Assembly: GCA_001295865.1 (NCBI GenBank)
Contig: LJHW01000029.1
Coordinates: forward strand, 1-64,000
Direction: 5' to 3'
From: a beta proteobacterium AAP65
GTDB taxonomy: Bacteria > Pseudomonadota > Gammaproteobacteria > Burkholderiales > Burkholderiaceae_C
Length of the DNA: 64,000 nt
In this document: positions 1-64,000 of the stretch, piece by piece
Layout of the letters: each line of letters begins with the position of its first letter
Position numbering within the stretch: position 1 is the first letter of the stretch
Notes under the pieces: model-generated
Seen by the model: the letters and a program-made list of their open reading frames with translations, nothing else
Told to the model about the DNA's origin: nothing
Database searches by the model: none
Program-made: the position numbers and the translations under genes

Positions 1-2
1 CC

Positions 3-743
3 CGCCAGCCCGGCGCTGGCTCGCGGCTGGCCTGGGCCCTGGCGGGCGCTGCAGGCGCCTTGCTGCTGCATGGTGCTGCCGGCCAGCGCTGGCCGCTGCT
101 GGTGGCGGGCTTTGTCCTGGCGTGTGCGGCCGCCTGGCGCCTGCTGCCGGCGGGCAGCCTGCGCGCCGCGCCGGGCCTGCCTTCGGTGATCGCCTTGCGC
201 GGCCTGGTGGCCGCTGCGTTTGCCACGGCCGAAGTTTTCATGCCGCTGGCACTCACGCGGGACCACGGCTGGTCGTTGCTGCAGGCCGGCTGGGCGCTGA
301 GCACCGGGGCGCTTTTCTGGAGCGTGGGCAGCGGCTTGCAGGCTCGGCTGTCTCGGGCGTCCGCCCGTGAGCGCGCGCTGCGGGTGGGCCTGGCGCTGGT
401 GAGCGTGGGCATCACCTGCGTGGCCTTGGCCTTCAACTGGCCGCTGCCAGGCGCTCTGTTCGCCGTGCTCACCATCGCCAGTTGGGCCCTCTCGGGGCTG
501 GGCGTGGGGCTGGCCTTCCCCATCCTCTCGGTGCAACTGCTGAAGATCTCGGCGCCTGCCGAGCAGGGCCGCAATTCGTCGGCGCTGCAGCTGGCCGACG
601 CGTTGACCACCACCGCGGCCCTGGCGGCCGCCGGGCTGCTGGTGCAGCAGGCGCAGGGCAGCACCTGGGTCATGGTCTTCGCCGCACTGCTGGCCGGCAC
701 AGGGGCCTTGTGCGCCAAACGTGCATTCGCCGCGGGCCACTAG
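3..743 (+). CDS. MFS transporter, C-terminal part (cut by window edge)
   Basis: The frame is open from the first bases of the window and ends with TAG at 741-743, so only the last 246 residues or so of a larger inner-membrane protein are visible. The visible part is a string of hydrophobic helices rich in Ala, Leu and Gly, separated by short Arg-rich loops (for example around the SRASARERAL stretch), which is the pattern of the second half of a major facilitator superfamily carrier. A stretch reading SAPAEQGRNSSALQLAD sits in the loop before the last two helices. The substrate cannot be told. The next gene, a LysE exporter, starts 44 bases downstream on the same strand. Family assignment is fairly safe; substrate unknown. 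Confidence 0.75.
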   Translation, partial: RQPGAGSRLAWALAGAAGALLLHGAAGQRWPLLVAGFVLACAAAWRLLPAGSLRAAPGLPSVIALRGLVAAAFATAEVFMPLALTRDHGWSLLQAGWALSTGALFWSVGSGLQARLSRASARERALRVGLALVSVGITCVALAFNWPLPGALFAVLTIASWALSGLGVGLAFPILSVQLLKISAPAEQGRNSSALQLADALTTTAALAAAGLLVQQAQGSTWVMVFAALLAGTGALCAKRAFAAGH

Positions 744-787
744 GCCCCGCACCGCCGACATCACCGGCCGGCCGTTAAGCTCGCCGC

Positions 788-1417
788 ATGGAACTTTCGA
801 CCTGGCTTGCCTTCTTCGCCGCCGCCTGGGCCATCAGCCTCTCACCCGGCCCGGGTGCGCTCGCGGCCATGAGCGCCGGGCTCAACCACGGCTTTCGCAA
901 AGGCTACTTCACCACGCTGGGCCTGGTGCTGGGCATCTGGGTGCAGCTGGTGGTGGTGGGCGTGGGCCTGGGCGCGCTGCTGGCCACCAGCGCCACCGCC
1001 TTCGTGGTGGTGAAGTGGGCCGGCGTGGCCTACCTCGTTTACCTGGGCGTGCAGCAGTGGCGTGCGCCGGTGCGGCCGCTGGCCGAACTGCAGGCCGGTG
1101 CAGCCAGCGTGCGGCGGCGTGACCTGGTGCTGCGCGGGCTGCTGATCAACATCGTCAACCCCAAGGGCACCGTCTTCCTGCTGGCCGTGGTGCCGCAGTT
1201 CCTGGCGCTCTCGCAGCCGCTCACGCCGCAATACCTGGTGATCGGGGCCACGCTGGGCTTCACCGATCTCACAGTGATGGCCGGCTACACCGCGCTGGCC
1301 GCCAAGGTGCTGGGCACCTTGAAATCGGCCCGCGCGATGAAGTGGATGAACCGCACCTTCGGCGGCCTTTTCGTGGCCGCCGGGGCGCTGCTGTCGGTGT
1401 TCAAGCGCACGGCCTGA
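788..1417 (+). CDS. LysE/RhtB family amino acid exporter
   Basis: A 209-residue inner-membrane protein, the usual length for LysE/RhtB exporters. The N-terminus has the family hallmark SLSPGPGALAAMSAGLNHG near residues 18-36, followed by about six hydrophobic segments; NPKGTVFLLAVVPQF near residue 125 is the other conserved family block. Proteins of this family export amino acids or homoserine-like metabolites by proton exchange, but this sequence alone does not say which. It starts at ATG 788, shortly after the MFS gene, and converges on the Bug gene with only 22 bases between the stop codons. Confidence 0.88.
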   Translation: MELSTWLAFFAAAWAISLSPGPGALAAMSAGLNHGFRKGYFTTLGLVLGIWVQLVVVGVGLGALLATSATAFVVVKWAGVAYLVYLGVQQWRAPVRPLAELQAGAASVRRRDLVLRGLLINIVNPKGTVFLLAVVPQFLALSQPLTPQYLVIGATLGFTDLTVMAGYTALAAKVLGTLKSARAMKWMNRTFGGLFVAAGALLSVFKRTA

Positions 1418-1439
1418 ACACCACAGCCGCCGCTGTCGA

Positions 1440-2420
1440 TCAGGAATCGGCCGTGAAGCCGATGCGCTTGACCAGCGGCGCCCAGCGCTCGAACTCGGCG
1501 CGCTGGCTGCGCGCCATCTGGTCGGGCGTGCTGCCCTGGGCCAGCAGGCCCACCACGCCCAGGCCGTCCACCAGCGCCTTGTCCTTCAGCGCGTTGTTGA
1601 TGGCGGTGTTGGCCGCGGCCACCACGGCCGCCGGCGTTTTTGCCGGGGCGTAGAAGCCGAACCACTCTTCGGTGGTGAGGTCGCCGAAGCCCTGCTCGGC
1701 GAAGGTGGGCACATCTTGCGCGAAGGGCAGGCGCGTCTTGCCGCTGGTGGCCAGCAGGCGCAGCTTGCCGGCGCGGTGGTGGGGCAGCGGGTCGCCAGCC
1801 GGACAGAACATGCTGGCGATCTGGCCGCCCATCACGTCCACCAGGCCCGGCACGCTGCCGCGGTAGGGGATGTGCTTGAGGTCGACGTTCTGCGTCAGGC
1901 CCAGCAGCGCGGCCAGGAAGTGCGGCGTGCTGCCCGCGGCCGGCGAACCGTAGTTGGCCTTGTCGGGGTTGGCCTTGGCCCAGGCGAGGAAGCCTTTCAC
2001 GTCCTTCACGCTGTCGGGCACCATCGGGCCGACCGAAAGGCCGTGGTGCATGATGGCCGCGATGCTCACGGGCGTGATGTCGGCCACGGGGTCGTAGCCC
2101 AGTTTCTTGTAGACGTGCGGATAGATCGAGGTGCACGAGAAGGGCGAGAGCGCCAGCACCGAGCCGTCGCTGGCCGAGCTCTTCAGGGTGTCCAGCGCGA
2201 TGCGGCCACCGGCGCCCGGCTTGTTTTCCACGATGGCCGCGTTTTTTGCGTAGGGCGTACCGCCCACACGCTCGGCCACGCGGCGACAGGCGATGTCGCC
2301 CGAGCTGCCTGCCGGAAAGCCGTACAGGAACTTCGGCTGCTCGAAGCCCTGCGCGCGCAGGTGCAGGGGCAGGGCGGCGCTGGCGGCGAGCACCAGGCTT
2401 TGGCGTCGGGTGATGGTCAT
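1440..2420 (-). CDS. Bug/TctC family tripartite tricarboxylate transporter substrate-binding protein
   Basis: A 326-residue periplasmic binding protein. It starts MTITRRQSLVLAASAALPL, a twin-arginine style export signal ending near AQG, preceded by a good GGAG ribosome site 8 bases before the ATG, which fixes the start. Family features include GFPAGSSGDIACRR, VENKPGAGGR, the YDPVADITPVS block and HIPYRGSVPGLVDVMGGQI. Bug proteins bind carboxylated or aromatic small molecules; many are orphans without TctAB membrane subunits, and none is visible here. It is the third gene of the minus-strand operon with the crotonase (49 bases upstream) and feruloyl-CoA synthase, so an aromatic acid ligand is plausible but is inference. 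Confidence 0.9.
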   Translation of the reverse strand: MTITRRQSLVLAASAALPLHLRAQGFEQPKFLYGFPAGSSGDIACRRVAERVGGTPYAKNAAIVENKPGAGGRIALDTLKSSASDGSVLALSPFSCTSIYPHVYKKLGYDPVADITPVSIAAIMHHGLSVGPMVPDSVKDVKGFLAWAKANPDKANYGSPAAGSTPHFLAALLGLTQNVDLKHIPYRGSVPGLVDVMGGQIASMFCPAGDPLPHHRAGKLRLLATSGKTRLPFAQDVPTFAEQGFGDLTTEEWFGFYAPAKTPAAVVAAANTAINNALKDKALVDGLGVVGLLAQGSTPDQMARSQRAEFERWAPLVKRIGFTADS

Positions 2421-2469
2421 CGTCGTGTCTCCGTTGGGTTCGTGGTGGTGAAAGGGTCGGACGCCCGCA

Positions 2470-3300
2470 CTACTGCTTGGCGACCTTGTGCGAACGTTTT
2501 TCAAGGAAGGCGCGCACACGTTCCTTGGCGGCCTCGTCGCCCTGCGCGATGGAAGCGATCAGCGCTTCCATGAACAGGCCGTCGCTGGCCGAGAGGTCGG
2601 CAATGCGCGGCAGCGCCTGCGTGATGGCGTAGTTCGACAGCGGCGCGTTGCCGGCGATCTTGTTGGCCAGCTCCAGGCCCTTGGCCAGGCCTTCGCCGTC
2701 GCCCACCAGGTAGTTGCTGATGGCGTGTTGCTGGCCTTCGGCGGCATCGAAGACGCGGCCGGTGAGCATCATGTCGGTCATGCGCGCCACGCCGATCAGG
2801 CGGCTGATGCGCACCGAACCGCCGCCGCCCACGAAGATGCCGCGCGTGCCTTCGGGCAGGCCGTAGAAACTGCTGGCTTCGGCCACGCGGATGTGCGCGC
2901 TGCTGGCCAGTTCCAGCCCGCCGCCCACCACCGCGCCGTGCAGCACGGCGATCACGGGCACGGGGCCGTACTGGATGGCGTCGAAACACGCGTGCCAGCT
3001 GCGCGAGTGATGCACCGCCTGCGTCACGTTGCGCTCGCTCACCTCGCTGAGGTCGAGGCCGGCGCAGAAGTGCGCGCCTTCGCCGCTGATCAGTGCGGCC
3101 TTGATCTCGGGTTGGATCGCGGCGATGTGCAACCACACCGTGTGCAACTGCGCGAGCAGTTCGTCGCTGACGCTGTTGCGCTTGGCGGGGCGGTTCAGGC
3201 GCACGTGCAGCACCGGGCCGGCGCGTTCGATGCGCAGCAGGTCCAGGCCACGCAGCGCGGCCGGGGCGTCGTCGGCCAGGGGTTCGAAGGGCAGGGTCAT
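2470..3300 (-). CDS. enoyl-CoA hydratase/isomerase (crotonase) family protein
   Basis: A 276-residue cytoplasmic crotonase-fold enzyme. Family marks are LNRPAKRNSVSDEL near residues 35-48, GEGAHFCAGLDLSEV for CoA binding, GGGLELASSAHIRVAEASSF and YGLPEGTRGIF. Both canonical catalytic glutamates (the E of ELA and the E of PEG) are present, so hydratase chemistry is possible. It lies 33 bases after feruloyl-CoA synthase in the same operon, so its likely substrate is feruloyl-CoA or a related hydroxycinnamoyl-CoA, either as a hydratase of a beta-oxidation route or as a hydratase/lyase giving vanillin. No vanillin dehydrogenase or thiolase is beside it, so the exact step cannot be settled from the sequence. 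Confidence 0.88.
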   Translation of the reverse strand: MTLPFEPLADDAPAALRGLDLLRIERAGPVLHVRLNRPAKRNSVSDELLAQLHTVWLHIAAIQPEIKAALISGEGAHFCAGLDLSEVSERNVTQAVHHSRSWHACFDAIQYGPVPVIAVLHGAVVGGGLELASSAHIRVAEASSFYGLPEGTRGIFVGGGGSVRISRLIGVARMTDMMLTGRVFDAAEGQQHAISNYLVGDGEGLAKGLELANKIAGNAPLSNYAITQALPRIADLSASDGLFMEALIASIAQGDEAAKERVRAFLEKRSHKVAKQ

Positions 3301-3333
3301 GGGGGAAGGTCTCGCAGCTTCAGGAAATCGGAG

Positions 3334-5226
3334 TCAGGGCGTGATGATGCGTGGGCTGCTGCCGCCGGCATACAGGGCTTCCACGTCGGCTGCGCGGCGC
3401 TGCAGCACCAGGCGCTGGTTGACGTAACCCTTGTCGGTGATCTCGCCGGCGGCCATGCTGGGCGGGCCTTCGAGGAGGAGCGCGCGCACCGGCGTCTGCG
3501 ACGAGCCGGCGTGTTCGGCCTTCATCTGGCGCAGGCCTTCGCGCACCCGTGCGGCTGCAGCTTCTGCGCCTAAGGCGCGGCCGGCTTCGCTCAAGAAAAT
3601 CAGCACGCCGATCTCGCTGCGGTCGTGGCCGGTGATCACGGCGTCTTGCACGAAGGGCGCCATCGCGGCCACCACCTTCAGGCGCAGCGTGCCCACGCTC
3701 ACCCAAGTGCCGCTGGTGAGCTTGAAGTCTTCGGCCACACGGCCGTTGAAGACGATGCCTTGCAGCGGTTCACGCTCGTCAGCGAGATAACCCGCGTCGC
3801 CGATCTTGTAGTAGCCCTCTTCATCGAAGGCTGCGGCCGTGGCCCCGGCGTTGTGGCGGTAGCCCGGGAAGACGTTGGCGCCGCGCAGGCGCATCTCCAG
3901 CTTGCTGCCGTTGGGCGTGAATTTGAGTTCCACGCCCGGCAGCGGCAGGCCGATGACGCCGGGCTGGTCGAGCTGCCAGCTCACGAAGGCCGCGGCCGGC
4001 GCCGTTTCGGTGCTGCCCCAACTGGTGGTGAGCCACAACGGCTCTTCACGCACCTTCGCGCAAACGGCCACCAGGCGGTTCCAGGTGGTCACGGGCATGC
4101 CGGCGCCGGCGTAGAACGCCATGCGCAGGCGGCCGAAGAAGCGGCGCGCCAGGGCTTCGTCGGCTTCGAGCGCGGGCAGCATCATCTCGAAGCCGCGCGG
4201 CACGTTGAAGTAGATGGTGGGCTGCACGCTCTGCAGGTGCTTCAGCGTCTTGTCGATGGCGCCGGGCAGCGGCCGGCCGTCGTCGATGTACATCGTGCCG
4301 CCGGCGCGCAGCACGAGGTTGGTGTTGTGGTTGCCGCCGAAGGTGTGGCTCCAGGGCAGCCAATCCAGCAGCACGGGCTTCTCGGCATCCAGGAAACGCA
4401 GGGTCTGCGCCAGCATCTGCTGGTTGGCGCAGAGCATGCGGTGGGTGTTGATCACCACCTTGGGGTGGCCGGTGCTGCCGCTGGTGAGCAGGTACTTGGC
4501 GTGGGTGTCGGGCGTGATGCGCGCGTAGGCGGCCATCAGCGCCGGAGTTTCCTGCGTGGCCAGCAGCTGCGTGAAGGGCAGGGCGCCGGGCACGCTCTCG
4601 GCGCCCTGGCTGTACACCTGCACCGGCGGTGTCGGGTCGAGCCCGGCACCCACCAGGGCCGGTGCATAGACCGCGGCGTCGCTGGCGTACACCAACGCCG
4701 GCTGCAGCGCCTGCAAGATGCCGTGGATGCGGCCGAAATCACCGCCGGCCAGCCGGCAATAACCGCTGGAGACCGTGCACACCGCGCGGCCGATGTGCAT
4801 GCCGGCCATCAACAGCACCAGGTGGTCGAGCGCGTTGTCGCTGAGCACCACCACAGGGCCTTCATCGGGCAGCTGCAGGTCGAGCAGGGCCTGCGCCACT
4901 GCGCCCACCTGCTGGCGCAAAGCGCGCCAGCTCAGCACCCGCCAGCCGCCCGGGTGCAGGGCCGCGTCGGCAGGTTCGGCGAAAGCCGGGGCCTCGGGGG
5001 TCTCGGCGGCCCAGCGCTCCAGCCACTCGCCCACGCAGCGCGCGTGCGGCTGCAGCGCTTCAGGGTGGCGCAGCACGAAGGCGCCGCCGCCCAGGTCTTC
5101 GCGTTGAACGGCGCGGGGGGCCATCAGCGCGGGGTCGTCGCACACGCCGGCGCGGGCCATGCCGTTGCGCAGCAGGGGCGCGTCGGCAGGCTGGGCTGTC
5201 GGGACGGGGTGCAGGGCCGGGCTCAT
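3334..5226 (-). CDS. feruloyl-CoA synthase (AMP-forming acyl-CoA ligase)
   Basis: A 630-residue cytoplasmic ANL-superfamily ligase that would activate ferulate or other hydroxycinnamates with ATP and CoA. The adenylate P-loop LLTSGSTGHPK is at about residues 246-256; the WLPWSHTFGGNHN block, the GGTMYIDDGRP block and YFNVPRGFEMMLPALE are characteristic of the feruloyl-CoA synthase subgroup, and the C-terminal domain has YKIGDAGYL and GRVAEDFKLTSGTWVSVG. The start was put at ATG 5226 (MSPALHPVPT); ATG 5160 (MARAGV) is an alternative. The gene opens the minus-strand operon that continues with the crotonase and Bug genes, and is divergent from the TetR gene at 5348, which is the likely regulator. 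Confidence 0.9.
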   Translation of the reverse strand: MSPALHPVPTAQPADAPLLRNGMARAGVCDDPALMAPRAVQREDLGGGAFVLRHPEALQPHARCVGEWLERWAAETPEAPAFAEPADAALHPGGWRVLSWRALRQQVGAVAQALLDLQLPDEGPVVVLSDNALDHLVLLMAGMHIGRAVCTVSSGYCRLAGGDFGRIHGILQALQPALVYASDAAVYAPALVGAGLDPTPPVQVYSQGAESVPGALPFTQLLATQETPALMAAYARITPDTHAKYLLTSGSTGHPKVVINTHRMLCANQQMLAQTLRFLDAEKPVLLDWLPWSHTFGGNHNTNLVLRAGGTMYIDDGRPLPGAIDKTLKHLQSVQPTIYFNVPRGFEMMLPALEADEALARRFFGRLRMAFYAGAGMPVTTWNRLVAVCAKVREEPLWLTTSWGSTETAPAAAFVSWQLDQPGVIGLPLPGVELKFTPNGSKLEMRLRGANVFPGYRHNAGATAAAFDEEGYYKIGDAGYLADEREPLQGIVFNGRVAEDFKLTSGTWVSVGTLRLKVVAAMAPFVQDAVITGHDRSEIGVLIFLSEAGRALGAEAAAARVREGLRQMKAEHAGSSQTPVRALLLEGPPSMAAGEITDKGYVNQRLVLQRRAADVEALYAGGSSPRIITP

Positions 5227-5236
5227 GCGCTGTCTC

Positions 5237-5252
5237 CATACACATCTGTATG
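5237..5252. promoter_or_regulatory. operator-like perfect inverted repeat (CATACA-N4-TGTATG)
   Basis: A perfect 6-4-6 palindrome, CATACACATCTGTATG, lies 10 bases before the feruloyl-CoA synthase start in the gap between that gene and the divergent TetR gene. TetR regulators usually bind such palindromes between themselves and a divergent operon. A second, near-perfect site with the same CATACA core lies at 5311-5328. Confidence 0.55.
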
Positions 5253-5310
5253 TGTTTGGCGCGATCCTAGGCGCGGTGGCGGCCGCAGGCATCCGGGTAT
5301 GCCCGGGGCT

Positions 5311-5328
5311 CCATACAGTGCTGCATGG
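5311..5328. promoter_or_regulatory. second operator-like inverted repeat beside the TetR start
   Basis: CCATACAGTGCTGCATGG is an 8-2-8 inverted repeat with a single mismatch and shares the CCATACA half-site with the palindrome at 5237-5252. It ends 19 bases before the TetR start codon at 5348, where binding would repress the regulator's own transcription. Centre-to-centre spacing to the first site is 75 bases. Confidence 0.45.
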
Positions 5329-5347
5329 CGTGGCATCATGGCCCGCG

Positions 5348-6025
5348 ATGAGCCATCCACCCGCCCGCCCGCTGCCGCTGCGCCGCCGCTCCCGTGCAGC
5401 TCCTGCCGCTCTTGCGGCCGATGTGCCCGCTGCTGCCGCAGCCGCAGAGCCCGGCCGCACGCCGCTGACACCCGATTCGTGGGTGGAAGCCGCCACCGCG
5501 GTGCTCGTCGACCAGGGCATCGACCACGTGCGGGTCGACGTGCTGGCCGGGCAGCTGGGGGTCACGCGCGGCAGCTTCTACTGGCACTTCAGAGACCGTG
5601 AAGACCTGCTGCGCCGCGTGCTGCAGGCCTGGAGCGAGCAGACCACCGAGCAGCTCACGCGCCGCCTCGCCACCGCGCGCACACAGCCGCAGGAGCAACT
5701 GCGCGACGTCATCTCGCTGCCCTTCCGCGGCCGCGCCGCAGCCAAGGCGGCGCGCATCGAGCTGGCCATCCGCGCCTGGGCCAGGCGCGACGAGCTGGCC
5801 CGCCAGGCGGTGGACGCGGCCGACGCCGCGCGCATCGGCTACCACCGCGAGATCTTCGCGGCGTTGGGTTTTGCCGCCGCCGATGCCGAGCACCGCGCTT
5901 TCCTGCTTTACGGCTACGAGGTGGCCGAGTCGCTGCTGCACCGCCAGGGCACGGCCGCACAGCGCCAGGCGCGTGCGGCTTATGTCGAGCGGCTGATGCT
6001 GCGGCCCTTGGGCAGCGCCGGCTGA
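5348..6025 (+). CDS. TetR/AcrR family transcriptional regulator
   Basis: A 225-residue one-component regulator. After an Ala/Arg-rich leader of about 45 residues comes the helix-turn-helix region: WVEAATAVLVDQGIDHVRVDVLAGQLGVTRGSFYWHFRDREDLLRRVL, where LGVTRGSFYWHF is the TetR recognition-helix signature. The rest is a helical ligand-binding domain of ordinary length. ATG 5348 (MSHPPARP) is the first methionine compatible with the domain. The gene is divergent from the feruloyl-CoA synthase operon and both operator-like palindromes lie in the shared gap, so the simplest reading is a repressor relieved by a hydroxycinnamoyl-CoA or similar ligand; the ligand is inference. Confidence 0.88.
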   Translation: MSHPPARPLPLRRRSRAAPAALAADVPAAAAAAEPGRTPLTPDSWVEAATAVLVDQGIDHVRVDVLAGQLGVTRGSFYWHFRDREDLLRRVLQAWSEQTTEQLTRRLATARTQPQEQLRDVISLPFRGRAAAKAARIELAIRAWARRDELARQAVDAADAARIGYHREIFAALGFAAADAEHRAFLLYGYEVAESLLHRQGTAAQRQARAAYVERLMLRPLGSAG

Positions 6026-6111
6026 GGCCGCAGCCCGCGGGGGGCTGTATCCCCCTTCCAGGGGTGGCACCCTAGAATAGGGGGTCAACAACTGGAGTAC
6101 GACCGCCGCCC

Positions 6112-6603
6112 ATGACTGCCAACAGCGCGCACATCGTCGTCATTCGAAGCGGAGAAATCATCGCTGGCCACCAGCTGCGCATCAACGGCGGCGGGGCGGG
6201 TCAGTCGAAGTTCTTCAGCACCGGCCGGTACGGCAGCCCTGAAAAGGCGCGCCAGGCGGCCGAACGCGAGGCCCGGGCGCTCGGGCTGCCCAAGGCGCGG
6301 CCGCGCGGCGGCAGCGTGCAGGGGCGCGTGCTGTGCACCAGCCCCACGGGCGTGGCCGGCGTGCGCTTCGCGTGGTCGCAGAACCTCGACGGCCCGGCCT
6401 TGCGCGTGGTGGCGAGCTGGGTCGATAAACGCGGCCGGCCGCGCCACACCTCGTACTCGGTGGAACGCAACGGTCTGGAAGGGGCGCTCGACAAGGCGCT
6501 GAAGGCCCGCACCTCCTGCGGCGCGCCCATGCCCGACCGCGCCCTGCTGCTGCGCCAGCTCAGGCGCGAGTACCGCACCCGCGGCGAAGCCCAGGCCGAC
6601 TGA
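6112..6603 (+). CDS. hypothetical protein with an AP2-like DNA-binding domain
   Basis: A 163-residue basic protein starting at ATG 6112. Residues about 14-60 hold a GQSKFFSTGRYGSPEKARQAAER segment and residues about 78-133 hold GVAGVRFAWSQNLDG...LRVVASWVDKRGRPRHTSYSVERNGLEGALDKALKAR. The pattern of GV-x-V/R, aromatic W, basic residues and then a Y/F-S-V strand followed by an amphipathic helix resembles the AP2/ERF fold seen in bacterial and phage DNA-binding proteins, possibly in two copies, the first one degenerate. No enzymatic motif is seen. It stands alone between the TetR gene and a convergent TPR response-regulator-like gene. Function unknown; the AP2 resemblance is a judgement by eye. 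Confidence 0.6.
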   Translation: MTANSAHIVVIRSGEIIAGHQLRINGGGAGQSKFFSTGRYGSPEKARQAAEREARALGLPKARPRGGSVQGRVLCTSPTGVAGVRFAWSQNLDGPALRVVASWVDKRGRPRHTSYSVERNGLEGALDKALKARTSCGAPMPDRALLLRQLRREYRTRGEAQAD

Positions 6604-6649
6604 AGAACCGCAGCGCGCCGCCCGCGGCCCGGTACAGCCGCTACGGCGA

Positions 6650-8329
6650 CTACAGCCCCTGCAGCGTGGTGTGCAGCAGGGCGCCGGTGTTGGCGCCGCA
6701 GTGCACACGCAGCGCGTCCAGGCGGTCGTGCAGCACCTCGGGCTGGTCGATGCGCGCCTTGTGCCGCTCCAGCGTGGCCACGGCCACTTCGTGCAGCTTC
6801 AGGTTGCGCGTGGCCTCCACGGCCTCGATCAGCTGCAGCACGGCCTGGCGCGGCTGCCCGGCCACTGCAGCGCCCAGGGCGTCGCGCGTCAGGGTGTTGA
6901 TGTGGGCATGTGCGGCGCGCACGGGTTCGGTCAGCGGCTCGAAGCCCTCGCAGGCGCGCGCCAGCATCTCCGTGACCTGCTTGTTGGTGCAGTAGCGCAG
7001 GCCGGCCGAGCGCACCCAGGCCGGCGCCTGCGGGATGAACACATTCGCCTGGCACAGCGTCGACAGCACCAGCAGCAGGCCGATGGCCGCATCGACCGCG
7101 GTGTCGCTGTGGCTCATCGCGGCGTGCGCCGCTTCCATCAGCTGCAGGGCCTGGCCGTTGTCGCCGCGCAGGGCGGCTTGCATGCTGTCGAGCAGTCGCG
7201 CGTAGCGCTGCAGGCGGCGCGTCAGGGTCTGCGGGTCGGCACCGGCTTCGCTGCCGGCGCTGGGCGCGGCCTGGTGCAGCAGCTGGTGCTCTTCCAGCGC
7301 CTTCTGCAGCTGCGTGCGCAGCTCGGTCAGGGCCTCGGGCTGGCGCTGTTTGAAGGCGGCCACCGCCAGCAGCAGCAGCACGTGGTGGTCGAAGTCGGGC
7401 GAGAGCAGGCCGCCGCGGTCGACCACCTGGCCCAGGATCTTCATCGACTCGGCCTGGTCGCCCGTGTAGAACACCAGGATGCCGTACTTCTGGTTGCGTG
7501 CCACCGAGTGCGGTGTCACCTCCACCGCACGGCGGAAGGTTTCCGCCGCCGCCGCGTAGTCACCGCGGTCGGTATAGATCCGGCCCAGCACGTCGTAGGC
7601 GTCGACGTAGGTCGGGTGGGCGCCCAGCAGGTTCTTGATGGTGGATTCGGCCGCCGCGGGCTTGCCCGAGGCGTCCATCACGCGCGCGATGCCCAGGCGC
7701 GCCCAGGGCACGGCCTTGTCGTCGATGACGGCGTTGAACATGGCCGTGGCCAGCGGCAGCTTTTCCAGCCGGATGGCGAGCTCGGCACCCAGTCTCGCGG
7801 CGTGTGTCCAGTAGGCGCCGCGGGCCTGGAAGCGCTGCTCGCACAGGCCCAGCGCGCCGGCGTGGTCGTTGCGGTCGATGAGCGCGGCGATGTCCTTCAG
7901 CGAGTCCTTGCGCACGAAGGCGGCGAGAAGGCGGTCTTCCAGGTCGCCCAGGCTGTAGGGCTTGATCAGAAAGCCGTCGATGGCAAGCTCGGCTGCTTCG
8001 GCCACCACCGGGTAGGTGCTGTTGGCCGAGAGCACCATGACGATGGTCGACAGCGTGATCAGCTTGCGCTGGCGCAGGTCGTCGATGAGGTCTTGACCCA
8101 GCGTGCCATCGCCCAGGCGCTGCTCGCACAGCACGATCTCGAAGGGCCGCGTGGCCGCGTGCTGGCGAGCCTCGTGCGCCTTGGCGCACTGCACCACCTG
8201 GCTGGCGCCCATGTTGCGCAGCTGCGCGGCCAGCATCTGCCGGGCAGTGGCGTGGCCGTCGACGATGAGCGCGCGGGTGTTCGTGCCGAAGCGGGCGCGC
8301 AGTTGCAGCTGGTGGGTGGAATCGGGCAC
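6650..8329 (-). CDS. TPR-containing protein with an N-terminal pseudo-receiver domain
   Basis: A 559-residue cytoplasmic protein starting at GTG 8329. Residues 18-140 have the shape of a CheY-like receiver (LIVDGHATARQML, EIVLCEQRLGDG, GFLIKPYS), but the phospho-acceptor Asp is Glu (E69) and the second acid-pocket residue is Gly (D24-G25), while the switch lysine (K123) is kept. It therefore probably cannot be phosphorylated in the ordinary way and may be locked in one state. Residues about 170-300 carry TPR units (AHPTYVDAYDVLGRIYTDRGDYAAAAETFRRAVEV is typical) and the rest is helical. A protein family of this type, with the same CEQ motif, is common in Burkholderiales. No histidine kinase is adjacent. 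It is divergent from the sigma factor gene at 8650. Confidence 0.82.
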   Translation of the reverse strand: MPDSTHQLQLRARFGTNTRALIVDGHATARQMLAAQLRNMGASQVVQCAKAHEARQHAATRPFEIVLCEQRLGDGTLGQDLIDDLRQRKLITLSTIVMVLSANSTYPVVAEAAELAIDGFLIKPYSLGDLEDRLLAAFVRKDSLKDIAALIDRNDHAGALGLCEQRFQARGAYWTHAARLGAELAIRLEKLPLATAMFNAVIDDKAVPWARLGIARVMDASGKPAAAESTIKNLLGAHPTYVDAYDVLGRIYTDRGDYAAAAETFRRAVEVTPHSVARNQKYGILVFYTGDQAESMKILGQVVDRGGLLSPDFDHHVLLLLAVAAFKQRQPEALTELRTQLQKALEEHQLLHQAAPSAGSEAGADPQTLTRRLQRYARLLDSMQAALRGDNGQALQLMEAAHAAMSHSDTAVDAAIGLLLVLSTLCQANVFIPQAPAWVRSAGLRYCTNKQVTEMLARACEGFEPLTEPVRAAHAHINTLTRDALGAAVAGQPRQAVLQLIEAVEATRNLKLHEVAVATLERHKARIDQPEVLHDRLDALRVHCGANTGALLHTTLQGL

Positions 8330-8649
8330 GCGGGGGGCTTCGGCAGGCGAGGCGGGCAGGGCAACACCTTTTGTACCCCAGCGCCATCACCCCGTTCAAG
8401 CCCGGCCCTGTGACAGAGACCCGCGGCGCCAACTCTTGCCACCGAGTGTCTGCCGCCCCCTTGCTGGCGCGCGAACATCTGAGGGCGCATGAGCCCCGCG
8501 TGCCCCACCGGCCCAGATGTGATGGGGTTCGCCGTGAGGCCCGGCGGCGTGGGTGGCCGACCCGTGGCATCCTCGCGGCCGGCCGCAGCGCGCTTTGGGA
8601 GCGCCTGCCAGGGATCAGGCGGTATCCGGGCCCACCGCGGGAAGCGTGA
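8330..8649. other. non-coding divergent gap between the pseudo-receiver gene and the ECF sigma gene
   Basis: This 320-base stretch separates two divergent genes and must hold both promoters. I see no convincing -35/-10 pair for sigma-70, no clear hairpin with a T-run and no reading frame that looks coding. A GGGAAG Shine-Dalgarno-like stretch at 8639-8644 precedes the sigma start. Confidence 0.5.
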
Positions 8650-9282
8650 ATGAAGACACTGGACGAAAAAGACTGGCCCGAAAAAAGCCGTGAGCTGGCC
8701 CAGCTGCTGGCGCGCACCGGCTTGGGCGACCGCCAGGCCTTCGCGCGCCTGTACGAGCGCACCAGCGGGCACCTGTTTGCCGTGGTGCTGCGCATCCAGC
8801 GTGACCGTGCCCTGGCCGAAGACCTGCTGCAGGACATCTACGTCTCGGTGTGGAAGGCCGCCGCCAGTTTCGACGCCGCGCGCAGCCAGCCGTTGACCTG
8901 GCTGACGCACGTGGCCCGCAACAGGGCCATCGACAGCCTGCGCCGGGCGCAAAGCCAGCCCCGCACCGAAAGCTTGAGCGCTGCCGACGACGACGAGCAG
9001 CCCGACCCCGCCGAAGCCCTGGCCAGCGACGAACCCGGCCCACTCGACCTGCTGAACCAGGCCAGCGAAAAACGCGAACTCACGCAGTGCCTGGAGCGCC
9101 TGACGCCGACGCAGCGCCAGAGCGTGGCCCTGGCCTTCTACGACGGCCTGTCGCACGCCGAGGTGGCCGCGCACCTGCAAGAGCCGCTGGGTACCGTGAA
9201 GAGCTGGGTGCGCCGCGCCCTCAACACCCTGAAGAGCTGCTTGGACCGGGCCGCTTCCAACGACACCCAGGGAGCCGTCTGA
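8650..9282 (+). CDS. ECF-type RNA polymerase sigma factor (SigK/RpoE-like)
   Basis: A 210-residue group 4 sigma factor. Region 2 covers about residues 25-100 (LYERTSGHLFAVVLRIQRDRALAEDLLQDIYVSVWKAAASFD and LTWLTHVARNRAIDSLRR), an acidic linker follows (DDDEQPDPAEALASDEPG), and region 4 covers about 140-195 (CLERLTPTQRQSVALAFYDGLSHAEVAAHL, then a second helix GTVKSWVRRALNTLKSCL that would read the -35 element). It is followed after one base by its cognate anti-sigma gene, so the two are surely co-transcribed. The stimulus is not evident from the neighbours. Confidence 0.92.
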   Translation: MKTLDEKDWPEKSRELAQLLARTGLGDRQAFARLYERTSGHLFAVVLRIQRDRALAEDLLQDIYVSVWKAAASFDAARSQPLTWLTHVARNRAIDSLRRAQSQPRTESLSAADDDEQPDPAEALASDEPGPLDLLNQASEKRELTQCLERLTPTQRQSVALAFYDGLSHAEVAAHLQEPLGTVKSWVRRALNTLKSCLDRAASNDTQGAV

Positions 9283-9283
9283 C

Positions 9284-9988
9284 ATGGACTACGGAAGACC
9301 TGCTTTGGCCGACGCGCTGGCTGCCGAATACGTGGCCGGCACGCTGCGCGGCCGCGCGCGCGCCCGTTTCGAGGCTCTGCTGCCTGGCCACCCCGCGCTG
9401 CAACGGGCCGTGCGCGACTGGCAACAAAGGCTGATGCCGCTGACCACCGGCCTGCCGGCCGAAGCACCGCCTGCACGCGTGTGGTCAAGCATCGAGCAGG
9501 CCCTGTGGCCCGTGGCGGCTGCGCCTGCGCCGCAACCGTGGTGGCAGAAGCTGGGCGTCTGGCGTGCCTTGTCGGGCACGGCGCTGGCCGCCGTCGTGGG
9601 CCTGGGTGTGCTGGTGGCCACGCCGCCGCCGGCGCTGGCGCCCGTGGTGGTGGTGTTGCAGTCCACCGGCAAAGACCCGGCGGTCGGCGGCAACGTGGTG
9701 GCCAGCTTCAGCGGCGACGGCCGCGTGGCCGTCGCCCGGCCCCTGACCAAGGTGGCGCTGAGCGAAGACCGTGTGATGCAGCTGTGGTGGGCCACCGAAA
9801 CGGGCAAGCCGCAGAGCCTGGGCCTCATCCGCGCCGATGGCGCCACCGTGCTCGACCGCAGCCGCCTGCCCGGCGGCCTGAAAGGCAGCGGCATCGACCA
9901 CATGGCGGTGAGCGTCGAGCCGCCCGGTGGTTCACCCACGGGCCAGCCTACGGGGCCGGTGGTGTTCTACGGCAAGCTGGAGCTGTGA
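9284..9988 (+). CDS. anti-sigma factor (RskA/anti-sigma-K type), membrane-anchored
   Basis: A 234-residue single-pass membrane protein. Residues 1-70 form the cytoplasmic sigma-binding region (AAEYVAGTLRGRARARFEALLPGHPALQRAVRDWQQRL), without the HxxxCxxC zinc motif of the ZAS class; residues about 98-118 (ALSGTALAAVVGLGVLVA) are the membrane helix; the periplasmic part has VMQLWWATETGKPQSLGLIRADG and LKGSGIDHMAVSVEPPGGSPTGQPTGPVVFYG, the conserved block of the RskA C-terminal domain. It would hold the ECF sigma factor encoded immediately upstream at the membrane until released by a signal or proteolysis. Confidence 0.9.
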   Translation: MDYGRPALADALAAEYVAGTLRGRARARFEALLPGHPALQRAVRDWQQRLMPLTTGLPAEAPPARVWSSIEQALWPVAAAPAPQPWWQKLGVWRALSGTALAAVVGLGVLVATPPPALAPVVVVLQSTGKDPAVGGNVVASFSGDGRVAVARPLTKVALSEDRVMQLWWATETGKPQSLGLIRADGATVLDRSRLPGGLKGSGIDHMAVSVEPPGGSPTGQPTGPVVFYGKLEL

Positions 9989-10027
9989 GCCTGCGGCACT
10001 GTGGCCGCTGGCCGCAGTGCCCGGCGC

Positions 10028-10057
10028 CCAAAAAGAAGGGGCTGCGACAGCAGCCCC
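10028..10057 (-). terminator. Rho-independent terminator of tRNA-Ala
   Basis: On the minus strand the hairpin GGGGCTGC-TGTC-GCAGCCCC (10057 to 10038, perfect 8-base-pair stem, 4-base loop) is followed by TTCTTTTT (10037 to 10030). It lies 12 bases after the end of the tRNA gene. Confidence 0.85.
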
Positions 10058-10068
10058 TGGGTGTTCTG

Positions 10069-10144
<76 letters not shown>

Positions 10145-10150
10145 ACAGAC

Positions 10151-10186
10151 GAGCAAAATTCTAGCACCGGGTGCTGCCGCGACTAA
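10151..10186 (-). promoter_or_regulatory. promoter of tRNA-Ala with extended -10
   Basis: On the minus strand TGCTAGAAT (TAGAAT at 10163 to 10158) is an extended -10 with five of six matches to TATAAT and a correct TGn upstream. A weak -35-like TTAGTC lies 17 bases further up. The predicted start is about 7 bases before the mature tRNA 5' end. Confidence 0.6.
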
Positions 10187-10235
10187 CATGCGGCGGACCT
10201 CCTCCCACCTGCCGGCCGCGGCCGCCCCCGCACCC

Positions 10236-11093
10236 ATGCGCACGCGCAACGATCCCGCCTGGCTCGAAGCCCAGTACAACAACCGCGCCCGTGTGCCGGC
10301 CTACGCCAGCCACTTTGCGCGCTGGCAGCAGGCTTCGAAGCTGGTGCGTGAGAAGACCGCGGCGCAGCTCGACCTGCCCTACGGCAGCGGCGCGGGCGAA
10401 ACGCTCGACATCTTCCCGGCCACACGCCCCGGTGCACCGGTGCTGGTGTTCATCCACGGCGGTTACTGGCGCTCGCTGGACAAGAGCGACTTCTCCTTCA
10501 TCGCCCCAGCCTTCAACGCCGCAGGCGCCGCGGTGGTGGTGCCGAACTACGCGCTGTGCCCGGCGGTGGGCATCGAACACATCGCGCTGCAGATGACGCA
10601 GGCCGTGGCCTGGGCCTGGCGCCACGCGGCCGAGTTCGGCGCCGATGCCACGCGCATCGGCCTGGTGGGCCACTCGGCCGGTGGGCACCTGGCGGCGATG
10701 TTGACGTGCTGCCGCTGGAAGGACGTGGCGCCCGACCTGCCTGCGCTGCCGGTGCAGGCCGCGCTGTCGGTCTCGGGCCTGTACGACCTGGAGCCGCTGC
10801 GCCAGGTGGCCTCGGTGCAGGCCGACCTGCAGCTCACGCCGGCCGCGGTGCGCCGCCTGAGCCCGGCCTTCTTCCCGCGGCCCAAGGGCAGCAAGCTGTA
10901 CGCCGCGGTGGGCCTGGACGAGAGCGAGGAGTTTCTGCGCCAGAACGCGCTGATCCGCGATGTCTGGGGCCCCACCGCCGTGCCCGTGTGCGAAACACTG
11001 CCGGGGCGCAACCACTTTTCGGTGGTGGAAGACCTGGCCGACGCGAAGTCGCGGCTGCACGCGCTGGCGCTGCGCACGGTAGGTCTGCGCTAG
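10236..11093 (+). CDS. alpha/beta hydrolase, arylformamidase (KynB)-like
   Basis: A 285-residue cytoplasmic esterase-type hydrolase. The HGGYW oxyanion motif is at residues 74-78, the nucleophile elbow GHSAGGH puts the serine at 147, and GRNHFSVVEDLAD supplies the catalytic histidine near 260. HGGYW together with WLEAQYNNRARVP at the N-terminus is typical of the arylformamidase / kynurenine formamidase subgroup, which releases formate from N-formylkynurenine. The start at ATG 10236 (MRTRNDPAWLEAQYNN) was chosen because it matches the family N-terminus; ATG 10188 would add 16 residues with no family resemblance. No kynureninase is next to it, so the substrate is not certain. Confidence 0.75.
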   Translation: MRTRNDPAWLEAQYNNRARVPAYASHFARWQQASKLVREKTAAQLDLPYGSGAGETLDIFPATRPGAPVLVFIHGGYWRSLDKSDFSFIAPAFNAAGAAVVVPNYALCPAVGIEHIALQMTQAVAWAWRHAAEFGADATRIGLVGHSAGGHLAAMLTCCRWKDVAPDLPALPVQAALSVSGLYDLEPLRQVASVQADLQLTPAAVRRLSPAFFPRPKGSKLYAAVGLDESEEFLRQNALIRDVWGPTAVPVCETLPGRNHFSVVEDLADAKSRLHALALRTVGLR

Positions 11094-11196
11094 CGCCGCA
11101 GCACTTGCGGGCGCGCGGGGCCGCCGAATTTTCAGCCCCTGCATCCTGCGCTTGACCGATGGGGTTCGCGGGGGGCTGCGTAGTAGACTGAATTCG

Positions 11197-11676
11197 ATGA
11201 TGCTGGTCATTCGAGATGCGCAGCGCGCCGCCTTGCAACTCGACACCGACGTGCGGTGGTACGAGGGCCGGCTGTCGCAGCTGTACGTCTCGTTTGCGCA
11301 GGCCCCGGCCGCACAACGCCAGCAGTGGGTGCGTGAGGGTGTGGCGCGCGCCAAGGCGGTGGGCCTGACGCGCGCCGAGCGCCTGCAGTTCCTGTGTTTC
11401 GAGCAGACGTTTTTCCCCGGCTGTCTCGACACCGACGATTTCACGTGGGCGCGCGCGCTGCTGGTGCAACCGGGCCTGCCGCCGGCTGAACGCATGAAGG
11501 CCTTGCGCCAACAAACCATCCAGCGACTGCTGCAGGCCGAAGAGGCGGCGGCACTGGCCGCGCAGGCGGCCGAGATGGACCGCGCATTCCCTGATCCGCC
11601 CGACGAGCCCGACGCCGAGAGCGTTGATGTCGGTGGTGCTGATTCACCACCCAGCACAGCAGGCAGGCCGGCATGA
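11197..11676 (+). CDS. helical protein of the type found in T6SS effector islands
   Basis: A 159-residue, mainly helical, cytoplasmic protein with no signal peptide, starting MMLVIRDAQRAAL. The pattern of an N-terminal 'vIRdaQ.aAL' helix, a central long helix (REGVARAKAVGLTRAERLQFLCFEQTFFPGCLDTDDFTWARALL) and a following 'PGLPPAERMKAL' resembles small proteins encoded beside VgrG and lipase or peptidase effectors in type VI secretion islands of proteobacteria. Their biochemical role is not established to my knowledge; adaptor or chaperone roles are possible. It is the first gene of a five-gene operon; its end overlaps the next start by 4 bases (ATGA). The low-complexity tail after residue 125 is acidic. 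The family resemblance is from memory of sequence style, not a search. Confidence 0.6.
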   Translation: MMLVIRDAQRAALQLDTDVRWYEGRLSQLYVSFAQAPAAQRQQWVREGVARAKAVGLTRAERLQFLCFEQTFFPGCLDTDDFTWARALLVQPGLPPAERMKALRQQTIQRLLQAEEAAALAAQAAEMDRAFPDPPDEPDAESVDVGGADSPPSTAGRPA

Positions 11677-11960
11677 CGCCGCAAGAGCAGATCGCCGCAC
11701 TGATGGCGGGCGTGGACGAGCAGCCGCCCGAGGCGGTGACACCCTGCAAGGCCAAGCCCACGCACAAGCTGCTGCTGCGGCTGCGCTGGGAAGACGATCT
11801 TTCCCCCGTGCCCAGCGCGAAGTTCGACATCTACAAGGGCGCCGCGCTCTTCGCCAGCGACATGGTCGCCAAGGGCGTGTTCACGCAAAAGAAGGTGCAC
11901 GCCGGCAGCTACCGGGTCTTTTTCCCCGAGATCGACGAATCCGAGATCGCCGAGGAGTGA
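11673..11960 (+). CDS. small Ig-like/carboxypeptidase-regulatory-like accessory protein
   Basis: A 95-residue protein without signal peptide. After a 30-residue leader comes one beta-rich domain: HKLLLRLRWEDDLSPVPSAKFDIYKG, then ALFASDMVAKGVFTQKKVHAGSYRVFFPEID. The sequence of strands with a 'v-p-a-F-x-i-y' strand, a 'l..G.ft...v.aG.Y.V.FPeid' ending is the style of small carboxypeptidase-regulatory-like domains encoded near T6SS spike and effector genes. It is translationally coupled to the gene before (4-base overlap) and lies 3 bases before the next. It probably packages or positions the large peptidase made from the same operon, which is inference. Confidence 0.6.
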   Translation: MTPQEQIAALMAGVDEQPPEAVTPCKAKPTHKLLLRLRWEDDLSPVPSAKFDIYKGAALFASDMVAKGVFTQKKVHAGSYRVFFPEIDESEIAEE

Positions 11961-11963
11961 ACC

Positions 11964-12713
11964 ATGCCCGACATCACGTCCGTGCCGGGTGACTGTTTTG
12001 CGCGTATCGCGCGCGCCAACGGGTTTTTCAACTACCTGACGGTCTACGCCCACGCCGACAACGCCACTGCCTTCCCCAACCCCAACCAGTTGGTCGAGGG
12101 CAGCACCGTCAAGCTGCCCGAGAAGCAGATGAAGGCTTTCGACCTCGCGGTCGATGCCGAGAAGAAATTCAAGATCATCCGCAAAGCCACGCGGCTGGAA
12201 GTGCGCTTGTGCCAGGCCGACGTGAGCAAGACACCCGCCATTGCCAAGGCCACGCTCGAGATCGCCGGCAAGAAGGTGGCCGGCGCAGCGGCCACGCTGG
12301 CCATCGAAGACATCGACCCCACGGCCGTGACCGCCACGCTGACGCTGGTGCTGGCCAAGCCCGCCGCGCACGCCAAGGCACCGCCCACCACGGCGGCTGT
12401 GGCCAACCAGTACCCGCCGGCCATCGTGGCGGCCGATTTCGACGACCCCGAAACCGTGTGGCCGAAAAACGGCGACACCATCAGCTGGCAGCTGCAGGTG
12501 GGGCACCTGGAGCCCGCCACTGAAACACGCGGTGTGCTGCAGCGCCTGGTCAACCTGGGCAGCGTGTGCCCCGTGACCCCGGCCGAAGACGAAGCCACGC
12601 AGCGCGCGGTGCGCTGTTACCGCCGCCATGCCGAGGGCCTGGCGCCGCCGGCCGATACCGCGGCAGTGGCCGACATCCGGGCGCACATCGAGGCGCGGCA
12701 CGACACGCCATGA
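11964..12713 (+). CDS. LysM-like and peptidoglycan-binding-like domain protein
   Basis: A 249-residue protein with no signal peptide. Residues 1-50 (ITSVPGDCFARIARANGFFNYLTVYAHADNATAFPNPNQLVEGSTVKLPE) follow the LysM layout of T6SS-associated proteins: 'v..GD.....A..nGf....ty.hpdN......pNpn.l..G..v.iP'. A central beta-rich Ig-like segment follows (LEVRLCQADVSKTPAIAKATLEIAGKKV...), and residues about 185-249 (RGVLQRLVNLGSVCPVTPAEDEATQRAVRCYRRHAEGL) look like a divergent peptidoglycan-binding helix bundle. Lack of an export signal, with domains meant for the cell wall, suggests delivery by a secretion machine. It overlaps the peptidase gene by 4 bases (ATGA at 12710-12713). Confidence 0.65.
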   Translation: MPDITSVPGDCFARIARANGFFNYLTVYAHADNATAFPNPNQLVEGSTVKLPEKQMKAFDLAVDAEKKFKIIRKATRLEVRLCQADVSKTPAIAKATLEIAGKKVAGAAATLAIEDIDPTAVTATLTLVLAKPAAHAKAPPTTAAVANQYPPAIVAADFDDPETVWPKNGDTISWQLQVGHLEPATETRGVLQRLVNLGSVCPVTPAEDEATQRAVRCYRRHAEGLAPPADTAAVADIRAHIEARHDTP

Positions 12714-14851
12714 CACTGAACCGGACTGCCTACGTCGCGCGCACCTCGCACGACCAGACGCACGTCAACCGCCTGGCGGTGCCCGAGTTCGGGGTGGTGC
12801 AGGTGCAGATGAAGGGCCAGGGCGGCAGCCTGTCAAAGTGCTACCGCGACGCCTCCAGCACAACGCCGGAAGTGCCGGTGACGACGGGTGTGGACACCTT
12901 CCACTTCGCCCCCGGCCCGCAGCACGACGCCGCCACCTGGGCTGCCGACCCGGCACTGAAGGACGAGGTGCAGATCACCTACAAGCTGCACAACCCGCAG
13001 TTCGCCATCAAGAAGGCGGAGATCCAGCTCTTCACGCGTTTTGCCGAAGACCCGGTGTGGACGCGTGAACTGGAAGACGACGAACTGCTGCATGGTGAAC
13101 ACACGCTGCAGTTCGACAACCAGGACAACTGGGACGGCAAGATCGGTGCGCACGCCGACTTTCCGGGAGAGTTCCTCACCGCCGAGCACTCGCCCTACAA
13201 GCTGAAGATCACCATCAGCGGCGAGGGCCTGAACACCGCGCCCACGGCCTGGACCTATGTGCAGGTGTACGTCAGCAAGCTCGAACTGGAGTACGGGCCC
13301 AAGACCGTGCTGCCGGTGCAGCCCGCCAACCGCGAAGGCGGCATCCACGCCGAAACCTACGACGAACTGATCGCACAGGGGGCTGCGCCGCCCGTGGGCG
13401 GCAGCGTGAAGGTCTACCTGAAGAGCGACATCTTCAAGAACACCGGCGCCGACATGTTCGCCAACGCGCTGTACACGCGCTACGAATCGCTGTGGGGCGA
13501 CGGGCCGCAGATTCCGCTGTTCTGCAAGGTTTGGGTGAAGTCTTCGGCCGACACCGACGTGGTGGCGCCCAAGGCCCTGGGCCGAGTGAAGTTCTTGTGG
13601 GACTGGGAAAGCACCTCGGTGGCCGGGGCCACCGACTTCACTGCCAAGGCCCAGGACTACCTCGTCAACAAGACCAAGCCCAAGGGCCGCAACTGCCATG
13701 AGGCGCGGGGTGGCAAACGCGGCTCGAAGACCCAGCCGGTGTTCCCGCCGCAGGCCGGCACCGCGCCCGGGGCGTTGGCGAACGGCTCGTTTCCTTTCGA
13801 GGTGGCTGCGGTGGACAAGCCGCGCACCTGGGCCGCCTACAGCTACGCCTGGGACGAGGGCGCCGCGGCGGCCAAGACCGGGGTGATCTTCCAGCCCTCG
13901 CGCATGGCGGGCGACAAGTACAAGCTGACCGTCTACGTGGCCTACGAGGTCGACCGCAAGAAGAAGCACAAGCTCAACGTCGATGCCGACGCGCCGCTGC
14001 CCGTGCCCGCCGTGCTGAAGGCCGAGACGGGCGACTACGAGATCTGGCGACGCGTGCACGTGCGCAAGTACGTGAAGAAGAACGGCAGCGTGGCCGAGAC
14101 CATCAACCTCGCCACGGTGGTGACCTTCTACGAGCGGGCCTTCCTGCAGCTCAAGGACGAGACGGGGGGCGTGATCACCCACGTCACGCAAGCCGACTGG
14201 GACAGCCGCGTGAGCGCCGCGATGGGCGCCTACGGCGCGACCTCGGCGCACATGCTGCTGCCCGGCAGCCAGCACGGCCTGGGAGGCAACGGCGTGCACA
14301 TGCGCGACCGGGCCGGCTTCCATGCCGCGTTGGTGGCTGCCGGTCACACCGTGCCGGTGGTGGACAACTTCCTGAACGACCCGGCCAACGGCATGCACAC
14401 GGTCGGCCACTACAACGCGCGTGGCAAGAGCATCGCGATGACGGTCACTGGCGCGGCTTTCAGCCCCGAGACGCATGCCGATTCGGGCTGCAACATCTAC
14501 CACGTCGACAAGATCGTGAGCCTGCCCAACACGCTGCTGGGCTGGGCCTACGACGTGCCGGGTGGCAACGGCGACCGCTGCGGTTTCTTGCTGTGCGCCA
14601 CCAACGCCGACCACGGTGCGGGCGACAACATCGAGAACACCGCCACGCACGAGTTCGGCCACCACTTCTTCCTGCCGCACCCGCCCGATGCCGGTGAAAA
14701 GAAGAACTACAAGGCGCACGACACGTCGAACACCACCTGCATCATGTCGTACAACGTGCCGACAGAGTTCTGCGGCTTCTGCCAGCTGCGCATGAGAGGA
14801 TGGAGCAAGGATGCCCTCAAGCCCAAGCCCTCCGCGAACCGGAAGACCTGA
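12710..14851 (+). CDS. large metzincin-like zinc metallopeptidase, candidate secreted effector
   Basis: A 713-residue protein starting at ATG 12710 inside the stop of the previous gene. No signal peptide or membrane segment is visible. The first 450 residues are beta-rich, probably several Ig-like modules (for example ITYKLHNPQFAIKKAEIQLFTRF and YKLTVYVAYEVDRKKKHKLNV). The C-terminal domain has HEFGHHFFLPH at residues 647-657, which supplies the three histidines (647, 651, 657) and the general-base Glu648 of a zinc site, and a Met-turn-like CIMSYN with Met679, together the metzincin arrangement. The usual Gly at the eighth position of the metzincin motif is Phe here. The last 100 residues hold several cysteines (CGFLLCATN, FCGFCQL). 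I infer a cargo peptidase; the target is unknown. Confidence 0.72.
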   Translation: MTLNRTAYVARTSHDQTHVNRLAVPEFGVVQVQMKGQGGSLSKCYRDASSTTPEVPVTTGVDTFHFAPGPQHDAATWAADPALKDEVQITYKLHNPQFAIKKAEIQLFTRFAEDPVWTRELEDDELLHGEHTLQFDNQDNWDGKIGAHADFPGEFLTAEHSPYKLKITISGEGLNTAPTAWTYVQVYVSKLELEYGPKTVLPVQPANREGGIHAETYDELIAQGAAPPVGGSVKVYLKSDIFKNTGADMFANALYTRYESLWGDGPQIPLFCKVWVKSSADTDVVAPKALGRVKFLWDWESTSVAGATDFTAKAQDYLVNKTKPKGRNCHEARGGKRGSKTQPVFPPQAGTAPGALANGSFPFEVAAVDKPRTWAAYSYAWDEGAAAAKTGVIFQPSRMAGDKYKLTVYVAYEVDRKKKHKLNVDADAPLPVPAVLKAETGDYEIWRRVHVRKYVKKNGSVAETINLATVVTFYERAFLQLKDETGGVITHVTQADWDSRVSAAMGAYGATSAHMLLPGSQHGLGGNGVHMRDRAGFHAALVAAGHTVPVVDNFLNDPANGMHTVGHYNARGKSIAMTVTGAAFSPETHADSGCNIYHVDKIVSLPNTLLGWAYDVPGGNGDRCGFLLCATNADHGAGDNIENTATHEFGHHFFLPHPPDAGEKKNYKAHDTSNTTCIMSYNVPTEFCGFCQLRMRGWSKDALKPKPSANRKT

Positions 14852-16382
14852 ATGGACACGGCATGCGCTGATCGTTCTGGCGGTGGCTCTGGGCACCTGG
14901 GCCGCCGCGGCCGTGGCAGGGGCCGACAAGGGCGGGAGGCCTAGCGTGGAGATCCACATCCAGACCCCCGAACCGACCGTGGTGCAAGGTGAAAACCTGC
15001 GCGTGGACCTCACGCTGCGCAACACCTCGGCCGAGACCGTGACCCTGCCGGCGCTGGACGACAACAACGCACCGCAGCCGGTGTTCGTGCTCAGCGGGCC
15101 TTCGTTTCCCAAGCCGCTGCGCTTTCGCTGGCATGGCGGGCCGGGGCTGAGCGATGACAGCCACGCCCACGGCCACCCGTCGCGCGCCGTCGCGCTGCTC
15201 GACCCGGCGCGTTTTGTGAGCCTGGCGGCCGGCGAGACCCTGAGCACCACGCTGCACCTGCCCGCCACATTGCCCTTGGTGAGTGCCGGCACGCACCAGC
15301 TGCAGGCGGTCTACACGGGCCAGGGTCACAGCGCCAGCTCCAACCGTGTGGCCCTGAAGGTCGAAGCACCGGCGGTGCCCTGGTTCCGCGTGGTGGGGCG
15401 CACGCCCCTGGTCCACGGCGTGGGCATCCAGGTGTTGAGCGTGCAAGGCCAGGCGCTCTACCTCGCCAGCTTCGAGGAAGACCGCCCAGATCTCGGCGAA
15501 GTGCGCTTCATGGGCTTGAGCCGCCTCACCGCCCTGGACGAAGGCGCCACCGACGTGCTCGCGCCTTGGTGCCAGACGGCGCAGCCCGGCCTGGTGGGCC
15601 CGCGCTATGCATGGCGCACGGGCAGCACCATCACCGTGGCGGGTTACCAGAAGCGGCCGCAGCGGCTGGTGCTGGGCTACACGCCGAAGGTGCATGCGCC
15701 CTCGCTGATGGCCGAGAACGGCGCCATCGAGATCCTGGTCAGCGATGAAGCGGGCCTGCGTGTGTCCCTGCTGCGGTTTCCGCACGTGGGCTACGACGAA
15801 GCGCCCGGCCCCGCCGCGGTGGCCTGGAGCGTCGACCTCACCGAGCCCTTGCTCGATGCCACGGCGTCGATCAACCCGGCCGGCCAGCGCCGCGCTGTGC
15901 TGCGCCACGCCGGCGGTGTGCGGCTGCTGGCTTGGGGCGGCGAGGGCGGCCCGCAGCTCGCGCCGCTGGTGGCGGTGTCGGGCCGGCCCCTGGCCGCGGT
16001 GGCACCGGCCCTGCACGTGTCGCAGGCCGGGGTGGTACGGGCCACGGTGCTCGGCGCGGAGGGCGCAGACGGCCGCCGGCTCAGCCTGACCGAGCTCACC
16101 TGGCAGGGCGCGGCGGCGCCGCAGTTGCGCACCGAAGCGCCCTTGCTGCTGCCTTCGCCCGTGCGCAGCGGCACGGTGGCGTATTCCATGCGCAGCGTTG
16201 AAACACCGCGGCGCGATTGGGTGCTGGTGCTGGAGAGCCACCGTGTGCTGAGCAGCCAGTCGGGCGGCAAGCCTTACGTGTCCAAGCGGCGCGTGCTGCA
16301 GCCGCCGCAAGTGCTGGTGATGGATCAGCTCAGCTACAACCTCGAACTGCACACGCGGCCCGAACTCAACATGCTCCGCTGA
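14811..16382 (+). CDS. exported hypothetical protein, possible partner or immunity protein of the peptidase
   Basis: A 523-residue protein. A 17-residue basic leader and a hydrophobic segment (HALIVLAVALGTWAAAAVAGA, about residues 18-38) make a signal peptide or anchor, so most of the protein lies in the periplasm. Residues about 45-190 look like an Ig-like, beta-rich domain (VEIHIQTPEPTVVQGENLRVDLTLRNTSAETVTL, GETLSTTLHLPATLPLVSAGTHQLQAVYTG); the rest, rich in short strands, may be a propeller (repeated 'GlrvSLLRFPHVG', 'GVRLLAWGGEGG', 'GVVRATVLGAEG'). The start at ATG 14811 overlaps the peptidase gene by 41 bases in another frame, so the two are coupled. It ends the operon. No known family recognised; immunity role is a guess from position and location. 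Confidence 0.65.
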   Translation: MPSSPSPPRTGRPEWTRHALIVLAVALGTWAAAAVAGADKGGRPSVEIHIQTPEPTVVQGENLRVDLTLRNTSAETVTLPALDDNNAPQPVFVLSGPSFPKPLRFRWHGGPGLSDDSHAHGHPSRAVALLDPARFVSLAAGETLSTTLHLPATLPLVSAGTHQLQAVYTGQGHSASSNRVALKVEAPAVPWFRVVGRTPLVHGVGIQVLSVQGQALYLASFEEDRPDLGEVRFMGLSRLTALDEGATDVLAPWCQTAQPGLVGPRYAWRTGSTITVAGYQKRPQRLVLGYTPKVHAPSLMAENGAIEILVSDEAGLRVSLLRFPHVGYDEAPGPAAVAWSVDLTEPLLDATASINPAGQRRAVLRHAGGVRLLAWGGEGGPQLAPLVAVSGRPLAAVAPALHVSQAGVVRATVLGAEGADGRRLSLTELTWQGAAAPQLRTEAPLLLPSPVRSGTVAYSMRSVETPRRDWVLVLESHRVLSSQSGGKPYVSKRRVLQPPQVLVMDQLSYNLELHTRPELNMLR

Positions 16383-16416
16383 GCGCAGCGCTGCTGCGCT
16401 GGCCAGCCCCTCGTCC

Positions 16417-17283
16417 ATGAACTTTTCCCCCGTCGCCGCCGGCCTGTGGCGCCTGCACGAATGGCAGCTGGATGTGCCCGGCCGCGTGCGCTGGATCGAG
16501 CAGGCGCTCGAACTCGGCATCACCACCTTCGACCACGCCGACATCTACGGCGGCTACAGCGTCGAGGCGCTCTTTGGCGAGGCCCTGGCCGCAGCGCCCG
16601 CGCTGCGCCGGCAGATGCAGATCGTCACCAAGTGCGGCATCAAGCTGCTGCACCCGGCGCGGCCCGGCCACACGCTCAAGAGCTACGACAGCAGCCGCGC
16701 GCACGTGCGCGCCAGTGTCGAGAACAGCCTGCGCTCGCTGCGCACCGGGCACATCGACCTCTTGCTCATCCACCGGCCCGACCTGCTGATGGACCCCGAC
16801 GAGCTGGCCGCCACGTTTGCGGAACTGCGCGCCGAGGGCAAGGTGCTGCACTTCGGCGTGAGCAACCACACGCCCGAGCAACTGGCCATGCTGCACCGCC
16901 GCTGCCCGCTGGTGACGAACCAGATCGAGTTCAGCCCGCTGCAGATGCAGGCCCTGGCCGATGGCACGCTGACGCAATGTGTGGATCTTGGCTTGCGGCC
17001 CATGCTGTGGTCGCCGCTGGGGGGAGGACGGCTGTTCAGCGGTGATGACGAACAGGCCCGGCGCGTGCGCGGCGCGCTGCAGGGGCTGGCGCAGCAGCAG
17101 GGTGTGTCGGTGGCCACGCTGGCCCTGGCCTGGCTGATGCGCCACCCGAGCCGGCCGGTGCCCATCACCGGCAGCGGGCGCATCGAGGCGCTGCGCGAGG
17201 CTGCGGCGACCACCCAGGTGCGCCTGTCGGCCGAAGACTGGTACCGCGTCTGGCAGGCCAGCATGGGGCGCGAGGTGCCGTGA
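16417..17283 (+). CDS. aldo/keto reductase (YdhF-like)
   Basis: A 288-residue NADPH-dependent oxidoreductase of the TIM-barrel aldo/keto reductase family. The catalytic Asp and Tyr are in [20 protein letters not shown], the Lys in IVTKCGIK and the His-containing block in [33 protein letters not shown] near the end is the phosphate-binding segment for the coenzyme. Length and the [20 protein letters not shown] insert are like the E. coli YdhF subgroup. The physiological substrate is unknown. It begins 34 bases after the end of the metzincin operon but lacks any resemblance to it, so it is probably not part of it. Confidence 0.9.
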
Positions 17284-17350
17284 GCCTGGGCTTGAGGTCT
17301 TGCCGCGGGGCGGCTGCGCCGCAGGCAGCCCGCGCGCCACAATCAGCACC

Positions 17351-17785
17351 ATGAAATACCTGCACACCATGGTCCGCGTGACCGACCTCGAAGCTTCGCT
17401 GGCCTTCTACCGCGATGCCCTCGGCCTGGAAGTGGCCCGCCGCACCGAGCACGAGCAGGGTCGCTTCACGCTGGTCTACCTGAGCGCGCCTGGCGACCCC
17501 ACGGCGCAGATCGAGCTCACCTACAACTGGCCCGCACCCGATGGCACGGTGGAAACCTACACCGGCGGCCGCAGCTTCGGCCATGTGGCCTACGCGGTGG
17601 ACAACATCTACGCCGCCTGCCAGCGTCTGATGGACCACGGCGTCACCATCAACCGCCCGCCGCGTGATGGCCGCATGGCCTTCGTGCGTTCGCCCGACGG
17701 CATCAGCATCGAACTGCTGCAGGCCGGTCCGGCGCTGGCGCCGGCCGAGCCCTGGACGGCCATGCCGAATATCGGCAGCTGGTAA
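17351..17785 (+). CDS. gloA: lactoylglutathione lyase (glyoxalase I)
   Basis: A 144-residue VOC-fold metalloenzyme that converts the methylglyoxal-glutathione hemithioacetal to S-lactoylglutathione. The metal ligands expected in the family are visible: His5 in [10 protein letters not shown], Glu in AQIELTYNW, His in [10 protein letters not shown] and Glu in [23 protein letters not shown] is the family start signature. ATG 17351 gives the standard length. The absence of the insertion found in eukaryotic zinc enzymes fits a nickel-type bacterial GloA. The paiB-like gene follows 25 bases downstream. Confidence 0.93.
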
Positions 17786-17810
17786 ACCGCCGTTCCGCCA
17801 GGCCGCTGCG

Positions 17811-18443
17811 ATGTACCTGCCTGCGCACTTCGAGCAGCGCGATCCGGCCCTGCTGCAAGGCCTGATGCGCGAGCACCCGCTCGCCACGCTGGTGACGCTG
17901 CAGGGCGGCGAGCCGGCGGCCGATGCGGTGCCGCTGCACTTCGACGCCGCCACGCAAACCCTGCGCGGCCACGTGGCCCGTGCCAACCCGCTGTGGCAGG
18001 CGGCCGATGGACAGCGCGTGCTGGTGGTCTTCCACGGGCCGCAGGCCTATGTCACGCCCAACTGGTACCCGAGCAAGGCGTCCACGCACAAGGTGGTGCC
18101 GACCTGGAACTACACCGTGGTGCAGGCGCGCGGCGTGCTGCGCGCGGTGCCTGACGCGCCTTGGCTGCATGGCCTGGTGAGCGAACTCACGCAGACGCAC
18201 GAAGCCGCGCAGCCCCGCCCCTGGGCCGTGAGCGACGCGCCCGACGACTACGTGCAGGCGATGCTGCGCGCCATCGTCGGCATCGAGATCGCCGTCGACA
18301 GCCTGGTGGGCAAGTGGAAGGTCAGCCAGAACCGCAGCGAGGCCGACCGCCTGGGTGTGGCCGACGGCCTGCAGGCCGAGGGCAGCACGGCCGAGGCACA
18401 GGCGATGGCCGCGCTGGTGCGCGACCCACCGCGCGGCGGGTGA
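17811..18443 (+). CDS. PaiB-like FMN-binding negative regulator / flavin-split-barrel protein
   Basis: A 210-residue protein of the PaiB family. Conserved blocks are MYLPAHFEQRD at the very start, VLVVFHGPQAYVTPNWYPSK, HKVVPTWNYTVVQARG in the middle and VGIEIAVDSLVGKWKVSQNRSEAD near the end. In Bacillus PaiB is linked to sporulation and protease gene control, but most family members are uncharacterised FMN-binding split-barrel proteins. It converges on the SDR gene; the stop codons are only 10 bases apart and an 11-base-pair hairpin sits between them. Confidence 0.88.
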   Translation: MYLPAHFEQRDPALLQGLMREHPLATLVTLQGGEPAADAVPLHFDAATQTLRGHVARANPLWQAADGQRVLVVFHGPQAYVTPNWYPSKASTHKVVPTWNYTVVQARGVLRAVPDAPWLHGLVSELTQTHEAAQPRPWAVSDAPDDYVQAMLRAIVGIEIAVDSLVGKWKVSQNRSEADRLGVADGLQAEGSTAEAQAMAALVRDPPRGG

Positions 18444-18450
18444 AACCTAA

Positions 18451-18475
18451 GAACTACACCGCCACGGTGTAGTTC
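18451..18475. terminator. convergent hairpin overlapping the SDR stop codon
   Basis: GAACTACACCG-CCA-CGGTGTAGTTC is a perfect 11-base-pair stem with a 3-base loop, between the convergent PaiB and SDR genes. It contains the SDR stop codon (18454-18456). There is no T-run on either side, so it is a hairpin-type end signal for both transcripts rather than a textbook Rho-independent terminator. Confidence 0.5.
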
Positions 18476-19257
18476 AGCGTCATGCGGCCGCCGTCGGCCA
18501 CGACGATCTCGCCTGTCACGTAGCTGGCGGCATCGCTCAGCAGGTAGGCCGCCACGTCGGCGATCTCTTCCGGCTCGCCCAGGCGCTTCATCGGCGTGCG
18601 GCTCATGATGCGGGCCTTGGCCTCCTCGCTGGTGAGCACCGCGCTGCGCGCCAGTTCGGTGGCGATGGTGCCCGGGGCCACTGCATTGACGCGTACGCCC
18701 TGATCGGCCAGCGAGAGTGCCATCACACGCGTGAGCTGGTTGATGGCGCCCTTGCTCGCGTTGTAGCTGGCGATGCTGGGGATGGCCAGCGTGCCGTTGA
18801 CCGAGCTCATGTTGACGATGGCGCCGCGCTGGCGCTTGACCATCTCGCGCGCCACGGCCTGGCCGACGAGAAAGCTGCCCTTGAGGTTGACGGCGATGAC
18901 GGCGTCCCAGTCTTCTTCGCTCACTTCCAGGAAGGGAGCGGCCTTGAAGATGCCGGCGTTGTTGACGAGGCCGTCCACCTGGCCGAAACGCGCCAGCGTG
19001 GCCGCCAGCGCAGCCTCCACCTCGACCTTGCGGGCCACGTTGCAGTGCTGGTAGATCGCCTGGCCGCCGGCGGCGTTGATTTCAGCGGCCAGCGCAGTGC
19101 CCGCGTCGTCGGCCAGGTCCCACAGCGCGACGGCAGCGCCGTCCTGCACCACGCGGCGCGCGCAGGCCGCGCCTATGCCTTGCGCCGCGCCGGTGATGAT
19201 CACCACGCGGCCTTGCAGGCCGAAGTGCACGCGGTTCTTTTCGTTCGTGTTCGTCAT
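18454..19257 (-). CDS. SDR family oxidoreductase
   Basis: A 267-residue short-chain dehydrogenase/reductase. The NAD(P)-binding motif TGAAQGIG is near residues 22-29, NNAG near 97, the catalytic Ser in NMSSVNG, and the YNASK pair that gives Tyr and Lys. The Asp in ALWDLADD after the second strand favours NAD. The C-terminal SYVTGEIVVADGGRM is typical. In this aryl-CoA cluster it probably acts as a 3-hydroxyacyl-CoA-type dehydrogenase after ring cleavage, which is inferred from context. It follows the MBL gene by 23 bases on the minus strand. Confidence 0.9.
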   Translation of the reverse strand: MTNTNEKNRVHFGLQGRVVIITGAAQGIGAACARRVVQDGAAVALWDLADDAGTALAAEINAAGGQAIYQHCNVARKVEVEAALAATLARFGQVDGLVNNAGIFKAAPFLEVSEEDWDAVIAVNLKGSFLVGQAVAREMVKRQRGAIVNMSSVNGTLAIPSIASYNASKGAINQLTRVMALSLADQGVRVNAVAPGTIATELARSAVLTSEEAKARIMSRTPMKRLGEPEEIADVAAYLLSDAASYVTGEIVVADGGRMTLNYTVAV

Positions 19258-19280
19258 GTCTTTCTTTCGATGCTGTAGGT

Positions 19281-20276
19281 TCAGGCAGCCGGGCGGTCCA
19301 GCCACACGGCCAGACCCTGCGCGTTGAGTTCGAGGTCGATGGCCAGCAGCTCGGCGATCTGTGCGCGCGGCATCGTGCAGCCGTGGGCCGCGAGGCTGTC
19401 GACGAAGATCTGCAACTGGCCGGCTTTCAGGGCCTCGTGGCGCTCTGGATGGTGCTGCTCGCGCAAGCCCAGCGTCACGGTCTGCGCCAGCAAGTCCAGC
19501 AGCAGTGCACCCAGGCGCTGCACCTCGGCCACGCTGCCGCCCACACGCCCGTAGTGCGTGAGGTACACGCACTCGGGCTCGGCCGCCAGCAGGCGCTGCA
19601 CCGAGGCCTGCAGCGCCTCGGGCTCGAACTGCACGGGCGTGGAGGTGGGCACGATCCACGCGCCTTGTGCGGTGTCGAACTCGCGGTAGCTCAGGCCGAA
19701 GGTGTCGCCGGTGAACCAACCGCGGCTCTGTTCGTCCCAGATGCAGTGGTGGTGGCGCGCGTGGCCGGGCGTGTCGATCAGCTTGAAGGGCCGGTCGGCC
19801 AGCGTCACCACCTGGCCGTCGTGGCTCTCCACCACGCGCTCGGCGGGCACAGGCACGAGTTCGCCATAGCTGCGGTTCATTTCCTCTTCGCCATACACCG
19901 CCATGGCCCCGGCCCAGAGCTTGGCGGGGTCGACCATGTGGCGCGCGCCGCGCGGGTGCACCAGCAGCTTGGCCTTGGGCAAGTGCTGCATCAGCAGGCC
20001 CACGCCGCCAGCGTGGTCCAGGTGCACGTGGGTGGGGATGACCCAGTCCACCGCGTCCACGCCCAAGCCCAGGGCTTGCAGCGCAGCCAGCAGGCGCGGC
20101 ACGGCGAAGTTGGTGCCGGTGTCGATGAAGGCGGCGTGGCCGTTGGCGACCACCAGGTAGGCGGCGTCGAAAACATCGCGGTGGAAGCCGGTGTCGATGG
20201 CGTAGATGCCGTGGGGCAGCGGTTGCACGTACGGCGGCAGGGCCGTTGCAGGTGTAGCAGGCAAGGCAGGGTTCAT
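19281..20276 (-). CDS. MBL-fold metallo-hydrolase
   Basis: A 331-residue metallo-beta-lactamase-fold hydrolase. The zinc motif [10 protein letters not shown] is near residue 98, with [10 protein letters not shown] and [15 protein letters not shown] supplying the later His and Asp ligands and YLTHYG the last His. In the 2-aminobenzoyl-CoA and related gene clusters such proteins are thought to be thioesterases that act on CoA intermediates; that is inference from the neighbours, not visible in the motif. The start at ATG 20276 (MNPALPATP) gives a normal family length. Divergent from the bifunctional monooxygenase, with the palindrome at 20326 in the shared gap. Confidence 0.88.
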
Positions 20277-20325
20277 GCTGGCATTTTCCGCGACGCCGCG
20301 CCGGCCCTGGCCCCGGGTTTGCATT

Positions 20326-20343
20326 TGCTTTACTTGTAAAGCA
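20326..20343. promoter_or_regulatory. perfect 18-base palindrome, likely MarR operator
   Basis: TGCTTTACTTGTAAAGCA is a perfect 8-2-8 inverted repeat in the 119-base gap between the divergent MBL/SDR operon and the monooxygenase operon. Its AT-rich core is unlike the GC-rich surroundings. MarR-family repressors commonly bind palindromes of this size, and a MarR gene closes the cluster at 24728-25237, so it is the probable binding site controlling both directions. Confidence 0.65.
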
Positions 20344-20395
20344 GTTCGCCCCGACAATGGCTGCAACCCGGCTACCGGCCCTCGTGGCACGGCAC

Positions 20396-22693
20396 ATGCG
20401 CATCGTCTGCATCGGCGGCGGCCCCGCCGGCCTCTATTTCGCGCTGCTGATGAAGCAGCTGAACCCCGCGCACCGCATCACCGTGGTGGAGCGCAACAAG
20501 CCGTATGACACCTTTGGCTGGGGTGTCGTCTTCAGCGACGCCACGCTCGACAACATGCGCCTGTGGGACGGCCCCACGGCCGATGCCATCGAAGTCGCCT
20601 TCAACCACTGGGACGACATCGAGCTCCACTTCCAGGGCCAGCGCATCCGCAGCGGCGGCCACGGTTTTGTGGGCATCGGGCGCAAGAAGCTGCTGAACAT
20701 CCTGCAGCAGCGCTGCGAGGATCTGGGCGTGGATCTGGTCTTCGAGACCGAGGCCACGAGCGACGCCGACTTCCCGGAAGCCGACTTGATCATCGCCAGC
20801 GACGGTGTGAACTCGCGCATCCGCCAGCAACACGCCGCCATCTTCCAGCCCGACGTGGTGACGCGGCCCAACCGCTTCATCTGGCTGGGCACGACCCAGA
20901 TCTTCGACGCCTTCAACTTCCTGTTCGAGAAAACCGAACACGGCTGGTTCCAGGCCCACGTCTACAAGTTCGACGACAGCACCACCACCTTCATCGTCGA
21001 GACGCCGGAAGACGTGTGGCTCGCGCACGGGCTGGATCAGGCCGGGCCGGAGGAGAGCATCGCCTTTTGCGAACGGCTTTTCGCCCGGCACCTGCAAGGC
21101 CACAAGCTGATGAGTAACGCGCGTCACCTGCGGGGCAGCGCGTGGATCAACTTCCAGCGGGTTCGCTGCAAGCAGTGGCACCACTTCAATGGCCGCAGCC
21201 ACGTGGTGCTGATGGGCGACGCGGTGCACACGGCGCACTTCGCCATCGGCTCGGGCACCAAGCTGGCGCTGGAAGATGCGATCGAGCTGACGCGGCTCTT
21301 CCGCGACATCGGCGAAGACATCCCCGCCGTGCTGGCCCGTTACCAGGCCGAGCGCGAGGTTGACGTGCTGCGCCTGCAGAACGCCGCGTGGAACGCGATG
21401 GAGTGGTTCGAGGTGGTGGGCCGGCGCTATTGCGAACAGCTACCGCCGCCGCAGTTCATGTACAGCATGCTCACGCGCAGCCAGCGCATCAGCCACGAGA
21501 ACCTGCGCCTGCGCGACGCGGCCTGGCTGGAAGGCTACGAGCATTGGTTCGCACAACAGGCGGGGCTGCACTTGCCTGAAGGCGAGAAGCCCCCCAGCCC
21601 GATGTTCACGCCTTTCACCCTGCGCGGCCTCAGCGTGGCCAACCGCGTGGTGGTGTCGCCGATGGCGATGTATTCAGCGCAAGACGGCATGCCCGGCGAC
21701 TTCCACCTCGTGCACTTCGGCGCGCGCGCGCTGGGCGGTGCAGGGCTGATCTACACCGAGATGCTGGCCCCGAGTGCCGACGCCCGCATCACGCCGGGCT
21801 GCGCCGGTTTGTGGAACGACGCGCAGGCCGCGGCCTGGCAGCGCATCGTGGCCTTCGTGCACGGCCACTCGGGCGCGAAGATGGGTGTGCAGCTGGGCCA
21901 CGCCGGCCGCAAGGGCAGCACGCAGCTCGGTTGGCAGCAGATGGACGAGCCCTTGGCCGAAGGCAACTGGCCGCTGGTCTCGGCGTCGCCCATCGCCTAC
22001 GGCCCGAACTCGCAGCTGCCGCGTGAAATGGGTGGCGCCGACATGGCCCAGGTGACGGCCGATTTCGTGGCCTCCACGCACCGCGCCGCCGACGCCGGCT
22101 TCGACATCCTGGAACTGCATTGCGCGCACGGTTACCTGCTCAGCAGCTTTCTCTCGCCGCTGACCAACCACCGCACGGATGCCTATGGCGGCAGCGTCGA
22201 GAACCGCGCGCGCTACCCGCTGGAGGTGTTGGCCGCGGTACGCGCCGCCTGGCCGGCCGAGCGGCCGATCAGCGTGCGGCTGAGCTGCCACGACTGGTTT
22301 CCGGGCGGCAATACCGCCGACGAGGCCGTGGCCATCGCCGCGCTGTTCAAGGCCGCGGGCGCCGACCTCATCGACTGCAGCAGCGGCCAGGTGGTGCGTG
22401 AGCAGAAGCCCGTCTACGGCCGCATGTGGCAGACGCCGTTTGCCGACCGCATCCGCAACGAGGTGGGCATCGCCACCGTGGCCGTGGGCAGCATCTTCGA
22501 GGCCGACCACGTGAACATGGTCATCGCCGCGGGCCGCGCCGACCTGTGCGCCGTGGCCCGCCCGCACCTGGCCGACCCGGCCTGGACACTGCATGAAGCC
22601 GCGAAGATCGGCCACAGCGCCCAGCCCTGGCCCGCGCAGTACCTTTCAGGGCGCGCGCAGTACCAGGCCAACCTCAAGAAGAACACCGCATGA
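20396..22693 (+). CDS. bifunctional salicylyl-CoA 5-hydroxylase / 2-aminobenzoyl-CoA monooxygenase-reductase
   Basis: A 765-residue two-domain flavoenzyme. Residues 1-390 are an FAD aromatic hydroxylase: [10 protein letters not shown] near residue 6, then [22 protein letters not shown] with the second FAD motif at Gly274-Asp275. Residues about 400-765 are an Old Yellow Enzyme-type FMN domain: [56 protein letters not shown] and [15 protein letters not shown]. This fusion is known from 2-aminobenzoyl-CoA monooxygenase/reductase and salicylyl-CoA 5-hydroxylase, which hydroxylate (and, for anthranilate, reduce) the ring of an aryl-CoA in the cytoplasm. Which substrate it uses is not decided. ATG 20396 puts the dinucleotide motif at the usual distance. 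It overlaps the next gene by 4 bases. Confidence 0.9.
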
Positions 22694-23520
22694 ACGACGA
22701 CCGCCGCCCCTTCCAGACCTACACCGCGCGCCACTTTCAGTGGCAGTGCAGCGAAGACGGCCGTGTGGCCAACATCACGCTGAACCGGCCCGAGAAGAAG
22801 AACCCGCTCACCTTCGACAGCTACGCCGAGCTGCGCGACCTCTTCCTCGGCCTGCAGCGCGCCAGCGACGTCCGTGCTGTCGTCATCACCGGCGCTGGCG
22901 GCAACTTCTGCAGCGGGGGCGATGTCTTCGAGATCATCGAGCCGTTGACGAAGCTGCCCGCACCGGAACTGCTGCGCTTCACGCGCATGACGGGCGATCT
23001 GGTCAAGGCCATCAAGCGCGCGCCGCAGCCGGTGATTGCGGCGGTGGACGGCGTCTGCGCCGGCGCCGGCGCGATGGTGGCGCTGGCGGCCGATCTGCGC
23101 CTGGGCACGCCCACCGCGCGCACGGCCTTCCTCTTCACGCGCGTGGGCCTCGCCGGCGCCGACATGGGTGCCTGCGGTCTGCTGCCGCGTGTCATCGGCC
23201 AGGGCCGTGCGGCCGAGCTGCTGTTCAGCGGCCGTGCGATGACGGCCGACGAGGGCGCGGCCTGGGGCTTCTTCAACGCCTTGCACACCCCTGGCGAACT
23301 GCTTGCGAAAGCCCAGGCGCAGGCCCGCGCGCTGGCCGACGGCCCCTGGTTCGCCCACACCATGACCAAGACCATGCTGAACCAGGAATGGGCCATGGGC
23401 TTGGAAGAGATTATCGAGAGCGAAGCGCAGGCACAGGCGATCTGCATGCTCACGCACGACTTCAAGCGCGCCTTCGACGCCTTCGCCGCGAAGCAGGCGC
23501 CGAAGTTCGAGGGGAACTGA
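22690..23520 (+). CDS. crotonase-family protein lacking both canonical catalytic glutamates
   Basis: A 276-residue enoyl-CoA hydratase-like protein, coupled to the monooxygenase by an ATGA overlap. CoA-binding marks are [18 protein letters not shown] and [15 protein letters not shown]. In [19 protein letters not shown] the position of the first catalytic Glu is Met129, and in [23 protein letters not shown] the position of the second is Arg151, so ordinary hydratase chemistry is unlikely. The [27 protein letters not shown] block looks like the subgroup found with 2-aminobenzoyl-CoA/salicylyl-CoA genes, where it probably acts on the ring-reduced or ring-opened CoA ester. The precise reaction is unknown to me. 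Confidence 0.85.
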
Positions 23521-23521
23521 G

Positions 23522-24712
<1,191 letters not shown>

Positions 24713-24727
24713 GCCCAGCCCGGCGCT

Positions 24728-25237
24728 TCAGGCCTCGGGCACGCTCAGCTTCAAGCGGCCCAGCAGTTCGAACAACTGCGCCTGCTGCGCCGGGCTCAGG
24801 CCGCCGAGCAAGTCCACCACCCAGGCCTCGTGGGCCTTGGCCATGGCGCGGAACTGGCGCCGGCCTTCGGGCGTGAGCTGCACCGTCACGGCACGGCCGT
24901 CGGCGCTGTCGCTGCGTTTGTCGACCAGGCCTTCGGCGACGAGCCGGTCGGTCAGCCCGGTGACGTTGCCCCCGGTCACCATCAGCCGGCGCGAGAGCTC
25001 GCGCATCTTCATGCCGCCGGGCTGGCGGTCGAGCTGCGCCATGAGGTCGAAACGCGGCAGGCTGCCGCCGAACTGCTCACGCAGGCGTGTGCGCAGCGGC
25101 GCTTCGATGCGGTTGGTGCAGGCCAGCAAGCGCAGCCACAGGCGCAGGGCCATGTGGTCGTCGGCGCTGGCGCGTGTCTCTGAGTCGACTGGCCTGGGGC
25201 CGTCGGGGCCCTCTTCGGCAGCGGTGGCGGGGCTCAC
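24728..25237 (-). CDS. MarR family transcriptional regulator
   Basis: A 169-residue winged helix-turn-helix regulator. The DNA-binding core is FDLMAQLDRQPGGMKMRELSRRLMVTGGNVTGLTDRLVAEGLVDKRSDSADGRAVTVQLTPEGRRQF, where RRLMVTGGNVTGLTDRL is the recognition region and DGRAV the wing. It starts at GTG 25237, 13 bases after the end of the TPR gene of the TonB operon on the same strand, but its position at the end of the aryl-CoA cluster and the palindrome at 20326-20343 suggest that it represses that cluster, probably released by an aryl-CoA. That link is inference. Confidence 0.88.
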   Translation of the reverse strand: MSPATAAEEGPDGPRPVDSETRASADDHMALRLWLRLLACTNRIEAPLRTRLREQFGGSLPRFDLMAQLDRQPGGMKMRELSRRLMVTGGNVTGLTDRLVAEGLVDKRSDSADGRAVTVQLTPEGRRQFRAMAKAHEAWVVDLLGGLSPAQQAQLFELLGRLKLSVPEA

Positions 25238-25250
25238 ACCGCCTGCGGCA

Positions 25251-26450
25251 TCACTTGCCGGCGACGAGCCACAAGCGGGCGATGTCGGCCGCGCCGTCGT
25301 TGCCCTTCACGCTGCGCAGGGTCTGCGCGGCGGCGGCCTTGGTCTTGGGCGACTGCAGCTGGGCCAGGCCCAGGCGCAGCTTGGCGTCTTCCGGGCGCTT
25401 GAGGTTGCCCTTCTTGATGCCTTGCTGGATGAGCTCGATGCCCCGGTCGACCTCGCCGATGGAGACGTAGGAGCCGCCCACGCGCACCAGGCCGTCGCCT
25501 TCCTTGAAGTTCGCGGCCTCGCTGGCCAGACCCGCCAGCTTGCCCTTGAGATCGCCTTCTTCCTTCTTGGCCAGATCGCGCAGGCGCTGGTGGCGGGCGG
25601 CTTCGGCGCCGGTGCCGAGCACGCCGGCCTTGTAGCCCTGGTCGACCACACGTGTGGCTTCCGAGGGCAGGCCTTGCTGCATGGCCAGCTGCGCGAGCTC
25701 CATGTAGTCCTCGGTCCTGGTGAGCGTGCCCGTCTCCAGGCGCAGGCGCAGCACGTCGATCAGGAAGCGGTCGGCAAAGCCGGCCTTGCGCGGCAGGCGG
25801 CCGAGGTAGAGGTTCCAGTAGTCCTTCTTGGGGTAGTGGGCCAGCAGCTTCTCGAGCGTGACCCCATAACCCGCCGTGTTGTTGGTGCGGTTCTGCGCAT
25901 CGGCCAGGCGCAGCAGGTCGCCTTCGTCGGGACGGCGACCCGCCTGCTCGGCAGCCGCCACGGCGGCGGCGGCTTCCTTGGCGATGGCACCATAGTCGCC
26001 GCTGGCGCGCTGCAGGTAGCTCTGCAACTGCTTGATGTTGGCGCTGTTGTTCCCGGCGGCCACCGCCTTGTTCAGCCACTCGGTGGCCTTGCCGTTGTTG
26101 CGCTGCTGGGCGTACAGGCCCGCCAGCTGCTCGGCGTACTGGCCGAGCTGCGCCCCGCCGGCCCGCGCGGCCATCGATTCCAGCGCGGCGATGGCCGTGC
26201 CCATGTCGCCGGCGCGCTGGGCAGCGGCCGCTTTCATGGTGTCGATGGTCTGACGTTCCGCTGCGGTGATGCCCGAGGCTCCCTCGGCTTCGCGCACCTT
26301 GCCCAGTGCTTCCTTGGCCTTGCCGGCCTTGAGCAGTTCACCGGCCTGCTGCAGGGGCTTGCCCACTTCTGGGCGCAGCCCCTGGGCCGAGGCGGCGGTC
26401 AGGCAGCCGGCGGCCACCAGGGCCAGGGTGAGGGCGCGCAAGGTCTTCAT
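25251..26450 (-). CDS. exported tetratricopeptide-repeat protein of the TonB operon
   Basis: A 399-residue protein with a signal peptide (MKTLRALTLALVAAGCLTAASAQ), so it acts in the periplasm. The body is helical repeats: LLKAGKAKEALGKVREAEG, AQRAGDMGTAIAALESMAARAGG, LYAQQRNNGKATEWLNKAVAAGNN and later GEVDRGIELIQQGIKKGNLKRPEDAKLRLGLAQLQ. A similar exported TPR protein is often encoded with TonB/ExbBD in Burkholderiales; its task, perhaps arranging the energising complex, is not known. It is the last clear gene of the operon, 44 bases after the second ExbD. Confidence 0.85.
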   Translation of the reverse strand: MKTLRALTLALVAAGCLTAASAQGLRPEVGKPLQQAGELLKAGKAKEALGKVREAEGASGITAAERQTIDTMKAAAAQRAGDMGTAIAALESMAARAGGAQLGQYAEQLAGLYAQQRNNGKATEWLNKAVAAGNNSANIKQLQSYLQRASGDYGAIAKEAAAAVAAAEQAGRRPDEGDLLRLADAQNRTNNTAGYGVTLEKLLAHYPKKDYWNLYLGRLPRKAGFADRFLIDVLRLRLETGTLTRTEDYMELAQLAMQQGLPSEATRVVDQGYKAGVLGTGAEAARHQRLRDLAKKEEGDLKGKLAGLASEAANFKEGDGLVRVGGSYVSIGEVDRGIELIQQGIKKGNLKRPEDAKLRLGLAQLQSPKTKAAAAQTLRSVKGNDGAADIARLWLVAGK

Positions 26451-26494
26451 GGGCAGGGAGCAAACAGAAAAAAGCAGAGTAGGGACAGGCTGAT

Positions 26495-26932
26495 TCAGAG
26501 GAACTGTTCGTTGCCGACGATGCCGATCTTGGTCACACCCAGGCGCTGGGCGGTGGCCATGATCATCGCAACGTGCTTGTAGGTCACCAGCTTGTTCGGG
26601 CGCAGGTGCACCTCGGGCTGGTCGGCCATGGCAGCGATGGCGATCAGGCGTTGTTCAACGGCGTTGCGGTCGCCGGACTGGATGATCTCGCCGTTCCAGC
26701 CGATGGTGCCGTCGAAGTCGACATCGATGCGCACGATCTCGGGCGGCTTCGGAGGCGGTGGCGCATTGGTCGGCACCGGCATGTTCATCTTCACCGCGTG
26801 CGTCTGGATCGGGATGGTGATGATGAACATGATCAACAGCACCAGCATCACGTCGATCAGCGGCGTGGTGTTGATGTCGACCATCACGTCGCCATCTTCA
26901 TCGCCACTGGCGTTTCCGACATTCATTCCCAT
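26495..26932 (-). CDS. exbD: ExbD/TolR family biopolymer transport protein (second copy)
   Basis: A 145-residue protein with a short cytoplasmic tail containing DINTTPLIDVMLVLLIMFIITIPIQ, a single membrane helix at about residues 22-42 whose Asp (in LIDVML) is the proton-carrying residue of the family, and a periplasmic domain ending in LGVTKIGIVGNEQFL. With ExbB and TonB it forms the inner-membrane machine that converts proton motive force into outer-membrane receptor opening. It follows another ExbD after 14 bases; the two copies are clearly different in sequence (this one has PVPTNAPPPPKPPEI), so they are not a recent duplication. Confidence 0.92.
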   Translation of the reverse strand: MGMNVGNASGDEDGDVMVDINTTPLIDVMLVLLIMFIITIPIQTHAVKMNMPVPTNAPPPPKPPEIVRIDVDFDGTIGWNGEIIQSGDRNAVEQRLIAIAAMADQPEVHLRPNKLVTYKHVAMIMATAQRLGVTKIGIVGNEQFL

Positions 26933-26946
26933 GGTTGATCTCTTCC

Positions 26947-27393
26947 TTACTGCAGGCGCGTGGCACCACCGGCCGGCGGCTCGGTGATGAAGCCCACCTT
27001 GAAGATGCCGGCACGCTGGCAGGCCACGACAACGCGGCCGACCGATTCGTAACGCACTTCCTGATCGCCGCGGATGTGCACTTCAGGCTGCGGCTCTTTG
27101 ACGGCCTCGACCTTGAGGCGGTTCACGAGCGCCTCGTTGTCGGGCATGCGCTCCAGGCCCCAATACACCTCGCCGTCGCGGTTGACCGCGATGACGATGT
27201 TCTCGGGCTTGGTCTGCGTGGGCAGGTTGCGCTCGTTGGGCAGCTTGAGGTCGATGGACTGGGTCACCACCGGGATGGTGATCAGGAAAATGATCAGCAG
27301 CACCAGCATCACGTCCACGAGTGGCGTGGTGTTGATGGTGGTGTTGAGTTGTTCTTCGCCGCCGTCGTCAGCGGCGCCTACGTTCATTCCCAT
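26947..27393 (-). CDS. exbD: ExbD/TolR family biopolymer transport protein (first copy)
   Basis: A 148-residue partner of ExbB and TonB. TTINTTPLVDVMLVLLIIFLITIPVV holds the single membrane helix with the conserved Asp; the periplasmic domain has NIVIAVNRDGEVYWG and ends with GRVVVACQRAGIFKVGFITEPPAGG. Start chosen at ATG 27393 (MGMNVGAADDGGEEQLN); an upstream extension would add Pro/Arg-rich residues with no family likeness. Two ExbD genes in a row after ExbB are also known in the xanthomonad tonB-exbB-exbD1-exbD2 operon, where the second copy serves only some receptors; that parallel is knowledge, its function here is inference. Confidence 0.92.
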   Translation of the reverse strand: MGMNVGAADDGGEEQLNTTINTTPLVDVMLVLLIIFLITIPVVTQSIDLKLPNERNLPTQTKPENIVIAVNRDGEVYWGLERMPDNEALVNRLKVEAVKEPQPEVHIRGDQEVRYESVGRVVVACQRAGIFKVGFITEPPAGGATRLQ

Positions 27394-27507
27394 GCGGGCA
27401 CTCCGTTCTGGTCCTGAGAGAGGCTGATACGGCGCTGGAGTTCCCTCGCCGGGCCTGCCCCTCTCCGGGGGCGACGCCGCCATTCAGCGGCGTCGAGGGG
27501 CCAACAG

Positions 27508-28374
27508 TCAGCGCTTGCCGGACAACAGGACGTTGTGCAGGTCAGCAGCGAAGGCACGGGTCTGGTCCATCACCGTCTTGTTGCGGCGGATCAGCCAGTT
27601 GTAGCCCATCACGGCCGGCACGGCGACGAACAGGCCGATGGCCGTCATGATCAGGGCTTCACCCACGGGGCCGGCCACCTTGTCGATGGACGCCTGGCCG
27701 CTGATGCCGATCTTCACCAGGGCGTTGTAGATGCCCCAGACGGTGCCGAACAGACCCACGAACGGTGCGGTGGAGCCCACGGTGGCCAGCACGGCCAGAC
27801 CGTCGGTCATGCGGCCTTGCACGCTGCCCACGGCACGGTCGATCGACATGCCGATCCAGGTGTGCTTGTCGATGGACTCGACCATCGTGCCTTCGTGGTG
27901 GTCGCTCGCCTTGATGCCTTGCGTGGCGATGTAGTGGAAGGCGCTGCCTTCGGTCAGCGTGCCCACGCCGGCCTTCACCGAGCTCGCCTTCCAGAAGGCG
28001 TCGGCCGACTCGCGGGCGCTCTTGAGCATCACGCGCTGCTCGAACAGCTTCGTGAAGATCACGTACCAGCTGCCCATGGACATGATGGCCATGATGACCA
28101 GCGTGCTGTGAGCGACAAAGTCACCCTGCGTCCACAGTGCCTTCAGGCCGTAGGGGTTCTCGACGGCTTCGGTCGAGACGGCAGGAGCGGCAGCGGCCGG
28201 GGCTTCGGTGGCAGCAGGGGCGGCAGCTTCGGGCGCCGAGGCGGCAGCAGGCTCGGAGGCGGCCTGGGCGAAGGCGCTCAGCGGCAGGCTGAAAGCCATG
28301 ACGAAGCCGGCCAGCAGCGCGGCCAGAGGTTTGGCCGCCCACGAGCGGGTGTTGTTGAGGGTTTGCATGGTCAT
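27508..28374 (-). CDS. exbB: ExbB/TolQ/MotA family proton channel protein
   Basis: A 288-residue inner-membrane protein. It starts with a signal-like hydrophobic segment and a long Ala/Pro-rich linker (AQAASEPAAASAPEAAAPAATEAPAA), then helix 1 near residue 88 (FVAHSTLVIMAIMSMGSWYVIF) and helices 2 and 3 at about residues 195-260 (LAVLATVGSTAPFVGLFGTVWGIYNALV and GEALIMTAIGLFVAVPAVMGYNWL), the ExbB signature. The cleavable leader and linker are a known extension of some ExbB proteins. It lies between tonB and the two exbD genes and would supply the proton path that drives TonB. Confidence 0.93.
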   Translation of the reverse strand: MTMQTLNNTRSWAAKPLAALLAGFVMAFSLPLSAFAQAASEPAAASAPEAAAPAATEAPAAAAPAVSTEAVENPYGLKALWTQGDFVAHSTLVIMAIMSMGSWYVIFTKLFEQRVMLKSARESADAFWKASSVKAGVGTLTEGSAFHYIATQGIKASDHHEGTMVESIDKHTWIGMSIDRAVGSVQGRMTDGLAVLATVGSTAPFVGLFGTVWGIYNALVKIGISGQASIDKVAGPVGEALIMTAIGLFVAVPAVMGYNWLIRRNKTVMDQTRAFAADLHNVLLSGKR

Positions 28375-28454
28375 GTGGACTCCAGAGGAACGGACTCGCG
28401 CGGCGCTCCTGCCGCACTCGCGGGAAAAAACGTGGAAAAACGGGACGGGAAGGC

Positions 28455-29150
28455 TCAGTCGAGCTTCCAGACGTACTCAACGTCGAACGAGGCGCCGACG
28501 GGGCGGCCGTTTTCGTCCGTGCCCGCTGCAAAGCGGCACTCGCTGAGTTTGCCGACGGCCAGGCGGTCGAGCATCTTGTGTTCGCGGGTCGAACCCGCGG
28601 AGCGCACCACTTCCGGCGTGCGCGCAAGCCTGCCATCGGCACCGACGGTGAAGCGGATCAGCGTGGTGCCGGTTGCTTCGGCACGGCGCGCGGCCGCGGG
28701 GTAGTCATCGGCCGTGGGGGCGCACGAGCCAGCGTTGGCGATCGCCGGCTTGGCAGCCACGCGCGCCGGTGCGGGCGGCGCCGGGGGGGCCGGCGGCGCA
28801 GGCGGCGGCTGGATGAAGACCGGCGGCGCAGGCGGCGGTGCCACCGTCGTGGTGGTGATGGTCGGCTGCGGCGTTGGCGGCGGGTTCACCTGCACCTCGG
28901 GCGGCGGGATGAACGAAGGCGGGGGCGGGGCCGACTGCGGCGGCGGCGGCGGCAGGTTGTCGGGCGGGGGAGGCTCGGGCGGTTTGACCTCTTCGATGAT
29001 CTTCGTTTCGATGGGGGCTTTGATCACCTCCACCAGGCGCTGTGCCAGGCCATTGACGAGCGCCCAGGCCAAAACGGCATGCAGCGCCAGCACGACGCCA
29101 ATGCCGATGACATGCTTGCCTGGGTTGCGTTGTTGTTCGGCGAAATCCAA
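28455..29150 (-). CDS. tonB: TonB energy transducer protein, TTG start
   Basis: A 231-residue protein: one N-terminal membrane helix (HVIGIGVVLALHAVLAWALV), a proline-rich periplasmic spacer (KPPEPPPPDNLPPPPPQ and several similar runs to about residue 130) and a C-terminal TonB domain (YPAAARRAEATGTTLIRFTVGADGRLARTPEVVRSAG, with the final VEYVWKLD). The start was put at TTG 29150 because GGAGGA lies 6 bases before it; the first in-frame ATG (29189) has no such site. It spans to outer-membrane receptors such as BtuB (60250-62088) and delivers energy from ExbBD. First gene of the operon with exbB 80 bases on. Confidence 0.9.
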   Translation of the reverse strand: MDFAEQQRNPGKHVIGIGVVLALHAVLAWALVNGLAQRLVEVIKAPIETKIIEEVKPPEPPPPDNLPPPPPQSAPPPPSFIPPPEVQVNPPPTPQPTITTTTVAPPPAPPVFIQPPPAPPAPPAPPAPARVAAKPAIANAGSCAPTADDYPAAARRAEATGTTLIRFTVGADGRLARTPEVVRSAGSTREHKMLDRLAVGKLSECRFAAGTDENGRPVGASFDVEYVWKLD

Positions 29151-29434
29151 CTCTATCCTCCAGCCAGCCCACGCACCCCGATGAGGCACGCGGACCCGGT
29201 GTAATCAAACTACAGCCTGTAGCGCAAAACAGGGCCGCCCCAAGCCGATGCGGCCAAGGCGCGGGACTATATCGCGAAGCGACAGCCCTCCCACCCGGGG
29301 CCTCACCCTAGACGGGGGGTGCGGTTTCCGGTAAGTCTCACCCTGGGCAGACCTGCCTTTGCGCCGTGTGAGTTGCAAGAACAAGGCCACCTTGTTTTTG
29401 GGTTACGGCGGGTTACCGCGCGGCCGCCTGTTTT

Positions 29435-30397
29435 TCAGGGCCGCGCCAGCGCCACCAGGGCCTCCAGCGCGCGCGCGGCCGCACCGGCGGCATCGCAGGC
29501 GATGCGCTGCTGCACCACGGTGGAGCGCAGCCAGGTCAATTGCCGTTTGGCGAGTTGCCGCGTGGCGGCGATGCCGGTTTCGCGCAGACGCGCCACGCCA
29601 GTGGCGTCGGGGTGGGCTGCGCCCGCGGCGTCCAGCACCTCCCAGGCCTGCCGGTAGCCCACGCAGCGCATCGACGGCAGGCCCGCGTGCAGGTCGCCCC
29701 GCTCGCGCAGCGCCTGTACTTCTTGCAGAAAGCCTGCCGCCAGCATGGCTTCGAAGCGCTCGGCGATGCGCTGGTGCAGCCAGCCGCGTGAGGCGGGCTC
29801 CAGCGAGACCATGGGCCAGGCCGCGGCGCGCTCGGCCGCGTCGCCCGCTGGCCCGCGCTGCCAGGCCGAGAGCGGGCGGCCGCTGACGCGAAAGACTTCC
29901 AGCGCCCGTTGCACACGCTGGGCGTCCTGAGGCGGCAGGCGGGCGGCGGTGGCGGGGTCCACCCGGGCCAGCTCTGCGTGCAAGGCCGGCCAGCCGCGTT
30001 CGGCCGCCTCGGCGTCGAGCACGGCGCGCACCGCGGCATCGGCCGGCGGCATCTCGTCCAGGCCGTCGCGCAGCGCCTTGAAATAGAGCATGGTGCCGCC
30101 CACCAGCAGGGGCAGGCGGCCGCGGGCGTGGATCTCGTCGACCAGCCGCTGCGTGTCGGCCACGAAGCGTGCGGCGCTGTAGGCCTGCAGCGGGTCGAGG
30201 ATGTCGATCAGGTGGTGCGGCACCGCGGCCTGCTCGGCGGCGCTGGGCTTGGCGGTGCCGATGTCCATGCCGCGGAAGACCAGCGCCGAGTCGACACTGA
30301 CGATCTCCAGCGGCAGCCGCTCGGCCGCCGCCAGCGCCAGTGCCGATTTGCCCGAAGCCGTGGGCCCGGCCAGGCATAACGCGCGAAATGCAGCCAC
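29435..30397 (-). CDS. miaA: tRNA dimethylallyltransferase
   Basis: A 320-residue enzyme that transfers the dimethylallyl group to A37 of tRNAs reading codons that begin with U. The P-loop [15 protein letters not shown] is near residue 10, then [39 protein letters not shown] and [14 protein letters not shown], all family blocks in order, with [13 protein letters not shown] toward the end. The frame continues upstream, but GTG 30397 ([12 protein letters not shown]) places the P-loop normally and starts just 5 bases after the stop of the MFS gene, with which it must be co-transcribed. Confidence 0.93.
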
Positions 30398-30402
30398 AGC
30401 GG

Positions 30403-31632
30403 TCAGCCCTCGGTGCGCTGGGCCCAGGTCCAGGCCACGAGCACCGTCATCAAAGACCAGAAGGCCAGGCCCCAGGCCAGCGGGCGCACTGTGCCGTCCA
30501 GCGCCACGCCCAGCCAGCGGCCCACCGCGAAGGCCACCAGCGCCAGCAGCAAGCCGGCCAGCGCAGAAGCCGCACCAGCGGCGTGCGGAAACGGCCCCAC
30601 CACGCCCGCCTGGCCGCAAGGCTGGTGCATGCCGTGGCCGAAGCAGTACAGGCACTGCGACAGCAGCACCGCGCCCACCGCCCAAGGCGCGGGCAGGCCC
30701 GCCACAGCCGTGGCCGCGATGAGCACACCGCCCGCCAGCGTGAACCCGCCACCGCGACGCACCGCGCCGGCCAGGCCGTGCTGGCGTATCCAGCGCCGGC
30801 ACAGCAGCGTGCCGCCCAGGTAGCTGAGCGAGCCCAGCGCCATGGCGCCGCCGTAGGCCGCGGGCGAGAGCCCGAACACGTCCATGTAGATGAAGCTGGA
30901 GGCGGCGAGCAGCGTGAAGAGGCCACCGTAGGAGCAGGCCACCAGCAGCGCCCAGGCGCGGAAGACCCGGTTCGCGGCGATCTCGCGCCAGCGGCGCAGC
31001 AGCGGGGCCAGCCGCGTGGCCCCGGGGTCGGGCCGGGCCAGGGTTTCGGGCAGGCGGGCGGCGATGAAGATCAGCGTCAGCGCCGCCACCAGCGTCACCA
31101 CCGTCAGCGGGCCGCGCCAGCCGAAGGCCAGGGCCGTCACGCCGCCCAGCAGCGGGCCGATCAGCGCAATGACACCCAGGCCCGAGAGCGCCAGCGCCAT
31201 CACCTGGGCGCCCTGCACGGGTTCGTAGAGATCGCGCACGATGGCGCGGGCGCACACCACCGCGGCCGCCAGCGCCGCACCCTGCAGCACGCGCCAGACG
31301 ATCAGCACGTCGATGCTGCCGGCCAGCGCGCAGCCGGCGCTGGCCACCGTGTACAGCACCAGCCCCAGCAGCAGCACGGGGCGGCGGCCGATGCGGTCGG
31401 ACACCGGCCCCCACACCATCTGCGCCAGCCCGAAGGCCAGGATCAGCGCCGACATCGTCAACTGCGCCTGGCCCATGGGCGCACCCAGGGCCGCCGTGAG
31501 CATGGGCAGGGCGGGCAGGTAGACGTCGGTGGTGACGGGCTGCAGGCCGAGCAGCAGCGACAAGGCCACGGCCGCCAGCAGCGGTGTCACGCGGGGCGGT
31601 GCCACAAGGGCGGTGGCAGGGGGCGCAGGCAT
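30403..31632 (-). CDS. Bcr/CflA family MFS drug efflux transporter
   Basis: A 409-residue inner-membrane carrier with 12 predicted helices. The first helix pair is followed by the MFS loop motif [28 protein letters not shown] near residue 35 and [11 protein letters not shown] near 125 mark the Bcr/CflA (drug resistance) branch. It would export toxic compounds by proton antiport; the compound is not predictable. ATG 31632 gives a normal start MPAPPATAL. miaA follows directly on the same strand. The TPR gene starting at 31775 is divergent. Confidence 0.88.
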
Positions 31633-31774
31633 GTGGGCCGAGGTTATCAGGGGCCGGGCTTGGCGCCGCCGCGGCGCCCGATCGGCACGGGCTGGCCGCA
31701 GTTGGTCGCATCGGCCGGGGCCTGAGGCTCGGGCCGCATCATGATCGCGGGCATTGAAACTGACAGGGCAAGGC

Positions 31775-32824
31775 ATGGCGCAGCGGCAGCAGGGCAGGTG
31801 GGCGGTGGCAGGGGGCGGCTGGGCCTTGGTGGGGGTGCTGGCGATGGCCGGCGGGGCTGCGCCGGCGATGGCGCAGGGCTCGGGCACGCCTCCGGGGCAG
31901 ATGTTCAAGGATGCGGCTTTCCAACAGCTTTACCTGGAAGATCGCACCGCCGAGCTCTTGCGCGCTGCGCAGCTGCGCCTGCAGGCCCAGCCCGACGACC
32001 CGCAGGCCGTGCTGGCGCTGGGCATCGCGGCATTGCAGGGCAACGAGGCCGCTGCGCGCCAGCAGGCGCTGCAGCGCGCCGAAGCCTGCATCGACAAGCA
32101 GCCCGCCGCGGCCGCCTGCCACTACACCCTGGGCACGGTGCTGGGCGTGCAAGCCATGAGCGAAGGCATGTTCAAGGCCGCGCGCAGTGCCGGCACGGTG
32201 CGCACGGCCCTGGCGCAGGCGCAAGAGCTCGAACCCGCGTGGTACCCGGCGCGCAGCGCGCTGGCCGAGTTCTACCTGCTGGCACCCGGCGTGATGGGGG
32301 GCAGCACCGCCAAGGCCGAGGCCCTGGCGCGCGCCGCGCCCAGCCCCGAGCAGGCGCGGGTGCTGGAAGCCCGCATCCACATGAAAGACCGCAAGTTCGA
32401 GGCGGCGCTGCAGGCGCTGGCCGCATTGCCTGCGGCGCTGCCGCCCAGCCTGCAGGAAGACGCCCGCCAGTGGGCGCTGCAAAGCGCGCTGGGCCTCATC
32501 AATGCCGGCAAGTCCGCGGTGGCGCAGCCCACGCTGGAGCGCCTGGTGCGTGAGCAGCCGGCCGAGGCTGGCCCCACCTACGCCCTGGGCCGCGCGCTGG
32601 CAGAACAGGGTGGGCATGAACAGGGCCTGAAGCTCTACGAGCAGTCCGCACGCCTGAAGGGTGCCGAGCGCCTGCCGCTGGGCTGGCGCATCGGCATCGC
32701 GCAGCAGGCGCTGGGCCGTGTGGAGGAGGCCAAGGCCTCGTTCCAGCGTTTCGTGGCCGCTGGCAAAGGGCAGAAGAGTGCGCTGGAAGACGCGCGCAAG
32801 CGCCTGGACGCCCTGGGCGGCTGA
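31775..32824 (+). CDS. exported tetratricopeptide-repeat protein
   Basis: A 349-residue protein. MAQRQQGRWAVAGGGWALVGVLAMAGGAAPAMAQ is a signal peptide, so it is periplasmic. TPR-like helical pairs follow, for example LLRAAQLRLQAQPDDPQAVLALGIAALQGNEAAARQQALQRAEAC, and near the end KLYEQSARLKGAERLPLGWRIGIAQQALGRVEEAKASFQRFVAAG. The start at ATG 31775 was preferred to TTG 31754 because it makes a clean signal peptide and has an AAGG site close by. No partner is encoded beside it, so its function is unknown beyond protein binding. Confidence 0.8.
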   Translation: MAQRQQGRWAVAGGGWALVGVLAMAGGAAPAMAQGSGTPPGQMFKDAAFQQLYLEDRTAELLRAAQLRLQAQPDDPQAVLALGIAALQGNEAAARQQALQRAEACIDKQPAAAACHYTLGTVLGVQAMSEGMFKAARSAGTVRTALAQAQELEPAWYPARSALAEFYLLAPGVMGGSTAKAEALARAAPSPEQARVLEARIHMKDRKFEAALQALAALPAALPPSLQEDARQWALQSALGLINAGKSAVAQPTLERLVREQPAEAGPTYALGRALAEQGGHEQGLKLYEQSARLKGAERLPLGWRIGIAQQALGRVEEAKASFQRFVAAGKGQKSALEDARKRLDALGG

Positions 32825-32842
32825 GCCCACGGCCGCGGGCCT

Positions 32843-34051
32843 TCAGAACCGTTCGTCGTCGCGCAGGTAGCGCCACTGCCCGGCCGGCAGCGGGCCTAGC
32901 GCCACGCTGCCGATGCGCACACGTTTGAGGCCCAGCACCTCCAGGCCCACCAGTTCGCACATGCGGCGGATCTGGCGCTTGCGCCCCTCGCGCAGCACGA
33001 AGCGCAGCTGGTCTTCGTTCTGCCAGCTCACGCGGGCCGGGCGCAATTGCACGCCGTCGAGCTCCAGGCCGTGGCGCAGGCGCTCCAGGTCTTCGTCAGG
33101 CAGGCGGCCTTCGCGCGTGTACGCCACACGCACGAGGTATTCCTTCTCCACGCGCGTCTGGTCGCCGATGAGGCGTTTGGCGATGCGGCCGTCCTGCGTC
33201 AGCACCAGCAGCCCGGTGCTGTCGATGTCTAGCCGGCCCGCGGGCGCCAGATGGCGCAGGTGGTTGCCCTGGAAGTTGATGCCCGAGGCATCGCCTTCCC
33301 AGCGGTTTTCGGGCTTGAGCAGCAGCGCGGCCGGCTCATGGCCGTCTTCGGCCTGGCCGCTGACATAACCCACGGGCTTGTGCAGCAGGATGGTGACGCG
33401 GCGCGCCTGCTCGGCACGGGCGCGCGGGTCGATGTCGATCACGGCGTCGCTGCGCGCACGCTGGCCCAGCACCGCCAGGCGGCCGTCGACCCGCACCCAG
33501 CCGGCTTCGATCCACTCGTCGGCTTCGCGGCGCGAGGCCAGGCCGCGGTCGGTCATGAGCTTGGCCACGCGCAGGCCGTCGGCGTGCGGGCTGCCCGGGG
33601 CGGCCGCGGCCGGCGCGCCTGCGGCCGGGCGGGGTGCAGGGCGCGGGGCGGTGGGCCGGCTGCGCTCAGTGCCTTCGTAACGCTGCGCCTGTGGCGGCCG
33701 CGCGGGGCGCTCTGCGCGGCCGGTGGGTGCCGGCCGGTCGGCGCGGCCCGTCGGCGCAGGCCGGTCGGGCCTTGGCGGGCGATCTGTGCGGTCGCGGGGC
33801 GGGCGTTGTGCACCTTCACGGGGCGGCCGTTCGGCCCTTTCGGCACGCGGCGGGCGCGCGGCGCCGTCGGCCTGGCGCCGCGGAGCAGGCGGTGCTGGGG
33901 CGTCGGCATCCCGGATAGCCGGCGGCGCGTCGGCTTCGGGTTTGCGGCGCGGTGCAGGCGGCCGCGGCGCACCGTAGCCGCGCACGGGCGGGCGCTGTGG
34001 GTCGCGTGCCGGGGCACGCGGCTTCACGCTGATCTTGGGGCGTTCACTCAT
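32843..34051 (-). CDS. RluF-like 23S rRNA pseudouridine synthase with Arg/Pro-rich N-terminal extension
   Basis: A 402-residue enzyme of the RsuA/RluF group. Residues 1-155 are a disordered extension of Arg, Pro, Ala and Gly with a two-fold nine-residue repeat (RPAPTGRAD / RPAPTGRAE). Then an S4 RNA-binding domain (LRVAKLMTDRGLASRREADEWIEAGWVRVDGRLA) and the catalytic domain with LLHKPVGYVSGQAEDGHEPA and the catalytic Asp in GRLDIDSTGLLVLTQDG, ending with REGRKRQIRRMCELVGLEVLGLKRVRIGS. VSG(Q) and the domain order favour RluF-type synthases that modify the large-subunit rRNA. The extension probably binds RNA, as such tails do in related beta-proteobacterial enzymes. Confidence 0.88.
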   Translation of the reverse strand: MSERPKISVKPRAPARDPQRPPVRGYGAPRPPAPRRKPEADAPPAIRDADAPAPPAPRRQADGAARPPRAERAERPPREGAQRPPRDRTDRPPRPDRPAPTGRADRPAPTGRAERPARPPQAQRYEGTERSRPTAPRPAPRPAAGAPAAAAPGSPHADGLRVAKLMTDRGLASRREADEWIEAGWVRVDGRLAVLGQRARSDAVIDIDPRARAEQARRVTILLHKPVGYVSGQAEDGHEPAALLLKPENRWEGDASGINFQGNHLRHLAPAGRLDIDSTGLLVLTQDGRIAKRLIGDQTRVEKEYLVRVAYTREGRLPDEDLERLRHGLELDGVQLRPARVSWQNEDQLRFVLREGRKRQIRRMCELVGLEVLGLKRVRIGSVALGPLPAGQWRYLRDDERF

Positions 34052-34222
34052 GGCGAGATTGGACCATGCATGCCCGCCCAGGCCGCGGCCTGGGCGGCGG
34101 GCTTTTTGCCGCGCTGCCGCCGCGCGCTGTCATGGATGGGTATCGTGGCCCGACACACATCCCGGCCACCTGCGCCCCAGGTGCCCTCGGCCCCACCTTC
34201 TTGCCGCCTCCGGAGTTTCATC

Positions 34223-34915
34223 ATGTTCCATGTGCTTGTTCGCCGTGCCGCCTGCCAGGCCGGCCGCCTGGCCTTGCTGGCGGTTTTGGCCGGCCCGGTG
34301 TTCGCGGCGGCCCCTTTGCCGCCAGCGCTTCAAAACGAGCTCGACCGGGCCGTCATCGCCCACGAATCCGGTCAACTACCCGCGGCGCAAAAGGCCTTCG
34401 AGTCGCTGGCGCGCCGCGGCGTGCCAGCGGCGCAATACAACCTGGCGGTGATGCACCTGCAGGGCGAGGTGCCCAAGCCCGACCGTGCGCGGGCCCGCCG
34501 CCTGCTGCAGCAGGCCGCCGAGGGCGGCTTTGTCACGGCGCAGTTCATGCTGGCGCAGGCGCTGGAAAACGGCGAGCTCGGCCCGCGCGACCTGGCGCTG
34601 GCCCACCGCTGGTACGAGGTGGCCGCCGAAGCCGGCAGCACCGAGGCACAAGTGGCCATGGGCACCGGCCACTACCTGGGCCGCGGGCTGCCGAAGGACC
34701 CAGCCCGCGCGGTGCACTGGTTCCGCGAGGCCGCCAAGGGCGGTGATGTCGGCGCGATGTACCTGCTGGCCTCGATGTACGAGCAGGGCGACGGCGTCGA
34801 GCGCGATCTGCGCCTGGCACGCTACTGGTATGGCGTGGCGGCGCAGAACGGGGACCGGGCCGCGCCAGGCAAGCTGCGCGAGATCGACGCGTTGCTCGGC
34901 AGCCAGCCGAGCTGA
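34223..34915 (+). CDS. exported Sel1-like repeat protein
   Basis: A 230-residue protein with a signal peptide (RLALLAVLAGPVFAAAP). Four to five Sel1-type repeats of about 36 residues follow: GVPAAQYNLAVMHLQGEVPKPDRARARRLLQQAAEGGFVTAQFMLAQALENGELGPRDLALAHRWYEVAAEAGSTEAQVAMGTGHYLGRGLPKDPARAVHWFREAAKGGDVGAMYLLASMYEQGDGV is the run. Such solenoids bind partner proteins in the periplasm. No enzyme motif. It starts at ATG 34223, after a 171-base gap from the divergent RluF-like gene, and converges on the YbeD gene. Confidence 0.85.
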   Translation: MFHVLVRRAACQAGRLALLAVLAGPVFAAAPLPPALQNELDRAVIAHESGQLPAAQKAFESLARRGVPAAQYNLAVMHLQGEVPKPDRARARRLLQQAAEGGFVTAQFMLAQALENGELGPRDLALAHRWYEVAAEAGSTEAQVAMGTGHYLGRGLPKDPARAVHWFREAAKGGDVGAMYLLASMYEQGDGVERDLRLARYWYGVAAQNGDRAAPGKLREIDALLGSQPS

Positions 34916-34933
34916 GGCCCTGGCCGGCGGGGC

Positions 34934-35206
34934 CTAGAGCACCACCTTCACCATCGGGTGCGAACTCAGCGTTCGATACAGCTCGTCGAGCTGCTCGCGG
35001 CTGGTGGCGGTGACGGTGAGCGTCAGGCCCAGGTAGTTGCCGGCCTTGCTGGGGCGGCGTTCCACCGTGCTGGCGTCGAAGCTGGGGTCAAAGTGTTTCG
35101 CCACGGCCACCATCGCGGCCTCGAAGCCCTCGGCCTGTGCGCCCATCACCTTGATGGGGAAGGCGCTCGGGTACTCGATCAAGCTCGGTCGGTCTGCTTC
35201 GTTCAT
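34934..35206 (-). CDS. ybeD: YbeD family (DUF493) protein
   Basis: A 90-residue ferredoxin-like alpha/beta protein. IEYPSAFPIKVMGAQAEGFEAAMVAVAKHFDPSF, then SKAGNYLGLTLTVTATSREQLDELYRTLSSHPMVKVVL is the full family pattern, like E. coli YbeD. Its start overlaps the stop of the D-amino acid aminotransferase gene, so the two are coupled. In related bacteria this gene is usually followed by lipB and lipA; here the next gene is the convergent Sel1-repeat gene, so the lipoate genes are elsewhere or absent from this location. Confidence 0.92.
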   Translation of the reverse strand: MNEADRPSLIEYPSAFPIKVMGAQAEGFEAAMVAVAKHFDPSFDASTVERRPSKAGNYLGLTLTVTATSREQLDELYRTLSSHPMVKVVL

Positions 35207-36084
35207 CACGCCACCATGCTCTGCTTGGCGCGCTGGTAGGCCTCGTACAAACGCGCATACACCGGGCCGGGCTTGCCGCGCAGGGCGCCGTGGCCCACGG
35301 GTTCGCCGTCGATGTGCGTGACGGGCAGGATCTCTTTCGTGGCCGAGCTCAACATCACCTCGTCGGCGGCGCGCACATCGGCCTCGGAGATGGGGCGCAG
35401 GTTGTAGGCGATGCCGCAGTCTTCGCACAGCTCGCGCAGCAGTTCGTAACGGATGCCTTCCAACACATGGGCGCTCTTGGGCGCGCCGAGCAGCGCACCT
35501 TCGTGCGCGATCCACACATTGCTGGCCGCGGCCTCGGTGAGCCAGCCGTCGCGGAACATGATGGTCTCCACCGCGCCCTGGTCGGCCGAGATCTGACGCG
35601 CCAGCACGTTGCCCAGCAGGCTGATGCTCTTGATGTCGCCACGCTCCCAGCGGAAATCACGCGCCGTCACGCAGGCCACACCTTGGTGGCGCTGCTCGAG
35701 GCTGGCCTGTTTCATGGGGTTGGCCATCACGAAGACCGTGGGCGTCAGGTTCGCCGGCATCACGTGGTCGCGCGGGGCCACGCCACGCGTGATCTGGATG
35801 TAGACCAGCTGGTCTTGCGCGCCCGTGGCCTCAGTGGTGGTGGCCACGAGCTGCCGGCACAGCGCCAGCCAGCCGGTCTTGTCGTGCGGGTTGGTGATGC
35901 GCAGCTTGGCCAGCGAGCGCGACAGGCGCGCCATGTGCTCGTCGAAACGGAAGAGCCGGCCGCTGTAGACTGGCACCACTTCGTAGATGCCGTCGCCGAA
36001 GATGAAGCCGCGGTCGAGCACGCTCACCTTGGCTTGTGAAAGGGGCAGGATCTCCCCGTTGAGATGGACCAGGGCGTCGTTCAT
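35206..36084 (-). CDS. dat: D-amino acid aminotransferase
   Basis: A 292-residue fold-type IV PLP enzyme. The N-terminal LVHLNGEILPLSQAKVSVLDRGFIFGDGIYEVVPVY is the signature, the PLP lysine is in the GDIKSISLLGNVLARQ segment near residue 150, and TEAAASNVWIAHEGALLGAP with ATKEILPVTHIDG complete the substrate pocket. It makes D-amino acids such as D-glutamate or D-alanine from keto acids, supplying peptidoglycan precursors. Directly upstream on the same strand (64 bases) is DacC, which trims D-alanine from the wall; the operon dacC-dat-ybeD thus joins D-amino acid turnover genes. Confidence 0.9.
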   Translation of the reverse strand: MNDALVHLNGEILPLSQAKVSVLDRGFIFGDGIYEVVPVYSGRLFRFDEHMARLSRSLAKLRITNPHDKTGWLALCRQLVATTTEATGAQDQLVYIQITRGVAPRDHVMPANLTPTVFVMANPMKQASLEQRHQGVACVTARDFRWERGDIKSISLLGNVLARQISADQGAVETIMFRDGWLTEAAASNVWIAHEGALLGAPKSAHVLEGIRYELLRELCEDCGIAYNLRPISEADVRAADEVMLSSATKEILPVTHIDGEPVGHGALRGKPGPVYARLYEAYQRAKQSMVA

Positions 36085-36148
36085 GGGCAGCTCCGCGCGA
36101 TGCGCGGAAATTGTGTCACGGGGGGTCAGTACAACCGCATCACGGCGG

Positions 36149-37294
36149 CTACTGGATCCATAACCGGAGGGCGTCCCAGGCGCGGCCCAACAGGCCTGCG
36201 AGCGGCACGGGTTCCAGCACCGTCAGCGGTACCTTGCTCACCGTGGTGCCACCGGCCGTGGTGACGACAACGTGGCCCACGGCCTGCCCGGCGGCCAAGG
36301 GGGCCACCAGCGGGTCGGTGCGTTCCAGGGTGGTCTTGAGCTTGTCGCCTTCGCCCTTGGGCACGGTGACGAACACGCCACCGGCCGCGCCCAGCTTGGC
36401 TTCGCGCACGGTGCCCTTCCAAACCGGCACCGTGGCCACGGCCTTGCCGGGTTCGAACAGGCGCACGGTGTCCCAGGCCTGCCAGCCCCAGTTCAGCAGC
36501 TTCTGGCTTTCGCCAGCGCGCGCTTCGCGGCTGGCGGTGCCCAGCACCACGCTCACCAGGCGGCGCTTGCCGGCGGGGGTGTCGCGCGCGGCGCTGGCCA
36601 CCAGGCAGTAGCCGGCGGCATCGGTGTAGCCGGTTTTCATGCCGTCGACGCTGGCGTCGCGGCCCAGCAGCATGTTGCGGTTGTCCTGCTTGATCTTGTT
36701 GTAGGTGTAGTCGCGCAGGCTGTAGATGGCGTAGTGCTGCGGGTGCTCGGTGATGATGCGCGCGGCCACCTGGGCCACGTCGCGCGCGCTGCTGTAGTGG
36801 CCGGGTTCGGTGAGGCCCTCGACGTTCTTGAACTGCGTGTTTTTCAGGCCCCAGGCCTGGGCCTGGCGGTTCATCATCGCGACGAAGTTCTCCACGCTGC
36901 CGGCCACGCCTTCGGCCAGCGCGATGGAGGCGTCGTTGCCGCTCTGCACGATCATGCCGCGCAGCAGTTCGGCCACGGTGGGCGTCATCGTGGTGTCGAT
37001 GAACATCAGGCTGCCGCCGAGCTTGCGCTGGTCCCAGGCGCGCTTGGAGACGGGCAGGGGCTGCTCGAGCGCGATCTTCTTGTCGCGGAGGGCGTTGAAG
37101 ACGATGTAGGCCGTCATCAGCTTGGTCAGCGAAGCCGGCTCGGCCTGCGCATCGGCGTCGCGTTCGGCGAGCACCTGGTTGCTGTTGAGGTCGATCAGGA
37201 TGTACTGGCGAGCGGCGATCTCGGGCGGCAGCGGGGCTTGCGCCTGGGCCAGGGCGGTGCAGGCGAAAAGAAGAAAGGACAGCAGCAGTTTCAT
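36149..37294 (-). CDS. dacC: D-alanyl-D-alanine carboxypeptidase (PBP5/6 type)
   Basis: A 381-residue penicillin-binding protein. A signal peptide (MKLLLSFLLFACTALAQAQA) is followed by the SxxK motif in EPASLTKLMTAYI (active serine near residue 55), SxN in IVQSGNDASIAL, and KTG in SVDGMKTGYTDAAGY. The C-terminal PBP5-like beta domain follows, with the terminal amphipathic helix LAGLLGRAWDALRLWIQ that anchors the protein to the outer face of the inner membrane. It removes the last D-Ala from pentapeptides. Its start codon overlaps the stop of the upstream hydrolase gene by 4 bases. dacA and dacC cannot be told apart from the sequence alone. Confidence 0.92.
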   Translation of the reverse strand: MKLLLSFLLFACTALAQAQAPLPPEIAARQYILIDLNSNQVLAERDADAQAEPASLTKLMTAYIVFNALRDKKIALEQPLPVSKRAWDQRKLGGSLMFIDTTMTPTVAELLRGMIVQSGNDASIALAEGVAGSVENFVAMMNRQAQAWGLKNTQFKNVEGLTEPGHYSSARDVAQVAARIITEHPQHYAIYSLRDYTYNKIKQDNRNMLLGRDASVDGMKTGYTDAAGYCLVASAARDTPAGKRRLVSVVLGTASREARAGESQKLLNWGWQAWDTVRLFEPGKAVATVPVWKGTVREAKLGAAGGVFVTVPKGEGDKLKTTLERTDPLVAPLAAGQAVGHVVVTTAGGTTVSKVPLTVLEPVPLAGLLGRAWDALRLWIQ

Positions 37295-37941
37295 GGGGCA
37301 GGAGTGTCGGCGTGGGCAGCCCAGGCGCCGGTGACGATCTGTTTGAGCACGGGCAGTTGCCCGTGGAAGAAGTGGCCGGCGCCGGGCAGCACCGTCACCG
37401 GCAGCGCGGCGGGGCGGGCCCAGTCGAAAACGGCCGACAGCGGCACCACGTCGTCGGCTTCGCCGTGGATGACCAGCGTGTCTTCAGGCACCGCGGCCAT
37501 GGGGAAGTTCCGCACCGCCGGGCCGACCAGCACCAGGCGCTGCGCGGGCAGCGCCCCTGGCGTCTCGCGCAGGCGTGCAGCGGCCTGGCTGGCGACGTAG
37601 CCGCCGAAGGAAAAGCCGGCCAGCACCAGGGCCTGCCCTGGCGCACGCTCGGCCTGCACCACGGCCAGCGCGTCGTCGATCTCGCCGCGGCCTTCATCCC
37701 ACGCGCCTTCGGAAGCCCCGATGCCGCGGAAGTTGAAACGCACGCAGCGATAACCCAGGCTGACGAAAGCGCGGGCGAGCGTCTGCACGACCTTGTTCTG
37801 CATCGTGCCGCCGTGCAGCGGGTGCGGGTGGCACGCCACGGCCAACCCGCGCACGGGCGTGCCTTCGGGCGGGCTGTCGACAGCAGCTTCGATGCGACCG
37901 GCCGGGCCGGCCAGCACCACGGCCAGCGTGGCCGCGTTCAT
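37291..37941 (-). CDS. alpha/beta hydrolase (YfbB/dienelactone hydrolase-like)
   Basis: A 216-residue cytoplasmic hydrolase. HPHPLHGGTMQNKVVQTLARAF is the oxyanion region, VLAGFSFGGYVASQAAARL carries the nucleophile serine (GFSFGG), with LVIHGEADDVVPLSAVFDWA for the acid and GAGHFFHGQLPVLKQIV for the histidine. This set (HPHP...GFSFG...GAGHFFHG) is a conserved bacterial subfamily of unknown substrate. It is the first gene of the minus-strand operon with dacC, coupled by ATGA. Start at ATG 37941 rather than the TTG two codons upstream. Confidence 0.82.
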   Translation of the reverse strand: MNAATLAVVLAGPAGRIEAAVDSPPEGTPVRGLAVACHPHPLHGGTMQNKVVQTLARAFVSLGYRCVRFNFRGIGASEGAWDEGRGEIDDALAVVQAERAPGQALVLAGFSFGGYVASQAAARLRETPGALPAQRLVLVGPAVRNFPMAAVPEDTLVIHGEADDVVPLSAVFDWARPAALPVTVLPGAGHFFHGQLPVLKQIVTGAWAAHADTPAP

Positions 37942-37968
37942 GCGCAAGCACTCATGGAAGGCGGCGGC

Positions 37969-38295
37969 TCAGCGGCCCACCGAGGGCGGCAGCACCAGGC
38001 GCTGCACGACACGGCCGCGCTTGAGGTGCTCCTCGACGATCTCGTCGAGGTCGTGCTGGTCGACGAAGGTGTACCAGGTCTCTTCCGGGTAGACCACGGC
38101 CACCGGGCCGCCGGCGCAGCGGTCCAGGCAACCGGCCTTGTTGATGCGCACTCCGCCCGGGCCGGCCAGGCCTTCGGCCTTCACGCGCGCCTTGCAGTGG
38201 TCGAAGGCCGCTTGCGCATCGTGCTGGGCACAGGCCGCTTCGCCGTTCTTGCGCTCGTTGAGGCAGAAAAAAACGTGGTGCTTGTAATAGCTCAT
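37969..38295 (-). CDS. thioredoxin-like [2Fe-2S] ferredoxin
   Basis: A 108-residue protein starting MSYYKHHVFFCLNERKNGEAACAQHD. Cysteines in FFCLNERKNGEAAC and AGCLDRCAGGPVAVVYPEETWY are spaced as in thioredoxin-fold [2Fe-2S] proteins (like NuoE C-terminal domains and CooC-adjacent ferredoxins), which bind one cluster with four cysteines. WYTFVDQHDLDEIVEEHLKRG ends the fold. It would act as an electron carrier in the cytoplasm; the partner is not evident. It lies 27 bases after the end of the hydrolase operon start and is transcribed in the same direction. Confidence 0.88.
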   Translation of the reverse strand: MSYYKHHVFFCLNERKNGEAACAQHDAQAAFDHCKARVKAEGLAGPGGVRINKAGCLDRCAGGPVAVVYPEETWYTFVDQHDLDEIVEEHLKRGRVVQRLVLPPSVGR

Positions 38296-38372
38296 GGGGC
38301 GATTGTAGGCAGCGGCCCCCCGCAGACCCTGGGCAAACCCTGGCAAGTCGGGCGGGGGGCGGTGGTGGCGGG

Positions 38373-39515
38373 TCAACGCCGAGTGTCGTCGTCGCGCGCG
38401 CCCAGGCGCAGCAGCAGCCACAGCATCGCGGCATAGGGCCACAGCCAGCCCACCCATTGCGCCAGCCCGTGGAAACGCACGAACCGGCCCTGTTCCCAAG
38501 CCTGCAGGCTTTGTGCGAAATAGGGGTCGGCCGGGGCCTGCGCCACCCCCACCACCAGACCGGTGAGCACCACCAAGCCGAGGCCGCGCACCACGCGCCG
38601 CGGTACCGGTGCCAGCACCAGCGCGAGCACCAGACCCAGCACCAGGCCAGGGCCGGCGGTGGGCGTCAGCCAGGCCATGGCATTGCCCGGCCCGAAGTTC
38701 AGCAGGGTTGACAACCCCATGGACACCCAGCCAAGCGCCAGCGCCCCCAGCGCCGCGGCCACACGCCGCCAGCCAGCCGGCATCACGCTGTAGGCCAGCA
38801 AGCAGGGACCGAGCAGACCCAGGGCCACGATGAGCGCCTCGCTCAACGGCCGCAAGGGTTCTCGCGCAGCCGGCGCGCTGTCGAGCAGCACGTAGGCGGC
38901 TTCGGCCCAAGGCACGTTGGACAACAGATCCACCAGGGCCTCGCGCAGCCGCTCGCCCACCTGGCCCAGACCCAGCGGCAGCGGCGAGGGGAAGAGCAGG
39001 CCGATCGGCCACAGCGCCAGCAGCGCCAGCGCCCCGGCGCTGTCGCGGGCGAACCAGCGTCCGCGCAGCGCCTGCCAGCGGTCTACCAGCCCCAGCGCAT
39101 GGCCGGCCAGCGCGAGCAGCGCACCGAGGGCGGCGCCGCCGGTGTTGAGCATGAAGTCTTCGCGCGCCGGCACGCGCCGCGGCAGGAATTGCTGCAGCAC
39201 CTCGGTGCCATACGACAGCGCGGCCGGCATCAACACCGCCAGCAGCAGCGCCACCAAGGGGTGCCAGCCGCTGCGCCGAGCAGCGATGCACAGCAGCGCA
39301 CCCAGCGGCAGGTAGCCCAGCAGGTTGCTGATGCGGTCGAAATCGTCTTGCCAGCGTGTCCAGGGCAGGATGGCGAGCGCCCAGGCGTCCTGGCCCGGCG
39401 GCCAGCGCCAGCCCTCGAAGGGGTAGAGGCTGGCGTAGAGCACCAGCGCGGCATACACCAGCGCCAGCGGCGTGGCCGAACTGCGGTGGCGCGGCAGGCC
39501 GGGTGCCAGGGCCAT
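38373..39515 (-). CDS. VanZ family membrane protein
   Basis: A 380-residue membrane protein with about ten hydrophobic helices. The N-terminal part (DRISNLLGYLPLGALLCIAARR, then ALSYGTEVLQQFLPRRVPAREDFMLNTGGAALGALLA) carries the VanZ-like pattern, with a conserved Asn and Glu at helix ends. The C-terminal half is a further set of helices without known motif. VanZ-like proteins are often near cell-envelope genes, and the founding member gives low-level glycopeptide resistance; the function in other bacteria is not known. It is followed on the same strand by the [2Fe-2S] gene 77 bases on. Confidence 0.78.
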   Translation of the reverse strand: MALAPGLPRHRSSATPLALVYAALVLYASLYPFEGWRWPPGQDAWALAILPWTRWQDDFDRISNLLGYLPLGALLCIAARRSGWHPLVALLLAVLMPAALSYGTEVLQQFLPRRVPAREDFMLNTGGAALGALLALAGHALGLVDRWQALRGRWFARDSAGALALLALWPIGLLFPSPLPLGLGQVGERLREALVDLLSNVPWAEAAYVLLDSAPAAREPLRPLSEALIVALGLLGPCLLAYSVMPAGWRRVAAALGALALGWVSMGLSTLLNFGPGNAMAWLTPTAGPGLVLGLVLALVLAPVPRRVVRGLGLVVLTGLVVGVAQAPADPYFAQSLQAWEQGRFVRFHGLAQWVGWLWPYAAMLWLLLRLGARDDDTRR

Positions 39516-39526
39516 CGCGCGGGGCG

Positions 39527-39955
39527 TCAGAAGGGTTTCACGACCACGAGCACCACGATGGCGATGAACATCAGCACCGAGACCTCGTTGAAGACGCGGA
39601 ACCACTTGTGGCTGCGCTTGTTGTTCAGCCGCTCGAAGCTGCGCAGCACCCCGCGGCACACGTGGTGGTAGCCGATGACGGCCAGCACCAGTGCCAGCTT
39701 GGCGTGCATCCAGCCGCCGCCGATGCCGTACACCAGCCACAGCACCAGGCCCAGCGCCAGCGCCGGCACCATCAGCAGGCTGCTGAAGCGGTAGAGCTTG
39801 CGCGCCATCAGCAGCAGACGTTCACGTTCGGCGTGGCTGTCGGCCGGCACCATGGCCAGGTTGACGAAGATGCGCGGCATGTAGAACAAGCCCGCGAACC
39901 AGCTGGCCACGAAGACGATGTGGAAGGCCTTGACCCAGAGATAGCTGCTGCTCAT
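39527..39955 (-). CDS. hemJ: HemJ/CopD-like membrane protein, probable protoporphyrinogen oxidase
   Basis: A 142-residue protein with four membrane helices. The start MSSSYLWVKAFHIVFVASWFAGLFYMPRIFVNLA has the conserved His of the first helix and the WFAGLFY-PR motif; later WMHAKLALVLAVIGYHHVC and NKRSHKWFRVFNEVSVLMFIAIVVLVVVKPF match HemJ from end to end. HemJ converts protoporphyrinogen IX to protoporphyrin IX with haem b as cofactor, and HemJ proteins of related bacteria lie beside haem genes; hemB is the next gene on the other side here (divergent). Some CopD-family annotation is possible, so the symbol is likely rather than certain. Confidence 0.8.
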   Translation of the reverse strand: MSSSYLWVKAFHIVFVASWFAGLFYMPRIFVNLAMVPADSHAERERLLLMARKLYRFSSLLMVPALALGLVLWLVYGIGGGWMHAKLALVLAVIGYHHVCRGVLRSFERLNNKRSHKWFRVFNEVSVLMFIAIVVLVVVKPF

Positions 39956-40006
39956 GCAGCGATTATCGACACGCGGCAGCAGCCCCCGCAGCGCGCCGTG
40001 CGTGGG

Positions 40007-40037
40007 AAAAAAAAAGCCCCGATCCAAGGACCGGGGC
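40007..40037 (-). terminator. Rho-independent terminator of the candidate small RNA
   Basis: Stem GCCCCG/CGGGGC (40037 to 40016, with an inner TCC/GGA pair) followed by nine T on the minus strand. It faces a region with no minus-strand gene between hemJ and hemB, which is why a small RNA is proposed. Confidence 0.8.
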
Positions 40038-40121
40038 GGGTAAGCCTTATCGCTGTCATCACGCTAAGGCACCTGCTCAGGGAGGAAAAGCAGGGAACAA
40101 CAACCTCGCGGCTATCATTCA
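40007..40121 (-). ncRNA. candidate small RNA with anti-Shine-Dalgarno loop, between hemJ and hemB
   Basis: On the minus strand, three hairpins can be read in a row with nothing coding between the divergent hemJ and hemB starts. Hairpin 1 (40094 to 40072) is CCTGCT-TTTCCTCCCTG-AGCAGG, whose loop shows CCTCC, the complement of a ribosome binding site. Hairpin 2 (40070 to 40044) has the stem GCCTTA/TAAGGC. Hairpin 3 (40037 to 40016) is GCCCCG...CGGGGC followed by nine T (40015 to 40007), a strong Rho-independent terminator facing away from both genes. A promoter-like pair, TTGCCG (40157 to 40152) and TAAAGT (40133 to 40128) with 18 bases between, would start the RNA near 40121, giving about 115 bases. 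No minus-strand gene nearby needs this terminator. The start is approximate; RNA family unknown to me. Confidence 0.6.
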
Positions 40122-40143
40122 TCGATCACTTTAGCAGATGTGA

Positions 40144-41208
<1,065 letters not shown>

Positions 41209-41243
41209 CCTGAAGACACGGCTCCGGCCGCGAAAAGCCGCCG

Positions 41244-42344
41244 ATGCGCATCTTCCACGTCAGCAGCGAGCAGTTCACCGAGCTCGACGACTTGCCCGAG
41301 GCGCTGCCTGCGCAGGGTTTCCTTTGGGTGGGCAGCGCACGGCGCGAGTTCGAGGTGCGCGCGCCGGAAGTGCAGGGCGCGCTGCAGCGCTGGACGGGCG
41401 GGCAGTTGGTCGACCTGCACATCGCCGACCTGCTGAACCACCAGCTGCCCAGCCACTACGACTACACCTCGTGGTACGACGTGCTGGTGTTCCGGCGCTT
41501 GGCCGCAGGCGCCGGCACGGCAGGCAAGTTTTTCGGTGAAGAGCAGGGCACGGCCGCCACCGCGCGCGAGGCCTTGGCGGCCATCGACACCAGCCCGGTG
41601 GGTTTTGCACTCTTCGACCGTGTGCTCGTCACCGTGCACCCCACCGACTGCGCCGTGCGCGACTTCTTTGCGCAGCGCCTGGGTGGCTTGGGCCATGGCA
41701 ACGACCCGCGGGGCAACGCGCGCCTGCCCGGCCACCCGGCCGACTTGATGCTGCGCATGGTCAACCACATGGTCGATGGTTACCTCGACCTGCGGCGCCT
41801 GCTCACGCGCCAACTCGGCACGCTGCAGGCGCAGCTGCTCGACCCGCGCAGCCGTTTTGCCGATTGGCAGATCCTGCTCGAATCGCGCAACACGCTGCAC
41901 GCGCTGGAAGACATCTGCGAAGACCAGCGCAGTGCGGTGCAGGAGTGGATAGACGCGCTGGACGAATGGCCCGACGAACCCGATGCACAAACGCGCCGTG
42001 AACGCGAGTTGCTGCGTGTGCGTTCGCGCGATGTGCTCGAGCACATCGAACGTGTGCTGGGCCATGTGCGCCGCCTGGAGCAGAGCGCCGAGACCGCGGT
42101 GCAGATGCACTTCAGCGCCCTCGGCCACCGCACCAACGACATCATGCGCACGCTCACGGTGCTGACGGCCATCTTCCTGCCGCTGAACCTGATCACCGGC
42201 TTTTTCGGCATGAACTTCGATGGGCTGCCGCTCATCCACTCGGCCACGGGCCTGTGGGTGGCGCTGGGCCTGATGGCGCTGGTGGGCGTCGGCCTGGTGC
42301 TCTTCTTCCGCAGCAAACGCTACCTGGGCGGCGGCGCGCGCTGA
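41244..42344 (+). CDS. corA: CorA-like magnesium/divalent cation transporter
   Basis: A 366-residue inner-membrane channel. A large N-terminal cytoplasmic domain, then the long helix and two membrane helices near the C-terminus. The selectivity motif FFGMNF has Gly-Met-Asn at residues 322-324, just between the two helices (LTVLTAIFLPLNLITGF and ATGLWVALGLMALVGVGLVLFF), and RTLTVLTAIFLPLNLITGFFGMN is the family signature. It mediates magnesium (or cobalt/nickel) uptake; the CorA subgroup cannot be told. It begins 35 bases after hemB and converges on amiC. Confidence 0.9.
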   Translation: MRIFHVSSEQFTELDDLPEALPAQGFLWVGSARREFEVRAPEVQGALQRWTGGQLVDLHIADLLNHQLPSHYDYTSWYDVLVFRRLAAGAGTAGKFFGEEQGTAATAREALAAIDTSPVGFALFDRVLVTVHPTDCAVRDFFAQRLGGLGHGNDPRGNARLPGHPADLMLRMVNHMVDGYLDLRRLLTRQLGTLQAQLLDPRSRFADWQILLESRNTLHALEDICEDQRSAVQEWIDALDEWPDEPDAQTRRERELLRVRSRDVLEHIERVLGHVRRLEQSAETAVQMHFSALGHRTNDIMRTLTVLTAIFLPLNLITGFFGMNFDGLPLIHSATGLWVALGLMALVGVGLVLFFRSKRYLGGGAR

Positions 42345-42369
42345 AGCGCTCCGCGGCGCTGCACCACCT

Positions 42370-43800
42370 TCAGAGCTGGCGTGTGCGCGCCAGCGGCGGG
42401 TTGCGCTCGAAGTAGCGCTGGATGCCCGCAGCCAGCGCCTCCACCAGGCGCGCGCGGTAGGCCGGGTCGCGCAGCTGGGCTTCTTCTTCCGGGTTGGAGA
42501 TGAAGGCCGTTTCCACCAGGATGCTGGGGATGTCGGGCGCCTTCAGCACGGCAAAGCCGGCTTGCTCTACCCGCGGCTTGTGCAGGCGGCCCACGCGGCC
42601 CATGCGCGTGAGCACTTCCTGCCCGAGCTTGAGGCTGTCCTTGATCTGCGCGGTGGTGCTCATGTCGAGCAGGGCGCCCAGCACCTGGCGGTCGCGCACG
42701 TTGGCGATGTTCACGCCGCCCACCTGGTCGGCCTGGTTCTCGCGCTGCGCCATCCAGCGTGCGGCGGTGCTGGTGGCGCCGCGCGTGGACAACGCAAAGA
42801 CGCTGGCACCCCGCGCCTCGGGGCGGAAGAAGGCGTCGGCGTGGATGCTGACGAACAGGTCTGCCTGCACACGCCGCGCCTTGCGCACCCGCTCTTGCAG
42901 CGGCACGAAGAAGTCACCATCGCGCGTCATCATCACGCGCATGCCGGGCAGCGCGTTGAGCTTCTCGCGCAGGGCCAGGGCCACGGCCAGCACCACGTCT
43001 TTTTCGCGCAGGCCGGTGGGGCCGATGGCGCCCGGGTCTTCACCGCCGTGGCCGGGGTCGAGCGCGACGATGATGAGCCGCTCGACGCGCCGGCGTTCGC
43101 TGGCCGTGGGCGCCGCGGCACTGGCGGCGGGTGCGGATGCTGCGGCTGCCGAGGCCGGCCGCGCAGGGGCGGGCGAGGATGCGGAGGGCGCTTCTGGTGC
43201 CGCTGTGCCGCCCATCGCCACGCGCGACGATGCCGCTGCCGGGCCCGGTTTTTCGATGCGCGCGATCAGCTCTCCCAGCACGTCATGCGCGGCGGTGGCG
43301 GCGCGTTGGCTGGCGTCTTCGCGCTCGCGCACCAGCGCCAGCAGGGGGTCGACCTCCTGCACCGGGTAGAGGTCGAAGACCAGCCGTTGCTGGTAGTTGG
43401 CCACCGGCGCCAGTGCAAACTGCTGCGGCCGCACGGCCTGCTTCAGATCGAAGACCAGGCGCACCACACGCGGCTGGTACTGGCCCACCCGCACACGCTC
43501 GATGTAGGGGTCGTCGGGCTGCACCTGCCCCACCAGCTCGCGCAGTGCGGTGTCCAGGCCCAGGCCGTCGATGTCGACCACCAGCCTGTCGGGGCCTTCC
43601 ACCAGCTGGTGGCTGGCGTTCAGCGGCTGGTCGGATTCGATGGTGACGCGCGTGTAGTCACGCGCCGGCCAGACCCGCACGGCCACGATGGCGGCACCGA
43701 AGGCCAGCTGCGGCGCGCTCAGCACCAGCACCAGCGCGCCCCCGGCCTGCAGGGCACGGCGGCGACCGGCTTCGGTGGGCTGCAGCGGGGGGCGGGCCAT
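42370..43800 (-). CDS. amiC: N-acetylmuramoyl-L-alanine amidase (AmiC-like)
   Basis: A 476-residue periplasmic zinc amidase that cuts between N-acetylmuramic acid and the peptide during daughter cell separation. A twin-arginine-like leader (GRRRALQAGGALVLVLSAPQLAFGA) is followed by an AMIN domain (about residues 35-140, WPARDYTRVTIESDQPLN), an Ala/Pro linker and the amidase domain: IIVALDPGHGGEDPGAIGP with zinc ligands His and Glu, LFVSIHADAFF with the third, and ILVETAFISNPEEE with the catalytic Glu. The start at ATG 43800 is set by the leader. It follows tsaE with 5 bases between, in the conserved tsaE-amiC order. Confidence 0.92.
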   Translation of the reverse strand: MARPPLQPTEAGRRRALQAGGALVLVLSAPQLAFGAAIVAVRVWPARDYTRVTIESDQPLNASHQLVEGPDRLVVDIDGLGLDTALRELVGQVQPDDPYIERVRVGQYQPRVVRLVFDLKQAVRPQQFALAPVANYQQRLVFDLYPVQEVDPLLALVREREDASQRAATAAHDVLGELIARIEKPGPAAASSRVAMGGTAAPEAPSASSPAPARPASAAAASAPAASAAAPTASERRRVERLIIVALDPGHGGEDPGAIGPTGLREKDVVLAVALALREKLNALPGMRVMMTRDGDFFVPLQERVRKARRVQADLFVSIHADAFFRPEARGASVFALSTRGATSTAARWMAQRENQADQVGGVNIANVRDRQVLGALLDMSTTAQIKDSLKLGQEVLTRMGRVGRLHKPRVEQAGFAVLKAPDIPSILVETAFISNPEEEAQLRDPAYRARLVEALAAGIQRYFERNPPLARTRQL

Positions 43801-43805
43801 GGGGC

Positions 43806-44309
43806 TCAAAGCAGCGAGAGGCCGCGCGCCGTGCCAGCTTCCAGCCGCAGTGCCCGGCCGTCGCCTTCGACCGGCTCGATGTGCAGGCGCAGGTCGGCCA
43901 CGGGCAGCACGGCGGCTGCGTGTTCGGGCCATTCGGCCAGCTTGAGCCCGGGCGCAGCGTAGACCTCGCGGAAGCCGGCATCGGCCCACTCGCGAGGGTC
44001 GGTGAAGCGGTAGAAATCGAAGTGCGAGGCCGCGCCGCCGCCGGGCAGCGCGTAGCTCTCCATCACCGTGTAGGTGGGGCTCTTGACCCGGCCTTGCACA
44101 CCCAGCGCCCGCAGCAGGTGGCGCACGAAAGTCGTCTTGCCGGCGCCGAGCGGGCCGTACAGCTCGATGCAGGCGTTGCGCTGCGTGCCTTGCGAGCCGA
44201 GTGCTGCAGCCAGCCGCGCGGCGAAGGCGGCGCAGTCCCCTTCGTCGGCCCAGTGCAGCAGGCGGCTTCCTAGAATGGGGGCAGGGCTGACGGCAGGCGT
44301 GTGGTGCAT
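43806..44309 (-). CDS. tsaE: tRNA threonylcarbamoyladenosine biosynthesis ATPase TsaE
   Basis: A 167-residue small ATPase. The Walker A motif is ELYGPLGAGKTTFVRHLL near residue 56, SPTYTVMESY is the conserved switch region and HFDFYRFTDPREW the DFYRF-type block. With TsaB and TsaD it makes the t6A37 modification of tRNAs decoding ANN codons. Its start at ATG 44309 overlaps the divergent queG start (GTG 44301) by 9 bases, so both genes share a promoter region. It precedes amiC on the same strand. Confidence 0.93.
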   Translation of the reverse strand: MHHTPAVSPAPILGSRLLHWADEGDCAAFAARLAAALGSQGTQRNACIELYGPLGAGKTTFVRHLLRALGVQGRVKSPTYTVMESYALPGGGAASHFDFYRFTDPREWADAGFREVYAAPGLKLAEWPEHAAAVLPVADLRLHIEPVEGDGRALRLEAGTARGLSLL

Positions 44310-45395
44310 CAAGACGAAGAGCGGGCGCTGGAGCAAGAACGGGTGCAGCGCTTGCGCGGGTGGGGCCGCGAGCTGGGATTCTCCCAGATCGCCATCGCCG
44401 GCATCGATCTCTCCACGGCCGAAGCGGGGCTGCTCGCCTGGTTGCAGGCGGGCTTCCACGGCGGAATGGGCTACATGGCGGCGCACGGCCTCAAGCGCGC
44501 CCGGCCCGCCGAGCTGGTGCCCGGCACGCTGCGTGTGATCACCGCGCGCATGGACTACCTGCCGCGCGACACCCCCGCCACCTGGCTCGACGAAGAGGCG
44601 CAGGCCCTGCGCGATCCGCAGCGTGCGGTGGTGTCGCTCTACGCACGGGGCCGCGATTACCACAAGGTGCTGCGACAACGCCTGCAGCGCCTGGCCGAAC
44701 GCCTGGCGGCCGAGGTGGGCCCGCTGGGCCACCGCGTCTTCACCGATTCAGCGCCGGTGCTCGAGGTGGAACTGGCCACACGCGCCGGCCTGGCCTGGCG
44801 CGGCAAGCACACGCTGGCGCTGCACCGCGATGGCGGCTCGATGTTCTTCCTGGGTGAAATCTATGTCGACCTGCCACTGCCCGTCGATGGGCCGACCAGC
44901 GCGCATTGCGGCACCTGCACCGCCTGCCTGAGCGCCTGCCCCACGCAGGCCATCGTGGCGCCCTACAAGCTGGATGCGCGGCGCTGCATCAGCTACCTCA
45001 CCATCGAGCACGAAGGGGCCATCGCGCCTGGACTGCGGCCCCTGATGGGCAACCGCATCTACGGCTGCGACGACTGCCAGCTGGCCTGCCCGTGGAACAA
45101 GTACGCACAGCGCGCCACCTTGCCCGATTTCGACACGCGTGAGCCGCTCGGCAGCGCCACGCTGCTGCAGCTGTGGGCCTGGGACGAGGCCGAGTTCCTG
45201 CGCCGAACCGAGGGCAGTGCCATCCGCCGCATTGGCATCGCGCGTTGGCGGCGCAACCTGGCCGTGGCCCTGGGCAATGCGTGGCGCGAAACGGGTGAGG
45301 CGGCCCTGGCTGCTGCCTTGCAGGCGGCGCTGCCCAGTGCCGACGAGCTGCTGGCCGAACACATCCACTGGGCGCTGGCGCAGCGCCCGGCCTGA
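44301..45395 (+). CDS. queG: epoxyqueuosine reductase
   Basis: A 364-residue iron-sulfur, cobalamin-dependent enzyme that makes the last step of queuosine synthesis in tRNA. The two [4Fe-4S] motifs are CGTCTACLSACPTQAI with CISYLTIEH and CDDCQLACPWNK; the DxxxP and SLYARGRDYHKVL region belongs to the cobalamin-binding domain, and IEHEGAIAPGLRPLMGNRIYGC is a family block. It requires cobalamin, so the B12 uptake operon at 60250 onward serves it. The start is GTG 44301, with the divergent tsaE start 9 bases further inside. Confidence 0.93.
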   Translation: MVHQDEERALEQERVQRLRGWGRELGFSQIAIAGIDLSTAEAGLLAWLQAGFHGGMGYMAAHGLKRARPAELVPGTLRVITARMDYLPRDTPATWLDEEAQALRDPQRAVVSLYARGRDYHKVLRQRLQRLAERLAAEVGPLGHRVFTDSAPVLEVELATRAGLAWRGKHTLALHRDGGSMFFLGEIYVDLPLPVDGPTSAHCGTCTACLSACPTQAIVAPYKLDARRCISYLTIEHEGAIAPGLRPLMGNRIYGCDDCQLACPWNKYAQRATLPDFDTREPLGSATLLQLWAWDEAEFLRRTEGSAIRRIGIARWRRNLAVALGNAWRETGEAALAAALQAALPSADELLAEHIHWALAQRPA

Positions 45396-45411
45396 GCCAG
45401 GCGTGAAGGCC

Positions 45412-46317
45412 TCAGGCGGCCCAGGCCCGCCAGGCCGCCAGCCACAGCGGCAGGGCCACCATGCCGATCAGCGTGGACATCGTCACCAGCCCGGCCGTAT
45501 AGCCCCCATGCCCGCCCATGCGCACGGCCAGCACGTAAGCGCTGGAAGCGGTGGGCAGGGCCGCGAAAGCCACCACCACGGCCTGTTGCCCCGGCGGCAG
45601 GCCCAGGGCCACCACCAGCAGCACGGCAAAAGCCGGCAGCAAGGCGTGGCGTATGCCCAGCAGCGCCGCAGCCAGGCGCGGCGCTTCGCGCAACGCGCCG
45701 AGCTGCAGCCCCGCGCCCACGGCCATCAGGCCCAGCGGCAGCGCGGCGGCGCCGATGCGGGCCACGGTGGTGTCCAGCAGCGCCGGCAGGCGCAGGCCGA
45801 GGGCGTTGAAGAGCAGGCCGGCCACGGTGGCGATGATCAGCGGGTTGCGCGCCAGTTCGCGCAGGTAGCCCTGGCCGCCGTGGCGGGCCAAGGGCCACAC
45901 CGCGGCCACGTTGCACAGCGGCACGCACACCGACACCACCAGCGCCATCCACGCCAGGCCGGGCGGGCCGGCCAGGCGCTCGGCCAGCGCCAGTGCCACG
46001 TAGGAATTGAAGCGGAAGGCCGTCTGCGCGCCCGAGGCATGCAGGCGTGCATCCACCGCCGGCCACAGGCGCAGGCCGTAGGCCAGTAGCACGCCCAGCG
46101 CCACCACCGCCAGCGCACTGCCGGCCAGCGGCAAGGCGCTCGCCGGTGAGACCGGGTTGCGCACGATGGCCCCGAAGAGCAGGGCCGGGAACAGCAGCAG
46201 GTAAACCAGCCGCTCCACCGCATCCCACAGCGGACGGCCGAGGGCCGTGTAGCGGCACAGCAGGAAGCCCAGCAGGATGAGCGCGAAGTCGGGCAGCAAC
46301 AGCAAGGCGTCGGACAT
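45412..46317 (-). CDS. AEC family permease
   Basis: A 301-residue inner-membrane protein with about ten hydrophobic helices, in two halves of five (start MSDALLLLPDFALILLGFLL; second half LLFNALGLRLPALLDTTVARIGAAALPLGLMAVGAGLQLG). The pattern and length are of the auxin efflux carrier / AEC permease family, which includes malonate and other organic acid exporters (MdcF). The substrate cannot be predicted. It starts at ATG 46317 and converges with queG, whose stop is 16 bases away. Confidence 0.85.
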   Translation of the reverse strand: MSDALLLLPDFALILLGFLLCRYTALGRPLWDAVERLVYLLLFPALLFGAIVRNPVSPASALPLAGSALAVVALGVLLAYGLRLWPAVDARLHASGAQTAFRFNSYVALALAERLAGPPGLAWMALVVSVCVPLCNVAAVWPLARHGGQGYLRELARNPLIIATVAGLLFNALGLRLPALLDTTVARIGAAALPLGLMAVGAGLQLGALREAPRLAAALLGIRHALLPAFAVLLVVALGLPPGQQAVVVAFAALPTASSAYVLAVRMGGHGGYTAGLVTMSTLIGMVALPLWLAAWRAWAA

Positions 46318-46434
46318 GGGGCGCGAGTATCTGCGAGACGACCGGGCCCGCCGAACTGCGCGCCGGCGGCCATGTGCCGGGTGTCAGCGGCAGGTTTGAG
46401 AAACTTGTCAGCGTCCGAGGGCATCCAAACGCGC

Positions 46435-47034
46435 ATGACACTTCACAGACGCACCGTTCTCCTGGGCCTGCCGGCCTGCCTCCTGCTGCCGGCCGCGGCC
46501 TTGGCGCAGGCTCAGCCGGTCTGGGTGGAAGGGCAGGCCTTCGAACGCCGCATCACGCTGGCGGGCCAAGAACTTCTGCTCAACGGCACCGGGGTGCGGG
46601 CCGTGGCCTGGTTCAAGGGATTTGCGGCCGGCCTCTACCTGCGCGAAGCGGGGCGCACGGCAGCGCAGGTCCTGGCGCAAGATGGGCCCAAACGCCTGCA
46701 GTTGCGCCTGCTGCACGACGTGCCTGCCGAAGAGTTCATGAAGGCCTTCCGCAAGGGCATGAGCCGCAACGCGGCAGCGACGGAGTTGCCGGTGCTGGCG
46801 GCGCGCATGGACCTTTTTGCCAGGCAGGTGGCAGCACTGGGCAAGGTGCGCAAGGGCGACCGGGTCGACCTCGACCTCGAGCCGGGGCGAGGCACGGTCT
46901 TCAGCGTGAATGGCACACTCCGGGGCGAGGCGATCGTGGGGGACGACTTCTACGCCGCCTTGTTACGCAGCTTCGTGGGCGACAGGCCGTACGACAGCCG
47001 GCTCAAGGCGGGCCTGCTGGCGGGCGCATCCTGA
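46435..47034 (+). CDS. chalcone isomerase-like exported protein
   Basis: A 199-residue protein with an N-terminal twin-arginine-like leader ([28 protein letters not shown]), so it is exported. The body, [81 protein letters not shown], is the bacterial chalcone isomerase-like fold (open-faced beta sandwich), which in bacteria has no proven enzymatic role. The start at ATG 46435 is set by the leader. The Bug gene starts 85 bases later. Confidence 0.85.
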
Positions 47035-47119
47035 AGCACACCGAAGACCTCACCACGAAACCGGCCCGGCCTGTTCCACAAAGTCCAGCGCTGGCACCGT
47101 CCTGACGGAGACCGAATCC

Positions 47120-48097
47120 ATGCAACGCAAGACCTTCATCGGCCTGATGGGCCTGACGGCATTCACGCTGGCCCTGCCCTTGAGCGCCAGCGCCCAGGGC
47201 TATCCCAACAAGCCGGTGCGTCTGGTGGTGCCTTTTGCGCCCGGCGGCACCACCGACATCGTCGCGCGCGTGGTGGCTGAGAGGGCGCAGGCCGCCTTGG
47301 GTCAAACTCTGGTGGTCGAGAACAAGGCCGGCGGTGGCGGCTCCATCGGTGCGATGGAGGTCGTGCGTGCCGCGCCCGATGGCTACACCCTGGGCATGGC
47401 CACAGTGTCGACCACGGCGGCCAACCCCGCCATCAACAAGAAGATCGGCTACGACCCGCTGACCGACTTCACGCCCATCATCAACATCGCGGCCACGCCT
47501 AACGTGATCGCGGTGCACCCCAGCTTCCCGGCGCGCGACTACAAAGGCTTTCTGGCCGAGGTGAAGAAGAACCCGGGCAAGTACAGCTTCGCGAGTTCGG
47601 GCACTGGCGGCATCGGCCATCTGCAGATGGAGCTCTACAAGAGCCTGACCGGCACCTTCATCACGCACATTCCTTACCGCGGCGCGGGCCCGGCGTTGAA
47701 CGACACGGTCGCAGGCCAGGTGCCCATCATCTTCGACAATCTCCCCTCGGCGCTGCCCTTCATCAGGGACGGCCGGCTCATAGCCATCGTCGTCGCGGCG
47801 CCGCAGCCCTTGAGCCAGTTGCCCGGCGTGCCGACCTTCAAGCAGGTCGGTCTCGAGCCGGTGAACCGCATGGCTTACTACGGCGTTCTGGGCCCCAAGG
47901 GCATGCCCAAGGATCTTGTCGACAAGGTGGCAGCAGCCATCAAGAAGACCTCGGAACTGCCGGAGGTGAAAAAGCGCATCGAAGACACCGGCTCGCTGAT
48001 GATCCTGAACACGCCGGCTGAATTTGCCAACCAGATGCGCGCCGAGTTCGAGGTCTACAAGGGCGTGGTCGCCAAGCAGAAGCTCACGCTCGAGTGA
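47120..48097 (+). CDS. Bug/TctC family tripartite tricarboxylate transporter substrate-binding protein
   Basis: A 325-residue periplasmic binding protein. The signal peptide [27 protein letters not shown] is followed by [69 protein letters not shown] and [33 protein letters not shown], all strong family blocks. A GGAG site lies 9 bases before ATG 47120. It is an orphan: no TctA or TctB membrane subunit is nearby. It overlaps the start of xerD by 4 bases (stop at 48095-48097 within GTGA). Confidence 0.92.
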
Positions 48098-49005
48098 GTG
48101 CGGGCGCGGACGGTGCGGCGGTCGGCGGCGATGCACAGGCAGCCATCGACCGCTTCATCGACGCGCTCTGGATCGAAGACGGGTTGGCGCCGCTGACCCT
48201 GGCTGCTTACCGCCGCGATCTGGCGGCTTTTGCAGCGTGGCTGCAGCGGCCGCTGCCCAGCACACGCGAGCCCGACCTGCTGGCCTACATGGCCGAGCGC
48301 CACGCTGGCACCCGTGCCACCACGGCGAACCGTCGGCTCACGGTGTTCAAGCGTTACTTCCGCTGGGCGGCGCGTGAGCACCTGATCGACCAAGATCCCA
48401 CGCTGCGGCTGCAGGCCGCGCGGCAGGCGCTGCGTGTGCCCAAGACGCTGAGCGAAGCGCAGGTGGAGGCGCTGCTGCAGGCGCCGGATACCGAAACGGC
48501 ACTCGGCCTGCGCGACCGCGCGATGCTGGAACTGATGTACGCCAGCGGCCTGCGCGTGAGCGAGCTGGTCGGCCTCAAGACCGTGCAGATCAACCTCAAC
48601 GAAGCGGTGCTGCGTGTGATGGGCAAGGGCTCGCGCGAGCGCCTGGTGCCCTTCGGCGGCGAAGCGCAGGCCTGGCTGCAGCGCTACCTGGGCGGCGCGC
48701 GGGCGATCATTTCGGGCGGCGGCGCCAGCGACGCCCTCTTCGTCACGCGGCTGGGCGAAGGCATGTCGCGCCAGATGTTCTGGCGCTTGGTGAAACGCTA
48801 CGCCGTGCAGGCCGGCGTGCTGGCGCCCTTGTCACCGCACACGCTGCGCCACGCCTTTGCCACCCACCTGCTGAACCACGGGGCCGACCTGCGTGCAGTG
48901 CAATTGCTGCTGGGCCACGCCGACATCGGCACCACCACGATCTACACGCACGTGGCGCGTGAACGTTTGCGACAACTGCACGCGCAACACCACCCGCGCG
49001 GCTGA
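48094..49005 (+). CDS. xerD: tyrosine recombinase XerD
   Basis: A 303-residue site-specific recombinase. The N-terminal SAM-like domain ([32 protein letters not shown]) precedes the catalytic domain with Arg154 in [13 protein letters not shown], the His-Leu-Arg-His block [42 protein letters not shown] and the nucleophile Tyr284. With XerC it resolves chromosome dimers at dif with FtsK. The start at GTG 48094 overlaps the stop of the Bug gene, an unusual neighbour for xerD. Confidence 0.93.
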
Positions 49006-49020
49006 ACGCCGAACAAAGAA

Positions 49021-49048
49021 AAAGGCCGGTCTGGAGACCGGCCTTTTT
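49021..49048. terminator. bidirectional Rho-independent terminator between xerD and porin
   Basis: AAAGGCCGGTCT-GG-AGACCGGCCTTTTT: a perfect 9-base-pair stem (49024-49032 with 49035-49043), 2-base loop, preceded by A's and followed by T's, so it works for xerD on the plus strand and the porin on the minus strand. Confidence 0.88.
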
Positions 49049-49080
49049 GCTGAGAGCAACGGGGCGATGCCCCGCGGCGA

Positions 49081-50022
49081 TCAGAAGTTGTGGCGGATGC
49101 CGACGCCCAGAGCCGTCAGGTCGCCGGTGTAAGGCGTGAAGCGGCTGGCGCTGACCTTCGTGTAATGGCTGTGGATGCGGGTGCGCTTGCTCAGGTTGTA
49201 GTTGTAACCCAGCACCAGTTGCGTGGCATCGCTGTCGTTGACACGGCTGTAGTCGCCGGCCTTGCCGTAGCCCAGGTGGAACTCGCTGTTGCCCACGTTG
49301 TAGGCGCCGGTCAGGCGGAAGGTGGTGCGGCTGCCCAGGTTGGCGCCCCAGCCGTTCTTGTCCTTCTGGATGTAGGCGCCGCCAACGAAGGCACCGGCCG
49401 TGTACAGCGCGCGCACGGCGTACTGGTTGGCGCTGGCGTTGTTCTTCTCGTAGCCGAAGCCCAGGCTCAGGTCGCCCAGTTCGTAGGTGGCGGCCAGGTC
49501 CATGACCTTGCCACCAGCCGCGCCGCCCTCTTGGGCGCCGATGGCTGCGTGCAGCACCAGACCGCCGAGGCTGTTGGTGTTGTAGGCGATCTTGTTCTTG
49601 TTGTTGCCCAGGTAGGCGTACAGCGTGTCGGCCGACGTGCCGGTGTCGTGGTTGTTCATGCTGATGTAGTCAGCAGTCGCGTAGTAGGCCTCGCTCGTGA
49701 TGCGGCCGAGGCGCACGGTACCGAAACCACCGCTCAGACCGACCAGCGAGTCGCCGGCGTAGAAGTCGCCGGTGACAGTGCCGGTGTCCACGCTGAAGCG
49801 GTGCTCCAGCAGGAAGATGGCCTTCAGGCCACCGCCCAGATCTTCAACGCCCTTGAAGCCCAGGCGCGAAGCGTTGTTGACCAGTTCCTTGGTCTTCGAG
49901 CCAGCGCGGTCCAGCGACTCGGCGGTCACGTTCAGGCGGCCGTAGATGGTGACGCTGCTTTGCGCGAGGGCGCTACCGGCAGCCAGAGCCGACACGGCGG
50001 CAACAATCAGGGTCTTTTTCAT
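49081..50022 (-). CDS. Gram-negative porin (OmpC-like, Burkholderiales type)
   Basis: A 313-residue outer-membrane 16-stranded beta-barrel. The signal peptide MKKTLIVAAVSALAAGSALAQ is followed by SSVTIYGRLNVTAESLDRAGSKTKELVNNASRLGFKGVEDLGGGLKAIFLLEHRF, and the end is YTGDLTALGVGIRHNF with the final Phe typical of outer-membrane proteins. A GAGGAAA site lies close before ATG 50022, which fixes the start. Such porins are the main diffusion channels in this group. It stands alone with a terminator on its left. Confidence 0.94.
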   Translation of the reverse strand: MKKTLIVAAVSALAAGSALAQSSVTIYGRLNVTAESLDRAGSKTKELVNNASRLGFKGVEDLGGGLKAIFLLEHRFSVDTGTVTGDFYAGDSLVGLSGGFGTVRLGRITSEAYYATADYISMNNHDTGTSADTLYAYLGNNKNKIAYNTNSLGGLVLHAAIGAQEGGAAGGKVMDLAATYELGDLSLGFGYEKNNASANQYAVRALYTAGAFVGGAYIQKDKNGWGANLGSRTTFRLTGAYNVGNSEFHLGYGKAGDYSRVNDSDATQLVLGYNYNLSKRTRIHSHYTKVSASRFTPYTGDLTALGVGIRHNF

Positions 50023-50195
50023 GCGTTTCCTCACTAGATGGTTGCGATGCCGGGGGGCTGTGCCCTCTACCGACGACCAATGACAGTTTAGAGGCGAACT
50101 CCGGACAAACCCGCCCTCGGGTCAACGCGGATGCAGAAAGTGAGGTGCACCGCAGCATCCGCGCAACACTTCGCGTGGCGAAGCGTCTGGCGGTG

Positions 50196-50948
50196 TTACC
50201 GCCCGCGCAGGTGGGCCGGCGCTTCCAGGCGCCGCGCCAGCAAAGACAGCGTCAGCGTCAGCACGAGGTAGACCACCGAGATCGCGAGGTAGGGTTCCCA
50301 GTAGCGAGAGTAGGCGCCGGCCACGGTGCGCGCCGCCAGCGCCAGTTCGGCCAGGCCAATGGCCGAGACGAGCGAACTGTCCTTGATCAGCGTGACGCCT
50401 TCGTTCACCAGCGCCGGCACCATGCGCCGGAAGGCTTGCGGCAGGATGACGAAGCGCATGGCCTGCGTGTGGGTCAGGCCCATGCTGTACGCCGCTTGTG
50501 TCTGACCGCGATGGATGCTCTGGATGCCGGCGCGGAAGATCTCGCTGATGTAGGCGCCGGCGTTCAGGCTCAGCGCCACGCAGCCGGAGAAGAAGGCGCC
50601 GTGTTCCTGGCGGAAGCTGCGCGCCAGTTCACCCGAGAGCAGCAGCCCGTGATCGGGGTGCACCAGCGCCGGCATCAGCGCAAAGTGCACCAGCAGGATC
50701 TGCACGAACAGCGGTGTACCGCGGAAGAAGGTGACATACGCCACCGTGATGCCGCGGGCCACGCCGAGCAGCGCGCGCGCCAGGGCGTGGCGCGGGCGGG
50801 GGGCGTCTGACGAGGTGCTGACGAGGCCGAAACCCACGCCCAGCACCAGGCCCACCCCGATGGCGACCAGCGTCAGCTGGACCGTCATCCACAGGCCGCT
50901 GATGAACAGCGGCGTGTAGCCGGACAGGATCTCCCAGCGAAGATCCAC
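50196..50948 (-). CDS. amino acid ABC transporter permease
   Basis: A 250-residue inner-membrane permease of the His/Glu/Gln type. YTPLFISGLWMTVQLTLVAIGVGLVLGVGFGL begins the first helices, GAYISEIFRAGIQSIHRGQTQAAYSMGLTHTQAMRFVILPQAFRRMVPALVNEGVTLIKDSSLVSAIG is the inner-membrane component signature (EAA-type loop that touches the ATPase). It is transcribed with the binding-protein gene (27 bases upstream). The ATPase subunit is not in view on the left side; the porin follows. Confidence 0.92.
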   Translation of the reverse strand: MDLRWEILSGYTPLFISGLWMTVQLTLVAIGVGLVLGVGFGLVSTSSDAPRPRHALARALLGVARGITVAYVTFFRGTPLFVQILLVHFALMPALVHPDHGLLLSGELARSFRQEHGAFFSGCVALSLNAGAYISEIFRAGIQSIHRGQTQAAYSMGLTHTQAMRFVILPQAFRRMVPALVNEGVTLIKDSSLVSAIGLAELALAARTVAGAYSRYWEPYLAISVVYLVLTLTLSLLARRLEAPAHLRGR

Positions 50949-50975
50949 CGTCCGGTCCTTCTCTTGTCGAGTGCT

Positions 50976-51836
50976 TTACTTCGACGCGGCGGAGGCCGGC
51001 GCGGCGGCTTCGGCCTTGGCGGGCGGGGCGCCGAAGTACTTGGTGAAGATCTGGTCGTAGGTGCCGTCGGCCTTGATGTCGGCCAGGCCCTTGTTGATCT
51101 TCTCCAGCAACTCGGTGTTGCCCTTCTTCACGGCAATGCCGTACTGCTCGGGCACGAACTCCTGGTCGGCGACGGTCTTGAACTTGCCGCCCGGGTTGTT
51201 GGCCACGTAGTGAATGACCACGCCGTTGTCGGCCACCACGGCGTCGACACCACCGGCTTCCAGCTCTTTGAGCGCCAGCGGGGTGCTTTCGAAGCGCTTG
51301 ATGTTGGTGCTGGTCTTGCCTTGCAGCTTGGTGACGGCTTCGTCACCCGTGGTGCCGGTCTGCACGCCCACCTTCAGCTTCTTCAGATCGGCGAACTTGG
51401 CGACCTTGCTGGTCTCCTTGACGGCGATGAGCTGCTGCGCGTCGAAGTAGGGCGCGCTGAAGTCCATGGTGCCCTTGCGCTCTTCGGTGATGGTCACCGC
51501 CGAGACGACCATGTCGCGGTCGCCCTGGCCCAGGGCGTTGAAGATGCCTTCCCAGGGGGTGTTGACAAACTTCACCTCGAAACCGCCCTTGGCGGCGATG
51601 GCCTGCACCACCTCGATGTCGAAGCCGACGATCTCGCCCTTTTCGTTCTGGCTTTCGAAAGGCGCGTAGGCGGCGTCGGTGCCCACCACGTAGACCTTTG
51701 CGGGGGCCGGCGCCGAGGCTGCAGCCTCGGGGGCCGGCGCGGGCGCTTCTTCTTTCTTGCCGCAGGCGGCGAGCAGCAAGGCAGCGGCGCTGAGGCCGGC
51801 GATCTGGAGGAAACGGCGGGTCGACATCGGCTTCAT
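50976..51836 (-). CDS. amino acid ABC transporter substrate-binding lipoprotein
   Basis: A 286-residue binding protein of the family 3 type. Its N-terminus has a lipobox LLLAACGKK, so the mature protein begins with lipid-modified Cys, followed by a flexible Ala/Pro linker. The ligand-binding fold shows VVGTDAAYAPFESQNEKGEIVGFDIEVVQAIAAKGGFEVKF, VVSAVTITEERKGTMDFSAPYFDAQQLIAVK and VADQEFVPEQYGIAVKKGN. FDIEV and the SAPYFD block are typical of polar amino acid binders, here perhaps basic ones. The start at ATG 51836 (MKPMSTRRFLQ) was chosen; ATG 51827 is possible. It precedes its permease. Confidence 0.9.
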   Translation of the reverse strand: MKPMSTRRFLQIAGLSAAALLLAACGKKEEAPAPAPEAAASAPAPAKVYVVGTDAAYAPFESQNEKGEIVGFDIEVVQAIAAKGGFEVKFVNTPWEGIFNALGQGDRDMVVSAVTITEERKGTMDFSAPYFDAQQLIAVKETSKVAKFADLKKLKVGVQTGTTGDEAVTKLQGKTSTNIKRFESTPLALKELEAGGVDAVVADNGVVIHYVANNPGGKFKTVADQEFVPEQYGIAVKKGNTELLEKINKGLADIKADGTYDQIFTKYFGAPPAKAEAAAPASAASK

Positions 51837-51905
51837 GAGCGTCTGGGAGGGGTGGGGGATGAAGCGGCGAAGTGTAATGCTGCTACCGCACATGACGGCA
51901 AGATG

Positions 51906-52715
51906 TCACGGCGTGTGCAACGCCGAAATCTCTGCGTCGGTGAAGCCGGCGGCGCTGCGGGCCGCCAGGTTGAAGGGCCCGCGCAGCTTGGGCGCGCGGT
52001 GGCGTTCGGCCAGCACGGCGTAGTGGGCCACCGGGTCGAGCCCGTCTCGCGCGCACAGCCAGCGGTACCAGTGGTTGCCGATGGCCACGTGGCCGATCTC
52101 GTCGCGCAGGATCACGTCCAGGATCTGTACCGCGCGTTCGTCCCCGGCCTGCCGCAGCCGCGCCTGCATGGGCGGCGTGGCGTCGAGGCCGCGCGCTTCC
52201 AGCGTGCGCGGCACCAGGGCCATGCGGGCGGTGATGTCGCCCGCGGTGCGCGCCGTCATGGACCACAGGCCGTCGTGCGCGGGGTGGTCGCCGTAGCTGC
52301 AGCCCAGCGAGGCCAGATGCTCGCTCAGCAGCGAGAAGTGCAAGGCTTCTTCTGCGGCCACACGCAGCCAGTCGCGGTAGTAGGCGCGCGGCATGCCGGC
52401 GAAACGCCACACGGCGTCCAGCGCCAGGTTGATGGCGTTGAGTTCGATGTGGGCCACCGCGTGCAGCAAGGCGGCGCGGCCTTCGGTGGTGAAAGGCGAG
52501 CGCGGCTTGACTTCGCGCGGGTCGACGAGCAGCGGGCGTTCGGTGCGCCCGGGCAGCGGGCCTGCTGCCTGCAGCAGCGCCGTGGGGTCGAGCCGCGGAT
52601 CGCCTTCATCGAGCAGGCCGGCATGATGTTGCGGGTGCAAGGCCAGCGCGGCGGTGGCCTTGGCCGCCGGCTCGGCGATCTGCAAGGCCCGCAAGGCGGC
52701 GGTTCGGAGCTCCAT
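51906..52715 (-). CDS. DUF455 family ferritin-like protein
   Basis: A 269-residue cytoplasmic protein. The iron-binding pattern of ferritin-like four-helix bundles is visible: HIELNAINLALDAVW, RVAAEEALHFSLLSEHL (ExxH), and DVILRDEIGHVAIGNHWYRWL (ExxH). The middle and the LVDPREVKPRSPFTTEGRAALLHAVAHIE block are characteristic of DUF455 (MiaE-like relatives). Function in bacteria is not proven; a hydroxylase of some kind is possible. It starts at ATG 52715, divergent from the gamma carbonic anhydrase gene with 36 bases between. Confidence 0.88.
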   Translation of the reverse strand: MELRTAALRALQIAEPAAKATAALALHPQHHAGLLDEGDPRLDPTALLQAAGPLPGRTERPLLVDPREVKPRSPFTTEGRAALLHAVAHIELNAINLALDAVWRFAGMPRAYYRDWLRVAAEEALHFSLLSEHLASLGCSYGDHPAHDGLWSMTARTAGDITARMALVPRTLEARGLDATPPMQARLRQAGDERAVQILDVILRDEIGHVAIGNHWYRWLCARDGLDPVAHYAVLAERHRAPKLRGPFNLAARSAAGFTDAEISALHTP

Positions 52716-52751
52716 CCCTAGAATTGTGCGCTTTGCCTGCAGGAGGCCCGC

Positions 52752-53276
52752 ATGGCCATTTACCAACTCGGCGGCGACGCACCGCGCATCGCCGCCACCG
52801 CCTGGGTGGCCGAGAGCGCCGAGGTCATCGGCCGCGTCAGCCTGGGGGAAGGCGCCAGCGTCTGGTACGGCGCCGTGCTGCGCGGCGACAACGAGTGGAT
52901 CACCATCGGCGCGCGCAGCAACGTGCAGGAAGCTGCCGTGATGCACACCGACATGGGCTCACCGCTGACGCTGGGCGAAGACGTGACGGTGGGCCACCAG
53001 GCCATGCTGCACGGCTGCACCGTGGGCGACGGCGCGCTCATCGGCATCCAGGCCGTGGTGTTGAACGGCGCGGTGATCGGGCGCGGTTGCCTGGTGGGCG
53101 CCGGTGCCGTGGTCACCGAGGGCAAGGTCTTCCCCGACCACAGCCTCATCATCGGCAGCCCGGCCAAGGCGGTGCGCGAGATCACGCCCGAGCAACTGGA
53201 ACGCATGAAACAAGGCGCGCTCGGCTACGTTGAAAAAGCCCAGCGCCACCGCACCCAACTGAAACGGATCGCCTGA
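52752..53276 (+). CDS. gamma carbonic anhydrase-like protein (left-handed beta-helix)
   Basis: A 174-residue trimer-forming protein of hexapeptide repeats: [102 protein letters not shown]. The histidines expected for the zinc site are [14 protein letters not shown]. Many of these are carbonic anhydrase relatives whose activity is uncertain. It overlaps the start of hslO by one base (TGATG), so they are coupled. Confidence 0.9.
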
Positions 53277-54241
53277 TGAGCGTGTTGCGCAAATTCCTGT
53301 TCGAGGGCCTGCCCGTGCGCGGCATGCTCGTGCGCCTGACCGACGGCTGGCAGGAGGTGCTGCGCCGCCGCCAGACCGTGGGGGAACACCCGCCCGAGGT
53401 GCGTGTGCTGATGGGCGAGATGGCCGCCGCCGCCGTGCTGATGCAGGCCAACATCAAGTTCAACGGCGCGCTGGTGCTGCAGATGCAGGGCGACGGCCCG
53501 GTCAAGCTGGCCGTGGCCGAGGTGCAGCCCGACCTGGCCTTCCGCGCCACCGCCAAGGTGGTGGGCGAGGTGCCGGCCGGGGCGCAGTTGGAAGCGCTGC
53601 TGAACGTGCACGGCCAGGGCCGCTGCGCCATCACGCTGGACCCGAAAGACCGCCTGCCCGGCCAGCAGCCCTACCAGGGTGTGGTGCCGCTGCATGGCGA
53701 CCTGCGCGAGCCGCTGCAGCAGGTGCAGCAGGTGCTGGAGCACTACATGCTGCAGAGCGAGCAGCTCGACACGCGCCTGGTGCTGGCCGCCAACGACGAG
53801 GTGGCCGCGGGCCTGCTGATCCAGCGCATGCCGGTGGAAGGCGAGGGCAACCTGCAAGGGCAGCGCAACGAAGACGACATCGGTCTGTCGGAGCACTTCA
53901 ACCGCATCGCGATGCTGGCCGCCACGCTCACGCGTGAAGAGCTGCTGGCGCTGCCGCCCGAGCAGATCCTGCACCGGCTGTTCTGGGAGGAGACCCTGCG
54001 GGTCTTCGAACCCGACGCCAGCGCCACGCCGCGCTTTGCCTGCAGCTGCAGCCGCGAGCGCGTGCGCAACATGCTGCGTGGCCTGGGCCGCGAAGAGAGC
54101 GAGAGCCTGATTGCCGAGCGCGGCGAGGTGGAGGTGGGCTGCGAGTTCTGCGGTCTGCAGTACCGCTTCGACGCGGTGGACGTCGGCGAGATGTTCACGC
54201 CAGTGCGCGACCAGCCACCGGGGCCGGCGGCCGTTCAGTAA
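53276..54241 (+). CDS. hslO: Hsp33 redox-regulated chaperonin
   Basis: A 321-residue chaperone activated by oxidation. The N-terminal domain (LRKFLFEGLPVRGMLVRLTDGWQEVLRR) and the linker are followed by the redox domain with four zinc-binding cysteines: FACSCSRERVRNMLRGLG (C-x-C) and VGCEFCGLQYRFDAVDV (C-xx-C). On oxidative stress, zinc is lost, disulfides form and the protein binds unfolded proteins. It is coupled to the carbonic anhydrase gene and its stop is 7 bases beyond the stop of the convergent NadR-like gene. Confidence 0.94.
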   Translation: MSVLRKFLFEGLPVRGMLVRLTDGWQEVLRRRQTVGEHPPEVRVLMGEMAAAAVLMQANIKFNGALVLQMQGDGPVKLAVAEVQPDLAFRATAKVVGEVPAGAQLEALLNVHGQGRCAITLDPKDRLPGQQPYQGVVPLHGDLREPLQQVQQVLEHYMLQSEQLDTRLVLAANDEVAAGLLIQRMPVEGEGNLQGQRNEDDIGLSEHFNRIAMLAATLTREELLALPPEQILHRLFWEETLRVFEPDASATPRFACSCSRERVRNMLRGLGREESESLIAERGEVEVGCEFCGLQYRFDAVDVGEMFTPVRDQPPGPAAVQ

Positions 54242-54924
54242 CCGGCGCTGCCAGTCCGCGTTGCCGCGCCCTGCAGCGCGCGCTCGAAGGCCGGCACGCA
54301 GCAGTCGCAAGACCAGCGCGCGGCGGCACCGCCGCCCAACCCGGTGAAGAGGCCCCCGCGTCGCGCCGACGGCGGCGCTTCGTGTGCATGCAGCAGCGGC
54401 CGGGTGGCGGCCAGCGCGTTTTGCAGCCGCGCTTCGCCACTGCCGGCCACGATGGCGTGCGCGATGCCATGCCGGTGCATCAGATCGCGCAGCGCGTTGT
54501 CCACCGGCTCGCGCACCTGCGGGCCGTCGCGCTGCAGGCCGTCGGGCACCCAGGGCAGGTCCAGCGCCGTCAGCAGCGTCACGCCGGCGCGGCGGTGCAG
54601 CACCACGGCACGCTCGTCGAGGCTGCGGTCGCCGAAGACGATGCGGCTGTAGACCGCCGTCATCAGCGCCGTGGTGTCGCAGACCACGATGTCGTGCGTC
54701 TCGGCGGCCGCGTTCAAGCGCTCGTGTTGCGCACGCATGATGGAAGCCTGTTCGTGCGCCCGTGGCGTGCGGCCGGTGTGGTCGCACCACTCGCGCAGCA
54801 CTTCGGGCACCCAAGCCACGCGGCGGCCGCTTTCGCGCGCCAGCGCCTCGGCCAGGGCGGCGGCGAGCGTGGTCTTGCCGGTGCTCTCGGCACCGACGAT
54901 GGCCACCAGCAGCGCCGGCTGCAT
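54235..54924 (-). CDS. nadR: NadR-like ribosylnicotinamide kinase/AAA ATPase
   Basis: A 229-residue P-loop kinase with the Walker A sequence VAIVGAESTGKTTLAAALAE at the start and DLPWVPDGLQRDGPQVREPVDNALRDLMHRHG in the middle, matching the kinase half of NadR. It lies directly after pnuC, which takes up nicotinamide riboside, with a 4-base overlap, so it would trap the vitamin as NMN. The C-terminal 40 residues hold a Cys-rich stretch, WSCDCCVPAFERALQG, not part of the ordinary kinase fold. Symbol is by family resemblance to the kinase domain; no DNA-binding or NMN adenylyltransferase part is present. Confidence 0.83.
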   Translation of the reverse strand: MQPALLVAIVGAESTGKTTLAAALAEALARESGRRVAWVPEVLREWCDHTGRTPRAHEQASIMRAQHERLNAAAETHDIVVCDTTALMTAVYSRIVFGDRSLDERAVVLHRRAGVTLLTALDLPWVPDGLQRDGPQVREPVDNALRDLMHRHGIAHAIVAGSGEARLQNALAATRPLLHAHEAPPSARRGGLFTGLGGGAAARWSCDCCVPAFERALQGAATRTGSAGY

Positions 54925-55559
54925 CAGGCCGCGGCCAGCCGGCGCCACGCGCGCCAGCCGATGAAGGACAGCACCACGAACACGGCGTAGAGCAGCGTGG
55001 TCAGCCACAGGCCCTTGGTGGCGAAGAGCGCCACGCTGACCACGTTCACGCCGACCCACACGGGCCAGTTCTCGACGCACTTGCGCGCCAGCAGCAACTG
55101 GCCCGCCAGACTGGCCACGGTGGGCAGCGCGTCGAAGTAGGGCACGTCGCTGTCGGTGGCGTGGTCGAGCAGCCAGCCCACCAGCGGCCAGGCGGCCAGC
55201 GTGGCCGCCGTGAGAAGCGCGATGCCGCGACGAGAAAGGTGGTGCACTCGCAGCGGCGCGCCGTCCTCACCCCGCCCGCGAAGCCACTGCCACCAGCCCC
55301 AGCAGGCGGCGGTGATGAAGACGAACTGCAGTGCCGCCTCGCCGTACAGTTTGCTGTCAGCAAAGAGCAGCGCGTACAGCAGCGAGCTCAGGATGGCCAG
55401 CGGCCAGGCCACAGGGTTGACGCGGAAGTTGGCCAGCACCATCAACACCGCGGCCGCGAAGGCCACCACCTCCAGCCAGGTGACCGGGCTGCCCCAGAGC
55501 GTGAAGGCCGCCGCCAGCAGGGGTTGCGCGGCGGCCAGCAGCGCGTCGAGCCCGGGCAT
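54924..55559 (-). CDS. pnuC: nicotinamide riboside transporter PnuC
   Basis: A 211-residue inner-membrane protein with seven or so helices. TWLEVVAFAAAVLMVLANFRVNPVAWPLAILSSLLYALLFADSKLYGEAALQFVFITAACWGWWQWLRG includes the YGEAALQ and WGWWQW motif of PnuC, and QLLLARKCVENWPVWVGVNVVSVALFATKGLWLTTLLYAVFVVLSFIGW ends it. It is a facilitator for nicotinamide riboside; the kinase gene after it traps the substrate. It sits 8 bases after ftsB on the same strand. Confidence 0.92.
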   Translation of the reverse strand: MPGLDALLAAAQPLLAAAFTLWGSPVTWLEVVAFAAAVLMVLANFRVNPVAWPLAILSSLLYALLFADSKLYGEAALQFVFITAACWGWWQWLRGRGEDGAPLRVHHLSRRGIALLTAATLAAWPLVGWLLDHATDSDVPYFDALPTVASLAGQLLLARKCVENWPVWVGVNVVSVALFATKGLWLTTLLYAVFVVLSFIGWRAWRRLAAA

Positions 55560-55567
55560 GGGGCGCC

Positions 55568-55852
55568 CTAGCGGCGTGCCGTCACCTGCGTCACTTGGAC
55601 CAGGATCTCGTCAGGCTTGACCATGCCCAGCTCGGCACGCGCTTTTTCTTCCACCATTTCCAGGCCTTCGCGCAGGTCGGCCACCTCGGCGGCTACACGC
55701 TGGTTGCGCTCGCGCGCGCTGTCGTTCAGCGCGCGCTGTTCGGCCAGTTGCTTGCGCAGGCTCATCACGTAGGGCAGGTTGCCCTTGCCGAACCACAGGT
55801 CGCCCTGCACCACCACCAGCAGGGCGGCGAGCACGAGCGGGGTCCAGCGCAT
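55568..55852 (-). CDS. ftsB: cell division protein FtsB
   Basis: A 94-residue bitopic protein: a membrane helix (MRWTPLVLAALLVVVQGDLWFGKG) followed by a coiled-coil (LRKQLAEQRALNDSARERNQRVAAEVADLREGLEMVEEKARAELGMVKPDEILVQV). LWFGKGNL and EEKARAELGMVKPDE are the family marks. It forms a complex with FtsL and FtsQ in the divisome. It lies 12 bases after eno, the standard order eno-ftsB in proteobacteria. Confidence 0.93.
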   Translation of the reverse strand: MRWTPLVLAALLVVVQGDLWFGKGNLPYVMSLRKQLAEQRALNDSARERNQRVAAEVADLREGLEMVEEKARAELGMVKPDEILVQVTQVTARR

Positions 55853-55864
55853 CGGGCCCGGGCC

Positions 55865-60096
<4,232 letters not shown>

Positions 60097-60219
60097 GATG
60101 GGAGCTGGCGTTGCGGAGGGCAGCGCGGGCCGAACAGCCTGTGTTGCTGCGCCTGCGTGCGCCGCGCCGGGGTGCCGGCCTTCCTTGCCTTCAGCGATGC
60201 CTGCGCATTCGGTTCATGT

Positions 60220-60243
60220 CCGCGCGGGGTGCGCGGCTGGAGG
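60220..60243 (+). promoter_or_regulatory. hairpin next to the btuB Shine-Dalgarno site
   Basis: CCGCGC (60220-60225) pairs with GCGCGG (60231-60236) over a 5-base loop, directly before the GGAGG ribosome site at 60239-60243. TTG 60250 follows with 6 bases spacing. Together with the riboswitch 124 bases upstream, it could govern translation. Confidence 0.4.
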
Positions 60244-60249
60244 TTGTTC

Positions 60250-62088
60250 TTGTCTCTCTTCCGCTTCAAGCGGCGCGCTGCGGCGCCCGCGTCTCTCATG
60301 CTTTCCTTGCTGGCCACCGCGGCCAGCGCCCAGAGCCCGCAACAGGTCTCCGTCACGGCCACCCGCGTGCCCACGCCGGTGAACCAGCTCGTGGCCGAGG
60401 TGACGGTCATCGACCGCGCCACCATCGAGCGCAGCGAAGGCCGCACGCTCGTGGAGCTGCTGTCGCAGCAGGCCGGCCTGCAGTTCGCCAGCAACGGCGG
60501 GCTGGGCAAGAGCGCCTCGGTCTTCATCCGCGGCCTGGAATCGCGCCACACGCTGCTGCTGGTGGACGGCATGCGGGTCGGTTCGGCCACGCTGGGCACA
60601 CCTTCGCTGGACAACCTGCCGCTGGAAGCGGTGGAGCGCATCGAGATCGTGCGCGGGCCGATGTCTTCGCTCTACGGCAACGGCGCGCTCGGCGGCGTGG
60701 TGCAGGTCTTCACGCGCCAGGCCGTGCAGGGCCTGAGCGCCAACGCCAAGCTCTCGGCCGGCTCCAACGAGTTCGGCCAGCTGGCGGCCGGCGTGGGTTT
60801 CGGCAACGGTGTCTTCGACGTGGCTGTGCAGGCCCAGCACACCGACACCCGCGGCGTCTCCGCCACCAACCCGAAGGTGCCCTTCGGCAACCACAACCCC
60901 GACCGCGACGGCTTCCGCCAGAGCGCCGGCAGCCTGCGCCTGGGTTGGCGCCCGGGTGCCGACTGGCGCGTGGAACTGCTGGCGCTGGGCAGCACGGGCC
61001 TGAGCCGCATCGACGACGGCCCGGGCGCCGACGCCCGCGCCGAGCTGCACAACCGGCTGCTCGGCCTCACGGCACGGGGCCCGGTGCTGGGCTCGTGGCG
61101 CACGCGTGTGAGCCTCACCGAAACGGTGGACGCCTACGACACCCTGGCCAGTGCCAGCGCCTTCACCGACCTCGGCGTCATCCGCACGCGCAGCCAGCAA
61201 GCGAGCTGGGAGAACACCGTGGCCACGCCGCTGGGCACGGCGCTGGTCTTGCTGGAGCGCACCGATGAGAAGGTGGCGCGGCCAGTGACGCCTTTTGTCG
61301 AAAGCGAACGCAGCATCGACGCGCTGGCCCTGGGCCTGAACGGCAGCGCCGCCGCGCACAACTGGCAGGCCAGCCTGCGGCGCGACCGCAACTCGCAGTT
61401 CGGCGGTGTGACCACCGGCGCCGTGGCTTACGGCTACGCGCTCACGCCGGCCTGGCTGCTGGGCGCCAGCTACGGCACCAGCCAGACCCTGCCCAGCTTC
61501 AACCAGCTCTACTTCCCTGGTTTCGGCAGCCCCAACCTGCTGCCCGAAGAAGGCACACATGCCGAGCTGAGCCTGCGCTGGACGGCCGGTGAACACCGCC
61601 TGCGCGCGGCCTGGTACGACTACCGCTACCGCGGCTTCATCAGCAGCGGCCCGCAGCCGGTGAACCTGCCCAGGGTGGAGATCGACGGCGTGACGCTCGG
61701 CTACGAGGGCCGCTGGCGCGACGTGGACCTCACCGCCAGCTACGACCACACCGACCCACGCAACGCCACCGTGGGCAACGCCAACTACGGCAAGCAGCTC
61801 GCGCGGCGCGCCAAGCAGGCGCTGCGCCTGGGGGCCGACTGGCAGGCCGGCGCGTGGTCGGCCGGGGCCACGCTCTCGGCCTTCTCCTACCGCTACGACA
61901 ACGCCGCCAACACCACGCGCCTGGGCGGCTACGGCACGCTGGACTTGCGCGGTGAATGGGCCTTCTCGCGGCAAGCCCGCCTGGGGCTGCGTGTGAACAA
62001 CGTGGCCGACAAGGGCTACAGCACCGTGCTGGGCTACGACCAGCCGGGCCGCGAAGCTTTTGTCACCCTGCGCTGGGTGATGAAGTGA
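60250..62088 (+). CDS. btuB: TonB-dependent vitamin B12 receptor
   Basis: A 612-residue outer-membrane receptor, near the 614 of E. coli BtuB. It starts at TTG 60250, chosen because GGAGG lies 6 bases before it and the resulting MSLFRFKRRAAAPASLMLSLLATAASAQ is a good signal peptide; the ATG at 60298 has no such site. The mature N-terminus has a TonB-box-like region (QQVSVTATR), then the plug (VLLDGMRVG-like LLLVDGMRVGSATLG, GPMSSLYGNGALGGVVQVFT) and a 22-strand barrel ending EAFVTLRWVMK. It moves cobalamin into the periplasm with energy from TonB. Confidence 0.93.
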   Translation: MSLFRFKRRAAAPASLMLSLLATAASAQSPQQVSVTATRVPTPVNQLVAEVTVIDRATIERSEGRTLVELLSQQAGLQFASNGGLGKSASVFIRGLESRHTLLLVDGMRVGSATLGTPSLDNLPLEAVERIEIVRGPMSSLYGNGALGGVVQVFTRQAVQGLSANAKLSAGSNEFGQLAAGVGFGNGVFDVAVQAQHTDTRGVSATNPKVPFGNHNPDRDGFRQSAGSLRLGWRPGADWRVELLALGSTGLSRIDDGPGADARAELHNRLLGLTARGPVLGSWRTRVSLTETVDAYDTLASASAFTDLGVIRTRSQQASWENTVATPLGTALVLLERTDEKVARPVTPFVESERSIDALALGLNGSAAAHNWQASLRRDRNSQFGGVTTGAVAYGYALTPAWLLGASYGTSQTLPSFNQLYFPGFGSPNLLPEEGTHAELSLRWTAGEHRLRAAWYDYRYRGFISSGPQPVNLPRVEIDGVTLGYEGRWRDVDLTASYDHTDPRNATVGNANYGKQLARRAKQALRLGADWQAGAWSAGATLSAFSYRYDNAANTTRLGGYGTLDLRGEWAFSRQARLGLRVNNVADKGYSTVLGYDQPGREAFVTLRWVMK

Positions 62089-62098
62089 GGGCCCGCCG

Positions 62099-62701
62099 AT
62101 GAACACCGCCGCCGCCGCCACCGTGGCGCACGAACTGCTGCTGGGCGGCGCGCGCAGCGGCAAATCACGCGCTGCCGAGGCGCGGGCGGCGGCCTGGTTG
62201 GGCGGGCCGGTCTGCCGTGGGGGCCTTCCTCGTGAAGCCCTGTTGTTGGCCACCGCCGTGGCCGGCGATGAAGAGATGGCCGAGCGCATCCGCCGCCACC
62301 AGGCCGACCGCGCGCTGCGCCTGCCGGCCCTGGGCTGCGTGGAAGTGGCCGGGCTCGACCTGGCCGAGGTGCTGGCCCGCCACAGCACGCCGCAGCGCCT
62401 GCTGGTGGTGGACTGCCTCACCTTGTGGCTCACGCAGCTGGCGCTGCCGCTGCAGGGCCCGCCGGCCACAGCCGATGCGCTGCACGACGCGGGCCGCACG
62501 CTGGTGCAGGCGCTGCGCGCGGCGCCGGGCCCGGTGGTGCTGGTGTCCAACGAGATCGGCCTGGGCGTGATGCCCCTGGGCGCCGAAACGCGGCGTTTTG
62601 TCGACGCGCTGGGCGGCCTGCACCAGGCGCTGGCGGCGGCCTGTGCGCGCGTCACGCTGCTGGTGGCGGGTTGTGAACTGCCGGTGAAGGAGATGGCATG
62701 A
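62099..62701 (+). CDS. cobU: adenosylcobinamide kinase / guanylyltransferase
   Basis: A 200-residue P-loop enzyme that phosphorylates adenosylcobinamide and then adds GMP, in cobalamin salvage and assembly. LLLGGARSGKSRAAE is the P-loop near residue 14, DEEMAERIRRHQADR holds the catalytic His, LLVVDCLTLWL the Walker B region and VLVSNEIGLGVMPLGAETRRFVDALGGLHQALAAACARVTLLVAG the conserved end. It starts 11 bases after btuB and overlaps btuF by 4 bases, in the B12 operon under the riboswitch. cobU or cobP are alternative names. Confidence 0.92.
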   Translation: MNTAAAATVAHELLLGGARSGKSRAAEARAAAWLGGPVCRGGLPREALLLATAVAGDEEMAERIRRHQADRALRLPALGCVEVAGLDLAEVLARHSTPQRLLVVDCLTLWLTQLALPLQGPPATADALHDAGRTLVQALRAAPGPVVLVSNEIGLGVMPLGAETRRFVDALGGLHQALAAACARVTLLVAGCELPVKEMA

Positions 62702-63612
62702 AGCACGGGTTCTGGCGCTTGTTCAGCGCCACGCTGTTGGGGGTCCTGGGCGGCTGGCCTGCTGCGCAAGCCGCCACCGTGGTGGACGACCGCGGCCGCA
62801 CCGTGGTGCTGCCGGCCGCGCCGCAGCGGGTGGTGTCCTTGCTGCCCTCTCTGACCGAGGCCGTGTGCGCGCTGCAGGCCTGCAACCGCCTGGTGGGCAC
62901 CGACCGCTTCTCGAACTGGCCGGCCAGCGTGCTGGCCCTGCCCAAGCTGGGTGGGCTGGACGACACGCAGATCGAGCGCCTCGTCGCGCTCAAGCCCGAC
63001 CTGGTGCTGGCCGCCGGCTCTTCACGCGCCATCGACCGCCTGGAAGCCCTGGGCCTGGCCGTGGTGGCGCTGGAGCCCAAGACCCTGCAGGACACCGAGC
63101 GGGTGCTCGGCAAGGTGGGCCAGGCCCTGGGCGATGCGGCGGCCGGCGCGGCGCTGTGGCAGCGGCTGCAGCAGCGCATGGCGGCCGCCGCGGCACGTGT
63201 GCCGGCAGGGCTGCGCGGGCAGAAGGTGTATTTCGAAGTGGCCTCGGCGCCTTATGCCGCCGGCGAGAGCTCATTCGTCGGTGAGTTGCTCACAAGCCTG
63301 GGCATGGGCAATGTGGTGCCGGCGGCGATGGGGCCTTTTCCCAAGCTCAACCCCGAGTTTGTCGTGCGCGCCCAGCCCGACATCGTGATCGGCACTGCGC
63401 GTGCCGTGGCCGAGATGCCGGCGCGGCCGGGCTGGGGCAGCCTGCGCGCGCTGCACGCCGGCCGGCACTGCGGTTTTGCGAGTGAGCCCTGGGACACACT
63501 GGTGCGCCCCGGCCCGCGCCTGGCCGAAGGTGCCGAGTTGCTGGCCGATTGCCTGGCCGGCCTGGCAGGCAGAACCCCAGCGCCGGTGCCGGCCGGCGCC
63601 GCGGCGCGGTGA
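62698..63612 (+). CDS. btuF: cobalamin ABC transporter substrate-binding protein
   Basis: A 304-residue periplasmic binding protein. A signal peptide (LFSATLLGVLGGWPAAQAATV) is followed by the class III fold typical of BtuF: PQRVVSLLPSLTEAVCALQACNRLVGTDRFSNWPA, LPKLGGLDDTQIERLVALKPDLVLAAGSSRAIDRLEALGLAVVALEPKT, and in the second lobe AGESSFVGELLTSLGMGNVVPA. It delivers vitamin B12 to the BtuC/BtuD permease. Start ATG 62698 overlaps cobU, and it overlaps the next gene by 4 bases at GTGA. Confidence 0.9.
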   Translation: MKHGFWRLFSATLLGVLGGWPAAQAATVVDDRGRTVVLPAAPQRVVSLLPSLTEAVCALQACNRLVGTDRFSNWPASVLALPKLGGLDDTQIERLVALKPDLVLAAGSSRAIDRLEALGLAVVALEPKTLQDTERVLGKVGQALGDAAAGAALWQRLQQRMAAAAARVPAGLRGQKVYFEVASAPYAAGESSFVGELLTSLGMGNVVPAAMGPFPKLNPEFVVRAQPDIVIGTARAVAEMPARPGWGSLRALHAGRHCGFASEPWDTLVRPGPRLAEGAELLADCLAGLAGRTPAPVPAGAAAR

Positions 63613-64000
63613 ACCTGCCGATGGCTGCACCCCAGCCCGCCGTGCTGCCGCAGGCCGCGTCCGGACCAGCGCGGCGCGCACCGGCCCGCCTGCTGGCGCT
63701 GCTGTTGGCCGCGATGGCGCTGCTGCTGGGTCTGTGCGGCCTGGCGGCGGGCAGCGAGGGCTGGTCGCTGGCCTGGTGGGGCGGCTGGGCGGGCGGCACC
63801 GGCGCCCAGGCGGCGCTGGCGGCGGCTGAATGGGAGCTGGTGGCCGCCATCCGCGCGCCGCGCACGCTGGGCGCGCTGCTCACGGGCGGGCTGCTGGGCC
63901 TGGCCGGCGCCATCGCGCAGGGCTTGTTCCGCAACCCCTTGGCCGATCCTTACCTGCTCGGCTCGGCCGCCGGTGCCGGGCTGGGCGTGGTGCTGGTGCT
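63609..64000 (+). CDS. btuC: FecCD/BtuC family permease, N-terminal part (cut by window edge)
   Basis: The first about 130 residues of an inner-membrane ABC permease. The start is GTG 63609 (overlapping the btuF stop) or ATG 63621 (MAAPQPAVL). The visible part has the first helix (LLALLLAAMALLLGLCGL) and then the FecCD signature AAIRAPRTLGALLTGGLLGLAGAIAQGLFRNPLADPYLLGSAAGAGLG, which is the part that contacts the ATPase. It continues the B12 operon beyond the window. Truncated by the window edge, not in the genome. Confidence 0.88.
   Translation, partial: MNLPMAAPQPAVLPQAASGPARRAPARLLALLLAAMALLLGLCGLAAGSEGWSLAWWGGWAGGTGAQAALAAAEWELVAAIRAPRTLGALLTGGLLGLAGAIAQGLFRNPLADPYLLGSAAGAGLGVVLV

Follow-up and report, generated by a model that had tools for sequence, protein, structure and literature searches.

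A predicted anti-hemB small RNA between hemJ and hemB in beta proteobacterium AAP65 and its place in a positional lineage of engB-linked RNAs

Introduction

The gap between hemJ and hemB in the genome of beta proteobacterium AAP65 raises the question of which RNA it may encode, and whether such an RNA has anything to do with the haem genes on either side. A preliminary description, made from the letters of the DNA, had placed a candidate small RNA with a CCTCC loop on the minus strand of this gap and, from its position, had suggested haem- or iron-linked control. The region was analysed here within the window, i.e. the whole stretch of 64,000 nucleotides under study (contig LJHW01000029.1, positions 1 to 64,000).

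Identity of the RNA

Four hairpins, one of them exposing the loop UUCCUCCCU and the last a strong terminator, make up a predicted RNA of about 115 nt on the minus strand at 40007-40121. An Rfam scan of the window matched it to RF02837 (anti-hemB) with 62.2 bits against a cut-off of 49.5 (E = 4e-12 over the window), the match spanning 40008-40096 and the full model (model positions 1-81). The elements follow one another in the order of the family, namely the CCUCCC loop hairpin, the middle stem and the terminator, and a divergent hemB adjoins the RNA, as expected of beta members (94 of the 100 aligned loci are hemB-anchored). All other Rfam matches at the site stayed under their cut-offs, including Spot 42 (RF00021, 21.5 bits versus 80), the Betaproteobacteria toxic small RNA (RF02278, 22.1 versus 50) and mmgR/suhB (RF00519, 21.8 versus 41). 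The double-hairpin RNAs of RF02278 share a CU-rich loop and a terminator with the window RNA but have two hairpins as opposed to four; a member of that family occurs elsewhere in the same genome, on contig 34 at 249722-249782 (minus strand; positions 1501-1561 of extracted locus L159), with 58.5 bits. By sequence, the feature is thus assigned to the betaproteobacterial small RNA anti-hemB (RF02837; ncS04 of B. cenocepacia), a known family here met in a further genus, and the preliminary call was a correct rediscovery of that family from sequence alone.

In B. cenocepacia, ncS04 is a transcript of 105 nt that copurified with Hfq and is reported to bind it (PMC5688073, PMC4603805); its start was mapped, its 3' end was confirmed by RACE and it was seen on Northern blots, its adjoining genes being BCAL0264 and BCAL0265 (PMC5688073). 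Its authors remarked that the Rfam matches conveyed no function (PMC5688073). We infer that Bc7, which copurified with Hfq, is probably the same RNA as ncS04. The window RNA resembles anti-hemB/ncS04 in sequence and structure (above the cut-off), in the loop hairpin, middle stem and terminator, and in the divergent hemB. It differs from its Burkholderia counterpart in predicted length (115 versus 105 nt), in having hemJ downstream instead of engB, in a longer 5' hairpin and in being known from sequence alone. No paper naming RF02837 was found in the literature searched, an absence which is no proof of novelty.

Structure and transcript ends

The predicted fold of 40121-40007 (minus strand) has a free energy of -50.4 kcal/mol, compared with -32.8 (sd 3.4) for shuffled sequences (z = -5.1; 0 of 200 shuffles as good), and consists of four hairpins in series: an 11-pair 5' stem, a 7-pair stem topped by UUCCUCCCU, the stem GCCUUA/UAAGGC and a nine-U terminator. 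The 5' hairpin (40120-40095) had been overlooked in the preliminary description and lies outside the Rfam model; it has changes on both sides at three pairs in 13 close relatives and a median z of -1.8 across 99 orthologues. The anti-Shine-Dalgarno hairpin occupies 40072-40094, its stem CCUGCUU/GAGCAGG lying at 40094-40088 and 40078-40072 and its loop at 40087-40079. This loop measures 9 nt; without the closing U.G pair it has the 11 nt given in the preliminary description. The third hairpin (40044-40070) has its GCCUUA/UAAGGC arms at 40070-40065 and 40049-40044, with changes on both sides at four pairs, and the intrinsic terminator (40007-40037) comprises a 9-pair stem, GCCCCGGUC/GAUCGGGGC, at 40037-40016 with three such pairs, followed by nine T at 40015-40007. 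The CCTCC loop, second stem and nine-T terminator described earlier are therefore all present on the minus strand, and the gap does hold no minus-strand gene end, hemB being divergent.

The window holds the promoter-like pair TTGCCG-18-TAAAGT proposed earlier, both boxes and the spacer being as described, and its two halves fared differently: the -10 element TAAAGT (40128-40133, minus strand) is kept as TAnAnT at the same position in all 13 aligned close relatives, whereas the -35-like TTGCCG (40152-40157, minus strand) is weak and is not kept in relatives. The ends of the window RNA were predicted from the -10 spacing seen for the Burkholderia RNA of 105 nt. In B. ambifaria (locus L062), 111 nt separate the -10 hexamer from the end of the terminator U-run, so that a 6-nt gap leaves the 105 nt published; the same spacing applied to the window predicts a transcript of 115 nt, 40121-40007.

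A 13-codon ATG frame, MIAARLLFPAFPP, lies at 40118-40077 (minus strand), starting 3 nt past the predicted RNA start and stopping at the TGA of CCCTGA. Its MIAAR/MIVAR...PAFPP form is kept in ten close relatives, and the frame is probably a side effect of stem conservation in the RNA. Spot 42 of E. coli codes for a small protein, SpfP.

Conservation across the order

Within the GTDB order of the window, 299 of 399 sampled genomes match RF02837 at E <= 0.001 and 245 score above the cut-off, and a scan of named genomes with the loop-hairpin pattern gave at least 120 loci. Among the matches listed, those with hemB or hemJ alongside nearly all bear a betaproteobacterial label, and Beta proteobacterium AAP51 comes nearest to the window (HemB 91% identical). 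For alignment and folding, 100 orthologues were extracted with their flanks. TCCTCCC is unpaired in the predicted folds of 99 out of 99 orthologues, and the loop hairpin is near-invariant in a 72-sequence alignment, with a single C-G to U-A double change that 15 sequences share. RNAalifold recovered the loop hairpin alone from this alignment because the other stems were misaligned, and covariation was therefore counted on 13 close relatives with the four-hairpin structure. Here, 10 pairs had changed on both sides, three of them in the 5' hairpin absent from the Rfam model; shuffles gave 3.7, and none of 500 reached the observed count. The stems are thus kept in related genomes, as judged by above-cut-off matches and by covariation. 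Together with the Rfam match and the unpaired loop, these data support the earlier proposal of a small RNA of the trans-acting type with an anti-Shine-Dalgarno loop and a promoter and terminator of its own. A concrete test set is available in the hundreds of genomes whose loop hairpin hardly varies and in a 5' hairpin omitted by the Rfam model.

Four genomes from two genera of the window's own family (G093, G133, G204 and G377; genera g3 and g5) lacked any RF02837 match at E <= 0.001; loss or divergence of the RNA in these genera may be the cause. In Nitrosospira briensis, two copies of the loop hairpin lie 123 nt apart beside hemB (L110, 744-883, minus strand), which suggests that the RNA is present in tandem. 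A metagenome bin whose record bears the title Klebsiella pneumoniae (L153) holds a typical betaproteobacterial hemB and anti-hemB locus and is probably mislabelled or mixed.

Neighbouring genes

The divergent neighbour at 40204-41208 (plus strand) is a gene that we take to be hemB, on the preliminary description and general knowledge. A TTG start is assumed, with AAGGACA upstream, and the same protein lies beside the RNA in more than 90 loci, mostly at 64-91% identity. On the strand of the RNA and downstream of it, hemJ occupies 39527-39955; it has this position in all 40 loci where it was found, i.e. the window and 39 others. Such an arrangement would suit a cis-acting element, the RNA being the 5' leader or attenuator of hemJ and terminating unless a signal permits read-through. 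However, engB lies downstream on the opposite strand in 53 loci, so that there is nothing there to attenuate. In addition, hemJ has its own conserved box, the probable -10 GATAAT (39962-39967, minus strand), 6 bases before its ATG; a similar box occurs at the same place across relatives, as CATAAT/GATAAT in the window's clade and as TACACT/TAAACT in Comamonadaceae. The hemJ mRNA is thus probably nearly leaderless, which makes the RNA unlikely as its leader. The Burkholderia RNA, moreover, stands by itself as a 105-nt transcript whose 3' end was confirmed by RACE (PMC5688073). On gene order and the hemJ -10 the leader reading was rejected, and we regard it as very improbable.

Among beta loci, engB accompanies hemB in 58 and hemJ accompanies hemB in 37, and engB is tail-to-tail with the RNA (downstream, on the opposite strand) in all 53 beta loci with readable geometry. 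Taken as a whole, the family lies next to polA and/or tail-to-tail with engB, in 53 of 53 engB-bearing beta loci and in 17 of the 20 loci fetched from outside the order; the window's own genome departs from this, with hemJ as the neighbour. As engB lies on another contig there and hemJ adjoins the RNA downstream, hemJ stands in engB's place, as it does in the window's clade. The neighbour that is stable across lineages is engB, not hemB.

The name of the family, and the close, divergent hemB in nearly all beta loci, suggest a regulator of hemB or of haem synthesis, acting by pairing to hemB mRNA or by competition between back-to-back promoters, and one review gives hemB as a target of Burkholderia Bc7, though solely as a prediction (PMC6321483). 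Yet the complementarity of the loop to the hemB start region is no better than in shuffles (93 loci, median z 0.06), GGAGG occurs in this region in 10 of the 93 loci, and hemB was rejected as a loop target on this ground. The level of ncS04 was likewise unchanged in low iron, in biofilm, in starvation and in every other condition tested (PMC5688073), and outside the order the homologues adjoin polA and engB. A haem regulator is therefore judged unlikely, and the haem or iron control suggested earlier from position is not borne out, given the flat ncS04 level in low iron, the shuffle-level complementarity to hemB and engB as the kept neighbour. The search for the role of the RNA is redirected away from haem synthesis.

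The polA-engB locus outside the order

In a class-wide sample, 94 of 369 genomes match RF02837 at E <= 1e-6, and 18 of the 21 above the cut-off lie outside the order; 14 control genomes gave no match at E <= 1e-6. Twenty loci outside the order were fetched for inspection of their neighbours. In 17 of the 20, polA and/or engB lies beside the RNA. All 11 loci with polA have it upstream of the RNA and on the same strand; of the 12 with engB, 11 have it downstream and opposite, and in the remaining one it overlaps the end of the RNA in the alignment. The RNA scores above the cut-off in twelve of these loci, and they retain a hairpin of the CCGCT-TCCTCCCTGAGCGG type. A search starting from engB found, in 7 of 30 loci, the core motif 60-131 nt away from the engB stop and on the strand opposite to engB; the control strand gave none. 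Tandem anti-hemB copies with neither polA nor engB nearby were seen in two outside-order genomes, about 1.5 kb from a tmRNA gene (L204, 2017-2286, and L207, 2012-2283, minus strand).

The E. coli locus consists of polA, spf (encoding Spot 42) and yihA (engB), in the same geometry as the outside-order homologues, which share with Spot 42 (RF00021) the place downstream of polA and tail-to-tail with engB. Spot 42 itself does not match RF02837 and, unlike the window RNA, is without a CCUCC loop. ErsA has been described in the polA-engB spacer and, compared by locus position, is likewise placed as the outside-order homologues are. At the polA locus of Xanthomonas, sX13 represses G-rich mRNAs through C-rich loops and acts without Hfq (PMC3771888). 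By description and position, sX13 resembles the window RNA in its 115 nt, in stem-loops with C-rich apical loops and in lying beside polA as the outside-order homologues do; it differs in its 4C/5C motifs, as opposed to CCUCCC, and in its independence of Hfq. The sX13 paper had already pointed out RNAs at polA in several groups, C-rich loops occurring in some of them (PMC3771888); in the literature consulted, no paper tied anti-hemB to the polA/engB RNAs, which is no proof of novelty. Anti-hemB belongs to a positional lineage of engB-linked RNAs at the Spot 42 locus, a link added by this analysis and its most interesting addition: a very widely conserved betaproteobacterial RNA gains a place in a lineage whose members include several of the most thoroughly studied regulatory RNAs. 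It is conceivable, with doubt slightly outweighing belief, that anti-hemB and the RNAs of the polA-engB spacer go back to one ancestral engB-linked RNA, of which Spot 42, ErsA and sX13 would be divergent descendants, and that the beta lineage acquired hemB, and the window's clade afterwards hemJ, as a neighbour of the RNA. If so, the name anti-hemB reflects an accident of position.

Possible mode of action

Family membership, the stems, the predicted exposure of the loop, conservation and the locus arrangement are established here. Pairing of the loop to ribosome-binding sites and the direction of the resulting regulation are inferred. The likely reading, held with fair confidence, is that anti-hemB, an RNA of the engB-linked lineage with four hairpins, would be transcribed from its own promoter and end at its own terminator, that the exposed UUCCUCCCU loop would pair with purine-rich Shine-Dalgarno regions of unlinked mRNAs, probably assisted by Hfq at the U-tail, and that this pairing would block ribosome entry and so repress in trans. 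Given a near-invariant, perfect anti-Shine-Dalgarno loop, and the repression of G-rich ribosome sites by C-rich loops in similar RNAs, repression in trans is the best guess. A related CU-rich RNA of Burkholderia slows growth when over-expressed, the reverse being seen with an antisense to the CU-rich region (PMC5688073). Help from Hfq in loop pairing is suggested by the Burkholderia data; as sX13 acts without Hfq, Hfq dependence of the window RNA cannot be assumed. An anti-Shine-Dalgarno loop is also a generic feature, which counts against this reading.

The loop hairpin is almost invariant, beyond the need of mRNA pairing alone, and the Burkholderia homologue binds Hfq (PMC5688073, PMC4603805), both of which would suit a protein sponge, or an Hfq-titrating RNA, with a CU-rich loop that binds a protein rather than mRNA. 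On the other hand, the CU-rich loops of comparable RNAs pair to G-rich mRNA, as in sX13 (PMC3771888), and the literature found names Hfq as the sole protein partner; a sponge or titrating role is accordingly given a low probability, and repression through loop-mRNA pairing is preferred.

Candidate targets of such repression were sought with the exact complement of the loop as AGGGAGGA-N(3-9)-ATG, which occurs at 5 sites in this genome and at 44 in nine family members. Among 35 of these candidate loci inspected, no orthologous gene recurred between genomes, and the sites, being few, non-recurrent and ordinary strong Shine-Dalgarno sequences, were rejected as targets, a result that counts against the proposed repression.

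Elsewhere in the window, a Cobalamin riboswitch (RF00174, 87.3 bits) at 59837-60107 (plus strand) lies upstream of an ORF resembling a TonB-dependent receptor (within 59992-62088), after which come a cobinamide kinase-like ORF (62099-62701) and an ORF for a BtuF-like binding protein (62698-63612), the names of these ORFs being assigned by eye.
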